Source: Treponema sp.
GTDB taxonomy: Bacteria; Spirochaetota; Spirochaetia; Treponematales; Breznakiellaceae
Direction: 5' to 3'
Assembly: GCA_031266875.1 (NCBI GenBank)
Contig: JAISAE010000080.1
Span: 1-64,000, forward strand
DNA length: 64,000 bases
In this document: one piece after another, positions 1-64,000 of the stretch
Numbering within the stretch: position 1 is the first letter of the stretch
Layout: each line of letters opens with the position of its first letter
The notes under the pieces: generated by a model
What the model saw: the letters and a program-made list of their open reading frames with translations, nothing else
The model's database searches: none
Told to the model about the DNA's origin: nothing
Program-made: the position numbers and the translations under genes

Positions 1-120
1 CACCCCACCCCCCCCCCCCCCCCCCCCCCTCCGCCCCCCGCGGGCCCCCCCCCCCCCAATAAATTTATCTATCAACCTATCACTTACATAACTATCAGAC
101 AGAAAATGGTGAGAAGATAA

Positions 121-219
121 GTTGTAAGCAAGCAGGTATCCAGTGAGTACCTGACGTTTCCACAAGTCCATAATAAGATTCTAGCAAGCCAGAAAAGAAA
201 TGTCAAGTGGTTTTAGAAA
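121..219. repeat. dispersed intergenic repeat, copy 1 (hairpin CAGGTA-TCCAGTGAG-TACCTG then ACGTTTCCACAAGTCCATAATAAGATTCTAGC...GTCAAGTGGTTTTAGAAA)
   Basis: Near-identical block recurs at 1604-1695 and 18279-18378. Confidence 0.8.
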
Positions 220-663
220 TTTTTGTAGAATTCTTAAAAACTTTTGGGCGTGTGAGAATAGGATGCTCTGCACAAGAGGCGAAGAGACGTGATATGCTTC
301 GATGTCATCAGCGTGAACCGGACGGCCGCGGAGTCCTGCGCCGCATGCCATCTGTTCAAGCATGGCCACTGCGCTGTGTAGCGTGGGGCGGAACGCTGGA
401 TCGCCAATGTGGGCTTAGCCGCTCCTGCCCTCGGCTAAGCGTGAGTACGGGCGGAGTTCATTGATGGACACGTCGGCATCGGCGCTTTCGCGGCGAGTGA
501 GGGAATAGGTGCGCCCAGCCGACGTTAGGCTGGTGTTCCCGTGAGGCGTGAATCACCTTAGACTATGGTGCGGCAAGGCGGCTCATGCGGAAACGTACAT
601 TATTAACAAAATCTGCGTACTCATGATCTATCTTCACCGCCAATACACAATTTCAGCGCTCGC

Positions 664-1020
664 TCAAGATGGTTTTGCAAGCGCCCGTGAAAAACTTGCC
701 TTACCCAGCACGTCCGTAAATCCGCATAACAGCCACAGATTCGGTTCACCTTTAAGCCGCCGGATTAGCTGACTGGTCTTTTCTATCCAGCAATACCCTT
801 TGGCCAGAAAACCTCGTATAAAGGGGGTATACTGATAAGGTATCCATCCGGTTCCCGCATAGAGCCGTATGAGAGCGGGCATCTGTTCTTCGATAACCCG
901 TAGCATATGCAGGAATGTTTTGTATTCATCAGAAAGGTATTCTTCAAAACAGCCAGTAAGGTTGAATGAGATATTAAGGAGTGCTTGCGCACCTGCAATG
1001 ATTTGGCTTATAATTTTCAT
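664..1020 (-). pseudogene. truncated transposase remnant (N-terminal DUF772/IS1182-like region)
   Basis: Translation MKIISQIIAGAQALLNIS...SQLIRRLKGEPNLWLLCGFTDVLGKASFSRALAKPS resembles the N-terminal domain of IS5/IS1182-type transposases; catalytic C-terminus absent. Confidence 0.6.
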
Positions 1021-1122
1021 GGCGAGGGTCTCCTGGTTGATAGTTTTTGTAACTACAATCTTATCAGGTTTCCCTCGCCTTTTTTTCTGAGGGTTTTGGA
1101 GCAAACTCAACTAGTTCTGCTT

Positions 1123-1461
1123 TTAGGAACGAGTGAACCTATGCACGTTTTTGTCTTCTATCCACCTACCAATGTTGAAAGTAGTGTCAAATCGAGCAAC
1201 ACTGATGTAATCAGGATACCAGTCAGGCCCGAGTCCCCATTCATCACTCCTGAGAAGAAGCTCTTTGATTTGACCCACATCTTCCAAGTCGATGTCGTAA
1301 ACGTGGTCAAGGTCGTTCCTCTCAAATGCGTCTCCACTTATGAGAGGATTGAGCCTTATCTCTCTTGTCGTTCCTTTTTCTCCAACCAATGAAATAAAAA
1401 TGTTCGCATCGGTTCCCGCAAGATACTTATCCGCTGTTTTAATTCGGATACAATACAACAT
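1123..1461 (-). CDS. PLAT/LH2-domain small protein
   Basis: YCIRIKTADKYLAGTDANIFISLVGEKGTTREIRLN...FERNDLDHVYDIDLEDVGQIKELLLRSDEWGLGPDWYPDYISV matches the PLAT/LH2 domain pattern; purine-rich RBS upstream. Confidence 0.75.
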   Translation of the reverse strand: MLYCIRIKTADKYLAGTDANIFISLVGEKGTTREIRLNPLISGDAFERNDLDHVYDIDLEDVGQIKELLLRSDEWGLGPDWYPDYISVARFDTTFNIGRWIEDKNVHRFTRS

Positions 1462-1603
1462 ACCTTTTCTTCTCGAAAAAAACTTCCGACTATGCGTTTA
1501 GCGCAAACTGCGCCAAGACATACTCAACTTATGCAGGTGGCATTGGGAAACCCGCCCACAGCACAGGCGCTTACCCTGTGGTATAATAAAATACCACTCA
1601 TTC

Positions 1604-1695
1604 GCATACCTATCCGGTGGGTATGCTGACGTTTCCTCAAGTTCATAACAAGATTCTAGCAGGCCAGAAAAGAAATGTCAAGAGGTTTTAGAAAA
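1604..1695. repeat. dispersed intergenic repeat, copy 2 (hairpin GCATACC-TATCCGGTG-GGTATGC)
   Basis: Same downstream block TGACGTTTCCTCAAGTTCATAACAAGATTCTAGCAGGCCAGAAAAGAAATGTCAAGAGGTTTTAGAAAA. Confidence 0.85.
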
Positions 1696-2001
1696 TTTCA
1701 CAGTAGCTTTCGATTATTTACCCGTATCATCAAGGCCAATGCGATACTGTGTAAGTGTCAGTACCGCTTACCTCCACGATCCATGTCGCCCTCGAATTCC
1801 AGCGACAGTACCGCGCCATCGTCATAATACTCCTGTCCACGTCCCAATTAACCGGATCAATACAATGCGGGTGTTTGTTCCCTGTCCAGTTCAGGAGTTG
1901 CGGCGCTTCGTCTGGCGCGTATAGATGCAATTTAAGCGCTACTACAAAGTGCGCAACGCCAGTCTTGCCAGTCTCAGGCGCGTTTGCTATCATCACAGGC
2001 T

Positions 2002-3072
2002 ATGAACAAGATCATTCTTAAAGCCGAAGACCTTGACGGCTACCTGAGTAGCGCTGACCGCGAATACCTGTCCCGCATGGACAGTATCTACCGTGAGGTG
2101 ATGGCCGATTTCACCATGCTTTCCGGCAAGCCGTCCGTGTCTGAGTACGAGCGGGAGGAGCAGACCCTCATTGCGCGGTATAACGTGATGGGAAGCCTCA
2201 TGCAGGATATATGCAAAACTGAAACCGCCTTGCAGGTGTATTCGTTCAAAACGCCCCATGAGAATCACGCCGAGGCGTCCCGGCTCATCGCTAAGCTGCG
2301 CGACGTCAGAACCCAGCAGGGAGAGTTTGTCTACTATATACAGCGGGCTTATGAGCTGCTGTTTAAGCTGGCGTATGGCGGTCTGGCCGGAAGGAATAAG
2401 CATTACTTCTTCATCAAAACGCCGGTGAGTTCTCCAGTGCAGAACTACGCGGTTCACAAGATTACCGACATTGACGGGGAGATCGAGAACACGGTTATGT
2501 GCGTGATGCTGAGAGGGGCGCTTCTGCCGGCAATGATCATGTCTAAAGAGATACAGGAGTATTCCTCTCACGGTTATGTAACGCCCTTTGCTCTGTTTAA
2601 GATCAGCCGCGACGATACCAAGCTGGAACATAACATGGAGTATATCCTTGACCTCGACAAGTCATACTTCAACCGTGATACCCTGAATGGCAAAGACCTC
2701 ATCTTCGCCGATCCCATGAACGCCACCGGAGGAAGCATCGTTACTGTGGTGAAGTATTTACAGAAAGAAGGGGTGCAGCCGCGCTCCATCAAGTTCTTCA
2801 ACGTGATTGCCGCGCTTAAAGGCGCGCTCCGCTCGGTTCGCGCCCTGGATAACTGCCAGGTGTACACCCTATGGATGGACCCGCTGCTTAACGAGGCCGC
2901 CTATATCATGCCCGGCTTGGGCGACGCGGGCGACCGGATCAATGGCCGCGATCCAATAGAGCAACCCCGAAACATCATCCAGCTCATCGCGGACTATGGC
3001 GCGAATATCGCGCAACTCTACCGCGCCCAACTCAAGGAAATCGAGAACACTGTTCTCAACGAAAAACCATGA
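2002..3072 (+). CDS. uracil phosphoribosyltransferase-like protein with long N-terminal extension
   Basis: PRTase core [43 protein letters not shown]...[20 protein letters not shown]. Confidence 0.8.
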
Positions 3073-4052
3073 AGCGGTTTACCCCGAAAGCCTGGTCAAC
3101 AGGTACTTTGCTCGCGCTGCTTGCGCTGTGTAACGCCTGTGTTACACCGGCAACGTCCGCCGAGGAATACTTCGCCATTGGCATGGCTTATTTTGATATG
3201 GGGAAATATGCGGAGGCCGAGCAGTGGCTGAACCGCGCCGCCGTGATAGACAAGACCAAAACCGCGTCCGAGTACAACCTGGGGCGTATCGCCTTTGAAA
3301 ATAAGCGATACCCAGAGGCACTTCGCTACTTTGAGCGGGTGCTTACCAAAGACCCCAAGAACGTGATGGCTCTGAAAGCCACAGCGTATACCTATACCAA
3401 GCTGGAAAACCTTGATAAGGCGGAATCTGTGTACCGGCAGGTGCTGACGCTTGTTCCCGAAAGCGCCGACGACGGGTATAACCATGCTCTGCTGCTCTAT
3501 ACTATGGAGAAGTATGCGGAAAGTGAGGCTGTTCTGGCTCGCTACCCCCACGCTCTGTTTGAAAACAGCGACACGATTCTACTTTATGCGCGGGTGCAAA
3601 AGATACAGCATAAGCCTGAAGCGGTGAATATGTATGAACGCTACCTTGAAATGAAAAGCGATCCAGTCGCGCACTATGAGTTTGCCGTGATTCTGGAAGA
3701 AGGCGGCTTTTTTGCCCGCGCTCTTGAGGAGTACCGCGCCGCGCTCAAAGACCTGCCGGACAAGAGCGAGAACCCCACCAAGACCGGCCTGCGCTTCAGC
3801 ATAGGGAAGCTACTGCTGATCGCGGACAGCAGCAGCGAAGAAGGCATAAGCGAGCTTGAGGCCGCTGTGAAAGATGGCTTTAAGGACACGGACGAACTGG
3901 AAAAGCTCCTTGAGGAACGGGCAATCAGCGATGCGCGTAAAGCTGATATACGCCGGATCATCGACAACATTAACAAAGTACCAGAAGAATCTTCACCAGA
4001 AGAGACTCAGGAAACACAAACGCCGGAAGAGGAAGAGTCCGCTAAAACATGA
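3069..4052 (+). CDS. TPR-repeat lipoprotein
   Basis: Signal peptide [10 protein letters not shown], several TPR units; overlaps preceding stop. Confidence 0.8.
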
Positions 4053-4336
4053 TTGTTTCAATGATTCAGTTAATCTTTGAGATACCCGATGTGGACAACA
4101 TCAAGGAAAAGCGCCGCGTTATCCGCTCCATAAGGGAAAAGCTGCGGCAGCGTTTCCATCTCAGCGCCGCTGAGGTGGATTTGCAGGACTCTCTGTCCTT
4201 TGCCCAAATCGGCGGCGCTCTCGTCTCAAACTCCAAAGAATTTGGGGAGACAGTCCTGCAGAAAGCGTTTACCATGATCGAGAATGAAACGCCAGTGCGT
4301 ATTCACGACGTAAGCATCTATTCAGAGGAGTTTTAG
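4049..4336 (+). CDS. DUF503 (YlxP-like) family protein
   Basis: FEIPDVDNIKEKRRVIRSIREKLRQRFHLSAAEVDLQDSLSFAQIGGALVSN. Confidence 0.75.
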   Translation: MIVSMIQLIFEIPDVDNIKEKRRVIRSIREKLRQRFHLSAAEVDLQDSLSFAQIGGALVSNSKEFGETVLQKAFTMIENETPVRIHDVSIYSEEF

Positions 4337-4338
4337 AA

Positions 4339-4962
4339 ATGATTAGCAAACAATTTATCGGTATATTCAGCATCGTCATGCTCTTGAGTTCCTGTATCGG
4401 GGTAAACGCCGATATGGTACTGCAGGCAAACGGCTCAGGAAGCATAACGCTTGAGTACCATGTGTCCCAGTTCCTTGAAAGTCTGGGCAAACTCGATGGG
4501 AACGAGAACTGGCCGCTGATTCCGGTCGGTCGTGCTGACTTTGAGCGCAGTGTGCAGCGCATCGACGGCCTGAAGCTCGTGTCCTTTGCCACAAAAAAGC
4601 TGGACCCGGATATTGTTTACACCGTTAAGCTGGAATTCAGCAGCCTTGATGTCCTTGTTCGCTTCCTTGACGCCACAGGCAGCCGCGCTGTTCTCACGCA
4701 AGAGGCTGGCAAAACCCGCCTCTCTCTGATGTTAAGCAGCGGGCAGGACATTGATCCTGATCTGCTGTCCCTGTTTACCAGCGTGTCTCAGCCGTACTCA
4801 ATTGCGCTCAGCCTTTCCGCGCCAAACAACGCCACCCTTTCAGTGTCTGGCGACACAGATGGCGCGTCCATAGTGCCAAGCGGCCGCAAGGTTTCGTTCA
4901 GCGCCCCGCTTCCGGCGATTCTCAAGCAAAGCGCCGGCACGACGGTGGATATTCAGTGGTAG
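4339..4962 (+). CDS. putative lipoprotein of unknown function
   Basis: ORF with lipobox LLSSCIG; RBS at 4326-4333. Confidence 0.65.
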   Translation: MISKQFIGIFSIVMLLSSCIGVNADMVLQANGSGSITLEYHVSQFLESLGKLDGNENWPLIPVGRADFERSVQRIDGLKLVSFATKKLDPDIVYTVKLEFSSLDVLVRFLDATGSRAVLTQEAGKTRLSLMLSSGQDIDPDLLSLFTSVSQPYSIALSLSAPNNATLSVSGDTDGASIVPSGRKVSFSAPLPAILKQSAGTTVDIQW

Positions 4963-4963
4963 T

Positions 4964-5039
4964 AAACATTATTGAGTTTGTTGTATGCGTATTACGATAG
5001 CTCAATCAACTCGACCATTAGGGACTTTTCCAGTAATCC
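4964..5039 (+). repeat. degraded duplicate of nadE start region (copy A of direct repeat; copy B 6008-6083)
   Basis: aacattattgagtttgttgtATGCGTATTACGATAGCTCAATCAACTCGACCATTAGGGACTTTTCCAGTAATC vs 6008+ taacattatggagtttgtcttATGCGTATTGCGATAGCTCAAATCAATTCGACCATTGGGGATTTTTCCGGTAATC; 1-nt deletion shifts frame. Confidence 0.9.
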
Positions 5040-5925
5040 AACAACCGCCAAGCGGCGCAGGATAACCGCCAAGCGGCGCAGAACAACCGCCAAGCGATAA
5101 ACAAAAACCGCTGAACGGCTCGCAAAAACCGCCAAGCCATTGACAAAAACCGCCAAGCGATAAACAAAAACCGCCAAGCAACAGACAAAAACCGCCAAGC
5201 GATAAACAAGTACCGCCAAGCCATTGACAAGAACCGCCAAGCGATAGACAAGAACCGCCAAGCGATAAACAAGTACCGCCAAGCCATTGACAAAAACCGC
5301 CAAGCGATAAACAAGTACCGCCAAGCGATAAACAAGTACCGCCAAGCGATAAATAAGTACCGCCAAGCGATAAATAAGTACCGCCAAGCGATAAATAAGT
5401 ACCGCCAAGCCATTGACAAAAACCGCCAAGCCGCTGACAAAAACCGCCAAGCGATAAACAAGTACCGCCGAGGTGTGGATAACAACCGCCGAGTGGCTCA
5501 GAAAAACCGCCGAGCAGTGCGCAACAACCGCCAAGCGGCGCAGAACAACCGCCAAGCGGCGCAGAACAACCGCCGAGCGGCGCAGAACAACCGCCGAGCG
5601 GCGCAGAACAACCGCCAAGGCGTGGACAACAACCGCCAAGCGACGCAGAACAACTGCCAAGCGGTGCGTAACAACCGCTAGACGGCTCGCAATAACCGCC
5701 AAGCGGTACGCAACGATTGCCAAGAGGTGCGCAATAACCGCCAAGCGATAGATAACAACCGCTGAGGCGTGGTCAATAACCGCCGAGCGGCTCGCAATAA
5801 CCGCCAAGTGGCTTAGAACAACCGATAAGTGGCTTAGTCAATAACCGCCTAGCGGTGCGCAATAACCACTGAGGCGTGGACAATAACCGCCTAGTGGCGT
5901 GGAATAACCGTTCAATGTAAAATAA
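5040..5925. repeat. 21-bp-period tandem array 1 (about 40 units, e.g. AAGTACCGCCAAGCGATAAAC / AACCGCCAAGCGGCGCAGAAC)
   Basis: Direct reading; + frame heptads NNRQAAQ, - frame LAVLVYR, ORFs open for up to 271 aa on the minus strand. Confidence 0.95.
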
Positions 5926-6028
5926 GCGGAGGCTGCGTCAACACGTTGTGTTGATGTTTGTTTAGTGTATGGAGTTTGCGAAGCAGACTCAAACACAGGA
6001 ACCTATTTAACATTATGGAGTTTGTCTT

Positions 6029-7768
6029 ATGCGTATTGCGATAGCTCAAATCAATTCGACCATTGGGGATTTTTCCGGTAATCGTGAAAAAATCATGGCG
6101 TTTGCTCGACGGGCGCTTGAAAAGCGCGCTGACCTTGTGCTGTTTCCAGAGCTGGCGATCTGCGGATATCCGCCTATGGATATACTGGATCAGGATCGCT
6201 TTGTTGAACTTAACATCAGGACAGCGCGTATCCTGCAACGGGAACTGCCGCCGGAACTGGCTGTGGGAGTCGGCTTTGTAAACCGGAATCCCTATTCAGG
6301 CGGCAAGGCGCTGGTGAACAGCTACGGTATTCTTCAGGGGGGGAAACTGGCGTTTGAACAGCTCAAGACCCTCCTGCCCACCTACGATGTGTTTGATGAG
6401 GCGCGAAACTTTGAGCCGGCGCGTGAATGGCAGGTCTTTAAGTGGAAGGGCGAGCGTGTAGGCGTGGCGATCTGCGAGGATGTGTGGCGGGAAACCGCTG
6501 TTCCGGGTACGAACTACATCAACGATCCGGTGCGTCGGCTCTTGGACGCGGGCGCAAGCATACTCTGTGTACCATCCGCGTCGCCCTATGTGGCGGGAAA
6601 GCTCAAGGTTCGCCGCGTCCTTGCCGAGCGGATAAGCCTGCGGGGAAACATCCCGCTTGTCTACCTCAACGCTGTTGGGGCGAATGACTCAATCATCTTT
6701 GACGGACGCTCGTTTGTTGTCGCGCCTAACAAAAGCGTGCAGGTTTCCGCAAAGGCGTTTGAGGAAGACCTCGTTATATGGGACAGTGCGGAACAGCCTA
6801 TGAGCAGAAAGGTGCCAGAGACCTGTTCAGACGCTCCTGTTGTGTTTCAGAAAGAGCCGGACGACCCGTTTAAGGTTGGCCTTACGCGGGAAGAACTTGA
6901 CGTGCTTGAGGACGCGCTCGTTATGGGCATCCGTGAGTACATGGCAAAATGCGGCTTCAGCCGCGCTCATCTGGGGCTTTCAGGCGGCATTGACTCGGCG
7001 CTGGTGGCGTATCTTGCGTTTCGGGCGCTTGGCAGTGATAAGGTCGTCTGCTTCAGTATGCCTTCGCGCTTCTCTTCACAAGGGTCAAAGGATGACGCTG
7101 CGGAACTTGCGCAAAACCTCGGCGTGCGCTACGTTACCCTGCCCATAGAGCAGGTGTTCACGAGCTTTCTGTCTACTCTGAGTGATGTTTTTGAGCAAAG
7201 GCCGTTTGATATTGCCGAAGAAAACCTACAGGCCCGCATACGCGGTACGCTGCTCATGGCTTTTTCCAACAAGTTCGGTTCCATGCTGCTCACCACTGGT
7301 AACAAGAGCGAGCTTGCTATGGGTTACTGCACCCTGTATGGCGACACGAATGGCGCGCTTGGACCCATAGGCGATGTGTTTAAGACCGAAGTTTTTGCCC
7401 TGTGCCTCCGTATCAACGAAAAAGCCATTGCCGCGACCGGTTCGGCCATCATTCCCGAAGCCATCATCGCCAAGCCGCCCTCAGCGGAACTGCGCCCTAA
7501 CCAGAAGGATCAGGACAGCCTGCCGCCCTACGAGGTGTTGGATGAAATCCTCAAGCTCTACCTTTTTGAAAACCTGTCGAAAGATGAGATTGTCGCACGC
7601 GGCTGGGATGGCGAACTTGCGGCGCGGGTTATTAAAACCGTGGCTCGCGCCGAGTTCAAACGCCGCCAAGCCCCGCCTGTGTTAAAAGTATCGCCCCGCG
7701 CCTTTGGTATGGGACGTCGTATGCCCATAGCCCGCAGTATCTACGAGCTGGAAACCACGCGGGAATAA
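6029..7768 (+). CDS. nadE: NAD+ synthase (glutamine-hydrolysing)
   Basis: N-terminal nitrilase/CN-hydrolase domain (ELAICGYPPMD, ICEDVW) plus synthetase SGGIDSALVAYLAFRALG and TGNKSELAMGYCTLYGD. Confidence 0.95.
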   Translation: MRIAIAQINSTIGDFSGNREKIMAFARRALEKRADLVLFPELAICGYPPMDILDQDRFVELNIRTARILQRELPPELAVGVGFVNRNPYSGGKALVNSYGILQGGKLAFEQLKTLLPTYDVFDEARNFEPAREWQVFKWKGERVGVAICEDVWRETAVPGTNYINDPVRRLLDAGASILCVPSASPYVAGKLKVRRVLAERISLRGNIPLVYLNAVGANDSIIFDGRSFVVAPNKSVQVSAKAFEEDLVIWDSAEQPMSRKVPETCSDAPVVFQKEPDDPFKVGLTREELDVLEDALVMGIREYMAKCGFSRAHLGLSGGIDSALVAYLAFRALGSDKVVCFSMPSRFSSQGSKDDAAELAQNLGVRYVTLPIEQVFTSFLSTLSDVFEQRPFDIAEENLQARIRGTLLMAFSNKFGSMLLTTGNKSELAMGYCTLYGDTNGALGPIGDVFKTEVFALCLRINEKAIAATGSAIIPEAIIAKPPSAELRPNQKDQDSLPPYEVLDEILKLYLFENLSKDEIVARGWDGELAARVIKTVARAEFKRRQAPPVLKVSPRAFGMGRRMPIARSIYELETTRE

Positions 7769-7773
7769 GCGCC

Positions 7774-8844
7774 TCAGCGATCAGTGTAGTTGTGCGTTAT
7801 CCAGTTCTGGTATTCGCCGCTGCGAATCTGAGCGATCCAGTCAGGGCGCGAAAGATACCAGTCTACGGTCTGGTCCAAGCCTTCCTCAAAGCCGACGCTC
7901 TGCTGCCATCCCAGTTCTCGCTTTATCTTAGAGCAGTCAATGGCGTAGCGCCGGTCGTGGCCTGGGCGGTCTTTTACATAGGTAATTGTTGCTTCGATTG
8001 CCTGCCTCTTGAGGCCCGCCTTTTTTGCCACAATGCCAATGAGCGTATTGAGCAGGCGTATGTTTTCCCACTCGTTCTCCCCACCAACGTTGTACTTTTC
8101 GCCACTACGACCCTGTGTCAGGATGCGCCAGATTGCGGAAACGTGGTCAAGCACAAAGAGCCAGTCCCGGATGTTCTTCCCGTCGCCATAAACAGGCAGG
8201 GGTTTACCCTCAATCATGTTAAGAATCATGAGCGGGAGGAACTTTTCAGGAAACTGATACTGGCCATAGTTGTTCGAGCAGTTCGAGAGGGTTATGGGCA
8301 GGCCGTAGGTGTGATGATACGCCATCACGAGGTGATCGCTTGACGCTTTGCTCGCGGAATAGGGCGAGCGGGGATCATAGGGCGTGTTTTCGTAAAAGTA
8401 GCCGGTTTTCCCCAGCGAGCCGTACACCTCGTCCGTGCTGATGTGGTGAAAGAGAACCCCGTCTGTGTCTCTCCAGGCGTTTCGCGCCACGTCAAGCAGA
8501 GTGAACGTACCCATCACGTTTGTTTTGATAAAGGCTTCCGGCCCCAGTATTGAGCGGTCAACATGGCTTTCAGCGGCAAAGTGTACCACTGTATCAATGG
8601 CATATTTATAGAAGATTTCTTCGATAAAGGCGCGGTCGCAAATGCTGCCGCGCTCAAAGAAGTAGCGTTTGTTGCCAAAGGCTTTGTCGATGTCGCTCAG
8701 GCTGGCGGGGTTTCCCGCGTAGGTGAGGGCGTCGAGGTTTATGATTCTGCCAACGAAGCTGGGCATGGTCAGGAGTACACGGATAAAGTTAGAGCCGATG
8801 AAGCCCATACCGCCTGTTACCAGAAGATTGTTTAGTTTCCTCAT
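7774..8844 (-). CDS. rfbB: dTDP-glucose 4,6-dehydratase
   Basis: VTGGMGFIGSNFIR, HFAAESHVDRSI, YSASKASSDHLVMAYHHTYGLP. Confidence 0.95.
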   Translation of the reverse strand: MRKLNNLLVTGGMGFIGSNFIRVLLTMPSFVGRIINLDALTYAGNPASLSDIDKAFGNKRYFFERGSICDRAFIEEIFYKYAIDTVVHFAAESHVDRSILGPEAFIKTNVMGTFTLLDVARNAWRDTDGVLFHHISTDEVYGSLGKTGYFYENTPYDPRSPYSASKASSDHLVMAYHHTYGLPITLSNCSNNYGQYQFPEKFLPLMILNMIEGKPLPVYGDGKNIRDWLFVLDHVSAIWRILTQGRSGEKYNVGGENEWENIRLLNTLIGIVAKKAGLKRQAIEATITYVKDRPGHDRRYAIDCSKIKRELGWQQSVGFEEGLDQTVDWYLSRPDWIAQIRSGEYQNWITHNYTDR

Positions 8845-9782
8845 TTCTTTAACTCTTTAAGGAATTTCTCAAGGCTCTCTTCCCATTGCGGAATAAGGAT
8901 GCGTATCTCGTTTCTGATGCGGCCCTTATCCAGCACCGAGTAGTCTGGGCGCTTAACTTTTGAGGGATAGTCCGCGCTACTGCACGGCTTAACTTCGCAG
9001 TCTTTGGTTAAGAGTCCTAGTTCCCGTGCTTTTTGGTAAATGGCGCGGGCAAAGTCGAACCATGTGGTGTCGCCATCGTTGGTGTAATGGTATATGCCGA
9101 AGCACGGGACATTGCGCGGCGGCGGCTCTAAGCATATTGGATGCTCAACCGCGTCGATCATCTTGACAATGGCGTCCGCGAGGTCATGCGCCCAGGTGGG
9201 ACTGCCGCGCTGGTCGTTGACCACAGAAATCGTGTCCCGTTCTTGCATGAGCCGCAGCATTGTGGTTACGAAGTTGTTGCCGTATTTGCCGTAGAGCCAC
9301 GAGGTTCTGATGACATAAGCGTCAGGGGTGTTTTCTATGACGCGGACTTCCCCGTCGCGCTTGCTGGCGGCATAGACGCCGATGGGACTTGTATCATCGG
9401 CTTCAAGGTAAGGCCGCTTCTCCCCAGTGCTGGTTGAAACCGGCTTGTTGTATGTGCCAAAGACATAGTCTGTCGAGAAATGAATGAAGCGCGCACCCAG
9501 CTTGTAAGCAAGCGCGGCGATGTTTCCGGGGCCGTCAACGTTAAGGCGGCGGCAAGTTTCAGCGTCGTCCTCGGCCTTATCAACGGCTGTGTATCCGGCG
9601 CAGTTCACAATCCAGCAGACGCGCTTGCCGTGGGCCTTTTTGCCGTTGGCAAAGGCTTCGAGGGCGGCTGGACTGGTGATGTCGATTTCGCGGTCAGTGC
9701 CGGTAAAGTCGAGTCCGCGCTCGGCAAAGAGCAGGGAAAGCTCAGTGCCAAGCATACCTTTGTTACCAATAAGCCAAATCAT
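8841..9782 (-). CDS. rfbD: dTDP-4-dehydrorhamnose reductase
   Basis: GNKGMLGTEL, NCAGYTAVDKAEDDAETCRRLN, STDYVFGTYN, RTSWLYGKYGNNFV. Confidence 0.95.
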   Translation of the reverse strand: MIWLIGNKGMLGTELSLLFAERGLDFTGTDREIDITSPAALEAFANGKKAHGKRVCWIVNCAGYTAVDKAEDDAETCRRLNVDGPGNIAALAYKLGARFIHFSTDYVFGTYNKPVSTSTGEKRPYLEADDTSPIGVYAASKRDGEVRVIENTPDAYVIRTSWLYGKYGNNFVTTMLRLMQERDTISVVNDQRGSPTWAHDLADAIVKMIDAVEHPICLEPPPRNVPCFGIYHYTNDGDTTWFDFARAIYQKARELGLLTKDCEVKPCSSADYPSKVKRPDYSVLDKGRIRNEIRILIPQWEESLEKFLKELKK

Positions 9783-9783
9783 G

Positions 9784-10323
9784 TTAAACCTCCGTAAAGG
9801 CGCTCAGGCGCTTGTCTTTTTCGGACAGGATATAATCCATGCCAATATCAGGCCAGTCAATTGCCAGCGAGGGATCGTTCCAGACAATGCCGGCCTCGTC
9901 TTCGGGGTGATAAAAGTCGGTACACTTGTACGAAAACAGGGCTGTGGAGCTTAAGACCAGGAAACCGTGGGCAAAGCCCGGCGGTATATAGAACTGGTTC
10001 TGCTTTTCCCCGCTTAAAACCACCCCGTGCCATTGCCCCCGCGTGGGTGAATCCGGGCGTATGTCTACGGCCACATCAAACACCGCGCCCGCAATCACGC
10101 GCACGAGCTTGCCCTGTGGATACTCCCGCTGGAAATGCAGGCCGCGCAGTACGCCCTTCACGGAACAGGATTCGTTATCCTGCACAAAACGCATTGACAA
10201 TCCCGCGTTCTGAAAGTCGCGTTCAGAATACGTCTCAAAAAAATAGCCCCGGCCATCTTTAAAAACCCTCGGCTGAAGCTCGTATAGTCCTTTGATAGGA
10301 CAAGGGGTAAAGGTAAACGGCAT
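9784..10323 (-). CDS. rfbC: dTDP-4-dehydrorhamnose 3,5-epimerase
   Basis: QDNESCSVKGVLRGLHFQ, PPGFAHGFLVLS. Confidence 0.95.
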   Translation of the reverse strand: MPFTFTPCPIKGLYELQPRVFKDGRGYFFETYSERDFQNAGLSMRFVQDNESCSVKGVLRGLHFQREYPQGKLVRVIAGAVFDVAVDIRPDSPTRGQWHGVVLSGEKQNQFYIPPGFAHGFLVLSSTALFSYKCTDFYHPEDEAGIVWNDPSLAIDWPDIGMDYILSEKDKRLSAFTEV

Positions 10324-10338
10324 CTTTTGCTCCTCCTT

Positions 10339-11238
10339 TTAGGTGTCTGACACCACTAATGCGCTAGTTTTCAGGGCGATGTATCTGAGGTATTCGCCAT
10401 ACTCGGTCTTATAGCCGGCGGCAAGTTCGAGTAGGGCGTCCCGTGAAATCCAGCCGTTAGCAAAGGCGATTTCCTCAACGCAGGAAACATACATGCCCTG
10501 CCGTTTTTGAATGGTAGCGATGAAGTTGCCGGCCTCAAGCAGGCTGTCGTAGGTGCCGGTATCGAGCCACGCCATGCCCCGCCCAAGGGTCTCCACTGAC
10601 AGTCGGCCTCTGGCAAGATAGGCATTGTTCACCGCCGTGATCTCGATTTCGCCACGCGCTGAGGGCTGTATACCCTTGGCTATGCTCACCACCTCGTTGT
10701 CGTAGAAATAGAGGCCAGGAACCGCGTAATGCGACTTCGGCTGTTTTGGCTTCTCTTCGATTGAAAGCGCCTTGCCGTCCGCGTCAAACTCAACCACGCC
10801 ATAAGCAGTGGGGTCTTTCACATAATAGCCGAAGATTGCGCCGCCACCATTCCTCGTGATTCTTGAGCCTGCGTCCCGGAGCGTACCGCTGAACCCCCGT
10901 CCATAAAATACGTTGTCCCCCAGCACTAGAGCGCATGAATCCGCGCCGATAAACGATTCCCCGACAATGAATGCGTCGGCAAGTCCGTGCGGCTTTTCCT
11001 GCGCCGCGTACTCAAAGCGCATCCCCAACCAGTCGCCCTCGCCCAGGAGTTCCTTAAACAGGTGAATGTCCCGTGGTGTAGAAATAAGTAACACCTCCCT
11101 AATCCCCGCCAGCATCAGCACTGAGAGGGGGTAGTAGACCATTGGCTTATCGTAGAGGGGCAGGATTTGCTTAGAAACCGCTTTGGTAATCGGATACAGC
11201 CGTGTGCCGGACCCGCCAGCCAGAATAATACCTTTCAT
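10339..11238 (-). CDS. rfbA: glucose-1-phosphate thymidylyltransferase
   Basis: [47 protein letters not shown]. Confidence 0.97.
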
Positions 11239-11391
11239 TATCCTTTATTATATCCTTTAGGTGTGTTGATATCAAGCAAAGGGCGCGATATTACTGCGGC
11301 TGGCTAAAGTTTGGAATAGGTTTGCTTATGAAGTTCTTCTTTTTACCGATATTGAACACAGTACGGTAAGTATTGGGAGGGAAATTATACT

Positions 11392-12213
11392 ATGATAAGA
11401 AGTTGGTACACTGGCGCGAGCGGAATGCGGGCGCAGCAGTGGCGGCTGGACGCGATTGCCAATAACCTGGCTAACGTGGACGCAGACGCTTACAAAAAAG
11501 ACGTGGTTTCGTTTAAGTCATTCCCTGAAATGCTCATGCGACGCATGAATGACGATGGGGTTCATACTAACCCTATGGGTTCGGTTGATTCAGCCCCCAT
11601 CATCGGCAAACTGGGAACCGGCGTTGAGCTGAACGAATTGTTCACCAATTTTGAGCAGGGCGGACTCAAGCAAACAGACAGCGGCTTTGACCTTGCCCTT
11701 GATGGCAAGGGCTTTTTCGTTGTCTCAACCCCCTGGGGCGAACGCTATACGCGGAATGGGTCATTCCAGCTTGGCAAAGAAGGCTTTCTCGAAACCAAAG
11801 AAGGCTATCCAGTGCAGGGCGAAAACGGCTCCGTCAGGATTGGGGACAATGAGTTTCAGGTTGATAAGCTCGGCAGGGTTTGGATACACATGGTTAACGA
11901 GCAGGGAGAAAGTGAAAACACGCTTGTTGATACCCTAGAAATCGTGGAGTTCGACATTGACCGCTATCTGCAAAAACAAGGTTCCAGTCTCTATCGTTCC
12001 ACCGACGTGTCGGGCGACGCTCAGGTTCTTGGAATCGGGGACCGTCCGCGGGTGATACAGGGCTTCACCGAGGCTTCCAATGTAGACCCGGTTGTTGAGA
12101 TGGTTCAGATGATCGAGGTGAACCGCGCTTATGAGGCCAACCAGAAGGTGATTCAGAGCGGCGACACCATGCTCGGAACCCTCATCAATCAAGTAGCCAG
12201 AATAAGCGGCTAA
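11392..12213 (+). CDS. flgF: flagellar basal-body rod protein FlgF
   Basis: WYTGASGMRAQQWRLDAIANNLANVDADAYKK; C-terminal NRAYEANQKVIQSGDTMLGTLINQV. Confidence 0.85.
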   Translation: MIRSWYTGASGMRAQQWRLDAIANNLANVDADAYKKDVVSFKSFPEMLMRRMNDDGVHTNPMGSVDSAPIIGKLGTGVELNELFTNFEQGGLKQTDSGFDLALDGKGFFVVSTPWGERYTRNGSFQLGKEGFLETKEGYPVQGENGSVRIGDNEFQVDKLGRVWIHMVNEQGESENTLVDTLEIVEFDIDRYLQKQGSSLYRSTDVSGDAQVLGIGDRPRVIQGFTEASNVDPVVEMVQMIEVNRAYEANQKVIQSGDTMLGTLINQVARISG

Positions 12214-12225
12214 GGGGAATAGTAT

Positions 12226-13026
12226 ATGATACGAAGTTTATATACCGGCGCGTCCGGCATGATCGGACAGCAGGCGAACATTGACACGATATCGAATAAC
12301 CTCGCCAACGTGAACACCACTGGCTATAAAAAGATGCGGGCTGATTTCGAGGACCTGCTTTACCAGACTGTTAAAACCGCCGGAACACCAGCCACTGAAG
12401 ATACCACTGTACCGGTTGGCATACAGATGGGGCATGGTGTCAGACTCGCGGCAACCCAGCGCATGTTCTCACAGGGTTCACCGCAAAGCACGGACAACCC
12501 GACCGACATGGCAATTATAGGCGACGGGTTCTTCCGTATCCAGATGTACGACGGAAGCTACGCCTATACCCGCAACGGGGCGTTTCAGGTGGACTCAGAC
12601 GGACGCATGGTTACGGCCAATGGTTACTGGCTTTTGCCGGACATTGTGATGCCAGAAGGCTTTCTGCCGGAAACGATTACGGTTGCCAAAGACGGGCGTG
12701 TTTCGGTTGTTGTGCCGCAAATCAACGATAATGAGGCCATTGATGTCGGACAGATCGACCTGTACCGTTTCCCCAATCCTGTGGGGCTGACGGCGGTTGG
12801 AGAAAATCTCTTCAAGATAACCGAAGCCTCTGGCGATCCCATTGCGGGACGGCCTGGTTATGAGGGCATGGGGCAGATTCAGCACAAGTTCCTTGAGATG
12901 TCCAATGTGTCGGTTGCTAAAGAGATGGTTGATCTTATCGTTGCTCAACGGGCTTATGAGTTCAACTCCAAGATTATCCAGACCAGCGATTCCATGCTCG
13001 GCATCGCCGCTGGCCTGAAGCGGTAA
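12226..13026 (+). CDS. flgG: flagellar distal rod protein FlgG
   Basis: MIRSLYTGASGMIGQQANIDTISNNLANVNTTGYKKMRADFEDLLYQT. Confidence 0.95.
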   Translation: MIRSLYTGASGMIGQQANIDTISNNLANVNTTGYKKMRADFEDLLYQTVKTAGTPATEDTTVPVGIQMGHGVRLAATQRMFSQGSPQSTDNPTDMAIIGDGFFRIQMYDGSYAYTRNGAFQVDSDGRMVTANGYWLLPDIVMPEGFLPETITVAKDGRVSVVVPQINDNEAIDVGQIDLYRFPNPVGLTAVGENLFKITEASGDPIAGRPGYEGMGQIQHKFLEMSNVSVAKEMVDLIVAQRAYEFNSKIIQTSDSMLGIAAGLKR

Positions 13027-13030
13027 GCTC

Positions 13031-13447
13031 ATGGGTATAGACAGCATTGGTTCCTTATACCTTAATGAATCGCGTCTTTCGCTTTCGACCGGCGCTTTGA
13101 GCGAAACGCCGTCAACCGGGACCAGCTTCGCGTCTATTCTGGACAAGGCTGCTAAACAGCCCGCTGGTTCCGGCGAACAAAGCGTGAAACCGCATATCGA
13201 CAAGACAGACAAGCTCTACGAGCAGTGCGAGGCGCTTGAAACCTTTCTTATCAAGAACCTGATCAGCGGAATGAGGGCTACCGTGTCAAAATCAGGCTTC
13301 ATTGACCAGAGTTTCGCGGGCAAGATGTACGAGGATATGCTCTACGACGAGTATGCCAAAGACTTTAGCAAGAACGCGCACTTCGGCCTGGCGGAACTGG
13401 CCTACCTTGAACTCAGTGGTCAGCGCGGCAAGGTGCCGGGCGCGTAA
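13031..13447 (+). CDS. FlgJ-like rod-binding protein
   Basis: CEALETFLIKNLISGMRATVSKSGFIDQSFAGKMYEDMLYDEYAKDFSK; third gene of flg cluster. Confidence 0.85.
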   Translation: MGIDSIGSLYLNESRLSLSTGALSETPSTGTSFASILDKAAKQPAGSGEQSVKPHIDKTDKLYEQCEALETFLIKNLISGMRATVSKSGFIDQSFAGKMYEDMLYDEYAKDFSKNAHFGLAELAYLELSGQRGKVPGA

Positions 13448-13507
13448 TGAATTGATTAAACCAAAAGGATTGCCGACGCAAAGGTAAAGAATGTGGTTTT
13501 TATTCTT

Positions 13508-14194
13508 TTATGCGCGGCAGTCCATTCTTTTTAACATTTCCACCCTTAGTTCTTTTAATGTATGTACGGTAATATCCGGCTTTTCTGCCGGTATTCTTGG
13601 TTTCTGGTTTTTGTGTATTCCAACTTCTATTCGTATTGTTTTCATTCCCACCATTTTTGCGGGTATGATGTCCTTGTCTATTCTGTCTCCAATCATGACA
13701 CTTTCTTCGGGTTTGCAATTACACGCAGCTAGTATCATTTCAAAATATCTTGGATCAGGTTTTGTTATGGTATAATCGTCTTGTATTTCAGTATAGGTAA
13801 AATACGGTAACAAATGCTCTTCTTGTAAATAACTCTTGAAGTCAATTCCATACTGTCCCAATATCCCTATCTTATAACGCTTTGAAAATTCAAACAAAAA
13901 GTCTTTTATTCCATCTAATAGTTCAAAGTTTTTATTGAATTCCCTTATTTCTGTTTTATATTGGTCTTTGGATTTTTTGAAATCAGGTTCGCCAATATTC
14001 TTATACAGAATATAATCATATACTTTAGGGATAAACCGGTAAACAGCTTCTTCCACATCATCCCAATAATTTTCTATCAAATACTTTTTATTATACCTAT
14101 GTATAACCTGAGTAATGATTCTTGCAGAGTTCTCCTCAAAATTCCGTTCATTGAGAATGACACCTCCAGCATCTAAAAATATATTCTTTATCAT
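13508..14194 (-). CDS. HAD-superfamily hydrolase
   Basis: IFLDAGGVILNE, ITKPDPRYFEMILAACNCKPEESVMIGDRIDKDIIPAKMVGMKTI. Confidence 0.85.
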   Translation of the reverse strand: MIKNIFLDAGGVILNERNFEENSARIITQVIHRYNKKYLIENYWDDVEEAVYRFIPKVYDYILYKNIGEPDFKKSKDQYKTEIREFNKNFELLDGIKDFLFEFSKRYKIGILGQYGIDFKSYLQEEHLLPYFTYTEIQDDYTITKPDPRYFEMILAACNCKPEESVMIGDRIDKDIIPAKMVGMKTIRIEVGIHKNQKPRIPAEKPDITVHTLKELRVEMLKRMDCRA

Positions 14195-15570
14195 AACAAC
14201 TCCTTTATAACGCCTTCTTGAGGCGCATACCGCTGATTCAGTTTTCCCGCAATTTCAAGCAGTTTTTCGCGTGTATTAAGCTCAGGGTCATCAAGCACAG
14301 TCTCCAGCAGTTCGTTTAAAATAATGCCGATGAGACGGCCGGGTTTAATGCCAATGGCCATGAGATCGTGTCCCGTAAGCGCCAAGTCTTTGAGCGAAAG
14401 CGCGGCGCTCTGGGCAAGCGCCGCGTCAACCCGCGACACTAAGCCTGCCAGATAATCCGCCGGAACCTCGCGCCCCGTAATACCTGAAGCGTCGGCAAGC
14501 CGGAGCCGGTAGAGCGCGTCGAGGTGTTCTACGCCCACGCGCTGTATAAAGCGCCGTACCGCCGCGTTGGTCCATATATCCTCATAATGAAACATGTGTT
14601 CCCCAATTAAATGCGTAACATCGTTAATCATCGCGCCGGAATAATGGAGGCGCGTCATAAGAGCGCGGCAAAGAGTGGCCGATGTTTTTTCATGCTGATA
14701 GAATGTCCAGACCCCATCGTCGCTCAACGCGCGGGCGGACGGCTTACCAATGTCGTGAAACAGCGCCGCGAGGCGCACAAGCAGCGATTCGTCGCGCCGC
14801 GCCGCAAAATCGCAGGCAAGCAGGGAATGGTCAAGCACATCAAAACGATGCAGCCCTTTTTGTTCAACGCCACGACAGGCCGCTAATTCTGGCAGCACTA
14901 ATTCCAGCAGACCAGTTTTTTCCATTAACAAAAACGCGCCTGACGGTTTCGGCGTGGCAATGATTTTATCAAGCTCATCGCGTATCCGCTCTAGCGACAC
15001 CTTCGCGGTTATTTCAAGGCAGGGTTTTATGGCAGCGAGGGTTTTTTCTTCAACAGAAAAGCCCAGCTGCGCGACAAAACGCAGCGCCCGCAAAGGCCGC
15101 AGACCATCCTCGCTAAATCGCTCCCGCGCCTCGCCGACCGAGCAAATTACGCCGCGCTTAATATCGCCAATACCGTTAAATGGATCAACCAACGGCTTGC
15201 CACCGGGCAAAGGCGCCGCAACAGCATTCATGGTAAAATCACGGCGCCCCAAGTCCGCCTCAATGGTGGCGGCGTAGGCAACACGGGACGGATGCCTGCC
15301 GTCAAGGTAATCCGCCTCAGTCCTGAATGTCGTAACCTCAATGGACAGCCCCCGATACCGCACCGTAACCGTGCCGTGTTTAATGCCGGTGGGAATAACC
15401 ACGCGAAACATGGCGATAACCTCTTCCGGTACGGCGTCGGTGGCGAGGTCGAAATCGTGCGACTCAACGCCACGCAGTATATCGCGCACCGCGCCTCCCA
15501 CAAGAAAAACGCTTTTGTTATGGGACGCGAAAACACCGGCAATTTCCTTTAATATCGGGTCAATCTCCAT
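14191..15570 (-). CDS. CCA tRNA nucleotidyltransferase / poly(A) polymerase family with HD domain
   Basis: VFLVGGAVRDILRGVESHDFDLATDA; RRDFTMNAVAA; LAALFHDIGKP. Confidence 0.92.
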   Translation of the reverse strand: MEIDPILKEIAGVFASHNKSVFLVGGAVRDILRGVESHDFDLATDAVPEEVIAMFRVVIPTGIKHGTVTVRYRGLSIEVTTFRTEADYLDGRHPSRVAYAATIEADLGRRDFTMNAVAAPLPGGKPLVDPFNGIGDIKRGVICSVGEARERFSEDGLRPLRALRFVAQLGFSVEEKTLAAIKPCLEITAKVSLERIRDELDKIIATPKPSGAFLLMEKTGLLELVLPELAACRGVEQKGLHRFDVLDHSLLACDFAARRDESLLVRLAALFHDIGKPSARALSDDGVWTFYQHEKTSATLCRALMTRLHYSGAMINDVTHLIGEHMFHYEDIWTNAAVRRFIQRVGVEHLDALYRLRLADASGITGREVPADYLAGLVSRVDAALAQSAALSLKDLALTGHDLMAIGIKPGRLIGIILNELLETVLDDPELNTREKLLEIAGKLNQRYAPQEGVIKELL

Positions 15571-15579
15571 GTGACGCCT

Positions 15580-16392
15580 CTATGCCTTCCGGGTAAGCGT
15601 GAGCGGCGCACTGCCCAGCTTCCGGTGTATTGCCAGCGCCACCGCTATCATCGCTACACAGAAAAGCCCTGTCAGTACCTCAGTGGTAACGAGCTTCAGT
15701 ACCTGCACCTGATACAGTACCGCCGGAATGTCAATCAGCGCATGGACGGCGATTGCCAGCGGGTAGAGCCACTGCCGGCGCTGCGTACCAAACACCGCAT
15801 AAAACACCAGCACGGATAGGGCGATCTGGACGCCGAGGGCGAAGACGCGCTCAATCCCGCCAATGAGGAACTGAGACGACGCAATGGTAGCAAGGCTGGC
15901 AAGCTGGGCTGTCGCCTGTTCCAGCACCGCGCCCTCCAGCCCAGAGACGACCGTCTCAATACCGCCGGTGTTAATCATGACACTGGCGACGATGTTGTTA
16001 ATCATGGGGAGCCCGGCGAGCAGTATCGCCTCAATACCGCCGTGTCCAACGCCGTAGGCCAGCGCCGCGCTGACCGTGACGCCAGTGAACTTTTTCTTCA
16101 ACAGGTGGTAGGCAATAAAACGGGCGCTTTCCTCGAATATCCCCGCCATGAGTACAGCATAGACAACGTAGAACACCTTGTTCTGCGCCAGCGCGCTTCG
16201 AAGTACAATGGTGTGGACATAGCGTTCCAGTGTCAACGCGAACAGCGTGAAACCAGCTACACCCGCCAGCAAGGGTATAAACGGCGCACGATATTTCCGG
16301 CGAAACGCAATAAACAAGCCTACGGGTAAGCCAATCGACAGTACCGCCGATAGCGCCATACATATAATTGATACCACAGGAACCTGTAACAT
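15580..16392 (-). CDS. YhfC-family intramembrane metalloprotease-like membrane protein
   Basis: Hydrophobic; IFEESARFIAYHLL, AYGVGHGGIEAILL. Confidence 0.75.
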   Translation of the reverse strand: MLQVPVVSIICMALSAVLSIGLPVGLFIAFRRKYRAPFIPLLAGVAGFTLFALTLERYVHTIVLRSALAQNKVFYVVYAVLMAGIFEESARFIAYHLLKKKFTGVTVSAALAYGVGHGGIEAILLAGLPMINNIVASVMINTGGIETVVSGLEGAVLEQATAQLASLATIASSQFLIGGIERVFALGVQIALSVLVFYAVFGTQRRQWLYPLAIAVHALIDIPAVLYQVQVLKLVTTEVLTGLFCVAMIAVALAIHRKLGSAPLTLTRKA

Positions 16393-16522
16393 AGTACCTC
16401 CACTTGTGTTGCATGGTACAGAAAACGTGGAGCGGCGTCAACGGAAGCGTAACGCGCCGTCAGCCTGAAAAGCAAACCACGCGGAACCCTTGACACAGGT
16501 AAACGTGGCCGCTTTGAGTTTC

Positions 16523-16558
16523 CAAAAAAATTAATACCGGGCATCACATGATGCCCGG
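16523..16558 (-). terminator. intrinsic terminator
   Basis: CCGGGCATCA-CA-TGATGCCCGG hairpin (plus 16537-16558) with T-run on the minus strand. Confidence 0.85.
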
Positions 16559-16596
16559 CTGTTTTTAACGAGTTTTCAGGAACCGTAGGTTTCCGG

Positions 16597-17952
16597 TTAA
16601 TTGCCCCAGTCTTTACGATAGTCTCCGGCTGCGGCGTTGGTAAGTACGCATTTTTGGCCAAATACAATCTGGGTCATCATTGAAATATACGCGCTCTGGG
16701 ACACACTGGGTTCCGCTTCATCTTTATCGTGTTTCAAAAGACTTGAAGCGGGTGTCAGATTATAGAAGAACAGCATACCGTAAGGATTACCCGATGTCGC
16801 CGCTGTTTTGAAACGGGTCGAATAATCATAAATAGTACCGGTTGCCTGCTCGTCGCCATTTACCACAATCGGCGGAAGCGGCGTTCCGCCCTGATAAGCA
16901 CCATTGCCGCCCACATCCATACCAAAGGGCGAATACTTGCTCCGGCCCAGACCATTGGCGCTGTCGTCAAGGTATCGGCCATACCAGGGCTGCTGCACAA
17001 TACTTACGGCGCTATCGAGCGAAGCAAAGGTAAGTCCGTCGTTTGACTGGCCTTCGGGGGTTATATAGCGTCCAGAGTTGTATTCATAGAGACTTACGAT
17101 CTTATTCGGCCCCAATGCCGCACGGGTCTCGGTGATGAGTGGGTGATATAAAGCCCCGCTTGCCTTCCACATGGCATCCATTTGCTCTTCGCTCGGAGCG
17201 GGACCAAGAATACCATTACCCGCTACAATGTCCTTGCTCGGATCGCGGTAGACCTCTCCGCTAAAAGGCCAACCCCACTCGCTTACCGGATAGGTCCAAA
17301 TGCTGTCTGGCGCAACGACTGTGTACTCATCCTGCCAGTTACCCCAGTCTTCCTTACTAGCCCATTCGTCGTCGAAGTCAACCCCGTCCAATTCGTAGTA
17401 TTCTACGTCTTTCTTGAGATCAGCAATAAAGATCGCCCGGTCATCAGCGTTCATAGTACCAAAACCAATACCGTCGTGATCTCCCAAAAGGCTGAGCAGC
17501 ACTTTGATGCCTTTTTCCTGCAAGGGTACAATGTACTTTTCCCGGTTTTCCAGGAGGTGCCGTATATTCTCATTGAAATGAACATGAGGCCCGCTTTCAG
17601 TACAACCATGAGCCGCGTCTGTTTCAAGAGCGCAATCTCTGCTTCTGATGTTTGCCGCAAAGAGAATCACATAGTCAAACAGCAACGTGCCGTCCTCAAG
17701 GACATAATCACCGGCGTTTAAGGGGTTGTGGTCATTCACTTCAATATAGACCGCCGTTTTTACCTTGTAACTCGTCCCGGCAATAACCTTGTCGGCGATG
17801 ATTACGGGGATAGTTTCAGGGATAATTTCTTCTTTTTCCTCTTTATCCCCTTCCCTGCCGGTCAGACAACCGGTTACCGTACATACAATCATGACCGCCG
17901 CCATGACGCCTAAAAGCAACTTCCATACATTGCTTTTTTGTTTCTTGTGCAT
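16597..17952 (-). CDS. GH18-like (endo-beta-N-acetylglucosaminidase type) lipoprotein
   Basis: Lipobox VCTVTGC; GH18 catalytic-type motif LDGVDFDDEWA; LLSLLGDHDGIGFG. Confidence 0.8.
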   Translation of the reverse strand: MHKKQKSNVWKLLLGVMAAVMIVCTVTGCLTGREGDKEEKEEIIPETIPVIIADKVIAGTSYKVKTAVYIEVNDHNPLNAGDYVLEDGTLLFDYVILFAANIRSRDCALETDAAHGCTESGPHVHFNENIRHLLENREKYIVPLQEKGIKVLLSLLGDHDGIGFGTMNADDRAIFIADLKKDVEYYELDGVDFDDEWASKEDWGNWQDEYTVVAPDSIWTYPVSEWGWPFSGEVYRDPSKDIVAGNGILGPAPSEEQMDAMWKASGALYHPLITETRAALGPNKIVSLYEYNSGRYITPEGQSNDGLTFASLDSAVSIVQQPWYGRYLDDSANGLGRSKYSPFGMDVGGNGAYQGGTPLPPIVVNGDEQATGTIYDYSTRFKTAATSGNPYGMLFFYNLTPASSLLKHDKDEAEPSVSQSAYISMMTQIVFGQKCVLTNAAAGDYRKDWGN

Positions 17953-17973
17953 AATTTTTCTCCTATGCATGGG

Positions 17974-18267
17974 TTATTTATTTAATCGAAAACCAAAGTT
18001 TCCGCTTAAACGCGAGTGTACTACTTCTGAAACAGAAGAAACGTTATGAGTCTTAGCCATAAGCAAGAAATCCCGCATACGCCGGGCCTCCGGTTCGTAC
18101 AAATAGTAGATTGTGTAGTTCGTGTCCGGCCAAAAACAGTAATTGCGACCGGTTTTTAAGGTAAGCTTGTTCGTGCCGGCTTGTAACATATACGCGGCGT
18201 TCACTGTGGCCAAAACGCCTCTCTTCCCGCCGGTATTAACGCCGTACTGGAAATTATACCCGCGCAT
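17974..18267 (-). CDS. hypothetical protein, possibly a remnant
   Basis: 97-aa ORF upstream of the GH18 gene on the same strand; no recognised domain. Confidence 0.3.
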   Translation of the reverse strand: MRGYNFQYGVNTGGKRGVLATVNAAYMLQAGTNKLTLKTGRNYCFWPDTNYTIYYLYEPEARRMRDFLLMAKTHNVSSVSEVVHSRLSGNFGFRLNK

Positions 18268-18278
18268 GGGAAGGTACG

Positions 18279-18378
18279 TTGTAAGTAAACAGATGTCCGG
18301 CAGGCATCTGACGTTTTCTCAAGTTCACGCTAAGATTCTAGCGGGCTGTAAAAAAGTGTCAAGTGGTTTTAGAAAACT
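18279..18378. repeat. dispersed intergenic repeat, copy 3 (hairpin CAGATG-TCCGGCAGG-CATCTG)
   Basis: Shares GTTGTAAGYAARCAG, hairpin loop and CTGACGTTTTCTCAAGTTCA...AAGATTCTAGC...GTCAAGTGGTTTTAGAAAA with copy 1. Confidence 0.85.
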
Positions 18379-18499
18379 TTTTTGAATTCCGCAAAAAATT
18401 TTGGCGCACGGGGATGGAGCGTTCTACGCCATGCGCGGCGGGATACTTCAATGGTACGTGTACCAGACGGGCGCGGCGCTCCGCGCCAAAAGCCGCGCC

Positions 18500-18880
18500 G
18501 CAGGTGGAGGCGCGGCCCGCTTCCTCCACAGCTACCGGCAAACAGGTCTGTGTACAAGTCCGCACGCCTGACCAAGAAAAGACGCGCCAGTGCTAAGTAA
18601 CCATGTTCGGTGTCAGAGACCGGGCGGAGGTGTAGGCGCGGCCCGCTTCCTCCACAGCTACCGGCAAGCAGGTCTATGTCCAAGCCCACGCGCCTGACCA
18701 AGAAAAGACGCGCCATTGCTAAGTATCCGTGTGAGGCGTCAGAGACCGGGCGCAGGTGTAGGCACGGCCCGCTTCCTCCACAGCTACCGGCAAACAGGTC
18801 TGTGTACACGCCCACGCGCCTGACCAAGAAAAGACGCGCCATTGGTAAGTAACCGTGTTCGGTGTCAGAGACCGGGCGGA
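18500..18880. repeat. 126-bp-period minisatellite, about 3 copies
   Basis: 'gctaccggca' at 18531, 18657, 18783; long conserved block CCCGCTTCCTCCACAGCTACCGGCAARCAGGTCT...CTGACCAAGAAAAGACGCGCCA. Confidence 0.95.
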
Positions 18881-18885
18881 TAAGT

Positions 18886-19281
18886 ATGAAAAACCTGCGT
18901 AATATGGGTAATCTGTGGACCATGTTCCTTGACCATGCGCTTAACGTGCTGACAGTGTGGCGCTTACTCCCAGGAGCAAGTCATTGGCGTCTAGGATTGA
19001 ATCGCTGGCGTCTGGGAGCGGGTCATTCACTTCTAGGAGCGGATGGCTCACTTCTAGGAGCGGATGATTCACTTCTAGGAGCGAGTGGCTCACTTCTAGG
19101 AGCGAGTCATTGGCGTCTGGGAGCGGGGCGCTTATTCTCAGGAGGGAATAGCTTGTTCCTTAGAGGGAGTGGCGTATTCTCAGGAGTGGGTGGCTGGCGT
19201 CTGGGAAAAAATCATTTATGTTCTGGCGGTACTTGTCAAAGTTATAAAAGTATATCATTATCAATATCAGGAGGAAATTAA
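18886..19281 (+). CDS. possible heptad-repeat leader ORF containing array 5
   Basis: MKNLRNMGNLWTMFLDHALNVLTVWRLLPGASHWRLG...LLGADGSLLGADDSLLGASG...; TAA stop 1 nt before the next ATG (ATTAACATG) and inside its SD region. Confidence 0.4.
   Translation: MKNLRNMGNLWTMFLDHALNVLTVWRLLPGASHWRLGLNRWRLGAGHSLLGADGSLLGADDSLLGASGSLLGASHWRLGAGRLFSGGNSLFLRGSGVFSGVGGWRLGKNHLCSGGTCQSYKSISLSISGGN
18973..19224. repeat. 21-bp-period tandem array 5 (about 12 units, consensus GGAGCGRRTSRYTSRCTTCTA)
   Basis: Units read: ggagcgggtcattcacttcta / ggagcggatggctcacttcta / ggagcggatgattcacttcta / ggagcgagtggctcacttcta ... Confidence 0.95.
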
Positions 19282-19282
19282 C

Positions 19283-19951
19283 ATGCCCGATAACCTACCT
19301 TCGAGCGACGTAGAATTTGACGTGTTCTTCGGGAACATCGTCAATTTTGTTGACCAGAAATGCGATGCGACTCCCCCTGTGTGGAATCACATCGTCCAGG
19401 CGTCTCGCCAAGAACTGCGCGGCGCGTATGACGCATGGACAGCGGCCTACAAGCCGACTAAAGTTCCCCACAGTCCGGTGCAGACAGCGGAAAAGAACCG
19501 CGTCCGTCAAAGTTCCGAGACTGTGCTGCGGGAATTCATAAACCGCTTTCTCCGCTATGACCCGGTAACCAACGAAGACCGGGACAACATGGCCATTCAC
19601 AACAAGAAAAGTACCCACAGTCCCATAGCGGTTCCCACGACCAGTCCTCAGCTTATCATTGACACCAGCACCATCCGCCGCCTCATCATCTATTACAAGG
19701 ACGAAAAGAGCGGGCGCCGGGGTAAGCCTGATGGTGTCCACGGTCTCGAAGTGTGCTGGGCTATCCTGGACCATCCGCCCATGAGCATCGAGGAACTGAT
19801 CCACTCCGCCTTTGACACCAAATCGCCCCTCATTCTGGAGTTTGACGAGCAGGACCGGGGCAAGCGCGTCTACATGGTGGGCTGCTGGGAAATTGCGCGG
19901 GAAGGAGAAAAAGGCCCCTTCAGCGCGATTGTAGAGGCGATTATTCCCTGA
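19283..19951 (+). CDS. unknown-function protein, paralogue of 62363-63028 (C-terminal beta-domain)
   Basis: SD AGGAGG; FINRFLRYDPVTNEDRDNMAIHNKKSTHSPIAVPTTSPQLIIDTSTIRRLIIYYKDEKSGRRGKPDGVHGLEVCWAILDHPP...GKRVYMVGCWEIAREGEKGPFSAIVEAIIP. Confidence 0.85.
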   Translation: MPDNLPSSDVEFDVFFGNIVNFVDQKCDATPPVWNHIVQASRQELRGAYDAWTAAYKPTKVPHSPVQTAEKNRVRQSSETVLREFINRFLRYDPVTNEDRDNMAIHNKKSTHSPIAVPTTSPQLIIDTSTIRRLIIYYKDEKSGRRGKPDGVHGLEVCWAILDHPPMSIEELIHSAFDTKSPLILEFDEQDRGKRVYMVGCWEIAREGEKGPFSAIVEAIIP

Positions 19952-20264
19952 TACATACGCAATGGCAGCATGAGAGATGGCCGTTCTGTGGCGAAAGCAG
20001 GGCGGCCAGTTCAGGGGAGTCGCGGGCGCCCTTACCGTGAACATGGCCATAGCCAGCGCATTGCCCGTATCACCTGAACTGCTTCCCCTGTTGTTTGTGC
20101 CAACTGTATGTTTTGATTTTAAAAATAGAAATTCAATATAAAGAGCTTCCGCCCTTGTGTTATGGAGGCTTCCGCTTATTTCAACGTACCGCTTGTATCA
20201 GATACCTCAATGATATTTGCCGCGCCCCGCTCTACAACATAAACTTTTTTTGCTTTCAGCCTAT

Positions 20265-20309
20265 TACCTACAAGCGCGAGACCCGCTTTGGCGGGTGCGC
20301 TTGTAGGTA
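20265..20309 (-). terminator. strong bipartite hairpin downstream of the solute-binding protein gene
   Basis: TACCTACAAGCGC-gag-ACCCGCtttgGCGGGT-GCGCTTGTAGGTA. Confidence 0.7.
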
Positions 20310-20319
20310 CGTGCCTCGT

Positions 20320-21627
20320 TTACTTGTTCATCAAGCGGATGCGCTCGTCATACAGTCTTTGCGCGCCCTGCGTGGTGTCAAGCTGATCAAAATACACGCT
20401 CTGGTAAATAAGAAACTCCTGACTGACCAGCTCCGCGTCATTGGGGAAATGGTCGGATTCAGGGGAGAGGAAATCGCCAATGGCGGATGCCAAGGCGAGA
20501 ATTTTGGCGTCGGTCGGGTTGGCTTCAACGCCGGCTCGATAGGTACTGGACGCGGATATACCGCGGTTTGTGCCGAGTATCTTGCCCGCGTCAGGGCTCG
20601 TTACGATCCAGTTGATAAACTTGACCGCCGCGTCCGCGTTTTTTGAGTCCTTGTTTACCATCATAACCTGACTGAGCTGCGCCCAGTGCGCCTTGTTCTG
20701 AACATTCGCTCCCGGCATTGTGATGAGATCAAGCTCATCGGCCAGGGACGCCTCATAGCCACTGAGCTGGCTTGCCGCGATAAAGGTGATGGCGACTTTG
20801 CCCGCAACCAGGGCCGAGCTATCGGAGTTGGATTCCGCGTACTGCGCCGCGACATCCGCTGACGGGATAAGCCCATTGGCGCGATAGTCCGCGAACATGT
20901 CGAGGTAGTCCTTGATGATTGCCGCCGTAACCTGCGTGGTCTTGGCTGCCGCGTCATAGGAAACCACGCCCCTTGTGCGGAGGTAGTGTCCGAAATACGT
21001 CTCGCCCTGGGACGTGAATCCCACATCCATCATCGGGTAGACGCCCTCGGGCAGCAGGGGCTTGATCGACGCGAGATACTCACGCAGCTCATCGTAGCTC
21101 ATGTTGTTCTGGGGAAGCGGCGCGCCAACGCGCTGGAGCAGGCTCTTGTTGTACACAAGACCCAGATAGGTGTTGCCTACGGAGATACCGTAGATATGCC
21201 CGTTCTGGCTGACCATATCCAGGGCGCCCTGATCGATGTTCTTGGTGTCGAGGAGCGTTCCCGCATAGGTTTCAAGCGGAAGCGTCTGGGACACGAGATC
21301 AGGCCAGTTGCCGCCCATCTGGATGATGTCGGGGGCGTTTCCACCGGCGATTTGCGTCATGACGGTCTGAAGCTCAGTGCTGTTCCCGTCATACGGTTCG
21401 GCGTGAATCTGCACGCCGGGGTTCTGGCTCTGATACAGGTCGATGGCCTTCTGGGTCAGCTCGATACGTGTGGAGTTACCCCAGAATGCCCAGCGGACGG
21501 TTGTCGTTCCCGCTGTTGTGGCGCTACCTGTTGATGGCGAAGACGTGGAACCCTGTCTAGTCCCACCGGCGAAAAGCATCGCGCTTGTAGTCATAAGCGC
21601 GATCAGTACGAATGCAATTTTCTTCAT
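20320..21627 (-). CDS. ABC transporter extracellular sugar-binding protein
   Basis: Signal peptide; IELTQKAIDLYQSQNPGVQIHAEPYDGNSTELQTVMTQIAGGNAPDIIQMGG. Confidence 0.92.
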   Translation of the reverse strand: MKKIAFVLIALMTTSAMLFAGGTRQGSTSSPSTGSATTAGTTTVRWAFWGNSTRIELTQKAIDLYQSQNPGVQIHAEPYDGNSTELQTVMTQIAGGNAPDIIQMGGNWPDLVSQTLPLETYAGTLLDTKNIDQGALDMVSQNGHIYGISVGNTYLGLVYNKSLLQRVGAPLPQNNMSYDELREYLASIKPLLPEGVYPMMDVGFTSQGETYFGHYLRTRGVVSYDAAAKTTQVTAAIIKDYLDMFADYRANGLIPSADVAAQYAESNSDSSALVAGKVAITFIAASQLSGYEASLADELDLITMPGANVQNKAHWAQLSQVMMVNKDSKNADAAVKFINWIVTSPDAGKILGTNRGISASSTYRAGVEANPTDAKILALASAIGDFLSPESDHFPNDAELVSQEFLIYQSVYFDQLDTTQGAQRLYDERIRLMNK

Positions 21628-21705
21628 GTTTTCCTCCTAAGAAGTGAAAATTGTATATTTATCAAAGGCTGGTCGTATACACGCCTGCCCTTAATACCAA
21701 AGTGA

Positions 21706-22554
21706 TTAACCCTTCATGCCAGTTGTAGCGATACCCTGTACAAAATATTTTTGCAGCGTAAAGAAGAGGATAAAGCTTGGCAAGAGGGAAACTACCGACA
21801 TGGCGAACATCGCCCCCCATGATGATATGCCCGATGCGTCAATAAAGAGCCTAAGCCCCATCGGAACGGTGTACATCTCAGGCGAGTTGAGGTAGAGCAA
21901 CTGGTTAAAAAAGTCGTCCCAGGTCCACAGGAACGTAAACAGCACTGTGGTGATCAATGCCGGAACACTGAGCGGCAGCACAATTTTGAGGTAAATGCCG
22001 AATTTATCACAGCCATCGATCCTCGCGGATTCATCCAAGTCTTTGGGAAGCCCGCGGATAAACTGCACGAGCAGAAAAATAAAGAAGGCGTCCGTAGCAA
22101 AGATTTTCGGCATGACCAGGGGCAGATAGGTATTAATCCAGCCAAACATACGGAAAATGATGTAGCGGGGAATGGTTGTTACGTGGGTTGGCAGCATCAG
22201 CGTAATCATCATAATGGCGAACCAGATATTCCTGCCCGCAAATTTCAGCCGTCCAAAGGCATACGCGGTAATTGAGCAGAATATCGCGTTACATATCACG
22301 CACATAATGCAGACAAAAAATGAATTTCTGATAAAGGTGCCAAAACCCACTATGCCGATGCCTTTCCAGCCCTCAACGTAGTTCTGGATAGTCCACGTTT
22401 TGGGGAGAAGGCTTGGATCGCTGAATATCTGGGTACCCTGCTTGAACGACGCCATAATAAGCCAGATGACCGGATACAACATCACTACACCGAATATAAT
22501 AATGATGACATTGGCAACACCCGCGCTGATAAGCTCTTTCGTTTTTCTGATCAT
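21706..22554 (-). CDS. carbohydrate ABC transporter permease (MalG type)
   Basis: EAA-type loop LPKDLDESARIDGCDKFGIYLKIVLPLSVPAL. Confidence 0.92.
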   Translation of the reverse strand: MIRKTKELISAGVANVIIIIFGVVMLYPVIWLIMASFKQGTQIFSDPSLLPKTWTIQNYVEGWKGIGIVGFGTFIRNSFFVCIMCVICNAIFCSITAYAFGRLKFAGRNIWFAIMMITLMLPTHVTTIPRYIIFRMFGWINTYLPLVMPKIFATDAFFIFLLVQFIRGLPKDLDESARIDGCDKFGIYLKIVLPLSVPALITTVLFTFLWTWDDFFNQLLYLNSPEMYTVPMGLRLFIDASGISSWGAMFAMSVVSLLPSFILFFTLQKYFVQGIATTGMKG

Positions 22555-22584
22555 CTCTGCTCTCCTTTTTCCCTTACTATAAAA

Positions 22585-23505
22585 CTATTCGCCGCTGCCG
22601 TAGGAGACGAGCGAACCCGACAGCTTGAAGGAAAGCGCGGTAAGCACGGCGATGATCAGGAGCAGGAACCACGCCATAGCTGAAGCGTAACCCATCTCAG
22701 TCCACGCGAAACCCCGTAGATAGAGGTAGAGGCTGTAGAACATGGTGGAATCAACCGGTCCGCCGTTACCGCCCGAAACAATGAACGCCTGGGTAAAAGA
22801 CTGGAACGCGCTGATCATCTGCATAACCATATTGAAGAAAATGATCGGCGAAAGGCTCGGCAATGTGATGGCGAAGAACTGCCGGGGCGGGCTTGCCCCG
22901 TCCACACTTGCCGCCTCGTAGTATTCATGGGGTATCTGTTTCAGCCCCGCGAGGAAAATGATCATGGGCGACCCGAATTGCCACACCGCGAGGATGATCA
23001 GGGTTCCCAGGGCGTACTTTGGGGTGGATATCCATGAGGGCGGATTCACAAATCCGATTACCTTGAGAATGGTATTGATCGCTCCGTCTCCAGCAAAGAG
23101 CCTGCGCCACAGCACCGCAATGGCCACGGACCCGCCGAGCAGTGTGGGGATATAATAGATCGTACGGTAGAAGGGGATGAGGCGGAGCTTCTGGTTCATC
23201 AGCATGGCGACCGCTAGGGCAAAGAGCAGCTTCAGCGGCACTGAGATAAACACAAAGCGCAGCGTAACAAAGAGCGAGTTCAGGAAGCGGGTGTCTTTGG
23301 GGTACTGGCTATTTCCCACAAACATCACAAAGAAGTTCCGCCACCCAACCCACTGCGGCGGCTGGAGTATGTTGTACTGGGTGAATGACAGGTACAGTGA
23401 GAAGATCATTGGGTACAGCGTGAGTACAAAGAATCCCAGTAGCCAGGGAGCCATAAAGAGGTACGATGTTATATTGTCGAGTATCACGTTTTTTCTCAAA
23501 GCCAT
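22585..23505 (-). CDS. carbohydrate ABC transporter permease (MalF type)
   Basis: IPHEYYEAASVDGASPPRQFFAITLPSLSPIIFF. Confidence 0.92.
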   Translation of the reverse strand: MALRKNVILDNITSYLFMAPWLLGFFVLTLYPMIFSLYLSFTQYNILQPPQWVGWRNFFVMFVGNSQYPKDTRFLNSLFVTLRFVFISVPLKLLFALAVAMLMNQKLRLIPFYRTIYYIPTLLGGSVAIAVLWRRLFAGDGAINTILKVIGFVNPPSWISTPKYALGTLIILAVWQFGSPMIIFLAGLKQIPHEYYEAASVDGASPPRQFFAITLPSLSPIIFFNMVMQMISAFQSFTQAFIVSGGNGGPVDSTMFYSLYLYLRGFAWTEMGYASAMAWFLLLIIAVLTALSFKLSGSLVSYGSGE

Positions 23506-23517
23506 GCCATACTCCTT

Positions 23518-24405
23518 CTATGCGATGATGTTATTCGTTACGGACAAGACTCCGTCTTGTTCACTCAGCTCAATGAAGATGGGGCGTTCATGAGGCGTTT
23601 TATTCGGCGTATGAATGGCGAGGTAGAGCTTGCCGTCTACGGTGTGGAACACCATGCCATGTCCCCCATCTGCGGCATACAGTGGTTCAGCCTGATGTCG
23701 CCACGGGCCGGTGATATTGCCGCTTTCCGATGTGGAAACGCCGATGCTGTACTGTCCCGCCTCGTTGAACGATGACCATAGCAGGAGCAGGTCGCCGTTT
23801 TTCGCGGTATACACAAAAGGCCCGTCAGTAACGTAGTTGCCTGAATCGCGTCCGTGCAGAGGCCGGGTCCAGGGCGCGTCGCTGGCGTGGAAGAGTAGGC
23901 GCGGCGCGGCGCTTGCCCAACGCAGGTCTGGCGATAAGGGCATGAGGCACATCTCACCATCGCCCACCTGCTGCCATTCGTGGCAGAACACCATCCACGG
24001 CTTGCCCCGATCAATAAACAGGGTCCCGTCAAGACATTCCCAGTCACGCGGTGTAACCGGACCAGCGCTCCAGGGCTGAAACGGCCCAAGGGGATTGGTT
24101 GATCTGAGTATTGCGGTTCCCCGCCGTCCCTCATTGGGCTTAAACGTGGCAAACATGTAGAAGACGCCATGCCAGATGTGTACCTCCGACGCCCAGAAGT
24201 TCCGCGTTGCCCAGAATCCAGCGGGTGGTCTGAACGCCGGAAACGGCCCCTCGAATGACCCAAGGTCTCCCTTGCTGACATATACGTCAAAACCAACCGC
24301 GTCCGCTCCCCAGATATCTTTATCAGTTGACCCAAAGAGATACAGGAACTCGCCGTCGCGGAGTATAAAGGGGTCTCGTATTTGAATGTCCTGAATCTTT
24401 ACCAT
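23518..24405 (-). CDS. GH43-family glycoside hydrolase
   Basis: Five-bladed propeller-type motifs IRDPFILRDGEFLYLFGS, ECLDGTLFIDRGKPWMVFCHEWQQ, DGPFVYTAKNGDLLLLWSSF, GGHGMVFHTVDGKLYLAIH. Confidence 0.88.
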   Translation of the reverse strand: MVKIQDIQIRDPFILRDGEFLYLFGSTDKDIWGADAVGFDVYVSKGDLGSFEGPFPAFRPPAGFWATRNFWASEVHIWHGVFYMFATFKPNEGRRGTAILRSTNPLGPFQPWSAGPVTPRDWECLDGTLFIDRGKPWMVFCHEWQQVGDGEMCLMPLSPDLRWASAAPRLLFHASDAPWTRPLHGRDSGNYVTDGPFVYTAKNGDLLLLWSSFNEAGQYSIGVSTSESGNITGPWRHQAEPLYAADGGHGMVFHTVDGKLYLAIHTPNKTPHERPIFIELSEQDGVLSVTNNIIA

Positions 24406-24505
24406 ACAATAAGTATGAAGCCAGAAGCGCCGGAGTGCTTCTCATTTCTTGCTGACTTTTGATCAATTCTTGTCTTCTTACTTGCGTTTTCAATTCATTT
24501 CTTAG

Positions 24506-25612
24506 CTATTGTCCAAGACAGGTTCCCACAGCAAGCGCGGTATCAAGCATGTAGTGGGAATGGGGAACCAGCTTGGTTTTATCCGCTGGTACGCTCAGGT
24601 CAACCGAGCTTATCTCATTGCCAATAAGGGCGACCATTCTGCCATATTCTCCACGCGCCAGCAGATCAGCGGCGGCGGTTCCAAAGCTTGTGGCAAGTAC
24701 GCGGTCGGAAGCGCTGGGAATGCCGCCCCGCTGCACATACCCAAGCACCGTAGCCCGCGTGGTCATGCCGGTTTCATCCTCAATTTCACGCGCCACCCGA
24801 TAGGCAATGGACGGTGTTACTGTCTCCTCACGGTAACGCTTGCGTTCCTTCTTGTCCATGTCAGCCTCTTTGCGTGATAACGCGCCTTCCGCCACTACCA
24901 CAATAGCAAAAGTTTTGCCGCTCCGGGTGCGCTCAAGGAGGTGGCGGCCAATAACCTTAATGTCGTAAGGAATTTCCGGTATCAGAATCACGTCGCCGCC
25001 GCCCGCGACACCCGCGTACAGGGCAAGCCAGCCGGTTTTATGCCCCATAAGCTCAATCACCATGACGCGGTTATGGCTCTGCGCCGTGGAATGGAGCCGG
25101 TCTATTGCTTCGGTTCCTATCGAAAGTGCGGAATTAAAGCCAAACGTGAGGTCGGTTCCCTGAATATCGTTATCTATGGTTTTAGGAAGCCCGATTACAT
25201 TCAGCCCCTCCTGCCTAAGCAGGTGTCCGGTGGTGTTGGTTCCATTGCCGCCGAGGATAACCAGACAGTCCAGCTTGAGCCTGTGATAGTTTTCCTTGAT
25301 GGCAATAACCTTATCTTCAGTAAAATCTTTTTCCAGCTCGTCGTTAGAGCCTTTCTTAAACGGCTTCTCGCGGCTTGTCCCTAGAATGGTTCCGCCCCGC
25401 GTGAGTATGCCGGAAAAGTCTTCCGGCTTGAGGAGGCGGGCGTCTCCTTCGATCAGGCCGCGATACCCATTGGCAATGCCGAGTATGTTCATCGCGTAGC
25501 GGTCGTGAGCGGCACGGCACACACCCCGTATGGCCGCGTTCAGACCTGGGCAATCCCCACCGCTGGTCAAAATACCAATGCTCTTTGTTACACTGGAGCG
25601 AATTGTTTCCAT
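24506..25612 (-). CDS. pfkA: 6-phosphofructokinase
   Basis: GILTSGGDCPGLNAAIRG, LGGNGTNTTGHLL, GLPKTIDNDIQGTD, ELMGHKTGWLALYAG. Confidence 0.92.
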   Translation of the reverse strand: METIRSSVTKSIGILTSGGDCPGLNAAIRGVCRAAHDRYAMNILGIANGYRGLIEGDARLLKPEDFSGILTRGGTILGTSREKPFKKGSNDELEKDFTEDKVIAIKENYHRLKLDCLVILGGNGTNTTGHLLRQEGLNVIGLPKTIDNDIQGTDLTFGFNSALSIGTEAIDRLHSTAQSHNRVMVIELMGHKTGWLALYAGVAGGGDVILIPEIPYDIKVIGRHLLERTRSGKTFAIVVVAEGALSRKEADMDKKERKRYREETVTPSIAYRVAREIEDETGMTTRATVLGYVQRGGIPSASDRVLATSFGTAAADLLARGEYGRMVALIGNEISSVDLSVPADKTKLVPHSHYMLDTALAVGTCLGQ

Positions 25613-25788
25613 AATTTCAGTATCGGAATGAACGGCGCGGCGCGCTGCTCACTTATTGTACGAAATGCCTGGACACCGCGCAGCACCCCGCAGAGAGGAA
25701 ACTAGGCGAAAGTAGATTTCTTTTATAATATTGGGTTTGTTCATTGACTACGAACAAACCTGATTTTGCGAAACTAAGTGGAGGTGTT

Positions 25789-26706
25789 ATGCGCTTATTA
25801 ACCAGATCCGATTTTGACGGATTAGCCTGCGGCGCGTTACTGGAGTCTCTGGGGCTGATTGACGAATGGAAGTTCGTTCACCCCAAGGACCTTCAGGACG
25901 GGCTTGTGAACGTTACGAATAACGATGTGCTTGCCAATGTTCCCTATGTCAAAGGGTGCAAGCTGTGGTTCGATCACCACTCCAGCGAAACAGAACGTCT
26001 GGGGAGCAAGGTGTTCTTTGAAGGCGTGTGCCGGAAAGCCCCAAGCTGCGCCCATGTGGTGTACCACTATTATGGCGGTAAGAAGAAACTGGGGCATTTC
26101 GCTGAGATGGTTCACTATGTGGATAAGGTGGATTCAGCCGATTTGACACAGGCCGAGGTACTCAACCCTAGTGGCTGGATACTTTTAGGCTTCATCATGG
26201 ATCCCCGCACCGGTCTTGGCAGGTTCAAGAACTTTACCATCAGCAATTATGCGCTCATGGAAATGCTGGCAAAAGCCTGTATCACCAAAAGCATCGACGA
26301 AATCCTGGCCATGAGCGATGTGAAAGAGCGCATTGATGTGTACTTCGAGCAGGACAAACTGTACCGCGAGATGATGCAAAAATATGCCCGCGCTGAGGAT
26401 AACGTGATCATGGTCGATGTACGAAACGTTGATCCAATATACGCGGGGAATCGCTTCCTGATTTACACCCTTTTCCCTGAGCAGAACATCTCCATCTGGG
26501 TGATGGACGGCAAGGACAAGGCTAACTGTGCAATCAATGTGGGGTATAGCATCATCACCAAAACCGCCACGCTTGATGTGGGCAGTCTGCTGCTCAAGTA
26601 CGGCGGCGGCGGCCATCGCCAGGTGGGAGGCTGCCAAGTCGCTTACGAGGATGCGGATCGCGTGATCGCGGAAATTGTGGCTCAGTGCAAAACGCAGCCG
26701 GAGTAG
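25789..26706 (+). CDS. DHH-superfamily phosphoesterase
   Basis: RSDFDGLACGALLE, WFDHHSSE, YGGGGHRQVGGCQV. Confidence 0.85.
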   Translation: MRLLTRSDFDGLACGALLESLGLIDEWKFVHPKDLQDGLVNVTNNDVLANVPYVKGCKLWFDHHSSETERLGSKVFFEGVCRKAPSCAHVVYHYYGGKKKLGHFAEMVHYVDKVDSADLTQAEVLNPSGWILLGFIMDPRTGLGRFKNFTISNYALMEMLAKACITKSIDEILAMSDVKERIDVYFEQDKLYREMMQKYARAEDNVIMVDVRNVDPIYAGNRFLIYTLFPEQNISIWVMDGKDKANCAINVGYSIITKTATLDVGSLLLKYGGGGHRQVGGCQVAYEDADRVIAEIVAQCKTQPE

Positions 26707-26719
26707 TTTTTTTTGAACT

Positions 26720-26751
26720 AACACTGTCTGTTTTTGTAGACAGACAGTGTT
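26720..26751 (+). terminator. hairpin downstream of the DHH phosphoesterase gene
   Basis: AACACTGTCTGT-ttttgtag-ACAGACAGTGTT perfect 12-bp stem; T-run absent. Confidence 0.6.
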
Positions 26752-26872
26752 GCGAAAAAGCGTAATATAAGTCTTATACTCTATATATAGTGTATTTCAA
26801 AAGAACATGTGCTATATCTACACTATTAGAGGTAGTGAGCTGGACTGGCACAGGCTATGCTATAGTACCGGT

Positions 26873-27529
26873 ATGGAGATAGAAGTGGAAAAAACGCGAC
26901 AGGAAGTATTAGTGGTTCAACTGCCAAAAGTACATACGAGGGTAATCAACTTCCATGAAGTAAAGACTGAAATCATCAGGAAAGCGATACATTTTCTTAT
27001 CGCGTTAAGCCCTACGCTTGCGGAGCTTAACCATCCGCTCACCATGATTTTCCTTATGGCTGGCACGCTGTTTTACACATGGGTAGAATACCTGCGTCTT
27101 TCAGGCATCAATGTTCCCCTCATCTCTTCCATTACTAATATGGCGTCGCGCACCCGCGATAAGGGGCGGTTCGTGCTGGGGCCAGTTACGCTGGGCCTTG
27201 GCGCACTGCTTTCCCTCCTGCTCTACCCGTCGCCCGCCGCTACCATTGCCATTTATGCGCTGGCCTTTGGCGATGGCGTTGCTAGTCTCGTCGGCAAGCT
27301 CTTTGGCCGCTATCGTCCCGCATTCCTGCGCGGCAAAAGCCTCGAAGGTTCCATTGCCTGCTTTATGGCGGTGTTCCTTGCCGCCTACTACGTTTGCTGG
27401 GATTACAAAATCGCCCTGAGCGCCGCCATAAGCGCCACGCTTGCGGAGGCTCTGCCGATCAGGGACTACGACAATCTGATCATTCCGCTCATTGTAGGTT
27501 TCACGGTTAAGTTAGTAGCCGGTGTTTAG
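26873..27529 (+). CDS. SEC59/dolichol-kinase-like phosphatidate cytidylyltransferase family protein
   Basis: IRKAIHFLIALSP, YALAFGDGVASLVGKLFGRYRPAFLRGKSLEGSIACF, ALPIRDYDNLIIPL. Confidence 0.85.
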   Translation: MEIEVEKTRQEVLVVQLPKVHTRVINFHEVKTEIIRKAIHFLIALSPTLAELNHPLTMIFLMAGTLFYTWVEYLRLSGINVPLISSITNMASRTRDKGRFVLGPVTLGLGALLSLLLYPSPAATIAIYALAFGDGVASLVGKLFGRYRPAFLRGKSLEGSIACFMAVFLAAYYVCWDYKIALSAAISATLAEALPIRDYDNLIIPLIVGFTVKLVAGV

Positions 27530-28030
27530 CTCCGAGCCTAGCGCGGTATGCTTCGAGCCTAAGCGTTGTTTAGCTCTGAGCGTATTGCGTTTGGTTCCGA
27601 GTGTATCGTGTTTAGCTCCGAGCGTATTGTGTTTGGTTCCGAGCCTAGTGCGTTTAGTTCCGAGCGTATTATGTTTAGCTCCGAGCGTATTGCGTTTGGT
27701 TCCGAGCGTATCGTGTTTAGCTTCGAGCGTATTATGTTTAGCTCTGAGCGTATTATGTTTGGTTCCGAGCGTATCGTGTTTAGCTCCGAGAGTATTGCGT
27801 TCAGTTCCGAGCATATTGTGTTTAGCTCCGAGAGTATTGCGTTTAGTTCCGAGCGTATTATGTTTAGCTCCGAGAGTATTGCGTTTAGTTCCGAGCGTAT
27901 TATGTTTAGCTCCGAGAGTATCGTGTTTAGCTCCGAAGCTACCGCGTTTAGTTCCGAGCGTATTATGTTTAGCTCCGAGCATATTATGTTTAGCTCTGAG
28001 AGTATCGTGTTTAGTTCCGAGGGTACAGCT
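27522..28030. repeat. 21-bp-period tandem array 2 (about 24 units, e.g. TTTAGCTCCGAGCGTATTGTG)
   Basis: Direct reading; heptads FSSERIM on one plus frame, HNTLGAK on minus; three frames open for 167-177 aa. Confidence 0.95.
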
Positions 28031-28068
28031 AGGCTGCCCTGTCATTCCAATGTGAGGTACGCGCCCTG

Positions 28069-28872
28069 ATGATAGAGTTAAGGGATATACACAAAACGTT
28101 TCGCGTGGCTAGGCGTGAAAAAGGCGTAGTGGCGGCGGCAAAGGCGCTTTTTCACCGGCAGTACGAGGAAAAACACGCCCTTGCCGGCATTTCCTTCACG
28201 GTTGAAGCCGGCGAAATCGTAGGCTTCATCGGGCCAAATGGCGCGGGCAAGTCCACAGCCATCAAGATTATGAGTGGAATTCTGGTTCCCGACTCAGGCC
28301 AGTGTACGGTTCTGGGCGTTACCCCGTGGAAGAACCGCGTCTCCTATGTGTCGCATATCGGGGTGGTGTTCGGTCAGCGAATCCAGCTTTGGTGGGATGT
28401 GCCGGTTCAGGATTCGTTTGAGCTATTGAGGGACATTTACCGGATTCCCCAGCCGCAGTTTGATGAAACGCTGGCGGAATTGACTGATGTGCTGGAACTG
28501 GCAGAGCTTCTGGCTGTGCCGCTGCGTCAACTCAGTTTGGGTCAGCGAATGCGTTGTGAGATTGCCGCCTCGCTCCTGCACAAACCAGCAGTGCTGTTTC
28601 TGGACGAGCCGACTATTGGGCTTGACGCGATCTCAAAGCTGGCGACCCGCGCCTTTATTGCGCGGCTTAACCAAACGCGCAAGATCACGGTTATCCTCAC
28701 CTCGCACGACATGGATGACATAGAGGCGCTCACCGACCGAATCCTGCTCATTGACGCGGGGAAGATACGCTACGACGGTTCTCTGGCAGGGATTCGGGAA
28801 CGCTATGACCATGACGGCGGGCGTAGTATTGAGGAGATTATTGCCGCGCTTTATCAGGACCGGAATCTATGA
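28069..28872 (+). CDS. ABC-2 type transporter ATP-binding protein
   Basis: Walker A GPNGAGKSTAIK, LSLGQRMRCEIAASLLHKPAVLFLDEPTIGLD. Confidence 0.95.
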   Translation: MIELRDIHKTFRVARREKGVVAAAKALFHRQYEEKHALAGISFTVEAGEIVGFIGPNGAGKSTAIKIMSGILVPDSGQCTVLGVTPWKNRVSYVSHIGVVFGQRIQLWWDVPVQDSFELLRDIYRIPQPQFDETLAELTDVLELAELLAVPLRQLSLGQRMRCEIAASLLHKPAVLFLDEPTIGLDAISKLATRAFIARLNQTRKITVILTSHDMDDIEALTDRILLIDAGKIRYDGSLAGIRERYDHDGGRSIEEIIAALYQDRNL

Positions 28873-29353
28873 AGCGGGAATATCATTTCAGCGCGTATTG
28901 GGCTATCTTCAGGATGCGCCTCATCGCGGGTATGCAGTACCGCGCCGCAGCTTGGGCAGGCATTGCTACGCAGTTCTTCTGGGGCGGCATAGAACTCCTC
29001 GTATACGCCGCCTTTTATCGAAGCGCGTCAGCACCCGCGCCCATTGCCTACGGCCAACTCGCCGACCTCATTTGGCTGCGGGAACGCTATGACCATGATG
29101 GTGGGCGCAGTATTGCCGCGCTTTATCAGGACCGGAATCTATGAAGCGGAGAGGTCATTTCAGCGCGTATTGGGCTATCTTCAGGATGCGCCTCATCGCG
29201 GGTATGCAGTACCGCGCCGCAGCCTGGGCGGGCATTGCTACGCAGTTCTTCTGGGGTGGCATCGAACTCCTCGTATACGCCGCCTTTTACCGAAGCGCGT
29301 CAGCACCCGCGCCCATTGCCTACGGCCAACTCGCCGACCTCATTTGGCTGCGG
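28797..29353 (+). repeat. tandem duplication of about 284/272 bp across ATPase 3' end and permease 5' end
   Basis: GGAACGCTATGACCATGA...GCGCTTTATCAGGACCGGAATCTATGAAGCGG...CTCATTTGGCTGCGG present at 28797-29081 and 29081-29353; 12-nt deletion in second copy. Confidence 0.95.
28869..29144 (+). pseudogene. truncated permease 5' fragment generated by the duplication
   Basis: First 67 or so residues match the 29141-29959 permease, then it runs into the duplicated ATPase tail (ERYDHDGGRSIAALYQDRNL). Confidence 0.9.
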
Positions 29354-29959
29354 CAGGCGTTTCTGGCGCTTGTGATGCTTTGGATGCAGGATAACAGCCT
29401 GCTCGACATGGTAGTAAAGGGCGATGTGGCCTATGAACTGTGTCGCCCTTTGGACCTGTACTCTTTCTGGTTTGCGCGACTCCTCGCGCTCCGGCTTTCC
29501 CGCGCTGCCCTGCGCTGTGTGCCTATTCTCGTGATTGCCGCCTTATTGCCTGAACCGTTTTGTTTTCACCTGCCGCCCAGCCCACAGGCCGCCGCCTATT
29601 TCCTGCTGGCGCTGGCCTTTGCCGTGTTTCTGGTCGTAGCACTTTCCATGTTTATCTACCTTCTTACCTTTATTACCCTTAACTCCTACAGTCGCCTTAT
29701 CATTAGCGTTGCTTCAGACTTTCTCATGGGCGCATTGATTCCCATACCTCTGATGCCTGATTCTTTACAACGTGTCCTGGCCTTGCTGCCCTTTCGTTAT
29801 ATGGCCGACTTCCCGTTTCGCGTATACAGCGGCCATATTGCCGGAACTGAGGCGCTCGTAGGGTTAGGCATACAGCTATGCTGGATAATGTTTTTGACCA
29901 TAAGCGGCGGCTTGGCATTTCGCGGGATTCAGAGACGGCTTGTGGTACAGGGAGGATGA
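29141..29959 (+). CDS. ABC-2 type transporter permease
   Basis: Hydrophobic COG4587-like permease following the ATPase. Confidence 0.85.
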   Translation: MKRRGHFSAYWAIFRMRLIAGMQYRAAAWAGIATQFFWGGIELLVYAAFYRSASAPAPIAYGQLADLIWLRQAFLALVMLWMQDNSLLDMVVKGDVAYELCRPLDLYSFWFARLLALRLSRAALRCVPILVIAALLPEPFCFHLPPSPQAAAYFLLALAFAVFLVVALSMFIYLLTFITLNSYSRLIISVASDFLMGALIPIPLMPDSLQRVLALLPFRYMADFPFRVYSGHIAGTEALVGLGIQLCWIMFLTISGGLAFRGIQRRLVVQGG

Positions 29960-29962
29960 GTC

Positions 29963-30736
29963 ATGCTTTATCTAAAATACATCGCTATGCACCTGCGCTC
30001 GCTTATGCAATACCGGATTTCAACCTTGCTTATGACACTGGGTCAGTTTTTTGTCGCGTTCTTTTCGTTTCTCAGTATCTCGTTCCTGTTTGAACGCTTT
30101 GGTACTATCGACGGCTGGACCTTTTCTGAGGTATGCCTCTGTTTCGCGGTAACAAACATGGCTTTTTCCATAACCGAATGTATTGCGCGTGGCTTTGATA
30201 CGTTTTCCGGTCTGGTCATTCGCGGCGATTTTGACCGCATACTGCTCCGGCCCCGGTCTACGCTTTTGCAAGTGCTTGGCGCGGGCTTTGAAATCTCCCG
30301 CATAGGCAAGCTCTTGCAGAGCATTGTGGTTCTGGTTATTGCCATTCCTCTTATGACTGTTGACTGGACAGGTCCAAAAGTCATCACGCTCATCTTTATG
30401 ATAAGCGGCGGCATCGCGGTCTTTATGGGCATATTCATTCTGGGCGCGACTGTGTGCTTCTTCACGCTGGAAGGGCTTGAGTTCATCAACATTTTCACAG
30501 ACGGCGGTCGTGAACTCGCCGCTTACCCACTGCCTGTGTACGGGAAGTGGGTACAGCGTTTCTTTACGTTCATCATTCCCTTCGGCTGTATCAACTACCT
30601 GCCGCTTTTGTACATCACAGGCCGCGCCGAATCCATGCTGTATATGCTTATACCTCTTCTGGGCATACTCTTTCTCGCGCCCTGCGCGCTTATCTGGCGC
30701 TTGGGTGTCAGACACTATACCTCGTCAGGCTCGTAG
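29963..30736 (+). CDS. ABC-2 type transporter permease (second subunit)
   Basis: COG3694-like; FGCINYLPLLYITGR C-terminal region. Confidence 0.85.
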   Translation: MLYLKYIAMHLRSLMQYRISTLLMTLGQFFVAFFSFLSISFLFERFGTIDGWTFSEVCLCFAVTNMAFSITECIARGFDTFSGLVIRGDFDRILLRPRSTLLQVLGAGFEISRIGKLLQSIVVLVIAIPLMTVDWTGPKVITLIFMISGGIAVFMGIFILGATVCFFTLEGLEFINIFTDGGRELAAYPLPVYGKWVQRFFTFIIPFGCINYLPLLYITGRAESMLYMLIPLLGILFLAPCALIWRLGVRHYTSSGS

Positions 30737-30753
30737 TGCCAGACCGCGCCCAC

Positions 30754-32568
30754 TCAGGCGTCGCGGGATTCCGCCTTGTTATCGCTTTGCAGCTCGAAGA
30801 TACGGCGGTAACTGCCGTTTCTTGCCATGAGTTCAGCGTGGGAACCAAGCTCTTCCACGGTTCCGTCTTTCAGCACCAGTATGTGGTCGGCCTGCATCAG
30901 ACTGGAAATGCGGTGGGAGATGATGATTACAGCCGCGTCTTTAACACGCCTGCGGAGACCGGCGCGGATGTTCGCGTCAGTCTCCGTGTCCACCGCTGAA
31001 AGGCTATCATCAAAAATCATCACCGGCGGATTCGCGGCAAGCATACGCGCTATGGCAACGCGCTGCTTCTGGCCGCCTGAAAGGGTAACGCCGCGCTCGC
31101 CAATCACGGTGTCATAGCCATTGGCAAATTCCATGATGGTCTCGTCAACCTGAGCCACCGCAGCGGCGCTCCTGACCTCTTCTATTGCCGCGCCGTGAAC
31201 CGCGATGTTTTCTTGTATGGTCTTGGAAAAAAGGAACGGTTCCTGAAGGCAAAGACCAATGTAACGGCGGAGGTGATGGCGGGCTATACGGCGTATGTCC
31301 ACGCCGTCAATGCTTATACAGCCACTGTGTTCGCCTACGTCGTAGAGGCGGCTGAGCAGATGCACCAGCGACGATTTCCCGGAACCAGTTCCGCCAAGTA
31401 TGGCAAGGGTGTTGCCCGGCTTCACGGTAAACGAAATATCCCGTAAGACCGGCTCGTTTTTCCCATAAGCAAAACTAACCTTGTCAAAACGAAGTTCGCC
31501 CTTGATTGCGGGTGTCAGAGAACTTGCAACGTCGATTTCCGGCTCAGCCTGAAGAACATCTCGCACGCGGCCAACAGCAACCATTGTCTTGGAAAGATCA
31601 GAGAGTATACGGCCAAGCTGCCGTACCGGCCAGATCATCCAGTTGCAGTAGGTGTAGAAGGCAAGGAAGGTTCCGGGGGAAAGATCGCCGCGTGCGCCTC
31701 GATAAATGCCGGCCGTTACCATAATGACAAGCTGCAGGCCGCTCATCAAATCACCGGCGCCCCAGAACAGCCCAAGCATCTTACCAATATGCTGCCAAAT
31801 GTCCGCGTAAGCCTTAGTCTTTTCCGAAAAACGCTCAACCTCAAAGGATTCCCGGCCAAAGGCACGCACCACCCGCACACCAGTATAGTTTTCCTGAGCG
31901 CAGGCTTGCATGGCTCCCTCTGCAGCGTCAGCTTTGGCAAACTGCTCGGCAACACGCCGGAAGTACATAATCGAAAACACCACAATAAAGGGAACCAATA
32001 CAAGCGCCACTATGGTCATAAAGACATCCATAGAAAACATCAGGATAAGGGCAATAGTAAAGACGCAGAAGGTACGCAGTAACTCGCCCAGCTGGTTTTG
32101 GATAAAGTTACGGATGGTGTCTACATCTGAAGTACAGCGCTGGATGATGTCCCCAGTCTGGCAGCTTACGTGCCAGTCGTAGGGCAGTCTCTGGATATGG
32201 CCGTAAAGCGTGTTCCTCAGTCGCCATGCGATTGTTTCCCCAATCTCCATACAGGTATATTTTCTCACGATGTTAAAAGCTCCAGAGCAGACAGCCACCG
32301 CGATGATGAACAGGGCGCACATCCAGAGGTTTTGCCGCAGCATGACAGCGCCCCCCAGCGCGTCAAGCAGACGCAAGACCAATGCCGGAGCGTCAAAAGG
32401 CGCTGAACCAATCACCGAATCAATGGTATATCTGATGATTTGGGGGGTTACAAAAGAAAAAGAGACGGTTCCGATTGTGGCAAGACAACACAGGATGAAA
32501 CGGAAACGCCGGCCCTCTGCCGCCGCGAGGATTAGCGCGGAACGGCTTTTTGTCCAAGGTAATTGCAT
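30754..32568 (-). CDS. ABC transporter, fused permease/ATP-binding (MsbA/MdlB type)
   Basis: LAILGGTGSGKSSLVHLL, VTLSGGQKQRVAIARMLAANPPVMIFDDSLSAVD. Confidence 0.95.
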   Translation of the reverse strand: MQLPWTKSRSALILAAAEGRRFRFILCCLATIGTVSFSFVTPQIIRYTIDSVIGSAPFDAPALVLRLLDALGGAVMLRQNLWMCALFIIAVAVCSGAFNIVRKYTCMEIGETIAWRLRNTLYGHIQRLPYDWHVSCQTGDIIQRCTSDVDTIRNFIQNQLGELLRTFCVFTIALILMFSMDVFMTIVALVLVPFIVVFSIMYFRRVAEQFAKADAAEGAMQACAQENYTGVRVVRAFGRESFEVERFSEKTKAYADIWQHIGKMLGLFWGAGDLMSGLQLVIMVTAGIYRGARGDLSPGTFLAFYTYCNWMIWPVRQLGRILSDLSKTMVAVGRVRDVLQAEPEIDVASSLTPAIKGELRFDKVSFAYGKNEPVLRDISFTVKPGNTLAILGGTGSGKSSLVHLLSRLYDVGEHSGCISIDGVDIRRIARHHLRRYIGLCLQEPFLFSKTIQENIAVHGAAIEEVRSAAAVAQVDETIMEFANGYDTVIGERGVTLSGGQKQRVAIARMLAANPPVMIFDDSLSAVDTETDANIRAGLRRRVKDAAVIIISHRISSLMQADHILVLKDGTVEELGSHAELMARNGSYRRIFELQSDNKAESRDA

Positions 32569-32742
32569 TTTTTTAGATACTCACTTTTTTATGAGCATGG
32601 CCTACTTTACTATTGATTGCAAGCCACGCCGCGTTATTGTTACGCCACTGTAATGCCTCTCAGTGAAACTAAAACGGCCAGTTCAACAGGCTGCTCTGAA
32701 GCTCCTAAACATAAGCCATCACACGCGAACCAATGCGCACGC

Positions 32743-32771
32743 TTGACAAATCATCTGTATGAACCTAGAGT
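32743..32771 (+). promoter_or_regulatory. sigma70-like promoter upstream of array-3 ORF
   Basis: TTGACA-N17-TAGAGT. Confidence 0.55.
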
Positions 32772-32837
32772 ACCAATACTAATAATATAACTACTATAAT
32801 ATCTGGTGAATTCTGACTATTGTATCTGGGAGAGACT

Positions 32838-33662
32838 ATGGCAGAGGTATATTACGCCGCTTTGAACAATGGCTGTTTTATTCGGCAAACCCAAAAGGAT
32901 AAATTTTCCATACGCCCTAAGATTTTCGCGGGTCAGATCAAGGTTGAGCAACTCCAATCTGCCTCTGGTGAATCTCAATCTGCCCCCGCCAGACTCCAGT
33001 CGTCCTCCGCCAGAATTCAATCGGCCTTTTCTGAAGTTCAATCTGCCACCGCCAGACCCCAGTCGGCCTTTGCTGAACTCCAATCTGCCTCTGGTGAATC
33101 TCAATCTGCCCCCGCCAGACTCCAGTCGTCCTTCGCCAGAATTCAATCGGCCTTTTCCGAAGTTCAATCTGCCTCTGGTGAATCTCAATCGGTATCCGCT
33201 GAACTTCAACCGGACCACAGCGAACTACAATATGCCCTTGCCGAAGTTCAATATGTCCTCAATGAACCACAATCTGACCTTATCGAAGTTCAATACGCCC
33301 TTGCTGAAGCTCAATATGCCCTTGATGAACCACAATCTGACCTTATCGAAGTTCAATACGCCCTTGCTGAAGCTCAATATGCCCTTGATGAACCACAATC
33401 TGACCTTATCGAAGTTCAATACACCCTTGACGAAGCTCAATACACCCTTGACGAAGCTCAATATGTCCTTGATGAACCTCAATACACCCTTGACGAAGCT
33501 CAATATGTCCTTGATGAACCTCAATACGCCCTTAACGAAGCTCAATACATCCTCAATGAACCTCAATACGCCCTTGCCGAAGTTCAATATGTCCTCGATG
33601 AACTACAATACGCCCTTAACGAAGTTCAATATGTCATTGATGAACCTCAATACTCCTTTTAA
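32838..33662 (+). CDS. heptad-repeat ORF containing array 3
   Basis: MAEVYYAALNNGCFIRQTQKDKFSIRPKIFAGQIKVEQLQSASGES...EVQYALAEAQYALDEPQSDLI...; promoter, GGGAGAG upstream of ATG; TAA stop lies in the SD of tonB. Confidence 0.55.
   Translation: MAEVYYAALNNGCFIRQTQKDKFSIRPKIFAGQIKVEQLQSASGESQSAPARLQSSSARIQSAFSEVQSATARPQSAFAELQSASGESQSAPARLQSSFARIQSAFSEVQSASGESQSVSAELQPDHSELQYALAEVQYVLNEPQSDLIEVQYALAEAQYALDEPQSDLIEVQYALAEAQYALDEPQSDLIEVQYTLDEAQYTLDEAQYVLDEPQYTLDEAQYVLDEPQYALNEAQYILNEPQYALAEVQYVLDELQYALNEVQYVIDEPQYSF
32955..33655. repeat. 21-bp-period tandem array 3 (about 33 units) with 126-bp and 63-bp higher-order repeats
   Basis: CAATCTGCCTCTGGTGAATCT at 32955, 33081 (+126), 33165 (+84); GAAGTTCAATACGCCCTTGCT-type units after 33240. 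Confidence 0.95.
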
Positions 33663-33676
33663 GGAACAAAAACAAC

Positions 33677-34297
33677 ATGATTAACATGAAAAAAATCAAG
33701 CTCGCTGTGTTTCCAGCCGTGGCGATTCTGCACGTCTGCCTCATCTTCTTTCTGGTGTTTACCATGAATACCATTGCTGGTGAAGCTGAGCCGGTTGCGG
33801 ACATTATGAAGCTGGTTGACGTTCAGGAAGAAACGCCGCCAGCCCCGCCGCCTCAAGAAGCGGCGCCGCCGAGCGAGCAGAACACAGTGGAAGCAGTCGC
33901 GGCGAACATGAAAGCCGTTGATGTGGTTCCGCAGCAGACCGTTGTCTCATCCGTATCGCGTCCGGTAGTAGAGACGCAGGAGATTGAGTACCTTCCGGCG
34001 CATAAAATTTCCCAAACCCCGAAGTTTTCTGCTCAGGTTCGTGATCAGCTTGTATATCCACCGATTGCCCAGCGTTCCGGCGTTGAGGGCCTGGTCATTC
34101 TGGACATGTTCATTGACGCTCAGGGGAACATACAGCGAATTGAGGTGCTTAAAGAAGACCCGCCTGAACGCGGTTTTGCTGAAGCCGCGCTTAACGCTTT
34201 CCGGGGCGTCAAAGCCACGCCCGCAGAGGCCAATGGTAAAGCGGTTGGCACGCGCTACCGTTATCCGGTCAGGTTTACGATCAAAAAGAACCGATAG
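33677..34297 (+). CDS. tonB: energy transducer TonB
   Basis: N-terminal TM, Pro-rich linker, YPPIAQRSGVEGLVILDMFIDAQGNIQRIEVLKEDP...RYRYPVRFTIKK. Confidence 0.93.
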   Translation: MINMKKIKLAVFPAVAILHVCLIFFLVFTMNTIAGEAEPVADIMKLVDVQEETPPAPPPQEAAPPSEQNTVEAVAANMKAVDVVPQQTVVSSVSRPVVETQEIEYLPAHKISQTPKFSAQVRDQLVYPPIAQRSGVEGLVILDMFIDAQGNIQRIEVLKEDPPERGFAEAALNAFRGVKATPAEANGKAVGTRYRYPVRFTIKKNR

Positions 34298-34339
34298 AAA
34301 GGCAAGAATCACTAAGGTATTCAGCATAAGGAGGCAACA

Positions 34340-35560
34340 TTGAGAACATTCGAGAAATCTATAAAACTGAGTGATGTGTGTTACGACATTCGGGGGCCGG
34401 TATTGAAAGAGGCAAAGCTCATGGAGGAGGAAGGGCTTCGTATTCTCAAGCTCAATATAGGGAATCCCGCGGCGTTTGGCTTTAACGCGCCGGACGAGAT
34501 CATCCATGATATTATCTTCAACCTACAAAACGCGCAGGGCTACTGTGATTCGCAGGGGCTTTTTGCGGCGAGAAAGGCTGTCATGCACGATTTCCAGAAC
34601 AAGGGCGTCATGGACGTGGGTATTGAGGATATTTTTATTGGTAATGGGGTGAGTGAACTCATTATGATATCCATGCAGGGACTGCTGGACACGGGCGACG
34701 AGGTATTGGTGCCTGCGCCGGACTATCCGCTGTGGACTGCGGCGATAACGCTTTCTGGCGGTAAAGCGGTGCATTACTACTGCGATGAGGGCGCGGGCTG
34801 GAATCCCGACCTTCAGGACATAGCCGGTAAGGTAACGCCTCGAACCAAAGCCATTGTGGTAATTAACCCAAACAACCCCACTGGCGCGGTGTATGAGCGC
34901 GAAGTGCTTGAAGGCATTGCCCACATTGCTGTGGAGCATGGGTTGATTATCTATGCTGACGAGATTTACGACCGCATTGTGTATGACGGGGTAAAGCATA
35001 CAACTATGGCCACGATAGAGCCGGAGGTTCTGAATGTGAGCTTTAACGGCTTATCTAAGGCGTACCGGTCGGCGGGTTTCCGCGCTGGCTGGATGGTGCT
35101 GTCAGGTAACAAGAAGCTGGCCGCTGGCTACCGCGAGGGGCTGGAGATGCTTAGCAATATGCGGGTTTGTCCGAATGTACCGGCTCAATTCGGTATACAG
35201 ACCGCGCTTGGCGGCTATCAGAGTATCAACGACCTCACCATGCCCGGAGGCAGGCTCAAGGAGCAGCGGGATGTGGCAGTGAGCCTCATCAACGCCATTC
35301 CGGGGCTTTCGGTGGTTATGCCCAAGGGGGCGCTCTACTGTTTTCCCCGCATTGATACGGCGCGTTTCAACATCCGCGACGATGAGCGTTTTGTTATGGA
35401 CTTGCTCAAAGAAAAACACCTGCTCCTCGTGCAGGGTACGGGCTTTAACTGGAATGTGCCTGATCACTTCCGCGTGGTCTTTTTGCCTGACAAGGAAACC
35501 CTCATTGATGCGTTTAACCGTATGCGCCTTTTCCTTGGCCATTACCAACAGGCGCTTTAA
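34340..35560 (+). CDS. PLP-dependent aminotransferase class I/II (AlaA-like)
   Basis: VINPNNPTGAVYEREVLEGI, YADEIYDRIVYDG, SFNGLSKAYRSAGFRAGWMVLSG. Confidence 0.93.
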   Translation: MRTFEKSIKLSDVCYDIRGPVLKEAKLMEEEGLRILKLNIGNPAAFGFNAPDEIIHDIIFNLQNAQGYCDSQGLFAARKAVMHDFQNKGVMDVGIEDIFIGNGVSELIMISMQGLLDTGDEVLVPAPDYPLWTAAITLSGGKAVHYYCDEGAGWNPDLQDIAGKVTPRTKAIVVINPNNPTGAVYEREVLEGIAHIAVEHGLIIYADEIYDRIVYDGVKHTTMATIEPEVLNVSFNGLSKAYRSAGFRAGWMVLSGNKKLAAGYREGLEMLSNMRVCPNVPAQFGIQTALGGYQSINDLTMPGGRLKEQRDVAVSLINAIPGLSVVMPKGALYCFPRIDTARFNIRDDERFVMDLLKEKHLLLVQGTGFNWNVPDHFRVVFLPDKETLIDAFNRMRLFLGHYQQAL

Positions 35561-35566
35561 AAACAA

Positions 35567-35610
35567 AAGACGGTGCGCCTGGACGTCAGTGTGCGCACCG
35601 TCTTGTATTT
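35567..35610 (+). terminator. intrinsic terminator
   Basis: AAGACGGTGCGC...GCGCACCGTCTT 12-bp stem. Confidence 0.8.
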
Positions 35611-35686
35611 AAGGGTTTATCCCCTCCCAATAGTTTATATATCGGACTACTATTTCGGGCCTTTAGTAAAAAGATCACACTTATTG

Positions 35687-36571
35687 CTAATCAAGCAGTT
35701 CCAGCAGAGTGGTTGTAACGAAGTTTGACAACTGGGTGCGTATAAAGCTCTGTTCCGGCGGGAGTGTCGCAAGACAGGTTTCCCATTGCGCGATGGCGGC
35801 GTGGGCATCTTTACGGCTCAACGGCAGGTGTTTCCCACTCAACAGGCTCTCGGTGCGCTTATCCTCAAGCACGGTACTGCCGGCGAACACGATCCTGATG
35901 TCGGAGAGAATGTCTTTCTGGTTTCTGAGAAGCAGGACAATAACCCCCGCGTCAGGGTCCGTGTTATCCAGAGCAGAGCGCCGGAACTTCCGGTATAACG
36001 AATAGTTCCACGGTTCAAGGGGGATGCGGATCCGCGTGAGCAGTTCACGGGGGGCGAGAGACGCGGGCATGAAGCGCGACGCGGCTATCCAGCGCGTTGA
36101 AGATTGCGTAGAAAACAATGAAGATAGCGTAAACGACGCAGGCGGCGCGGAAGCCATGGAGCGCAGCTCGTAGCGGGCGTCCAAAGCAATAAGCGCGGCG
36201 CAAGAATCCATGTGATTGATTGTGGTGCAGATGTTTCCGCCAATGGTGGCGCTGTTTCTAATCTGCGGGCCAGCAATCCCCTCAAGACACTTTCTGAGTA
36301 TCTCAGGAACTATTGTACCCAGATGGATAATCTCACTCAGGCGCACCATAGCCCCAAGCTCAAGGTACTGTTCGGTTCGGGTAACGCGGTGCAGTTCCTC
36401 AATATCCTCAAGCGAAATGAGCTTACGCGGGAGTATTGGCGCCCGTTTGCCCTGGAAGCGGAGGAATTGAATACCGCCGGCAAAAGGAACCGCGTCAGGG
36501 TTACTGTTCCAGAAGTTGAAAAGCCCTTCCCACGTGGTGAGAGGGGGAACTTGATTAAATGGCGCGTCCAT
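35687..36571 (-). CDS. xanthine dehydrogenase FAD-binding subunit
   Basis: FAGGIQFLRF, GAMVRLSEIIHLG, IAGPQIRNSATIGGNICTTINHMDSCAALIALDA. Confidence 0.9.
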   Translation of the reverse strand: MDAPFNQVPPLTTWEGLFNFWNSNPDAVPFAGGIQFLRFQGKRAPILPRKLISLEDIEELHRVTRTEQYLELGAMVRLSEIIHLGTIVPEILRKCLEGIAGPQIRNSATIGGNICTTINHMDSCAALIALDARYELRSMASAPPASFTLSSLFSTQSSTRWIAASRFMPASLAPRELLTRIRIPLEPWNYSLYRKFRRSALDNTDPDAGVIVLLLRNQKDILSDIRIVFAGSTVLEDKRTESLLSGKHLPLSRKDAHAAIAQWETCLATLPPEQSFIRTQLSNFVTTTLLELLD

Positions 36572-37040
36572 ATAACCTCAGTTGGCGTATTGAAGCCGCG
36601 ATAAGCACTCCCTCAATAAGGCTATCAGGTTCGGTACAGCGGCAGCGAATGCCGTTAAAGCTGGCTAGGATATCGAGTCGTGAGGGGTGCGAATCTTGCA
36701 CAAGCAATGTTTCCACAGTGAGTATTTTGCCTGCGTCGCAGTAGCCGCAGTTCCGTACACCGGCGCGGGCAAAGCCCTGAACAATGTCTCGATACTCATC
36801 GGTATGAGCAAAACCTTCTATAGTAATGAGCTTACTGCCACGTACCTGAAACGCGGGTATAAGGCAGGCCTTAACCACCTTATGGTTAAAGATGATGGAA
36901 CAAGCGCCGCAGTTTCCGGCCAAACAGCCGCATTTCGCGCCGGTGAGCGGGAAGGTTTCCCGCAGTATATTGATGAGTCGCTCATTTGCGTTGGCATTGA
37001 ATGTACGTTCTTCGCCATTGAGTGTGCAGTGTATGGTCAT
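36555..37040 (-). CDS. xanthine dehydrogenase [2Fe-2S] subunit
   Basis: GAKCGCLAGNCGACSIIFN, NCGYCDAGKILTVE, GIRCRCTEPDSLIEGV. Confidence 0.92.
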   Translation of the reverse strand: MTIHCTLNGEERTFNANANERLINILRETFPLTGAKCGCLAGNCGACSIIFNHKVVKACLIPAFQVRGSKLITIEGFAHTDEYRDIVQGFARAGVRNCGYCDAGKILTVETLLVQDSHPSRLDILASFNGIRCRCTEPDSLIEGVLIAASIRQLRLYGRAI

Positions 37041-37077
37041 ACGTTTACTGCCTCACAGTATATCAGGAAGAACTCAG

Positions 37078-39246
37078 TCACGGAAGTTGCCCATGTAGAG
37101 ACTGAAGACGCGCCTTTTCAACATTCCACAGATCAGGAGGGGTTAAGGGGATTTTCTCAAATGGGTGATCCATTGCCTGAGAGACAGCCTGAACGTATGC
37201 CGCTGGCACGCAGCTAAAGGGTAGTTCCCCAATACCCTTGCAATGAGAAACATCACGTTTCATAAAATCAATATAAATCAAGGGCAGTTCGGCGATTGAG
37301 GGAATGTCATAACCAAACATGCGACTATCGGGAATCTTACCTAGTTTATAGGAAAGCTCCTCGTGCGCGGCCCAGCCCAGCGCATGGATGGTCGAGGTTT
37401 TGAGGCTGAGGCGGGCCTGTTCTGTGGAAAAAATGCGACCTGCCTCCACTCCCAGCCAGACGCCGCGTATATTCGGAATATACGAGACTTGGTCTATGGA
37501 AACTTCCACCACTGCCGCTGCCCAGCTCAGGTTTGACAGCGCCCGCTCGTCAATCTGTTTCCCGCTATCTTCTCCCCACGCGCTTCTTAACACAGGGCAG
37601 TACACCCGTCGCGTATATAGCGGAAGGCTTTCAGCCGGGTTCGCCCGCCGTTCCTTCAGTTCATTGCAGGCTTCTTCCACTAGGCCGGTGATTGTTCCCA
37701 CGTTTTGGGAACAGCTTGCTGGCCCGGAATTCGGGGCCGTGTCGGTGTTACCCGCACTGACATTGATATAATCCTCATCGATCAAAAGAATTTCCGCCGC
37801 GATGCCCCGCCAACGCTCGACACAGCTATCTCTGGATGTGTTAGAAAGGACAAGTCCGGTACGTATCTCAAGGGAATTTTTATTAAGGGTGAGTTCAATG
37901 GCATAAGCCTCGTCCTTGCTCCACTGGTATAGAAAACCGTTTCCCTGATACGCGACCGCGATGCCGATACCACGCGGCGATTCGTCGCACACCTGCCAGG
38001 CTTTGCCGCGCCGTTTCTGGCGAAGCAGCTCATAAGATGCCCATTTCCGGTAATAGCCACTCATTGCAGCGGTGCTATCGATAAGCTCGGCAATGGGTGG
38101 CGCATCAGACCCCGTGTTACACGGTGCGCCAATGCCCAGTTGCCCTTGAAGCGCGTGGTTTTTTCGCCACTCAGCCGGGTCCTGCTGGAGACTATCGGCA
38201 ATACGGGAAACATGGCGCTCAATGGCGAAAAAGCCCTGGGCCAAACCAAAACCAGAAAGCGGCCCCTGCGGTGGTAGGTTTGTCGAGAAAGCACATCCTT
38301 CCATGGTAAGGCGCGGCCATGAGTAAGCGCCCAGGCTTCCCAGACAAGTATAGTCAAGGATTGCGTCAGTGAAGATACCCTGCGCTCCCAAGTCTGCATG
38401 TACCATAATATCAGTTTCCAGCGTTTTTTCCTTCAACCCGATAGTGCTTGTTATGCTTATAACCGTAGCGTTGCGCTTTGGTGAATAACGAAAATCTTCT
38501 TCTCTGGTCAGCATGAGTTTCACGGGGCGCCGGATGATATGAGCCGCGAGTGCCGCGTGGCAGGCAACGAGGGATGGATACCAGATTTTTCCATCCAGAT
38601 GAAGGCCGATAAGCGAAGGCTCGATCACAAGGGCGGCTGATAGGATGCCGAGTACCTGGCACACTGAGCGTTTGACATGAAAGGGCCAGAGCGTGGCTGT
38701 ATGGATAAGCATTTTGTTCAGGGGGTTTTTCTCTTCAGGGTGGCTATCATGGACGAGTTGGTCTTGTGCTGGAATCGCCACCGCGCCGTGCGGCTCGGCG
38801 TACCAGTGTTCCTGTATGCCGGTTTTATAGACGCCGCTTACGGTCTGAGCAGCCTCTTCGCGCTCAGTAGCGCTGCCCAGACTAACGCGCCGTTCCGCCA
38901 GTATGTGCGATGGGGGAATCTCCCCGCTTGAAAAGACCGGACTCAGTTCTTCGCAGATCACCTCGCACTGGGTGGCGTAGTCCTCCAGCTTCCGCATGTC
39001 AAAGCCGGTGAGTATGCCGACCGGCTCGCCAATGTACGACAGAGTATCATCAGCGAGTACCTGAACTGGAAAGTCCGCGATTTGGTTCACTCCGGGTATA
39101 TCCGTTGCTGTGATAAGGGTGTAAGAGTTGGGCATATCCGGGCATTGAATCGCCTTGAGTCGTCCGTGGGCAATCGGGGAGCGTATGATCACAGCGAAGT
39201 AAGTTCCCTGAATTTTGATGTCATCAACAAAATGGGGTGTATTCAT
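37078..39246 (-). CDS. xanthine dehydrogenase molybdenum-binding subunit
   Basis: YVDDIKIQGTYFAVIIRSPIAHGRL-type start; RPVKLMLTREEDFRYSPKRNATVISITSTIGL; IADSLQQDPAEWRKNHAL. Confidence 0.88.
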   Translation of the reverse strand: MNTPHFVDDIKIQGTYFAVIIRSPIAHGRLKAIQCPDMPNSYTLITATDIPGVNQIADFPVQVLADDTLSYIGEPVGILTGFDMRKLEDYATQCEVICEELSPVFSSGEIPPSHILAERRVSLGSATEREEAAQTVSGVYKTGIQEHWYAEPHGAVAIPAQDQLVHDSHPEEKNPLNKMLIHTATLWPFHVKRSVCQVLGILSAALVIEPSLIGLHLDGKIWYPSLVACHAALAAHIIRRPVKLMLTREEDFRYSPKRNATVISITSTIGLKEKTLETDIMVHADLGAQGIFTDAILDYTCLGSLGAYSWPRLTMEGCAFSTNLPPQGPLSGFGLAQGFFAIERHVSRIADSLQQDPAEWRKNHALQGQLGIGAPCNTGSDAPPIAELIDSTAAMSGYYRKWASYELLRQKRRGKAWQVCDESPRGIGIAVAYQGNGFLYQWSKDEAYAIELTLNKNSLEIRTGLVLSNTSRDSCVERWRGIAAEILLIDEDYINVSAGNTDTAPNSGPASCSQNVGTITGLVEEACNELKERRANPAESLPLYTRRVYCPVLRSAWGEDSGKQIDERALSNLSWAAAVVEVSIDQVSYIPNIRGVWLGVEAGRIFSTEQARLSLKTSTIHALGWAAHEELSYKLGKIPDSRMFGYDIPSIAELPLIYIDFMKRDVSHCKGIGELPFSCVPAAYVQAVSQAMDHPFEKIPLTPPDLWNVEKARLQSLHGQLP

Positions 39247-39774
39247 TTATATATTGGAATTTTCAATCATTTCAAAAGCTAAATCAATGGCAAATGAATC
39301 CTCGTAGAGGTCAAGCTTGATCTTTGCCCGTCCTTTTCGCTTATCAACCTTAATGATATACCCTTCAAGTCCCATGAGCGGCCCATCCACCACCACGATA
39401 CGGGAGTTTTCGTCAAAGTAGACCTTGGATTTGCCAGCTATAGGCCCGATCCTCTTGATAAAGTGGAGTACCACCTCTAAATCTCTACCCGTAAGGGCAT
39501 GAATGTCCTGATTCGAGCGTAGGAAGCGGAAAAAACCGTCGGTTCTGCGGAACTCCCAGTGGTAGTTGATGATAGAATCTTCATCATCAATCTCAATAAA
39601 GACATAACCGGGGAATACTGGCGCGTCGGTTTTGAGTATTTGCCCTTCGCGCCTGATGTCAAGTCTGCGCTGAGGGAAGTAGATGGGGATAGTAATCTCC
39701 GGGTGCAAAGCTCTGAAGCGTTTGATATACTTGTCTTCCCACCGCGTTCTTACCTGAATAGCGTAATAGTTCAT
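39247..39774 (-). CDS. NusG-paralogue transcription antiterminator (LoaP/UpxY-like)
   Basis: MNYYAIQVRTRWEDKYIKRF...FPGYVFIEIDDED...VVDGPLMGLEGYIIKVDKRKGRAKIKL; ORF extends to 39918 so start uncertain. Confidence 0.85.
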   Translation of the reverse strand: MNYYAIQVRTRWEDKYIKRFRALHPEITIPIYFPQRRLDIRREGQILKTDAPVFPGYVFIEIDDEDSIINYHWEFRRTDGFFRFLRSNQDIHALTGRDLEVVLHFIKRIGPIAGKSKVYFDENSRIVVVDGPLMGLEGYIIKVDKRKGRAKIKLDLYEDSFAIDLAFEMIENSNI

Positions 39775-39894
39775 AGGGACAGAATACGGTTTCTGCGCCT
39801 GTTTATGCAATGTCATTACGGAGTCATCGGTCATCATGGATGATTTCTGAGGATACATCGTGCTGGCGTGGCGCTGATAATATGAAAACTTTTC

Positions 39895-39923
39895 TTGACA
39901 AAGGTATAAAGTAAGCATAAACT
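39895..39923 (+). promoter_or_regulatory. sigma70-like promoter for the sugar ABC ATPase gene
   Basis: TTGACA-N17-TAAACT. Confidence 0.6.
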
Positions 39924-39962
39924 TTTATATATAAACTAACCCATATTTATAGGGAGGCCATA

Positions 39963-41093
39963 ATGGCAAAGGTAGAATTGAAAGGTATTGGTAAGGTCTA
40001 TGAGGGCGGCGTCCGTGCGGTGGATAATCAGAGCATCGTTGTTGAAGACCGCGAGTTCTGCGTATTCGTAGGACCCTCTGGCTGTGGCAAATCGACGACG
40101 CTTCGCATGATCGCCGGTTTGGAAGACATCACCGAGGGTGAGCTGTACATTGATGGTGAACTTATGAACGATGTTCCCCCCAAGGACCGGAATATCGCGA
40201 TGGTGTTTCAGAACTACGCGCTCTATCCGCACATGACCGTGTATGACAACATGGCATTCGGTCTGCGGATCAAGAAAGTGGCGAAAGACGAGATCGATCG
40301 CCGCGTGAGAGAAGCCGCCCGTATTCTCGACATTGAGAAGTTCCTTGATCGTAAGCCCAAGGCTCTCTCAGGCGGTCAGCGCCAGCGTGTCGCGGTCGGA
40401 CGCGCCATTGTCCGTAACCCCAAGGTATTCCTTTTTGATGAGCCGCTGTCTAACTTGGACGCCAAGCTCCGTGTTACCATGCGTGCTGAGATCGCCAAGC
40501 TCCACGTTGATCTCAACGCCACCATGATTTATGTTACCCACGACCAAGTAGAAGCCATGACAATGGCCAACAAGATCGTGGTTATGAAAGATGGAAAAGT
40601 CCAGCAGATCGGGTCCCCGCTTACTCTCTACAACCACCCTGTTAACAAGTTCGTGGCCGGCTTTATTGGATCGCCGCCCATGAACTTCCTCAATGTCCGG
40701 GTCGCGGACAAGGGCGGTTCCATTGTTCTTGATGAAGGCTCCTTTGAGATCAAACCAGCCGCAGAACACGCCGCGTATCTTAAACGCTTTGTGGGCAAGG
40801 AAATCACTTTTGGTATCCGTCCCGAAGACCTGCTGTATCAAGAGAAGCCCGGATCTGTGGGCAATATGCCCTTGAAAGTAACAGTGGTTGAGCCGCTCGG
40901 CGCCGACATCCACCTCTGGCTCACGACTTCTTCCTCTGCGGCCCAGCAGTTGGTTGCCCGTACTGAGCCTCAGTTCACTTTCAAAGTGGGAGATATCGCC
41001 AACTTTATTCCTCGCCTTGAGAAGGCTCGATATTTTGACAAGGACACGGAACTTTCTCTCCTCGCCGAACTCGACGCCGCCGCCAAGGACTAA
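39963..41093 (+). CDS. ugpC: sugar ABC transporter ATP-binding protein (UgpC/MsmK type)
   Basis: GPSGCGKSTTLRMIAGLEDITEGELYIDG, LSGGQRQRVAVGRAIVRNPKVFLFDEPLSNLDAKLRV. Confidence 0.95.
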   Translation: MAKVELKGIGKVYEGGVRAVDNQSIVVEDREFCVFVGPSGCGKSTTLRMIAGLEDITEGELYIDGELMNDVPPKDRNIAMVFQNYALYPHMTVYDNMAFGLRIKKVAKDEIDRRVREAARILDIEKFLDRKPKALSGGQRQRVAVGRAIVRNPKVFLFDEPLSNLDAKLRVTMRAEIAKLHVDLNATMIYVTHDQVEAMTMANKIVVMKDGKVQQIGSPLTLYNHPVNKFVAGFIGSPPMNFLNVRVADKGGSIVLDEGSFEIKPAAEHAAYLKRFVGKEITFGIRPEDLLYQEKPGSVGNMPLKVTVVEPLGADIHLWLTTSSSAAQQLVARTEPQFTFKVGDIANFIPRLEKARYFDKDTELSLLAELDAAAKD

Positions 41094-41148
41094 GGGAAAA
41101 AGCGCACGTGACATCGCGTGCGCTGAACGAGTTACCGGTAAGGAATCT

Positions 41149-41179
41149 GGAGATGGGGTTTCTTCCATCTCTTTTTTTA
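41149..41179 (+). terminator. intrinsic terminator
   Basis: GAGATGGggtttcttCCATCTC + TTTTTTT. Confidence 0.85.
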
Positions 41180-41268
41180 ATCCATCCGGTAATGCTCTTG
41201 ACAAACCTTCTTCTTATGGAGAAGGATCAAATGATAAAAAATAGAAACTATTTTTTAAGGAGTTTTAT

Positions 41269-41931
41269 ATGAAAAAAATCGTCTTTTTCGTACTGGTACT
41301 GGGTCTTGTAGTGTCAGTTTTTGCACAACAAACGCCACAGCCCCAGTTCGCGGTAGGCACTTGGGTTTCCATGAATGGCCGGTACTACCAAAATGACGAA
41401 AAAGCCCCACTAGCAAAGGCGAACATTCAGGTTCCGCAGAAAGGCTCCATGCTGTATGACTTCAACGTCCGGTATGAAGGTGGTGGTGAAGATGGTCATG
41501 GCGGCTTTGGCGTACACATCTTTGTTGATCGCGCCTACAATGGCGCTTCATGGGGAAGCGGCAACTCGTACTTGCTGTGGCTTAACTACGATGAAAAGCC
41601 GCTCGACAATACCATCCCCGCCGGTTTGAGCGGCCAGCTTTACCGTAGCTATTCCAATACCAGAATGGAACTACTGCAAAGCGTCGATCTGAATGAATAC
41701 CTGCCTATCCTGCTGTACAACGTGAGTCTGAATACGATCATCTCGTTCAGAATCTGGGTAAATGGCGAAACCGGTGAGATACGAGTCTACGATCCGGGTA
41801 ACCCGCTCAAGTATTACCTCATTGAGCTGGACAAAAAAGAACTCCCGCTTCAGGGAGATTGGGTCGCAGTGCGGACAAACCGCATTAAACTGTCCTTTGC
41901 TCCCGGCTTAGTCTCGCTTTCCGGTATGTAA
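41269..41931 (+). CDS. exported hypothetical protein
   Basis: Signal peptide MKKIVFFVLVLGLVVSVFAQ; SD AAGGAG. Confidence 0.75.
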   Translation: MKKIVFFVLVLGLVVSVFAQQTPQPQFAVGTWVSMNGRYYQNDEKAPLAKANIQVPQKGSMLYDFNVRYEGGGEDGHGGFGVHIFVDRAYNGASWGSGNSYLLWLNYDEKPLDNTIPAGLSGQLYRSYSNTRMELLQSVDLNEYLPILLYNVSLNTIISFRIWVNGETGEIRVYDPGNPLKYYLIELDKKELPLQGDWVAVRTNRIKLSFAPGLVSLSGM

Positions 41932-41957
41932 GCTACGGCTTGTCAGTCGGCGCTTAC

Positions 41958-42004
41958 TCCAAAAACAACAATCCCCGTCTGTGGCGGGGATTGTTGTTTT
42001 TGGA
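41958..42004. terminator. strong intrinsic terminator (19-bp stem)
   Basis: CCAAAAACAACAATCCCCG-tctgtgg-CGGGGATTGTTGTTTTTGG. Confidence 0.9.
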
Positions 42005-42054
42005 GAAAAAAGACTTTTCATGCTATACTATCTTTATCACTTCGTTAGAGGAGC

Positions 42055-42600
42055 ATGAACATGAATCTATGGTATAGGTATACCAGTCCCGCCACAAAAT
42101 GGGTTGCGGCCTTGCCGTCACTGGGAAACCTGCTTCTCTATTTTCCCCACAGCGCCGGGGATACGTATAAGCGGACACTGGCCATAGATCGCGCAGCCGA
42201 GGAAACCTGCCGCGAATGTGAGAATACGCTCTACCGCCCCAAGGTGTTTATTTCAGCGCCGGATAATCTTATGGTAATCCAGCCGTCCACCGGCAAACCC
42301 GCGCAACTGAGCCTGCGGATTCTGGCGCAAAGTCAGCTCCGCACCAGCGTCTGTGTGAGCGACAATACCCTTATTGCAGAACATCAAGGGCAGAATACAC
42401 CTGCTTCCCTCGCTTCCCGGCGCGTGGAAAGCAGGTCTTGCAAGGGCCTTTGCGCGAAACGCCGCGCTACTGTGGACATATTCTGGAACAAGCAAAGCGT
42501 TAGCGCGACACTGCTGCGGCCCCTTGACCTGTACTGCCGTGAGGTGAAACAACAGCGTGCTGAGCTTCAGGTGGGAAAACCCCTTATACGAACTTGCTTT
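42055..42600 (+). pseudogene. decayed GH95 (alpha-L-fucosidase) N-terminal remnant, fused in frame to the downstream lipoprotein ORF
   Basis: LWYRYTSPATKWVAALPSLGN recalls GH95 start (LWY..PA..W.EALPLGNG); FISAPDNLMVIQPSTGKPAQLSLRI recalls the later N-domain strand; middle missing. Confidence 0.5.
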
Positions 42601-43467
42601 ATGAAAACAAAAAAGGCGGGAAACGCTCTGCTCATTGCCGTATGTGCGCTTGTGTTCATGGCCGTTTGTGCAGGCTGCTCAAGCGGCGGAACTACGCCGG
42701 CAGACGACCTTACAATGTCTGGCGTCACAAATGCCGCAGAGTACGTTGATATGTACTATTTTTACGAGGAGCTTTGCGGTTCCTGTACTGCGGATGCTGT
42801 GGAAGCGTTCTATTCGATTCTTAGAGAGAAGGTGCCTTATGAGGAACGTGAGCAGTATCCCCACCGCTTACACACCAACAATGTGTATGAACAGCAGGGG
42901 CGGCCAATCTGGGAGCAGGTAACGGATGCTATGGGGCTTGATCGAGAGTCTCTGCAAATGCCGCTCCTCATTGTGGGGGGACGAGCGTTTCAGGGGCATG
43001 AGAACATTGCCAACAACATCCGTGAGGCTTTTCTGACTGCCTGCGAAGATATGTTTGTGTATAAACGGGTGTACAATCCGGCCACGCGAAAAACCGGCAA
43101 GCAGCTCTTTGACGATTACGCCATTGATCCCGATCATGTAACGCTGGTCTATTACTACCGCATCACCTGTTCTGAATGTGCCAAGACAAAACCGCTCATT
43201 GATGAGCTACCGGCGAGCATTATGGTGAATGGCGAAAATGTCCCACTCGACATTATCAGGATAAATACTCGTTCCGGCAACAACGGGGATCGTATCGCCG
43301 CGTTTTTTGAGGCATATAACGTGCCGGACGAGGATCGCAGGGTTCCCATTGTGTTTTTCTCGGACTCGTACCTTGTTGGTGTTGATTCAATCAAAGCAGG
43401 CATATTCGACAAACTGGCGGAAGTCCCCGAAACATGGCGGCCTTTGATACCTAAAACGGTAAAATAA
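42601..43467 (+). CDS. lipoprotein with two thioredoxin-like CXXC motifs
   Basis: Lipobox AVCAGC; FYEELCGSCTADAVEAFYSIL and YYRITCSECAKTKPLIDEL. Confidence 0.65.
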   Translation: MKTKKAGNALLIAVCALVFMAVCAGCSSGGTTPADDLTMSGVTNAAEYVDMYYFYEELCGSCTADAVEAFYSILREKVPYEEREQYPHRLHTNNVYEQQGRPIWEQVTDAMGLDRESLQMPLLIVGGRAFQGHENIANNIREAFLTACEDMFVYKRVYNPATRKTGKQLFDDYAIDPDHVTLVYYYRITCSECAKTKPLIDELPASIMVNGENVPLDIIRINTRSGNNGDRIAAFFEAYNVPDEDRRVPIVFFSDSYLVGVDSIKAGIFDKLAEVPETWRPLIPKTVK

Positions 43468-43501
43468 AACGGAGATGGCCAAGCTTGCCAGGATGATCTA
43501 G

Positions 43502-43730
43502 TTTCTCCACAGGTTGACATCAACGATGTCTTTCGGCGGCAACTTTACGCGCCGGATGTGGTTCAGGCAGGAGAGCGCCATGGTGGGGTTGTAGAGGCGG
43601 ACATTGGCGCGCTTGTTAAAGAGATGGCCGTTGTAACAGCGCTCCATATACGCAGTGATGAGCGCCTCCACCTCATTCTGGGTGAAGCCGAGGCGCTGGA
43701 CGCGCTTTTGTACCAGACCTTGAGCTGTGA
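43502..43730 (-). pseudogene. C-terminal fragment of predicted AAA-ATPase (PF09820-like)
   Basis: Start-less frame QGLVQKRVQRLGFTQNEVEALITAYMERCYNGHLFNKRANVRLYNPTMALSCLNHIRRVKLPPKDIVDVNLWRN* resembles the GFT-EEV...YNGY.F...LYNP block of that family. Confidence 0.5.
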
Positions 43731-43746
43731 AGCGGGGCGATATGTA

Positions 43747-44253
43747 CTAAGCGCGGTTTAGCGATAATTCACTATTCAGAGACGTGTCTCGTAATGCAAA
43801 CAATTTTTTGCTTGGAGTAATATCAAGTGCTTTAATAAACAAAATTGACTCACTTTCCCTGCTATAAAACTCCTCAAACCGCCGCCAGCACTTTTTAAGA
43901 TTTTTCGGCGCCGAAACAGCCTTATATCCCCGATATTCCCCACTGATATACCGCTCTTCCTGAAGATAAATAATAAAATCAGCAATATTAACCAGCGTCC
44001 TGACAATATCCTTACAGCGCCGTGTAAATTCATGCCGCGGACTCGCGTTGTCATCGCAGTTTTTTTCATACACGTACATAACGAGCTTATTGACCACCGG
44101 CGTATAAAGCGTAAACTTCATGCCCGGCTCAAAGCCGCCTTCAAACGCCCGCATATAATCGCGCAGCGTCTCAGGCGGCTCTTTTCCCTCATAAACCGCG
44201 AGCAAGTAATTAACGACGTCTCCATGTAACTGATTAAAGACTTCGATAGGCAT
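43747..44253 (-). CDS. hypothetical protein
   Basis: 168-aa ORF. Confidence 0.5.
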   Translation of the reverse strand: MPIEVFNQLHGDVVNYLLAVYEGKEPPETLRDYMRAFEGGFEPGMKFTLYTPVVNKLVMYVYEKNCDDNASPRHEFTRRCKDIVRTLVNIADFIIYLQEERYISGEYRGYKAVSAPKNLKKCWRRFEEFYSRESESILFIKALDITPSKKLFALRDTSLNSELSLNRA

Positions 44254-44292
44254 AAAATCGTTTAATGCCTCCTTTTTTTCGGATTTTTTGCA

Positions 44293-44326
44293 TAAAAAAG
44301 ACCCGTCTTTTGACGGGTCTTTTTGT
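44293..44326. terminator. intrinsic terminator
   Basis: AAAAAGACCCGTC-tttt-GACGGGTCTTTTT. Confidence 0.85.
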
Positions 44327-44535
44327 AAGTGTTATCGTTTTAAAGTATAATCGTTGGCGCGATTACTCAGGCGGAAGTTCTTTCATAGGGCAGGCGGTAC
44401 GTTTTCCTGAAAACACCACCGCCTGCCGCACATGCTCGCTGACGCGCAGCCGCGTATCGCTCGCAATACGCTTTTTCTTTAGATTCGCGCCTTACTTCAC
44501 TTCGTTCAACAGAACTTTGCTGAAATATGTACCGA

Positions 44536-45745
44536 TCAAGATGCTTGCGATCGAGAACCCGTAGAAATGATAATATTCAGCATATCCAGCGCAAGTTTGT
44601 CACGGCTGAAATTTTTGGCTATAAACCCGCGTCCATGATAAAAATCTCTACCATTTGTTTTAATCCGGCTAATTGCGTTTATCAGCTCGCGCTCATTTTC
44701 CGGCTCCATAGTTTCACCGGCCTGTGCCTCAAGCACAATATTTCGCGCCTCGCCTTCAACGCCTATAATAACCGGAACTTCCATTGCCATAAGCTCAAAC
44801 ATTTTTGACGGGATAACAGTAGCAAATAATTTGCTTTTTTTTAGATGGATAAGGGAAGCGTCAGAAGCGGCAATAATCGCGGGAATTTCATTCTTGGGAA
44901 GTAAGCCCGTAAAACGAATGTTTCTAAGCCCGGAAGCTTCCGCTTCCAACATTTCCTTGCAGGCTCCATCCCCAACGATTAAAAACAACACATCTGTTTG
45001 AATTTGCCGTGCCGCCCTCAACACAACGTCAAGGCCGTGAGCCATGCCGATGGTTCCAATATATGAACAGATAAAAGTATTATTATCAGCATATCGCTCA
45101 CGAATACGCATATTTTTCCGGGTTAAATTGATCGAGATCAACACCGTTTGTGATCACTGATATTTTTTCAGGCGGTATACCCTTTTGAATAATATTATCA
45201 CGATACCCGTTTCCCACTGTGATAATGCGATCCGCCCGTTTATACATGGTGATTTCCATTTTTTCAAGCAGTTTAATAATAAATGATTTTTTCATCGCGC
45301 CAACCGCGAGTATTGATTCAGGCCATATATCCCGTATCTCAAGAATAAATGGCTTTTTTCTGAATATTGAAATAACCATGCCTGCCCAGCCAGTAAAAAA
45401 CTGCGGCGAGGTAGCGATTAAACGATCATACCTTTGCTTGGAAAAAAGTACATACAGAGTCATCATCAGCATCGACGACACATAATTGATAACTCGCGGA
45501 AAAAACCTGCTATTTGCCGCAATAAAGCTCCACAAGCGAATCACGGTGATACCATCCATTATTTCTTTTTGTATTACCTTGTTGCGATAGCCCGCGAATA
45601 TTTTCGCGTTAGGGGCATTTGGAACACAGGTAAGCACAGTGATTTTATGACCCGCCTTCACCCACCGCTTGCAATGTTCGTAGGTACGGGTCGCCGGAGC
45701 GTTCACTTCCGGTGGAAAATAATGGGTGAGGAAAAGCAGACGCAT
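44536..45745 (-). pseudogene. glycosyltransferase family 4, frameshifted into two ORFs (45098-45745 and 44536-45144)
   Basis: N-half MRLLFLTHYFPPEVNAPATRTYEHCKRWVKAGHKITVLT...ISVITNGVDLDQFNPEK and C-half IRERYADNNTFICSYIGTIGMAHGLDVVL...VIPSKMFELMAMEVPVI meet at an A5 run in GGAAAAATATGCG. Confidence 0.85.
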
Positions 45746-45750
45746 GGATT

Positions 45751-47343
45751 TTACAGAAAATCAAGCAGTGTTGTTAAATACTTTTCAAATATAATTTCAA
45801 TCGTATAATTGTTCTGAAACAGATTATATCCATCCGGTATTTGTGTTTGAGTTATCGTAATATTGTTCGTATTTTCAAAACTGATTACTACGCTTCCAAT
45901 TTTAACTGACAAGTCCCGCTTTTCCGGCGTATATGACGGCGCTATATGCAAATAAGCTTTGCCTTCCAAAACTTTACCGGCTAAGAAATCGGTAATCACA
46001 ATTTTTCTGTCGGAAAAAGTCCATTGCCGTTTATGAATTGTCCCTATTCTTTTATACCCGTCATGTTCGGCAATAACACTTTGCGCCGTATCTTCAATAA
46101 TCCGCACATGTGCCCGCCGCGCCGCCCTAAACGACGACCATACCTCAGACGAATCCCGGTCCAGCACGGTAACCGTATTATGCGCGGCTGTTCCACGTTC
46201 ATGCGAACGGACTTTTCCAGAATCATACGTTGAGATTCCGGTGTCAATAATAAGCGGTTTATGATAGGCATTAAGCACAAAATTAAAAGTATCCGCGTGG
46301 GCGTGACCAGGCTGATACGACGGCCCAATCCGGCCAATATCAAGCATACATTCGTATACGTCATTCTTAAAACAGCGATAGCCCGATTCTGACAGTCTCG
46401 CCGGATTATAACGATCAATATCTCCTTGCGCGATTATCTTCAAATCTAAAGCATATTGGTCGAGCTGCTCCGTTGTTGGCGCGATTCCTGGAACCGCGTC
46501 ATTTAATAACGGAATTGCACCATTCGCAAATGTTATGGCATTGAGCCATGACAGCATCCTCTTTGCTTTATCTTGCATAAAGGCAAGCAGACATTCCTGC
46601 TTGTCGAATCGCTTGTTATGCTGTGCCAGATTTATCGTGTCCAGCAAGCGATACAGCATAATCTGGTGATACATGGGGCTTAGTTCAAAATGAGCGCCGT
46701 CCGGCAATAGCTGCTCTTGTAATTCCGAGTGTAACAGCGTATATGCTTTATGGTAAAAAGCGCTGTCCTGAAAATAAAAAGCGCCAAAAAGCAGTGAAAA
46801 AGCGTTTTCAAGCAAATGGTTGCCCAATACATGATATTCCAGGTTTCCAAACAATATTTTATAAGCGCCATATAAGAAGGCGTCTATCCGTTCATCCTGT
46901 ATCGCGTGTCTTGTTATAAAACGTATCCAGAATATATTACGCAGTGATATTGGATAAGAATCGTATCCAATACGAACTTCTTTATAGTGATCGATAAAAT
47001 CGTTAATTAATTTTAATCCGGTTTCCTTGTCAAATCCGTATTGATGCAAAAACTCAAAGTAGTTTAAATTATACGCCCACAGCATACCATGGCCAGCGTA
47101 GTTCCAGTCAATTTTACCGTAAAATTGATATGCCTTATTCAAAAAAACAAATTTCATATCATTAAAGTAAGTTGGATAAGAATAAAGACTGTCCTTCATA
47201 TTCAATAAAGCAGGTTTCTTCGGATAAGTTTTTATGCTCGCGGATTTATTTCTTTTGCATATACTATAAAATAATCGAAAAACTATCTGTTTAAATTTTA
47301 GAGTCTGTAATGTGCGTACATATATACATATTTTAGTCGGCAT
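45751..47343 (-). CDS. heparinase II/III family protein
   Basis: NHLLENAFSLLFGAFYF, LSPMYHQIMLYRLLD, YQPGHAHADTFNFVLNAYHKPLIIDTGISTYDSGKVRSHERGTAAHNTVTV. Confidence 0.92.
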   Translation of the reverse strand: MPTKICIYVRTLQTLKFKQIVFRLFYSICKRNKSASIKTYPKKPALLNMKDSLYSYPTYFNDMKFVFLNKAYQFYGKIDWNYAGHGMLWAYNLNYFEFLHQYGFDKETGLKLINDFIDHYKEVRIGYDSYPISLRNIFWIRFITRHAIQDERIDAFLYGAYKILFGNLEYHVLGNHLLENAFSLLFGAFYFQDSAFYHKAYTLLHSELQEQLLPDGAHFELSPMYHQIMLYRLLDTINLAQHNKRFDKQECLLAFMQDKAKRMLSWLNAITFANGAIPLLNDAVPGIAPTTEQLDQYALDLKIIAQGDIDRYNPARLSESGYRCFKNDVYECMLDIGRIGPSYQPGHAHADTFNFVLNAYHKPLIIDTGISTYDSGKVRSHERGTAAHNTVTVLDRDSSEVWSSFRAARRAHVRIIEDTAQSVIAEHDGYKRIGTIHKRQWTFSDRKIVITDFLAGKVLEGKAYLHIAPSYTPEKRDLSVKIGSVVISFENTNNITITQTQIPDGYNLFQNNYTIEIIFEKYLTTLLDFL

Positions 47344-47358
47344 AAACAGCCTGCGTAA

Positions 47359-48528
47359 TTATTCAAAAAACATTTCTGATGTATATTTTTCTATTTTTAG
47401 AAAAATATCTTTTTCATTGTTATCAAGACGGCGATCCAAGTTCTTTTTTACCAGTTCCAATAATTTTTCTTCTTCCCCAATAAAAACATAATCCTGCTTA
47501 TAGTCGCTTAAAATACCGGGTCCCTTTAATCCCCAGGTTTTATCAAAGTAACCTATACAGGAGGTCCCCGCTGACAGCGCAAGAAGGATGGAATGAAGAC
47601 GCATTCCAATTAACAAATCACAGGTTCTATAAAAATTCCGCAATGCTAACGGATCATTGCTTTCATAGAAAAGAACATTTTCGGTGTCGCTAAAATATTC
47701 TTGGACACGCTTTGTAGAAAGTGTATCTTTTTCCGTTTGCACGACAAAAATAATCTTATAATTATTTTTTAAGAGCATACCGGTTATGGCAAGCAATACA
47801 GCTTCAATTTGTTTTATCTTTATATCGGGCAAATCATAATAGTCTCCAATAGTGCTGGCCCGTATAGTAACAGCAACTTTTCTGGTTATGATTCTTTGTG
47901 TGTATGCAACGGGCCGCATAAAAAACACCAGATCGGTATTTAAGAAAATGGAAGACTTCGGGAAATATTGCTTAAATACGTCGTAAGACAACGCTTCCCG
48001 GCAGTATACTTTTTCAGCGGCGTTTAATACCGGCTTTATTGTTCGCCTTCCCAGCCAATTGAATTCGGTGGTAGACTGCGGCAAAATAACAAACGGAACT
48101 TTTGCTTTTTTAGCAAGTCTTAATGGATATAGCAGCGCCGTCATCCTGATAAAATCAGTTACGGTAGTACAGTGTAACGAGTTCCCGCCATTAAAATATA
48201 CTGCATCAAAGTATTTTATTTGCTTTCTTAAAACAGGCTCAGGCATAATGCCCATAAGCTTTAATAATCCTGAAAAATACCGCATAACAATGGTAAGCCT
48301 TGAAGCGTTCCGGTCAAATTCAAACGGACACGGCAATACTTTTATTAAAGGATATAATTTTTTTAAATATGCGGAACTTTCTCTAAAATAGCTATCATTC
48401 GCGTGCCGCGACACCACGGTTAATTCGATCTCTTTCCGCAAAAGCAAATCAATTGCCCCAAGGGTCATAGCCAGATCGCCGGCGTTTTTCTTGCCTGAAA
48501 AAGCATAATACAAAAGAATCTTTTTCAT
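47359..48528 (-). CDS. polysaccharide pyruvyl transferase family protein
   Basis: KNAGDLAMTLGAIDLLL, YCREALSYDVFKQ, CDLLIGMRLHSILLALSAGTSCIGYFDK. Confidence 0.88.
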   Translation of the reverse strand: MKKILLYYAFSGKKNAGDLAMTLGAIDLLLRKEIELTVVSRHANDSYFRESSAYLKKLYPLIKVLPCPFEFDRNASRLTIVMRYFSGLLKLMGIMPEPVLRKQIKYFDAVYFNGGNSLHCTTVTDFIRMTALLYPLRLAKKAKVPFVILPQSTTEFNWLGRRTIKPVLNAAEKVYCREALSYDVFKQYFPKSSIFLNTDLVFFMRPVAYTQRIITRKVAVTIRASTIGDYYDLPDIKIKQIEAVLLAITGMLLKNNYKIIFVVQTEKDTLSTKRVQEYFSDTENVLFYESNDPLALRNFYRTCDLLIGMRLHSILLALSAGTSCIGYFDKTWGLKGPGILSDYKQDYVFIGEEEKLLELVKKNLDRRLDNNEKDIFLKIEKYTSEMFFE

Positions 48529-49709
48529 TTTTCCACCATAGTATTAACGTTCATTGGTTTTCTCAGTTTGTCAAAACAACGCCGGACAATCTTTTGCAGT
48601 AACATCCTAAAAATAAGCAGATAATCAGTGTATTTTTTTACAAGGGTATCAAACGGCATCGTATCCAAATGCTTAAAAAACAAATCCCTATTCCTATGCC
48701 TTCCCTTGAAACACTTGAATGTGGTGCGGGCATATTCTTTTGACAATTCACTATTTATATAAACATATTTACATTGCGCTTTGATATGTTCAAAGAGTTC
48801 TTTGCCCTTTTCCGAATTGAGGATAACCAATGAAGTGCCATATCGGTCATACATACCGGGAAAATATTTTTTAATTTTCCAGAAATCGCCAAGTGTTATA
48901 TCCGAACCCTGATTTACCGGCCTGAAATTACATTGAAAACAGGAAGGCCGGAGCGATATGCCGTATCCATAGGATTTATGAAAATACAGATCGTTTTTAC
49001 TTACATATCGTACGCCATTCTCAAATTCAAGCAACATATACATGGGATTCCAATTAGGATTTTTATACCTGAAACTTATGCGCACCGGTTTCGAGTGATA
49101 TATGCTTTTTTGATATGCAAGATATTTCTCCCAAACTTTTGGGGATGAAGCGCCGCCGCAAATAAGATCAAGACAATAAAGATTAGTATATTCAGATTGC
49201 AGATACGCTTTCAAACCGGCAATCTGGCACGGAGTTCCGCTAAAAAGCGCTTTTTGTCCCTCGTCAAGTCTTTTTTTGCATGCCTTGTAACTTTCACCTA
49301 TGCTGCTTTGGACATACTTTGAACCCCGAAAAGCCGCAAGTCCTTCAATACTCTCAGCAGCGTCATGTTGCACATGAAAATCAGCGTCAAACGCCGCGCC
49401 AAACACGGCTCCATGTTGACGAATGACTGTTTCCGCTAACAGCGTAAACACGCCCCCCGAAGAACTGATCTTTCGGGTTGCCGCATCATTATTTATCACC
49501 GCGATTAAATTATCAGGCTGAATCTTTTGTTTTTCCCGATGTAACGCGGGGCAAATTTTTTCACACAACCCACAGTTTTTACACTGTAACGTATCAATGC
49601 GAGGATATAAAAACCCCTCGTGATCGGGCGTCATGCTGATACAGTTCCAGGGACATATACTATAACAAGCATGACAGCCATTACAAAGAGAATTTCTCAC
49701 TACACTCAT
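48525..49709 (-). CDS. FrhB-like (coenzyme F420 hydrogenase/dehydrogenase beta subunit) ferredoxin-type protein
   Basis: CNGCHACYSICPWNCISM, CKNCGLCEKICPAL, SSGGVFTLLAE, FSGTPCQIAGLKAYL. Confidence 0.9.
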   Translation of the reverse strand: MSVVRNSLCNGCHACYSICPWNCISMTPDHEGFLYPRIDTLQCKNCGLCEKICPALHREKQKIQPDNLIAVINNDAATRKISSSGGVFTLLAETVIRQHGAVFGAAFDADFHVQHDAAESIEGLAAFRGSKYVQSSIGESYKACKKRLDEGQKALFSGTPCQIAGLKAYLQSEYTNLYCLDLICGGASSPKVWEKYLAYQKSIYHSKPVRISFRYKNPNWNPMYMLLEFENGVRYVSKNDLYFHKSYGYGISLRPSCFQCNFRPVNQGSDITLGDFWKIKKYFPGMYDRYGTSLVILNSEKGKELFEHIKAQCKYVYINSELSKEYARTTFKCFKGRHRNRDLFFKHLDTMPFDTLVKKYTDYLLIFRMLLQKIVRRCFDKLRKPMNVNTMVEK

Positions 49710-49738
49710 TTTGCTTATCCTGCTAAAAAACCAAGGAA

Positions 49739-51055
49739 TTAGCGTATATCGGAAATCACCAGCCGCAGCTTTCCTGTTTTGGTGCGGGGTATTGTTTCAA
49801 CATAATTGATCGTTATAAAAACCGAGTCATCTATACGTTCTCTTATTTCTTGCATCAATTGTTTTTCATCTTCAACGGTATAGTCCTTTCCCTTAACTAT
49901 ATCAAAATCTATGTGATATAAATCTTTTTGATGAATTTGCGCTTCTTTAATGGCTGTTAGAGGTTTAAACAGGTGGTTTAACTGTCCCAATTTCACGCCG
50001 TTTGGCAATGTAATAGCATCTTCTATTCGCCCATCAATGCAGCTAATTTTTCCATCCATGAATTCCGCAATATCGCCGGTATCATACCGAATCAATGGAA
50101 AAGCCTCATTTGAAAAACCGGTGCCGACTATTTTATATAAATTTTCATTTCCTTCTATGGGAAGAAATTCAATATAGCAATAATCATTATTAATGATAAA
50201 TTCATCCTGTGCGTTTTGGTATATACTTGCGACTCCTTCCGTTAATCCATAATGCTGGCATATTCTGGCATTGGGAAATATCCTTTTTAGAATATCTTTT
50301 TGGTGTCCCAATAAAGTCTCGGACGATAAGGAGATATTTTTTACGCAACCCAGGGGAGGCAAGTTGTTTTCATATATTAGTGAAGCTAAGAGAGATATTT
50401 GTGAAGGATACCCGGTCAACCATTTTAGCTGCCTTTTGTGGATTTCGTTATAATAGCTTTCGACGGTATTGCCGCTTAAATGAATAGAGCTAAACATAAC
50501 CTGTTTTCCGGGTTTATTTATTCTCCAAAAAGGCGGATTTTTGTTTTTAGATGAAATAATTTTCTTGGTGCCGAACCAGCCGCACCACCAATCCATTTCA
50601 ATCCCATTCAAACGCCGGTATCGCCAATTTACCGCCCATTGCTTATTTTCCATCTCAACGGTATAGGGCAAGGCCATGCCGCTTCCGGTTGACCCGCTGG
50701 TTTTCATTTCAATGGTCTTTGCCTTGCAGGTTGGATTAACAAAGAGTTTGACATCTTTTTTCACTATTTCTTTGTTAATTACCGGCAGCTTCTTTAGTTC
50801 CGTATAAATATCCCCGGCATTAACATTAAATCCACATTCCCTGAATAACTTCTTATAAAACGGGGTTTCAGAAACCGCGTGCAAAAAGTTTTTCAAACAC
50901 TGATCAGGCTGGTACTCTCTTTTCTGAAATTTTTCCAGATATTCATAAAAATTCCGGTTAAACCTTCTCCGAAAAATTAAGTAACCTTTTACAGAGCAAA
51001 ATAAATTTTGAATAACAACCGGAGAATTATCGTAGATTCTTTCTATACATGACAT
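49739..51055 (-). CDS. PaaK/CapK-like adenylate-forming enzyme
   Basis: KTSGSTGSGMALPYTVE, RICQHYGLTEGVASIYQ, FPLIRYDTGDIAEF. Confidence 0.88.
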   Translation of the reverse strand: MSCIERIYDNSPVVIQNLFCSVKGYLIFRRRFNRNFYEYLEKFQKREYQPDQCLKNFLHAVSETPFYKKLFRECGFNVNAGDIYTELKKLPVINKEIVKKDVKLFVNPTCKAKTIEMKTSGSTGSGMALPYTVEMENKQWAVNWRYRRLNGIEMDWWCGWFGTKKIISSKNKNPPFWRINKPGKQVMFSSIHLSGNTVESYYNEIHKRQLKWLTGYPSQISLLASLIYENNLPPLGCVKNISLSSETLLGHQKDILKRIFPNARICQHYGLTEGVASIYQNAQDEFIINNDYCYIEFLPIEGNENLYKIVGTGFSNEAFPLIRYDTGDIAEFMDGKISCIDGRIEDAITLPNGVKLGQLNHLFKPLTAIKEAQIHQKDLYHIDFDIVKGKDYTVEDEKQLMQEIRERIDDSVFITINYVETIPRTKTGKLRLVISDIR

Positions 51056-51061
51056 TATATT

Positions 51062-51104
51062 TCCTCCTATAGGACTTTCATAAGTCCTTCATGGTATATA
51101 GTTA
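51062..51104. repeat. 43-bp direct repeat copy A (duplicate of glycosyltransferase 3' end)
   Basis: tcctcctataggactttcataagtccttcatggtatatagtta; 42/43 identical to 52711-52753. Confidence 0.97.
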
Positions 51105-51108
51105 GGGG

Positions 51109-51585
51109 TTACGGCAAAGATCGTTGGGGCATTTCACTTATTTTTATAAAAAGTTCAACATCAGTTTTTATTATTTCCCATACATCTTCAATTTCTTTTA
51201 TTAAAGGTCCCATTTCATTCCAATCTAATTCTGAACTATACGCATGCCTTATAAAATGCCTAAACAATAAATATTTTTCCAATTTCTTTTTTACATCATT
51301 CCTGATAATTTTTATATTTCTTGAATTATTTCCAAATGCCATTTCAAATAATGTTTTATGCCATTTAAAATCATTGGGCAATTTTTCATTTAAATATTTA
51401 AAAATTAATACAATAACACTTTCAACACCATTATAAAACGAATGTAGTACCTGCGCCGCCGCTGTTATTTCTATAATATCAGGTTCCTTTATCTTGCATA
51501 AATCCAATAAAGGTTTTACATCCGTCAATGATTTTTCTATCCGTGAAATCTCATGTTCGATTTTTATTTTTACATTATCATCCAA
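51109..51585 (-). CDS. HepT-like HEPN toxin
   Basis: RX4HXY motif RHFIRHAY; adjacent overlapping MNT gene. Confidence 0.75.
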   Translation of the reverse strand: MDDNVKIKIEHEISRIEKSLTDVKPLLDLCKIKEPDIIEITAAAQVLHSFYNGVESVIVLIFKYLNEKLPNDFKWHKTLFEMAFGNNSRNIKIIRNDVKKKLEKYLLFRHFIRHAYSSELDWNEMGPLIKEIEDVWEIIKTDVELFIKISEMPQRSLP

Positions 51586-51871
51586 TTTGAATAACTTCGC
51601 CTATCCTGTTGAGCATTGAATAAAAATCAGAATTTAAGTCAAAATCTACTAAATCAATTTTATGTTCAATGTCAAAATATAATCTTGAATATACGTCAAA
51701 AAATTTGCCTTTTGGGAGTCCTTTAATACCAATATCTATATCAGAATTCTCATGTATTTTTCCTGAAACCAGTGAGCCAAACAAAAAAACTGATTGGCAG
51801 CCTTCACTTTTGAGTAAATTTGTTGCAATTTCAATATCTTTTCGATATTTTGAAGGAATATTGAGTTCCAT
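51578..51871 (-). CDS. MntA-like nucleotidyltransferase antitoxin
   Basis: GSX10DXD motif GSLVSGKIHENSDID. Confidence 0.85.
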   Translation of the reverse strand: MELNIPSKYRKDIEIATNLLKSEGCQSVFLFGSLVSGKIHENSDIDIGIKGLPKGKFFDVYSRLYFDIEHKIDLVDFDLNSDFYSMLNRIGEVIQIG

Positions 51872-51985
51872 GTTCAGATTATATCTTATTTTTTCATTAT
51901 GTCAACTTATGTCTTTGTATAATTTATTATACATTTTTGCCCCTAACGGTGCATATCTAAAAAATAGCAACTATTAAAGAACAAA

Positions 51986-52052
51986 AAGCTGACCCATTGA
52001 CGCTCAGAGCGAACCCGTCAAACCATTAAGCTGACCCATTGACGCTCAGAGC
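51986..52052. repeat. mini-array with 42-bp offset (2 x 21 bp)
   Basis: aagctgacccattgacgctcagagc at 51986 and 52028; intervening 21-mer gaacccgtcaaaccattaagc partly similar. Confidence 0.8.
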
Positions 52053-52064
52053 TTATTGGTCAGG

Positions 52065-52574
52065 CTAGGAACCGGCGCTCTCACCCGCCTCGGAGCCTTC
52101 CCCGCCACCCTTGCGGCTCCGGCTGGGCAGCCGGCTCGACAGGTCTTCTAACTGTGCCTTTGCGCCGGCCACATTCTCCCGCGCCGCAAGTTTCAGCGCG
52201 TTGTAGTACACGTAAGCCGCTTCAAGCGCGTCGCTCCCCTCGGCGGAAAGCGTGTCCTTGAGAGTAACGGCAAACTGTTCGACCTTGTCTATGAGGTTCC
52301 ACAACTCGTGCGTCGTTTCAAGATGTCCGGTGAACGCCGCCATATCAAAGTGTCCGGGGCGAAACTCCGGGTTCACCTTAGCGTAAGCCTCGGCGTGTTC
52401 CACAAACGACTGGGTTTTCGGCCCCATCTTCGCCATACGCTTCCGGTCGTCCAGGGTGAGCGGGCGCAAATACGGCTCAAGCGGCGCGATGAGGGCGGTC
52501 AGCGCCGTTTCCGCCGCGTCGATTACAGCTGCGGGTATCCTCTTCGTCAGAGTGTCTTCGTTTGATTCAGGCAT
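52065..52574 (-). CDS. conserved hypothetical protein (unknown function)
   Basis: IPAAVIDAAETALTALIAPLEPYLRPLTLDDRKRMAKMGPKTQSFVEHAEAYAKVNPEF...; SD AAGGAGG before ATG. Confidence 0.8.
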   Translation of the reverse strand: MPESNEDTLTKRIPAAVIDAAETALTALIAPLEPYLRPLTLDDRKRMAKMGPKTQSFVEHAEAYAKVNPEFRPGHFDMAAFTGHLETTHELWNLIDKVEQFAVTLKDTLSAEGSDALEAAYVYYNALKLAARENVAGAKAQLEDLSSRLPSRSRKGGGEGSEAGESAGS

Positions 52575-52605
52575 AAGTGCCTCCTTGTTCGTAACATTTT
52601 CGGGT

Positions 52606-52633
52606 AGTATACTCTTCTCCTTGCCAATGTCAA
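52606..52633 (-). promoter_or_regulatory. sigma70-like promoter for the 52065-52574 gene
   Basis: Minus strand TTGACA-N16-TATACT. Confidence 0.65.
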
Positions 52634-52710
52634 GGGCAGAACGAGCGCATACCCAGCCGGAGCTTGCCTTCACGGTTAAAAATTCTCATCAGACACCGGA
52701 CAGGATCGTA

Positions 52711-52753
52711 TCCTCCTATAGGACTTTCATAAGTCCCTCATGGTATATAGTTA
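52711..52753. repeat. 43-bp direct repeat copy B
   Basis: tcctcctataggactttcataagtccctcatggtatatagtta; contains glycosyltransferase stop and GGACTT-tcat-AAGTCC hairpin. Confidence 0.97.
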
Positions 52754-53843
52754 CCGGAGAGCCTTGTTGTATCTGTTCTACGATGCGTAAAAAACGTTCG
52801 GCGGCAAGCTCCGGCGACCAATTATGTACTATCCACTCCCGTGAATAATGCTTAAATTTTTCCAAAATCTCTCTGTTGTCAATAAGATACAGCAGCTTTT
52901 CAGCCAATTGCCGGTAATTGCCCGGCTTAAAAACAAAACCATTCACGCCGTCTTCTATCATGGTTCTAACAGAACCCGCCATGTTAGAACCAATCACCAC
53001 GCAGGATTCCGTCATGGCCTCATTTACAACAGTTCCCCAGCCTTCATGCCCGGAACTCGGAAGAACATATATATCCGATCCCCACATTATTTTTTTTATT
53101 TTGTCCAGGGGCTGAAAATTGAGTATCGTTATATGGTCCGATATCGCTAATGTAGCGCCCAGACGTATGATTTTTTTCTTTTGTTCCCCTTCGCCAACAA
53201 GAATTAATTGTGCTTCTTTTTTTTGTTTCAGTATAAGCGCGAATGCCTTTAATAAAGTATCAACCCTTTTCAATCCCACCATGTGGCCGCACCAGAAAAT
53301 GTGTATTTTATTCGGCAAAAAAAAGGAATTATGCTCTATGGATGAGGTTTCAGATGGTGAAAAATAACCAAAATTAAATATCCGGCCTGTGCATATATGT
53401 AAAAAATTGAAATCCCGCGCAGCGTAGTGTCCCTGAGCTAAATAATAAAATAATGGAAAAGAGGATAATTTCTTTAATTGAAAAACCAACTTTGCCTTGC
53501 GAGGATGGACTAAACGAAATTTTCCAAAAGGAGGCTTGAACCATCTTTCAGACGCATAAAAAGTTATTTTATTATGTTCCAGCCTCTTTTGCATCAAATG
53601 GAAATATTTTGACATTCTGCATACAACGACATCGGCTTCGTAAAAATGACGTTCAAATTTTTCTTTGTCGCTGTTTATCGTAAATATCCACGGCTCATTA
53701 AGAGCGGCAAAAGACATTCCCTTCCTTCTTGGGTTATCCAGTTGGCCTGCCGCGAGAAGAACTTCTTCATTGGTTGCTTTTAACACCTCCGCTATAAAAA
53801 CCGTGATATGATAATTAACCACTTCTTCTACAAAGAGTATCAA
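52716..53843 (-). CDS. glycosyltransferase family 4
   Basis: HIFWCGHMVGLKRVDTLLKAFALILKQKKEAQLILVGEGEQKK...DIYVLPSSGHEGWGTVVNEAMTESCVVIGSN. Confidence 0.9.
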   Translation of the reverse strand: MILFVEEVVNYHITVFIAEVLKATNEEVLLAAGQLDNPRRKGMSFAALNEPWIFTINSDKEKFERHFYEADVVVCRMSKYFHLMQKRLEHNKITFYASERWFKPPFGKFRLVHPRKAKLVFQLKKLSSFPLFYYLAQGHYAARDFNFLHICTGRIFNFGYFSPSETSSIEHNSFFLPNKIHIFWCGHMVGLKRVDTLLKAFALILKQKKEAQLILVGEGEQKKKIIRLGATLAISDHITILNFQPLDKIKKIMWGSDIYVLPSSGHEGWGTVVNEAMTESCVVIGSNMAGSVRTMIEDGVNGFVFKPGNYRQLAEKLLYLIDNREILEKFKHYSREWIVHNWSPELAAERFLRIVEQIQQGSPVTIYHEGLMKVL

Positions 53844-53846
53844 ACC

Positions 53847-54998
53847 TTATCCCTGCGTTTTAAATAGAATGCTGGCATACGTGTATCCGTCGCTGACAAA
53901 AAAGCATTTAATACATAAAATACCAAAGGTTATCAAAAATATAACGATAAGCAATAGTTCTTTTTCATATCGAAAGAACGCCGCCCTTTCAAGCAGGGTT
54001 TTCACTAAAAAATAGATCGGATATACCAATGAAACCTCAAAATAATGCGTTACCCTCATTAACAAAATGGTGTTTAAGGCTATTAATTTAAGGCAAAATG
54101 AAAAAATTCCTATGGCAAACAAAACCCGTTCTTTTCTGGCGCGTATATATTTATAACATAATAAAGACAAAAAATAAACCGGCAAATTACTATACCGCAC
54201 CAATCTTGTCGTCAGCGGTATCCTGGTTGCGGCATATTCACCCCCTATATAGTGAGCATAAGGCGCAATATATTCCAGCCAGGATAGGATAATTTTTTCC
54301 AGATTAATGACAGACAGCAAAGACGAACCCGCTAACGCAAGAAATAAAACAGTAACATTCGATTTTTCAAACAGTATAGCCAAAAAGTAAAACGGCGCGA
54401 GAAAGAGGAGCGATTGATGAAATCCCGCGCCAATTAAGATGCATAGAACATACAAAACCAACTTTCGTTCAATAATACATATAATTGCAAGAAGAAAAAA
54501 GCTGACGGCTATATACTGTCTTATCGCATTAAATTGATTATAAAATGATATGGAAATAGTAAAATATAAATATATATACGCATATAAATACTTTACATCC
54601 AGATACATAATATAGGCAAATAATCCCGCCATAGTAATAAAGGCGCAAAGTATAATGCCAAGCTGGGGGTCTAAATTATTGGTTATAACAAAAATCGCTA
54701 AACCTGAAAAAAATATTTCATTTTTTGCGGCGCCAAGCCACCCCGCAAGTTTCTTATCAGAAAAATAAAGTAAATATGAAAAATAATCTTTGCCAACATT
54801 ATATTGCAGCCCTATAAACAAAACCCATATCCCAAATGTTAGCAAAAACAACAGCCTGGGATTACTAAGGCGGGAAGGTCTTTTGACGGTAACTGACGTA
54901 TTGTTTTTTATGCCCAGCGACACACAAAAAGCAACATTTATACATAGAAATATAAGATATGCCATATCTATCGTATGATAGTGCTCATTCTTTGACAA
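53847..54998 (-). CDS. EpsG/Wzy-like polysaccharide polymerase
   Basis: Multi-TM; YNVGKDYFSYLLYF, FNAIRQYIAVSFFLLAI, IGAGFHQSLLFLAPFYF. Confidence 0.85.
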   Translation of the reverse strand: MSKNEHYHTIDMAYLIFLCINVAFCVSLGIKNNTSVTVKRPSRLSNPRLLFLLTFGIWVLFIGLQYNVGKDYFSYLLYFSDKKLAGWLGAAKNEIFFSGLAIFVITNNLDPQLGIILCAFITMAGLFAYIMYLDVKYLYAYIYLYFTISISFYNQFNAIRQYIAVSFFLLAIICIIERKLVLYVLCILIGAGFHQSLLFLAPFYFLAILFEKSNVTVLFLALAGSSLLSVINLEKIILSWLEYIAPYAHYIGGEYAATRIPLTTRLVRYSNLPVYFLSLLCYKYIRARKERVLFAIGIFSFCLKLIALNTILLMRVTHYFEVSLVYPIYFLVKTLLERAAFFRYEKELLLIVIFLITFGILCIKCFFVSDGYTYASILFKTQG

Positions 54999-56110
54999 CC
55001 AGCGTCAAAACTAAAGTAATCCATATAATCATTTTGTATCTGTTTGTTATCAATCATATTATTTTTATAAAGGTCCATAAGACATTTGATTCCTTTTGTA
55101 AAAGTTTCTTCATCATCATATATCTGAAAATACGATTTATTAAAAAAATAATCATAACCTCTTGCAGAAACTTTATGTGCTAATACTGGAAGACCCTGTC
55201 TAAGACCGTCCATAATCCTTAATTTTAGACCGCCCCCAACATTTGTTGGACAATAATATATGATTCCATATTTAATAACATCTTCCATGTTTTCCGGATT
55301 TCGTATAATCGTTATAGTCCCAGTTTCTTTTTGAGCAATACCCATAATTGTTTTATTTGGATTTCTTCCGGCAAAAAGTATTTTGACATTTGGCAATTCT
55401 TTGCATAACAATACGTAATAATGCTTATAAAAATCTTTAATCCCACATTCAGTCTGCCGGCTTCCCAAGGATCCGGTAATTACCATTGTATAAGGGCCGG
55501 ACACCTTTTCTATAAGGGGAAGCGCCCGTTGAAAAGGTTCAAATGTTCCAATTACGGCCCTTTCGCCATTACATTTCCCATATTGTCTTTCAAAAAGCGC
55601 CATATCCGACTTAGTCAAAAATAAATTCAAATCGGCCTGATAATAAGCGTTCTTTTCATTCCTGATAACATAATAGGGAAAAAATCCCCGGAAGGAAGAC
55701 AAAGTTTTATTATCTACAGCATATTCTCTTTCATAATTGTGATGAATAACAACAACTTTGATATCAAATGATTTAATGCCATCAACCATATCTCCGGCAT
55801 AAGTACCGCCATTTATTATACATAATTTATATCGTCCTGGATACTTTTTTAAATGTAAAAAAATATATTTTCTAAAACGATGTAAATTTCCAAATATGGA
55901 AGATAGTATTGCAATTATTTTTTTACGCCTCGGTACGCCAAAATAGTTCCCTTTAGTTACTGTATTACCAATTGATTCTTGAGGCAGAATTAAATCAATA
56001 TTCTCTGAGCCATAAACATACTTTACCGCCTCATAATACGCCAAAACAGCCAGCCCTCCGCCAAAACGAACAAACAAGTCATTTGTTGCAATATAAAGTA
56101 TTTTATTCAC
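54968..56110 (-). CDS. glycosyltransferase
   Basis: GGGLAVLAYYEAVKYVYG, VIHHNYEREY, NVGGGLKLRIMDGLRQGLPVLAHKVSARG. Confidence 0.8.
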   Translation of the reverse strand: MNKILYIATNDLFVRFGGGLAVLAYYEAVKYVYGSENIDLILPQESIGNTVTKGNYFGVPRRKKIIAILSSIFGNLHRFRKYIFLHLKKYPGRYKLCIINGGTYAGDMVDGIKSFDIKVVVIHHNYEREYAVDNKTLSSFRGFFPYYVIRNEKNAYYQADLNLFLTKSDMALFERQYGKCNGERAVIGTFEPFQRALPLIEKVSGPYTMVITGSLGSRQTECGIKDFYKHYYVLLCKELPNVKILFAGRNPNKTIMGIAQKETGTITIIRNPENMEDVIKYGIIYYCPTNVGGGLKLRIMDGLRQGLPVLAHKVSARGYDYFFNKSYFQIYDDEETFTKGIKCLMDLYKNNMIDNKQIQNDYMDYFSFDAGCQRMSTIIR

Positions 56111-56233
56111 ATCTTCCCCGAAAATATTGCACTATAAGGCACGAATAAATCATAATAACCGCTTAAGAAAAAACTACTATAGCTTTTTAAATCAAATAAT
56201 TTCCGATTTATTCTTCTGATAATGTTAATATTA

Positions 56234-57736
56234 TTAGAAAGAAGAAAATAATGATTTGAAATGCAACAATATATATCCTATGCCTGGGACAGCCAATATT
56301 ATTCCCACCTTAAATGCATATTTAATCCAGTCAAAATTGGATATGCCCGAATACGGAATGGCACATTTTATTATGTATATAGCTATAAAATAGCATAATC
56401 CCCATAGCATGATCCTGATTCCGGTATATTTAACTTTATCATTAAGAATCTTTGTATGAGAATAAATTATTATATCGACTGTACGATATGCAAAAGAACA
56501 GACAGAACCAATTAATACGCCACTTAGTCCATATTTAATCACAAAAAAAAGTGACGCTATAATATTAATCATAACTTCCAGCATCGATCTATTTTTCGTT
56601 TCTTTAAAATGTCCTGCGGCGCTTATTAATAAATCAGCAGGCACTCGCAATTTATTGGCAATTCCTACCACCACAAACAAAGTCGCCAACATTGGTTGTA
56701 TATATTCTGCATCAATCATATTTTTTGTGTATAGTTTCATAAAAGGAATAGTCAAAATATAAGCGCATGAATATATCCAACCTAATATAATAAAATACAT
56801 TGTCTCATATTTTTGATAAATCGAATTTATTCTTTTCTCAAATAATAATTTGCCAAAAAAAGCTTGCATTCCAGTAGAAATGCACCCAATTAAATTGCCA
56901 AGACCAACAAAAACCACTGAGTATACGGCATAAATACTGACAGTATTCAAATCACAAAATATACTTAATAAGACTATTGGCGAATTAAATATAATCAATC
57001 CACCTATTTGATGTATAAGCACATCCCATTTCTGTTGCAGTATATTAACATTTGGCGAATTAAATATATAAAGGTTATGATATTTTTGTTTAATGTAAGA
57101 AACTATCAAAACATACTTTAATAAAAAAGAAAATGAAATTACTGATTGCATCATTAATATTGATGATATATTAAATAACTTTATAAGCGCTATTGAAATA
57201 ACAGTATTTGAAATAATTTCTATGGTATGTATGAAGGCAACTACATAATTCTTTCTATCAGCAACAAGTAATACCCGATATTTGCCGATTAAAAAAAAAT
57301 CCGCTATGCCTGATATGCCCAGAATTAATACCATTAATCTTGATAAATTATTTTTTTCTTGACTTTTAATAATAAGTGGGTATATAATTGCAAGAATAAT
57401 AACTAATCCAGTAAATAAAAAACCAGATTTGTTGTAAAAATGTCTGGTTGCAGATAATATTTCATTTCTAGACTGGATATTTTTCTCTGCTAATGGTTTA
57501 TATAATATGGCAATTGATGCGCCTCCTATCCCTGATTCCACAACACCCAGATATGCAATAAACTGTTTTATAGATGAGGTCATACCATTTAATTCTGAAC
57601 CAAAGGTTTGAACTATCAATGGCGGTAAGATAAAACCGCAAATTATATTTACTGTTTGTAATAATAAATTGATTGAAACATTATATACTACTTCTTTTTT
57701 TTGCGATATACGATGTATATTGTTATTATGTATCAT
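56234..57736 (-). CDS. Wzx-like polysaccharide flippase
   Basis: Multi-TM MATE/PST-like; VQTFGSELNGMTSSIKQFIAYLGVVESGIGGASIAILYKPL. Confidence 0.88.
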   Translation of the reverse strand: MIHNNNIHRISQKKEVVYNVSINLLLQTVNIICGFILPPLIVQTFGSELNGMTSSIKQFIAYLGVVESGIGGASIAILYKPLAEKNIQSRNEILSATRHFYNKSGFLFTGLVIILAIIYPLIIKSQEKNNLSRLMVLILGISGIADFFLIGKYRVLLVADRKNYVVAFIHTIEIISNTVISIALIKLFNISSILMMQSVISFSFLLKYVLIVSYIKQKYHNLYIFNSPNVNILQQKWDVLIHQIGGLIIFNSPIVLLSIFCDLNTVSIYAVYSVVFVGLGNLIGCISTGMQAFFGKLLFEKRINSIYQKYETMYFIILGWIYSCAYILTIPFMKLYTKNMIDAEYIQPMLATLFVVVGIANKLRVPADLLISAAGHFKETKNRSMLEVMINIIASLFFVIKYGLSGVLIGSVCSFAYRTVDIIIYSHTKILNDKVKYTGIRIMLWGLCYFIAIYIIKCAIPYSGISNFDWIKYAFKVGIILAVPGIGYILLHFKSLFSSF

Positions 57737-58005
57737 AAATTTATATTATTAGATGATCTGTTGTACGGTTTCAAGTTTATTTTAATATATGCATGATTAT
57801 CTTAACCTCCGCAATAAGGAATTCAAATCTGAATACCACGTCAATTGATTGTTAAGATTGCTATATCCACGTTCAGCAGAAATAAGAGCGGCTTTACAAC
57901 CTCCATTTACTCCAGCCTATATGTCCCGATCATCTTTTGCTCTTCATTAATTTAAATTTGCACATCATACCAGTGAAGCAGCTTATTTAATATTAAAACC
58001 TAATA

Positions 58006-59130
58006 CTAAAAAATATTGATTATTTTTTTCCATGCTGTTCCATCCCCGTAAGGGTTATGCGCTCTGGCCATTGCCTGATATGTGCCTTCATCAGACAGGA
58101 GCCGCTCAACATTCTCTACTATTGCCGCGCTGTCTGTTCCCACCAGCCGCACCGTGTCGGCGTCCACCGCCTCGGGGCGCTCGGTGGTGTCCCGCATCAC
58201 CAGCACCGGCTTCCCAAGCGAGGGGGCTTCTTCCTGCACGCCGCCGGAGTCGGTCAAGAGCAGGTAACAATGCCGCATCAGGCACACAAAAGGGAGATAA
58301 TCAAGCGGCGGAATCAGATAAATGTTGGTGATATTTGCTAAAAGCTCATATACCGGCTTTTGTACATTCGGGTTCAGATGGACAGGATACACAATGTCTG
58401 TATCGGGGTGAGTACGGGCTATCTCTTTTAATGCGTTACAAATACGCAAAAAGCCTTCGCCAAAGTTTTCACGCCGGTGGCCGGTTACCAGAATATAGCG
58501 CTTGTCCGCCACAGGCTTGTATCCTTTTTCCTCCAATTCTTTGAGTATCTGTAGGCGCAAGTCAGGAGTAGTATTGATAATTTCTGTCGCCATCAACAGG
58601 GTGTCTATCACCGTGTTTCCCGTAACCGTGATATTCGCGCTTATTTTTTCCTGTAACAGATTATTCCGCGAAGTTTCGGTCGGCGCAAAACAATAATCGC
58701 AGAGACGGTCAGTTAGCTGCCGATTCATTTCTTCTGGCCAGGGGGATGCCATGTTATAGGTCCGCAGGCCCGCTTCCACATGGGCTACTTTTATGTGCTG
58801 GTAAAACGCGGCAAGTCCGGCGGCGAGAGATGTGGTCGTGTCGCCATGCACAAAGACAATGTCAGGTCTAGCGTCTTTTAATACGTCGCGCATACCAAGC
58901 AGAACTTTTGAGGTAATGTCGTATAAGTCCTGATTAGGGGCCATGATGTTGAGGTCATAATCAGGTTTTATGTCAAAGACCGCTAATATCTGATCCAGCA
59001 TCTGCCGGTGCTGGCCAGTTACGCAGACTTTGACATCAAATTGATGAGGATATTTTTGAAAGGCTTTTACCACCGGCGCCATTTTTATGGCTTCGGGACG
59101 GGTGCCAAATACCAGTAATATTTTTTTCAT
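58006..59130 (-). CDS. wecB: UDP-N-acetylglucosamine 2-epimerase
   Basis: [77 protein letters not shown]. Confidence 0.96.
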
Positions 59131-59205
59131 TACATTATCTTTTTCGGTCTGCGGATTACACGGATTTTCGTGGAATAAGAAAAAATAGATAGAACAAAAT
59201 CCATG

Positions 59206-60426
59206 TTAATTCGCGTAATCCATGGACTTTTTTCTTATTCCACAAAAATCAAACTCAATCTTTCCAATGGCTGCCGGTATGTTCAGAAATTCCTTATGCC
59301 GTACCAGCCATACCACAATATCCGCCTTTTGATACGCTTCCTGATACGGCGCTAAATTAAACATTTTATGGCTTTTGATGTTGGGTTCCACCACCAGCAC
59401 GTCCGCGTTGGCTTCGGAGATTATCCGCGAGGTGATGTACTTCGCGGGAGACTCGCGCAGGTCGTCAATGTCCGGCTTGAAGGCCAGGCCCATGCAGGCG
59501 ATAAGCGGCGGGCGGCCTGTGTTGTGTGTGAAATTCACGCAGGCTTCTAAAGTATGGTTGGCGCACCAGTCAGCTTTGTAGTCGTTGGTTTCACGGGCGC
59601 GTTTGATGATTTGCGCCTGTTCGGGGAAATCGGACACGATGAACCAGGGGTCTACCGCGATACAGTGGCCGCCTACGCCGCAGCCGGGCTGTAATATATT
59701 TACGCGGGGATGCTTATTCGCCAGTTCGATTAAATCCCATACATTAACGCCGGCCTTATTGCATATCATCGATAGTTCGTTGGCAAAGGCGATTTGCGCG
59801 TCTCGTGAGGAGTTTTCAGTGAGCTTGCACATTTCCGCAGTGCGGGCGTTTGTCTTGTGCAGGACACCTTTTACAAATTGGGCATAAAAGGCCGCCGCTT
59901 TGTCGGCTGATTCGGGATTCAAGCCGCCTATCACGCGGTTGTTGTGTTCTAATTCATATAGCACATTTCCCGGCAATACCCGCTCCGGGCAATAGGCGAT
60001 ATATACCTTATTTTTTAATTCCGGGCGCAGTTTGAAGATGAGGTCTGCCATTTTCTCGGTGGTCAATACCGGCGAGGTGGATTCTATCACAAAAAGATTG
60101 CCCTCTCGCAGAAACGGGATCACCATGCGTGTGGCTGATTCCACGAATGATATATCAGCGCGGTGATTTTGCTTAAAAGGAGTGGGAACAACGATGAAAA
60201 AGGCGTCCGCTTCTTCGGGCTGCGATGTGGCTTTCAACGCGCCCTTTTCCACGACTTGTTTTACCAGCGCGTCAAGTTCAGGCTCAACAATATGTATTTT
60301 CCCCTGATTGATAATATTCACCACTTCCGGGTTTACATCCACACCAGTAACGCTAATGTCCTTGCTTGCCACAACTGCGGCGGTAGGAAGGCCGATATAG
60401 CCTAGACCCATGAATATTACTTTCAC
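59206..60426 (-). CDS. wecC: UDP-N-acetyl-D-mannosamine dehydrogenase
   Basis: GLGYIGLPTAAVVA, CPERVLPG, ELANKHPRVNILQPGCGVGGHCIAVDPWF. Confidence 0.95.
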   Translation of the reverse strand: MKVIFMGLGYIGLPTAAVVASKDISVTGVDVNPEVVNIINQGKIHIVEPELDALVKQVVEKGALKATSQPEEADAFFIVVPTPFKQNHRADISFVESATRMVIPFLREGNLFVIESTSPVLTTEKMADLIFKLRPELKNKVYIAYCPERVLPGNVLYELEHNNRVIGGLNPESADKAAAFYAQFVKGVLHKTNARTAEMCKLTENSSRDAQIAFANELSMICNKAGVNVWDLIELANKHPRVNILQPGCGVGGHCIAVDPWFIVSDFPEQAQIIKRARETNDYKADWCANHTLEACVNFTHNTGRPPLIACMGLAFKPDIDDLRESPAKYITSRIISEANADVLVVEPNIKSHKMFNLAPYQEAYQKADIVVWLVRHKEFLNIPAAIGKIEFDFCGIRKKSMDYAN

Positions 60427-61049
60427 TGTTTTATTCCTCGACCAAATAGTATTTTGAAAAACAGAAATGAAAAGAGCAGACCCTACAAATGTGGAATATA
60501 AAACGTTGACATACTAGTAAACAGGGGATTAATCAGACAGCTCTATTACATCTTGATATAACACGTCCAGCAGCATAACACGTTTTCATACCTATGCCTG
60601 AAAAAAATGTACTATGATTGTTATCTTCTAACCAAACCCATCCGCTATGTTGCCAAGCGAAATAGGTGGTATTGCTGAAGGAGGACTTTGCAGTGTTGAA
60701 AATATTCACAGAAAAACACCCTCATCAGGCGTCTTTCTTAACAGTATAAATGTTTCCACAAATACACCAATAGCCACTGAATCCATGCCGTAAGCCGTAA
60801 CATTATCGGTCATACAATTCAGATTATAATAAAACTCAAAACTACAGGCATCTTTAATACAGATGCCAAAATAAACTCAAACCACCAGTCTAAAAGATAT
60901 ACCTCTCCGACGGCCTATTCATACAGACAACACAATAACGAGAAAACACAAAACACCTGCAACAGTGTTTTGAAAACAAGAGTATAGGAACACTTATATA
61001 AAGGAAGAAAGAAAGTGAATTTTCTAGAGATACATTGCAATTGTCCCAT

Positions 61050-61066
61050 GGGGGGGGGGGGGGGGG
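61050..61066 (+). repeat. poly-G tract (17 G)
   Basis: ccatGGGGGGGGGGGGGGGGGcagg in a non-coding region. Confidence 0.9.
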
Positions 61067-61320
61067 CAGGCTATAGACAGATCTCTAACACTATACGAAA
61101 TATGAGGCTTATTTAACATGTCTACCCTCCTTCTAAACGCACCACAGACGGCGCTCAGATTCTCACCATACGACCAAACCGCAGGCGACTTATAAGTACA
61201 CCCTTACAAGTATAAATATATATATATCACACACTGAATTCTTTTGTCAAGCGTTTTACTAAAAAATGTGAAAGAGAATTGATAGATTCATCGGTATAGG
61301 TCAAAGCGAACCTTGCACCG

Positions 61321-61437
61321 GTGGCGTAGTTCCTGGGCCTATCACCTTGCTGGCCCAGGTCAAAGAGAGCGGCAGCTTGTCGCGCATGAAAGGCCAGTTC
61401 ATGCGCGGGCTAAGGTTGTCGCTCTCTTTTTAGTCTA
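61321..61437 (+). other. possible structured RNA / terminator element
   Basis: Nested inverted repeats CTGGGCC..GGCCCAG, CGCGCATGA..TCATGCGCG, AGAGAGCGgcA..TgtCGCTCTCT followed by TTTTT. Confidence 0.4.
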
Positions 61438-61663
61438 CCGCGTACAGACGGCACGGTGTTTCTGCCCGGCCATCACGGAGCGGTTGTCATAGCGCCGCGC
61501 TCCATGAGGCTTCCCGCAGCAAGGACTTCGCCCGCTCACTTGCTGGGCGAAGTGAAGAAATTTGCCCCCGACGCCTATAAGGGCGGGGACAACAAAATCA
61601 TTATCACAGGCATTGCTCTTTCGATTGGCCGGGAGCGGTGAGCTTAAACATTAGGAGGAAATG

Positions 61664-62237
61664 CTGCCTCTGGAGTTTCTACACACATCTCTGGAAGTTC
61701 TACACATATCTCTGGAGTTTCCAAAGCTGCCTCTGGAGTTTCTACACACAGCTCTAGAAATTCTACACATAGCTCTGAAAACTCTACACACATCTCTGAA
61801 GTTTCCAAAGCCATCTCTGGAAGCTCTACACACACCCTGGAGTTTCTACACACAGCTTTTGAGTTTCCAAAGCCGTATCTGGAAACTCTACACACATCTC
61901 TGGAGGTTTCAAAGCTACCTCTGGAAGTGCTACACACATCTCTGAAAGATCTACACATATCTCTGGAGTTTCTACATACACCTCTGGAGTTTCCAAAGAC
62001 GTCTCTGGAAGTTCTACACATACCTTTGGAGTTTATAAAGCCATCTCTGGAGATTCTACATATACCTCTAGAAGTTCTACACACAGCTTTTTGAGTTTCC
62101 AAAGCCGTATCTGGAAGCTCTACACATATCTCTGGAGGTTCCAAAGCCACATCTGGAGTTTCTACACACATCTCTGGAGGTTCCAAAGCCACATCTGGAA
62201 GTGCTACACATATCTCTGGAAGTGCTAAAATTGGCTT
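61664..62237. repeat. 21-bp-period tandem array 4 (about 27 units, e.g. TCTGGAGTTTCTACACACATC)
   Basis: Direct reading; minus-strand ORF 61644-62270 open across it; indels near 61835 (-1) and 62090 (+1, T4 vs T5). Confidence 0.95.
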
Positions 62238-62362
62238 GAAAAGGCTTGGAGATGGATGTATACTTTTCAAAGTTGGCTTTGGAAGTGCTAAAGGTGGCTT
62301 GAAAAGTGTTACAGGCGGCTATGCTGCTTTCACAAGAGGCTTGGGGCAGTAAGGAGGTTTAT

Positions 62363-63028
62363 ATGCCGGGCTCTGGTTGGCTTCCCGCGAGGGAACAGGA
62401 TTTAGTGGATTTATGCGTTAGATGGAAGGTGTCGCTGGAAGACCCGGCGAAACTTGCCGCTTACGCTTGGGATCAGGGGGAAGTTACGGCGACTTCGGGT
62501 AAGGTGGACGCCTTTCTGAGCGCCCGAAATGCCTATGAAGCGAACAATTCCACGGCAAAGCGAATCGCCAAGGACGAAGCAAAGGAAGCGGCTATAGACG
62601 CGATGCGGGATTTCGCCAATTCTTTCGTCCGGTTCAACAAAAAGATGAATGACGCGGCCAGACTGGACATGGGCATACGTCCCAAGGACACGACGATGAC
62701 GCCCCACGGGAAGCCCACGAGTCAGCCCGACACGAAGGTTGAGAACACGTCCAACCATTTTGAGCATAAGGTAATAGTTCTTCACAAGGGCAGCGTTTCC
62801 AAGCCGTCAGACGCCTACGGAGTGTGCTACGCATGGCAGATTGAGGGCGAAAAACCCGTTTCCGGTGCGGGGATCCGGGGATATTCAAAATTCAGCCGGA
62901 AGACGAGCTTCATTGTTACCCATACGGAGGCGGACAAAGGCAAGGTTTGTTACTACGCGACCTGCTATGAGAATTCCAAAGGGGATCAGGGGGCTTGGTC
63001 TTTGGTGGAAGAAGCGGTGATTAGTTAA
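62363..63028 (+). CDS. unknown-function protein, paralogue of 19283-19951
   Basis: SD AAGGAGG; FANSFVRFNKKMNDAARLDMGIRPKDTTMTPHGKPTSQPDT...SDAYGVCYAWQIEGEKP...GKVCYYATCYENSKGDQGAWSLVEEAVIS. Confidence 0.85.
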   Translation: MPGSGWLPAREQDLVDLCVRWKVSLEDPAKLAAYAWDQGEVTATSGKVDAFLSARNAYEANNSTAKRIAKDEAKEAAIDAMRDFANSFVRFNKKMNDAARLDMGIRPKDTTMTPHGKPTSQPDTKVENTSNHFEHKVIVLHKGSVSKPSDAYGVCYAWQIEGEKPVSGAGIRGYSKFSRKTSFIVTHTEADKGKVCYYATCYENSKGDQGAWSLVEEAVIS

Positions 63029-63080
63029 GGCTTTTTGAAGGCTTGCGGTTGAAGCGGGGTTTGGAGCGGTGTTCCAGACC
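62997..63080 (+). repeat. direct repeat copy A (3' end of 62363 gene and flank)
   Basis: ggtctttggtggaagaagcggtgattagttaagg...ttgaagcggggtttggagcggtgttccaga recurs at 63577-63650. Confidence 0.85.
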
Positions 63081-63125
63081 CCGTATGTTTGTGTATAGTA
63101 TCTATAGAACTAATGGAGGCATACG

Positions 63126-63539
63126 GTGTCAATAGTATATACTGAAATAACGCTCAAGAATGCCGTTGATGAGGCTATTGTTACGGCGGGAATAGTCAAA
63201 GATCATGAGGTGCGGCAAACCACTGTTCAGGCGGTGGTTGATACTGGCGCGTGGACCCTGGTCATCAGTGAGGATATTCGTAAAGAGCTTGGCCTGCGGA
63301 TAACAGGAGCTGATTCGGGAACCCTGGCCGACGGGACAAGAGGCTCCTACCCTGTCGCAGGCCCGTTGGAAGTAGTATGGAAAGACCGCCGGACGATTTG
63401 TGAAGCTATCGTATTGCCCAATGCCAAGGATGTTCTGCTCGGTGCTATCCCTCTTGAGGCATTGGATTTGATTGTCAATCCTCGCGCAGAGGAAGTTGTG
63501 GGCGCTCATGGGGAGCAGCCGCTTCATTACCTAATGTGA
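63126..63539 (+). CDS. retropepsin-like aspartic protease
   Basis: VQAVVDTGAWTLVISEDIRKELGL (DTG motif), GTRGSYPVAGPLEV, KDVLLGAIPLEALDLIVNP. Confidence 0.85.
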   Translation: MSIVYTEITLKNAVDEAIVTAGIVKDHEVRQTTVQAVVDTGAWTLVISEDIRKELGLRITGADSGTLADGTRGSYPVAGPLEVVWKDRRTICEAIVLPNAKDVLLGAIPLEALDLIVNPRAEEVVGAHGEQPLHYLM

Positions 63540-63576
63540 ACGTCTCACGCTTAGGGTCTCTAGGGTCTGTGGCGTT

Positions 63577-63650
63577 GGGTCTCCGGTAGAAGAAGCGGTG
63601 ATTGGTTAAGGTTTTTGGGTTGAAACGGGCTTCTGGGACGGCGTTCCAGA
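63577..63650 (+). repeat. direct repeat copy B
   Basis: ggtctccggtagaagaagcggtgattggttaagg...ttgaaacgggcttctgggacggcgttccaga. Confidence 0.85.
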
Positions 63651-63670
63651 TTTAATACATCACAAACAAC

Positions 63671-63757
<87 letters not shown>

Positions 63758-63777
63758 AAATCTACAATAATCGTAAC

Positions 63778-63861
63778 GGAGAGAGAGGGATTCGAACCCT
63801 CGGAGCCCGAAGGCTCAACGGTTTTCGAGACCGCCCGATTCGACCGCTCTCGCATCTCTCC
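63778..63861 (-). tRNA. tRNA-Ser(CGA)
   Basis: GGAGAGATGCGAGAGCGGTCGAATCGGGCGGT-CTCGAAA-ACCG...GGGTTCGAATCCCTCTCTCTCC. Confidence 0.95.
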
Positions 63862-64000
63862 ATATCAAGGTGCACACGCCTTATAACTAACTATTCATTT
63901 ATACCCCAAACTCTTTCAGTGTGTCAAGCAATATTTTACTCCACACGTTCATAATAGAGCGCGTCTCAGCGCCTTTGAACTAATGCTTTCCTTATAAATA

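Follow-up and report, generated by a model that had tools for sequence, protein, structure and literature searches.

The lipoprotein-nadE locus

The stretch of DNA analysed in this study (64,000 nt, hereafter the window) comes from the genome of one termite-gut Treponema (G000), a member of a genus made up of Treponema MAGs from termite guts. Between a lipoprotein-like gene and nadE, which lie 1066 nt apart, it carries an array of short tandem repeats (array 1), preceded and followed by a copy of the nadE start (Table 1). The lipoprotein-like gene has no Pfam family, and its TAG stop falls one codon earlier than in congeners, where CAG is followed by TAA or TGA. The Pfam domains of NadE are CN_hydrolase (residues 2-251) and NAD_synthase (residues 296-548).

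Table 1. Features of the lipoprotein-nadE locus in the window.
Feature	Position	Strand	Evidence
Lipoprotein-like gene	4339-4962	+	ORF, 207 aa; orthologues immediately before nadE in three congeners, 85-89% identical
Degraded upstream copy of nadE start: leader, ATG (4985), codons 1-18	4964-5038	+	75-nt match, 88%
Array 1, ~42 tandem 21-nt units, core AACCGCCAAGCG	5039-5920	+	TRF; unit-by-unit core match
Tail between array 1 and downstream copy, ~70 nt	5921-5990	+	Terminator-like hairpin 5935-5957
Downstream copy, with complete ancestral leader, ATG (6029) and codons 1-18 of working nadE	5991-6083	+	End-to-end alignment with empty sites
nadE, glutamine-dependent NAD+ synthetase, 579 aa, intact	6029-7768	+	Pfam; 93-95% identical in congeners

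The two copies of the nadE start

Comparison of the window with itself by blastn aligned 4965-5038 with 6009-6083 over 75 nt, at 88% identity (E 1.2e-18), and a repeat search split the same match at a 1-nt deletion into two stretches free of gaps, one of 46 nt (87%) and one of 35 nt (89%). Both copies correspond to one junction, made of the end of the lipoprotein stop, the nadE leader, the ATG and the first 18 codons. The original prediction had described 4964-5039 and 6008-6083 as diverged copies of this start, the upstream one frameshifted and running into the array, the downstream one opening the real gene. This description was confirmed, the downstream copy in fact extending from 5991. The ORF opened by the upstream ATG carries the 1-nt frameshift and has 26 aa, with its stop at 5065 within array 1.

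Measured against the array-free loci of congeners, the duplicated block is longer than 75 nt: it covers 95 nt of ancestral sequence in the comparison with G001 and 96 nt with G002. In the upstream copy, a deletion between two AACA motifs has taken 17 nt out of the leader, and the downstream copy retains the whole ancestral leader (AAACACAGGAAC...), the working nadE leader being 5991-6028. The insert has one copy immediately next to it on either side (at 5038/5039 and 5990/5991), and the 952 nt between the copies (5039-5990) set them apart from an adjacent, tandem duplication of a gene start. To the left of 5991, similarity to the end of the lipoprotein gene is no greater than that of shuffled sequence (p 0.49 or more). 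As a third, more degraded copy of the nadE start, an 11-nt match in the tail (TATGGAGTTTG, 5968-5978) is unconvincing (p 0.02, uncorrected among eight comparisons). An assembly artefact is unlikely, because the copies differ at ~12% of sites and the flanking gene order is conserved in congeners.

Array-free loci in related genomes

Five genomes of the genus were compared (G000-G004). The locus is present in three congeners (G001, G002 and G004); in the fourth (G003, 55% complete) no nadE match was found. All three have a single nadE start 38-43 nt past the lipoprotein stop and no array, and thus provide empty sites. Such an array-free orthologous locus had been predicted, with a spacing of 60-70 bp. 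Searched with the upstream copy, the DNA of the five genomes contained the nadE-start block exactly twice in G000 and once in each of the three congeners, so the copies do not belong to a repeat recurring elsewhere in G000. Nor was a relative with both copies and no array found, either among the genus genomes searched or among 79 nadE loci from GTDB genomes, nearly all of termite-gut spirochaetes. None of these 79 loci, a few of which have little upstream sequence, has a second nadE start upstream; the only repeat matches in this screen were of 18 nt, in locus L169. In another termite treponeme, a period-21 array lies ~140 nt upstream of nadE (L143, 5629-5858), with no duplicate of the nadE start. 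Comparison with the empty sites demonstrates both an insertion and a duplication and, judged from these genomes, the two are specific to the G000 lineage.

The two copies have not fared alike since. Over 65 shared columns, private changes amount to 5 substitutions and 1 deletion in the upstream copy, and to 1 substitution in the downstream copy; one alignment column is ambiguous, with an A shared with G002. The leader sequence AACATTAT is common to both copies and occurs in no congener. By this count the upstream copy decays while the downstream copy preserves nadE. Synonymous divergence of nadE between G000 and its nearest congener is 0.25, or ~0.12 per lineage, and private change in the upstream copy is 8-9%. 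The duplication therefore appears compatible with an origin after the split from the congeners, the counts being too small for a date.

Array 1 belongs to a dispersed, array-bound family

TRF describes array 1 with a period of 21 nt, 36.7 copies and 77% matches, that is, as a minisatellite of head-to-tail units in the ~10-100 nt range. Its edges differ: units begin at 5039, directly after the upstream copy, and on the right they stay near consensus to ~5880 and fade by ~5920. The left edge is therefore sharp and the right one decayed.

Array-1-like DNA is also present on five other G000 contigs (C1, C12, C46, C56 and C57) and on seven G002 contigs, mostly at 68-77% identity. A pattern of the unit (one pattern tested) had 71 exact matches in G000 and G002, all at array loci, and none in G001, G003 or G004; the reversed control had none. 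The same short unit is thus found at several unlinked loci, as in small dispersed repeats, and these searches make the family dispersed, array-bound and patchy among relatives.

The original prediction had the array either placed within the nadE start or grown from it. The first part stands, together with the duplication that it included, on the evidence of the empty sites. The second, growth in place by slippage, could draw on the fact that array units start exactly at the end of the upstream copy, but the units are unlike the nadE start and their family occurs on the other contigs listed above, always as arrays; we give this origin almost no credence. An in-place seed in the lipoprotein gene (GCCAAGCGGC, ~4876-4885) was likewise discarded, as this 10-nt match is likely due to chance and is outweighed by the dispersed family.

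Nor does the insert look like a mobile element. It has no transposase gene, and its tail (5921-5990) has no match beyond chance-level stretches of 15-18 nt in the five genomes of the genus. The oriented flanks of 11 arrays of the family share no end beyond the units themselves, as judged by eye. One array of this family (L067 3881-4162, on G002 contig C22) reads as lying in the 3' part of a gene resembling dehydrogenases, or beside it, with a gene resembling D-Ala-D-Ala ligase immediately downstream.

Other arrays and duplications

Flank-to-flank repeats comparable to the nadE bracket were found in 0 of the 28 other tandem repeats that have both flanks (four more are cut by a contig edge). A flank duplication as a general rule for these arrays was therefore rejected: it is not their usual arrangement, and the nadE bracket is atypical. 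Arrays of the array-1 family elsewhere have no comparable flank repeats either, and neither the constant-length target duplication nor, by eye, the conserved ends of a transposable element.

For three other insertions an empty site is available, and the border repeat is ~12 nt or less. In G001, the TPR lipoprotein gene (orthologue of window 3069-4052) contains an in-frame array of 42-nt period after codon 5, with direct border repeats of ~12 nt; this array (L031 10821-11015) sits ahead of the signal peptide and adds heptapeptide repeats. At the same place, the G004 orthologue (L032) has a single in-frame insertion of 21 nt, or seven codons (GGTATTGTGTTTAGCTCAGAA), which resembles the unit of window array 3 and is perhaps a nascent array. 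In G001 rfbA (L031 3135-3453), an in-frame 21-nt array near the 3' end has replaced ~10 nt and added a heptapeptide repeat. In the window, the stop codon of the gene that ends at 27529 is where array 3 starts, and the array is in phase with the final bases of this gene (GTGTTTAG). Genes thus tolerate arrays at their edges in various ways, through the reading frame in two G001 genes and through a duplication at nadE.

Conversely, one duplication of a gene start has no array. At 28795-29353, a 272-nt tandem duplication (96% matches) of the junction between the end of an ABC ATPase gene and the start of a permease gene regenerates the permease start, and is absent from congeners. Duplications can therefore arise independently of arrays.

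For two G002 arrays (L064 5142-5510 and L065 5065-5391), the flanking sequences are separated in congeners, lying on different contigs, or kilobases apart in opposite orientation. The arrays may mark rearrangement breakpoints or MAG mis-joins at repeats, and comparison with congeners gave no clean insertion site for either. The window also contains three copies of a dispersed repeat of ~90-140 nt (110-247, 1611-1698 and 18267-18404), at 76-89% identity.

A common period of 21 nt

Periods that are multiples of 21 were found for 15 of the 18 arrays in 159 kb of the genus; in other genera (~322 kb), 5 of 25 arrays have such a period. The 159 kb consist of the window and six congener contigs, not chosen for repeats, and the tally is our own. 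Many of the families with this period are unrelated in sequence; array loci with unrelated units, mostly intergenic, include window 18502-19186, 27522-28025, 32950-33653 and 61667-62320, as well as L031, L032 and L059-L073. Selection on reading frame is hard to invoke for non-coding arrays, which suggests that their common period is a property of the generating process. We found 21-nt arrays of termite treponemes described nowhere in the open-access literature that we searched.

How array and duplication may have arisen

Three orders of events fit the locus: a single duplicative insertion, a tandem duplication followed by the array, or the array followed by a duplication and a deletion. We put about an even chance on a single event after the split, in which a piece of the dispersed 21-nt minisatellite entered by illegitimate insertion, with duplication, probably during replication. 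Synthesis would leave the site after nadE codon 18, copy array DNA from elsewhere by template switching, and return to the chromosome immediately past the lipoprotein stop, ~95 nt upstream. A 95-nt direct duplication would result, with edges that are also those of the insert. Because the catalytic domain starts at residue 2, an insertion after codon 18 with no duplication would very probably destroy nadE. The duplicative outcome is what selection would retain, since only such an outcome keeps nadE whole; the upstream copy would then lose constraint and decay. We infer the single event, the template switching and the role of selection as a filter from this configuration. Points in favour are the array-free congeners, the asymmetry of private changes, the shared AACATTAT, the array-bound family and the sharp left edge. 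Against it, no other tested array has such a flanking duplication, the other empty-site insertions show ~12 nt or less, the duplication at 28795-29353 formed with no array, and the ~70-nt tail is neither array nor duplicate.

That array-free duplication of 272 nt, in the same window and absent from congeners, makes a serious rival of a tandem duplication that came first, which we consider quite possible though short of probable. The lipoprotein/nadE junction would have been duplicated in tandem, leaving the upstream start redundant, and the array would later have landed harmlessly in spare DNA, as other arrays insert with no long duplications. The array must then have hit the joint of the 95-nt duplication exactly, or have removed everything between, and the intermediate is found in no relative. 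A remnant of a longer duplication of that age would be expected to be still ~90% alike, and none is detectable at the right edge. Since insert and duplication share their edges and such a remnant is missing, the sequence favours one event over a tandem duplication followed by the array; this falls short of proof.

The contrast between the sharp left edge of the array and its decayed right edge, together with the deletion joint at AACA in the upstream leader, could also be accounted for if the array came first, into the short spacer. A rearrangement would then have put a copy of the nadE start on its left, and a deletion at the AACA microhomology would have removed the old left part. This takes three events, against two or three for the other orders, no intermediate is seen in relatives, and we regard it as improbable. 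Still less likely is a transposition-like origin, with the array as cargo of a mobile element making a long target-site duplication. Direct repeats do precisely bracket a dispersed sequence, but flanking repeats are missing from the other arrays of the family, as is, by eye, a common end sequence; nothing related to the right-hand tail is found in the genus, and the insert encodes no transposase.

Extending the single duplicative insertion to the genus is speculative, and we hold the following more doubtful than probable. An active process would copy array segments into new sites, perhaps through template switching during replication, with a pool of 21-nt arrays as source, and occasional upstream re-entry would rebuild gene starts by duplication. 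The 21-nt period, equal to two helical turns and to seven codons, would be a property of this process and not of any one sequence.

Relation to known repeats

By description, array 1 can be likened to the small dispersed repeats treated as a category in PMC2884548, with a unit of ~20 nt, tandem copies and one family at several loci of a genome. Unlike the repeats as described there, the present case has many unrelated families with a 21-nt period, units of array 1 that are found only in arrays, and a 95-nt flanking duplication. In the model of Haber and Louis, as outlined in PMC6947457, minisatellites are born between short direct repeats of the 5-10 bp class. The G001 TPR array, with its ~12-nt border repeats, and the single 21-nt insertion at the same place in G004 recall this outline; array 1 departs from it by its 95-nt duplication and by a unit not made from the flanks.

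In-frame selfish coding repeats, such as the Rickettsia palindromic elements and PARCEL arrays presented in PMC2996958, resemble the in-frame arrays of G001 rfbA and the TPR lipoprotein gene. Array 1, in contrast, lies between genes and comes with a duplicate of a gene start, and its units are of 21 nt, not domains of 25 residues as in that presentation. Many intergenic repeat sets near gene starts are also formed by the TAACTGA repeats of Beggiatoaceae (PMC4679880). These differ, according to their description, by one fixed 7-nt unit in short sets, mostly a few nt from the start codon, and that description mentions no duplicated gene start.

The nadE locus lets the states before and after the insertion of a minisatellite be compared, at a gene that is essential and in a bacterium from the wild: the site is empty in three genomes and filled in one, where a scar records the route taken. 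Duplication of the gene start can make an array at the edge of a gene tolerable, and in a sister species arrays are accommodated by insertion in frame. In a genus where unrelated 21-nt satellite families spread between loci, comparisons of empty and filled sites could reveal how bacterial satellites move.

Transcription at the locus

In the empty sites, nadE, at 38-43 nt from the lipoprotein gene, is probably co-transcribed with it. In G000, the 1066 nt between the two genes include the terminator-like hairpin of the tail, on the + strand just before the nadE leader, and a loss of read-through from the lipoprotein gene into nadE is a reasonable inference. A promoter/terminator scan of the region returned no promoter-like site on the + strand. 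Terminator-like sites numbered 14, against 3.8 expected; 13 of the 14 are on the minus strand and mostly correspond to the array-1 unit itself. Read on the minus strand (5039-5910), this unit forms a small hairpin with a T-run (ATCGCTTGGCGGTTTTTG). A 271-aa ORF (4992-5807) crosses array 1, probably only because the unit has no stops in that frame.
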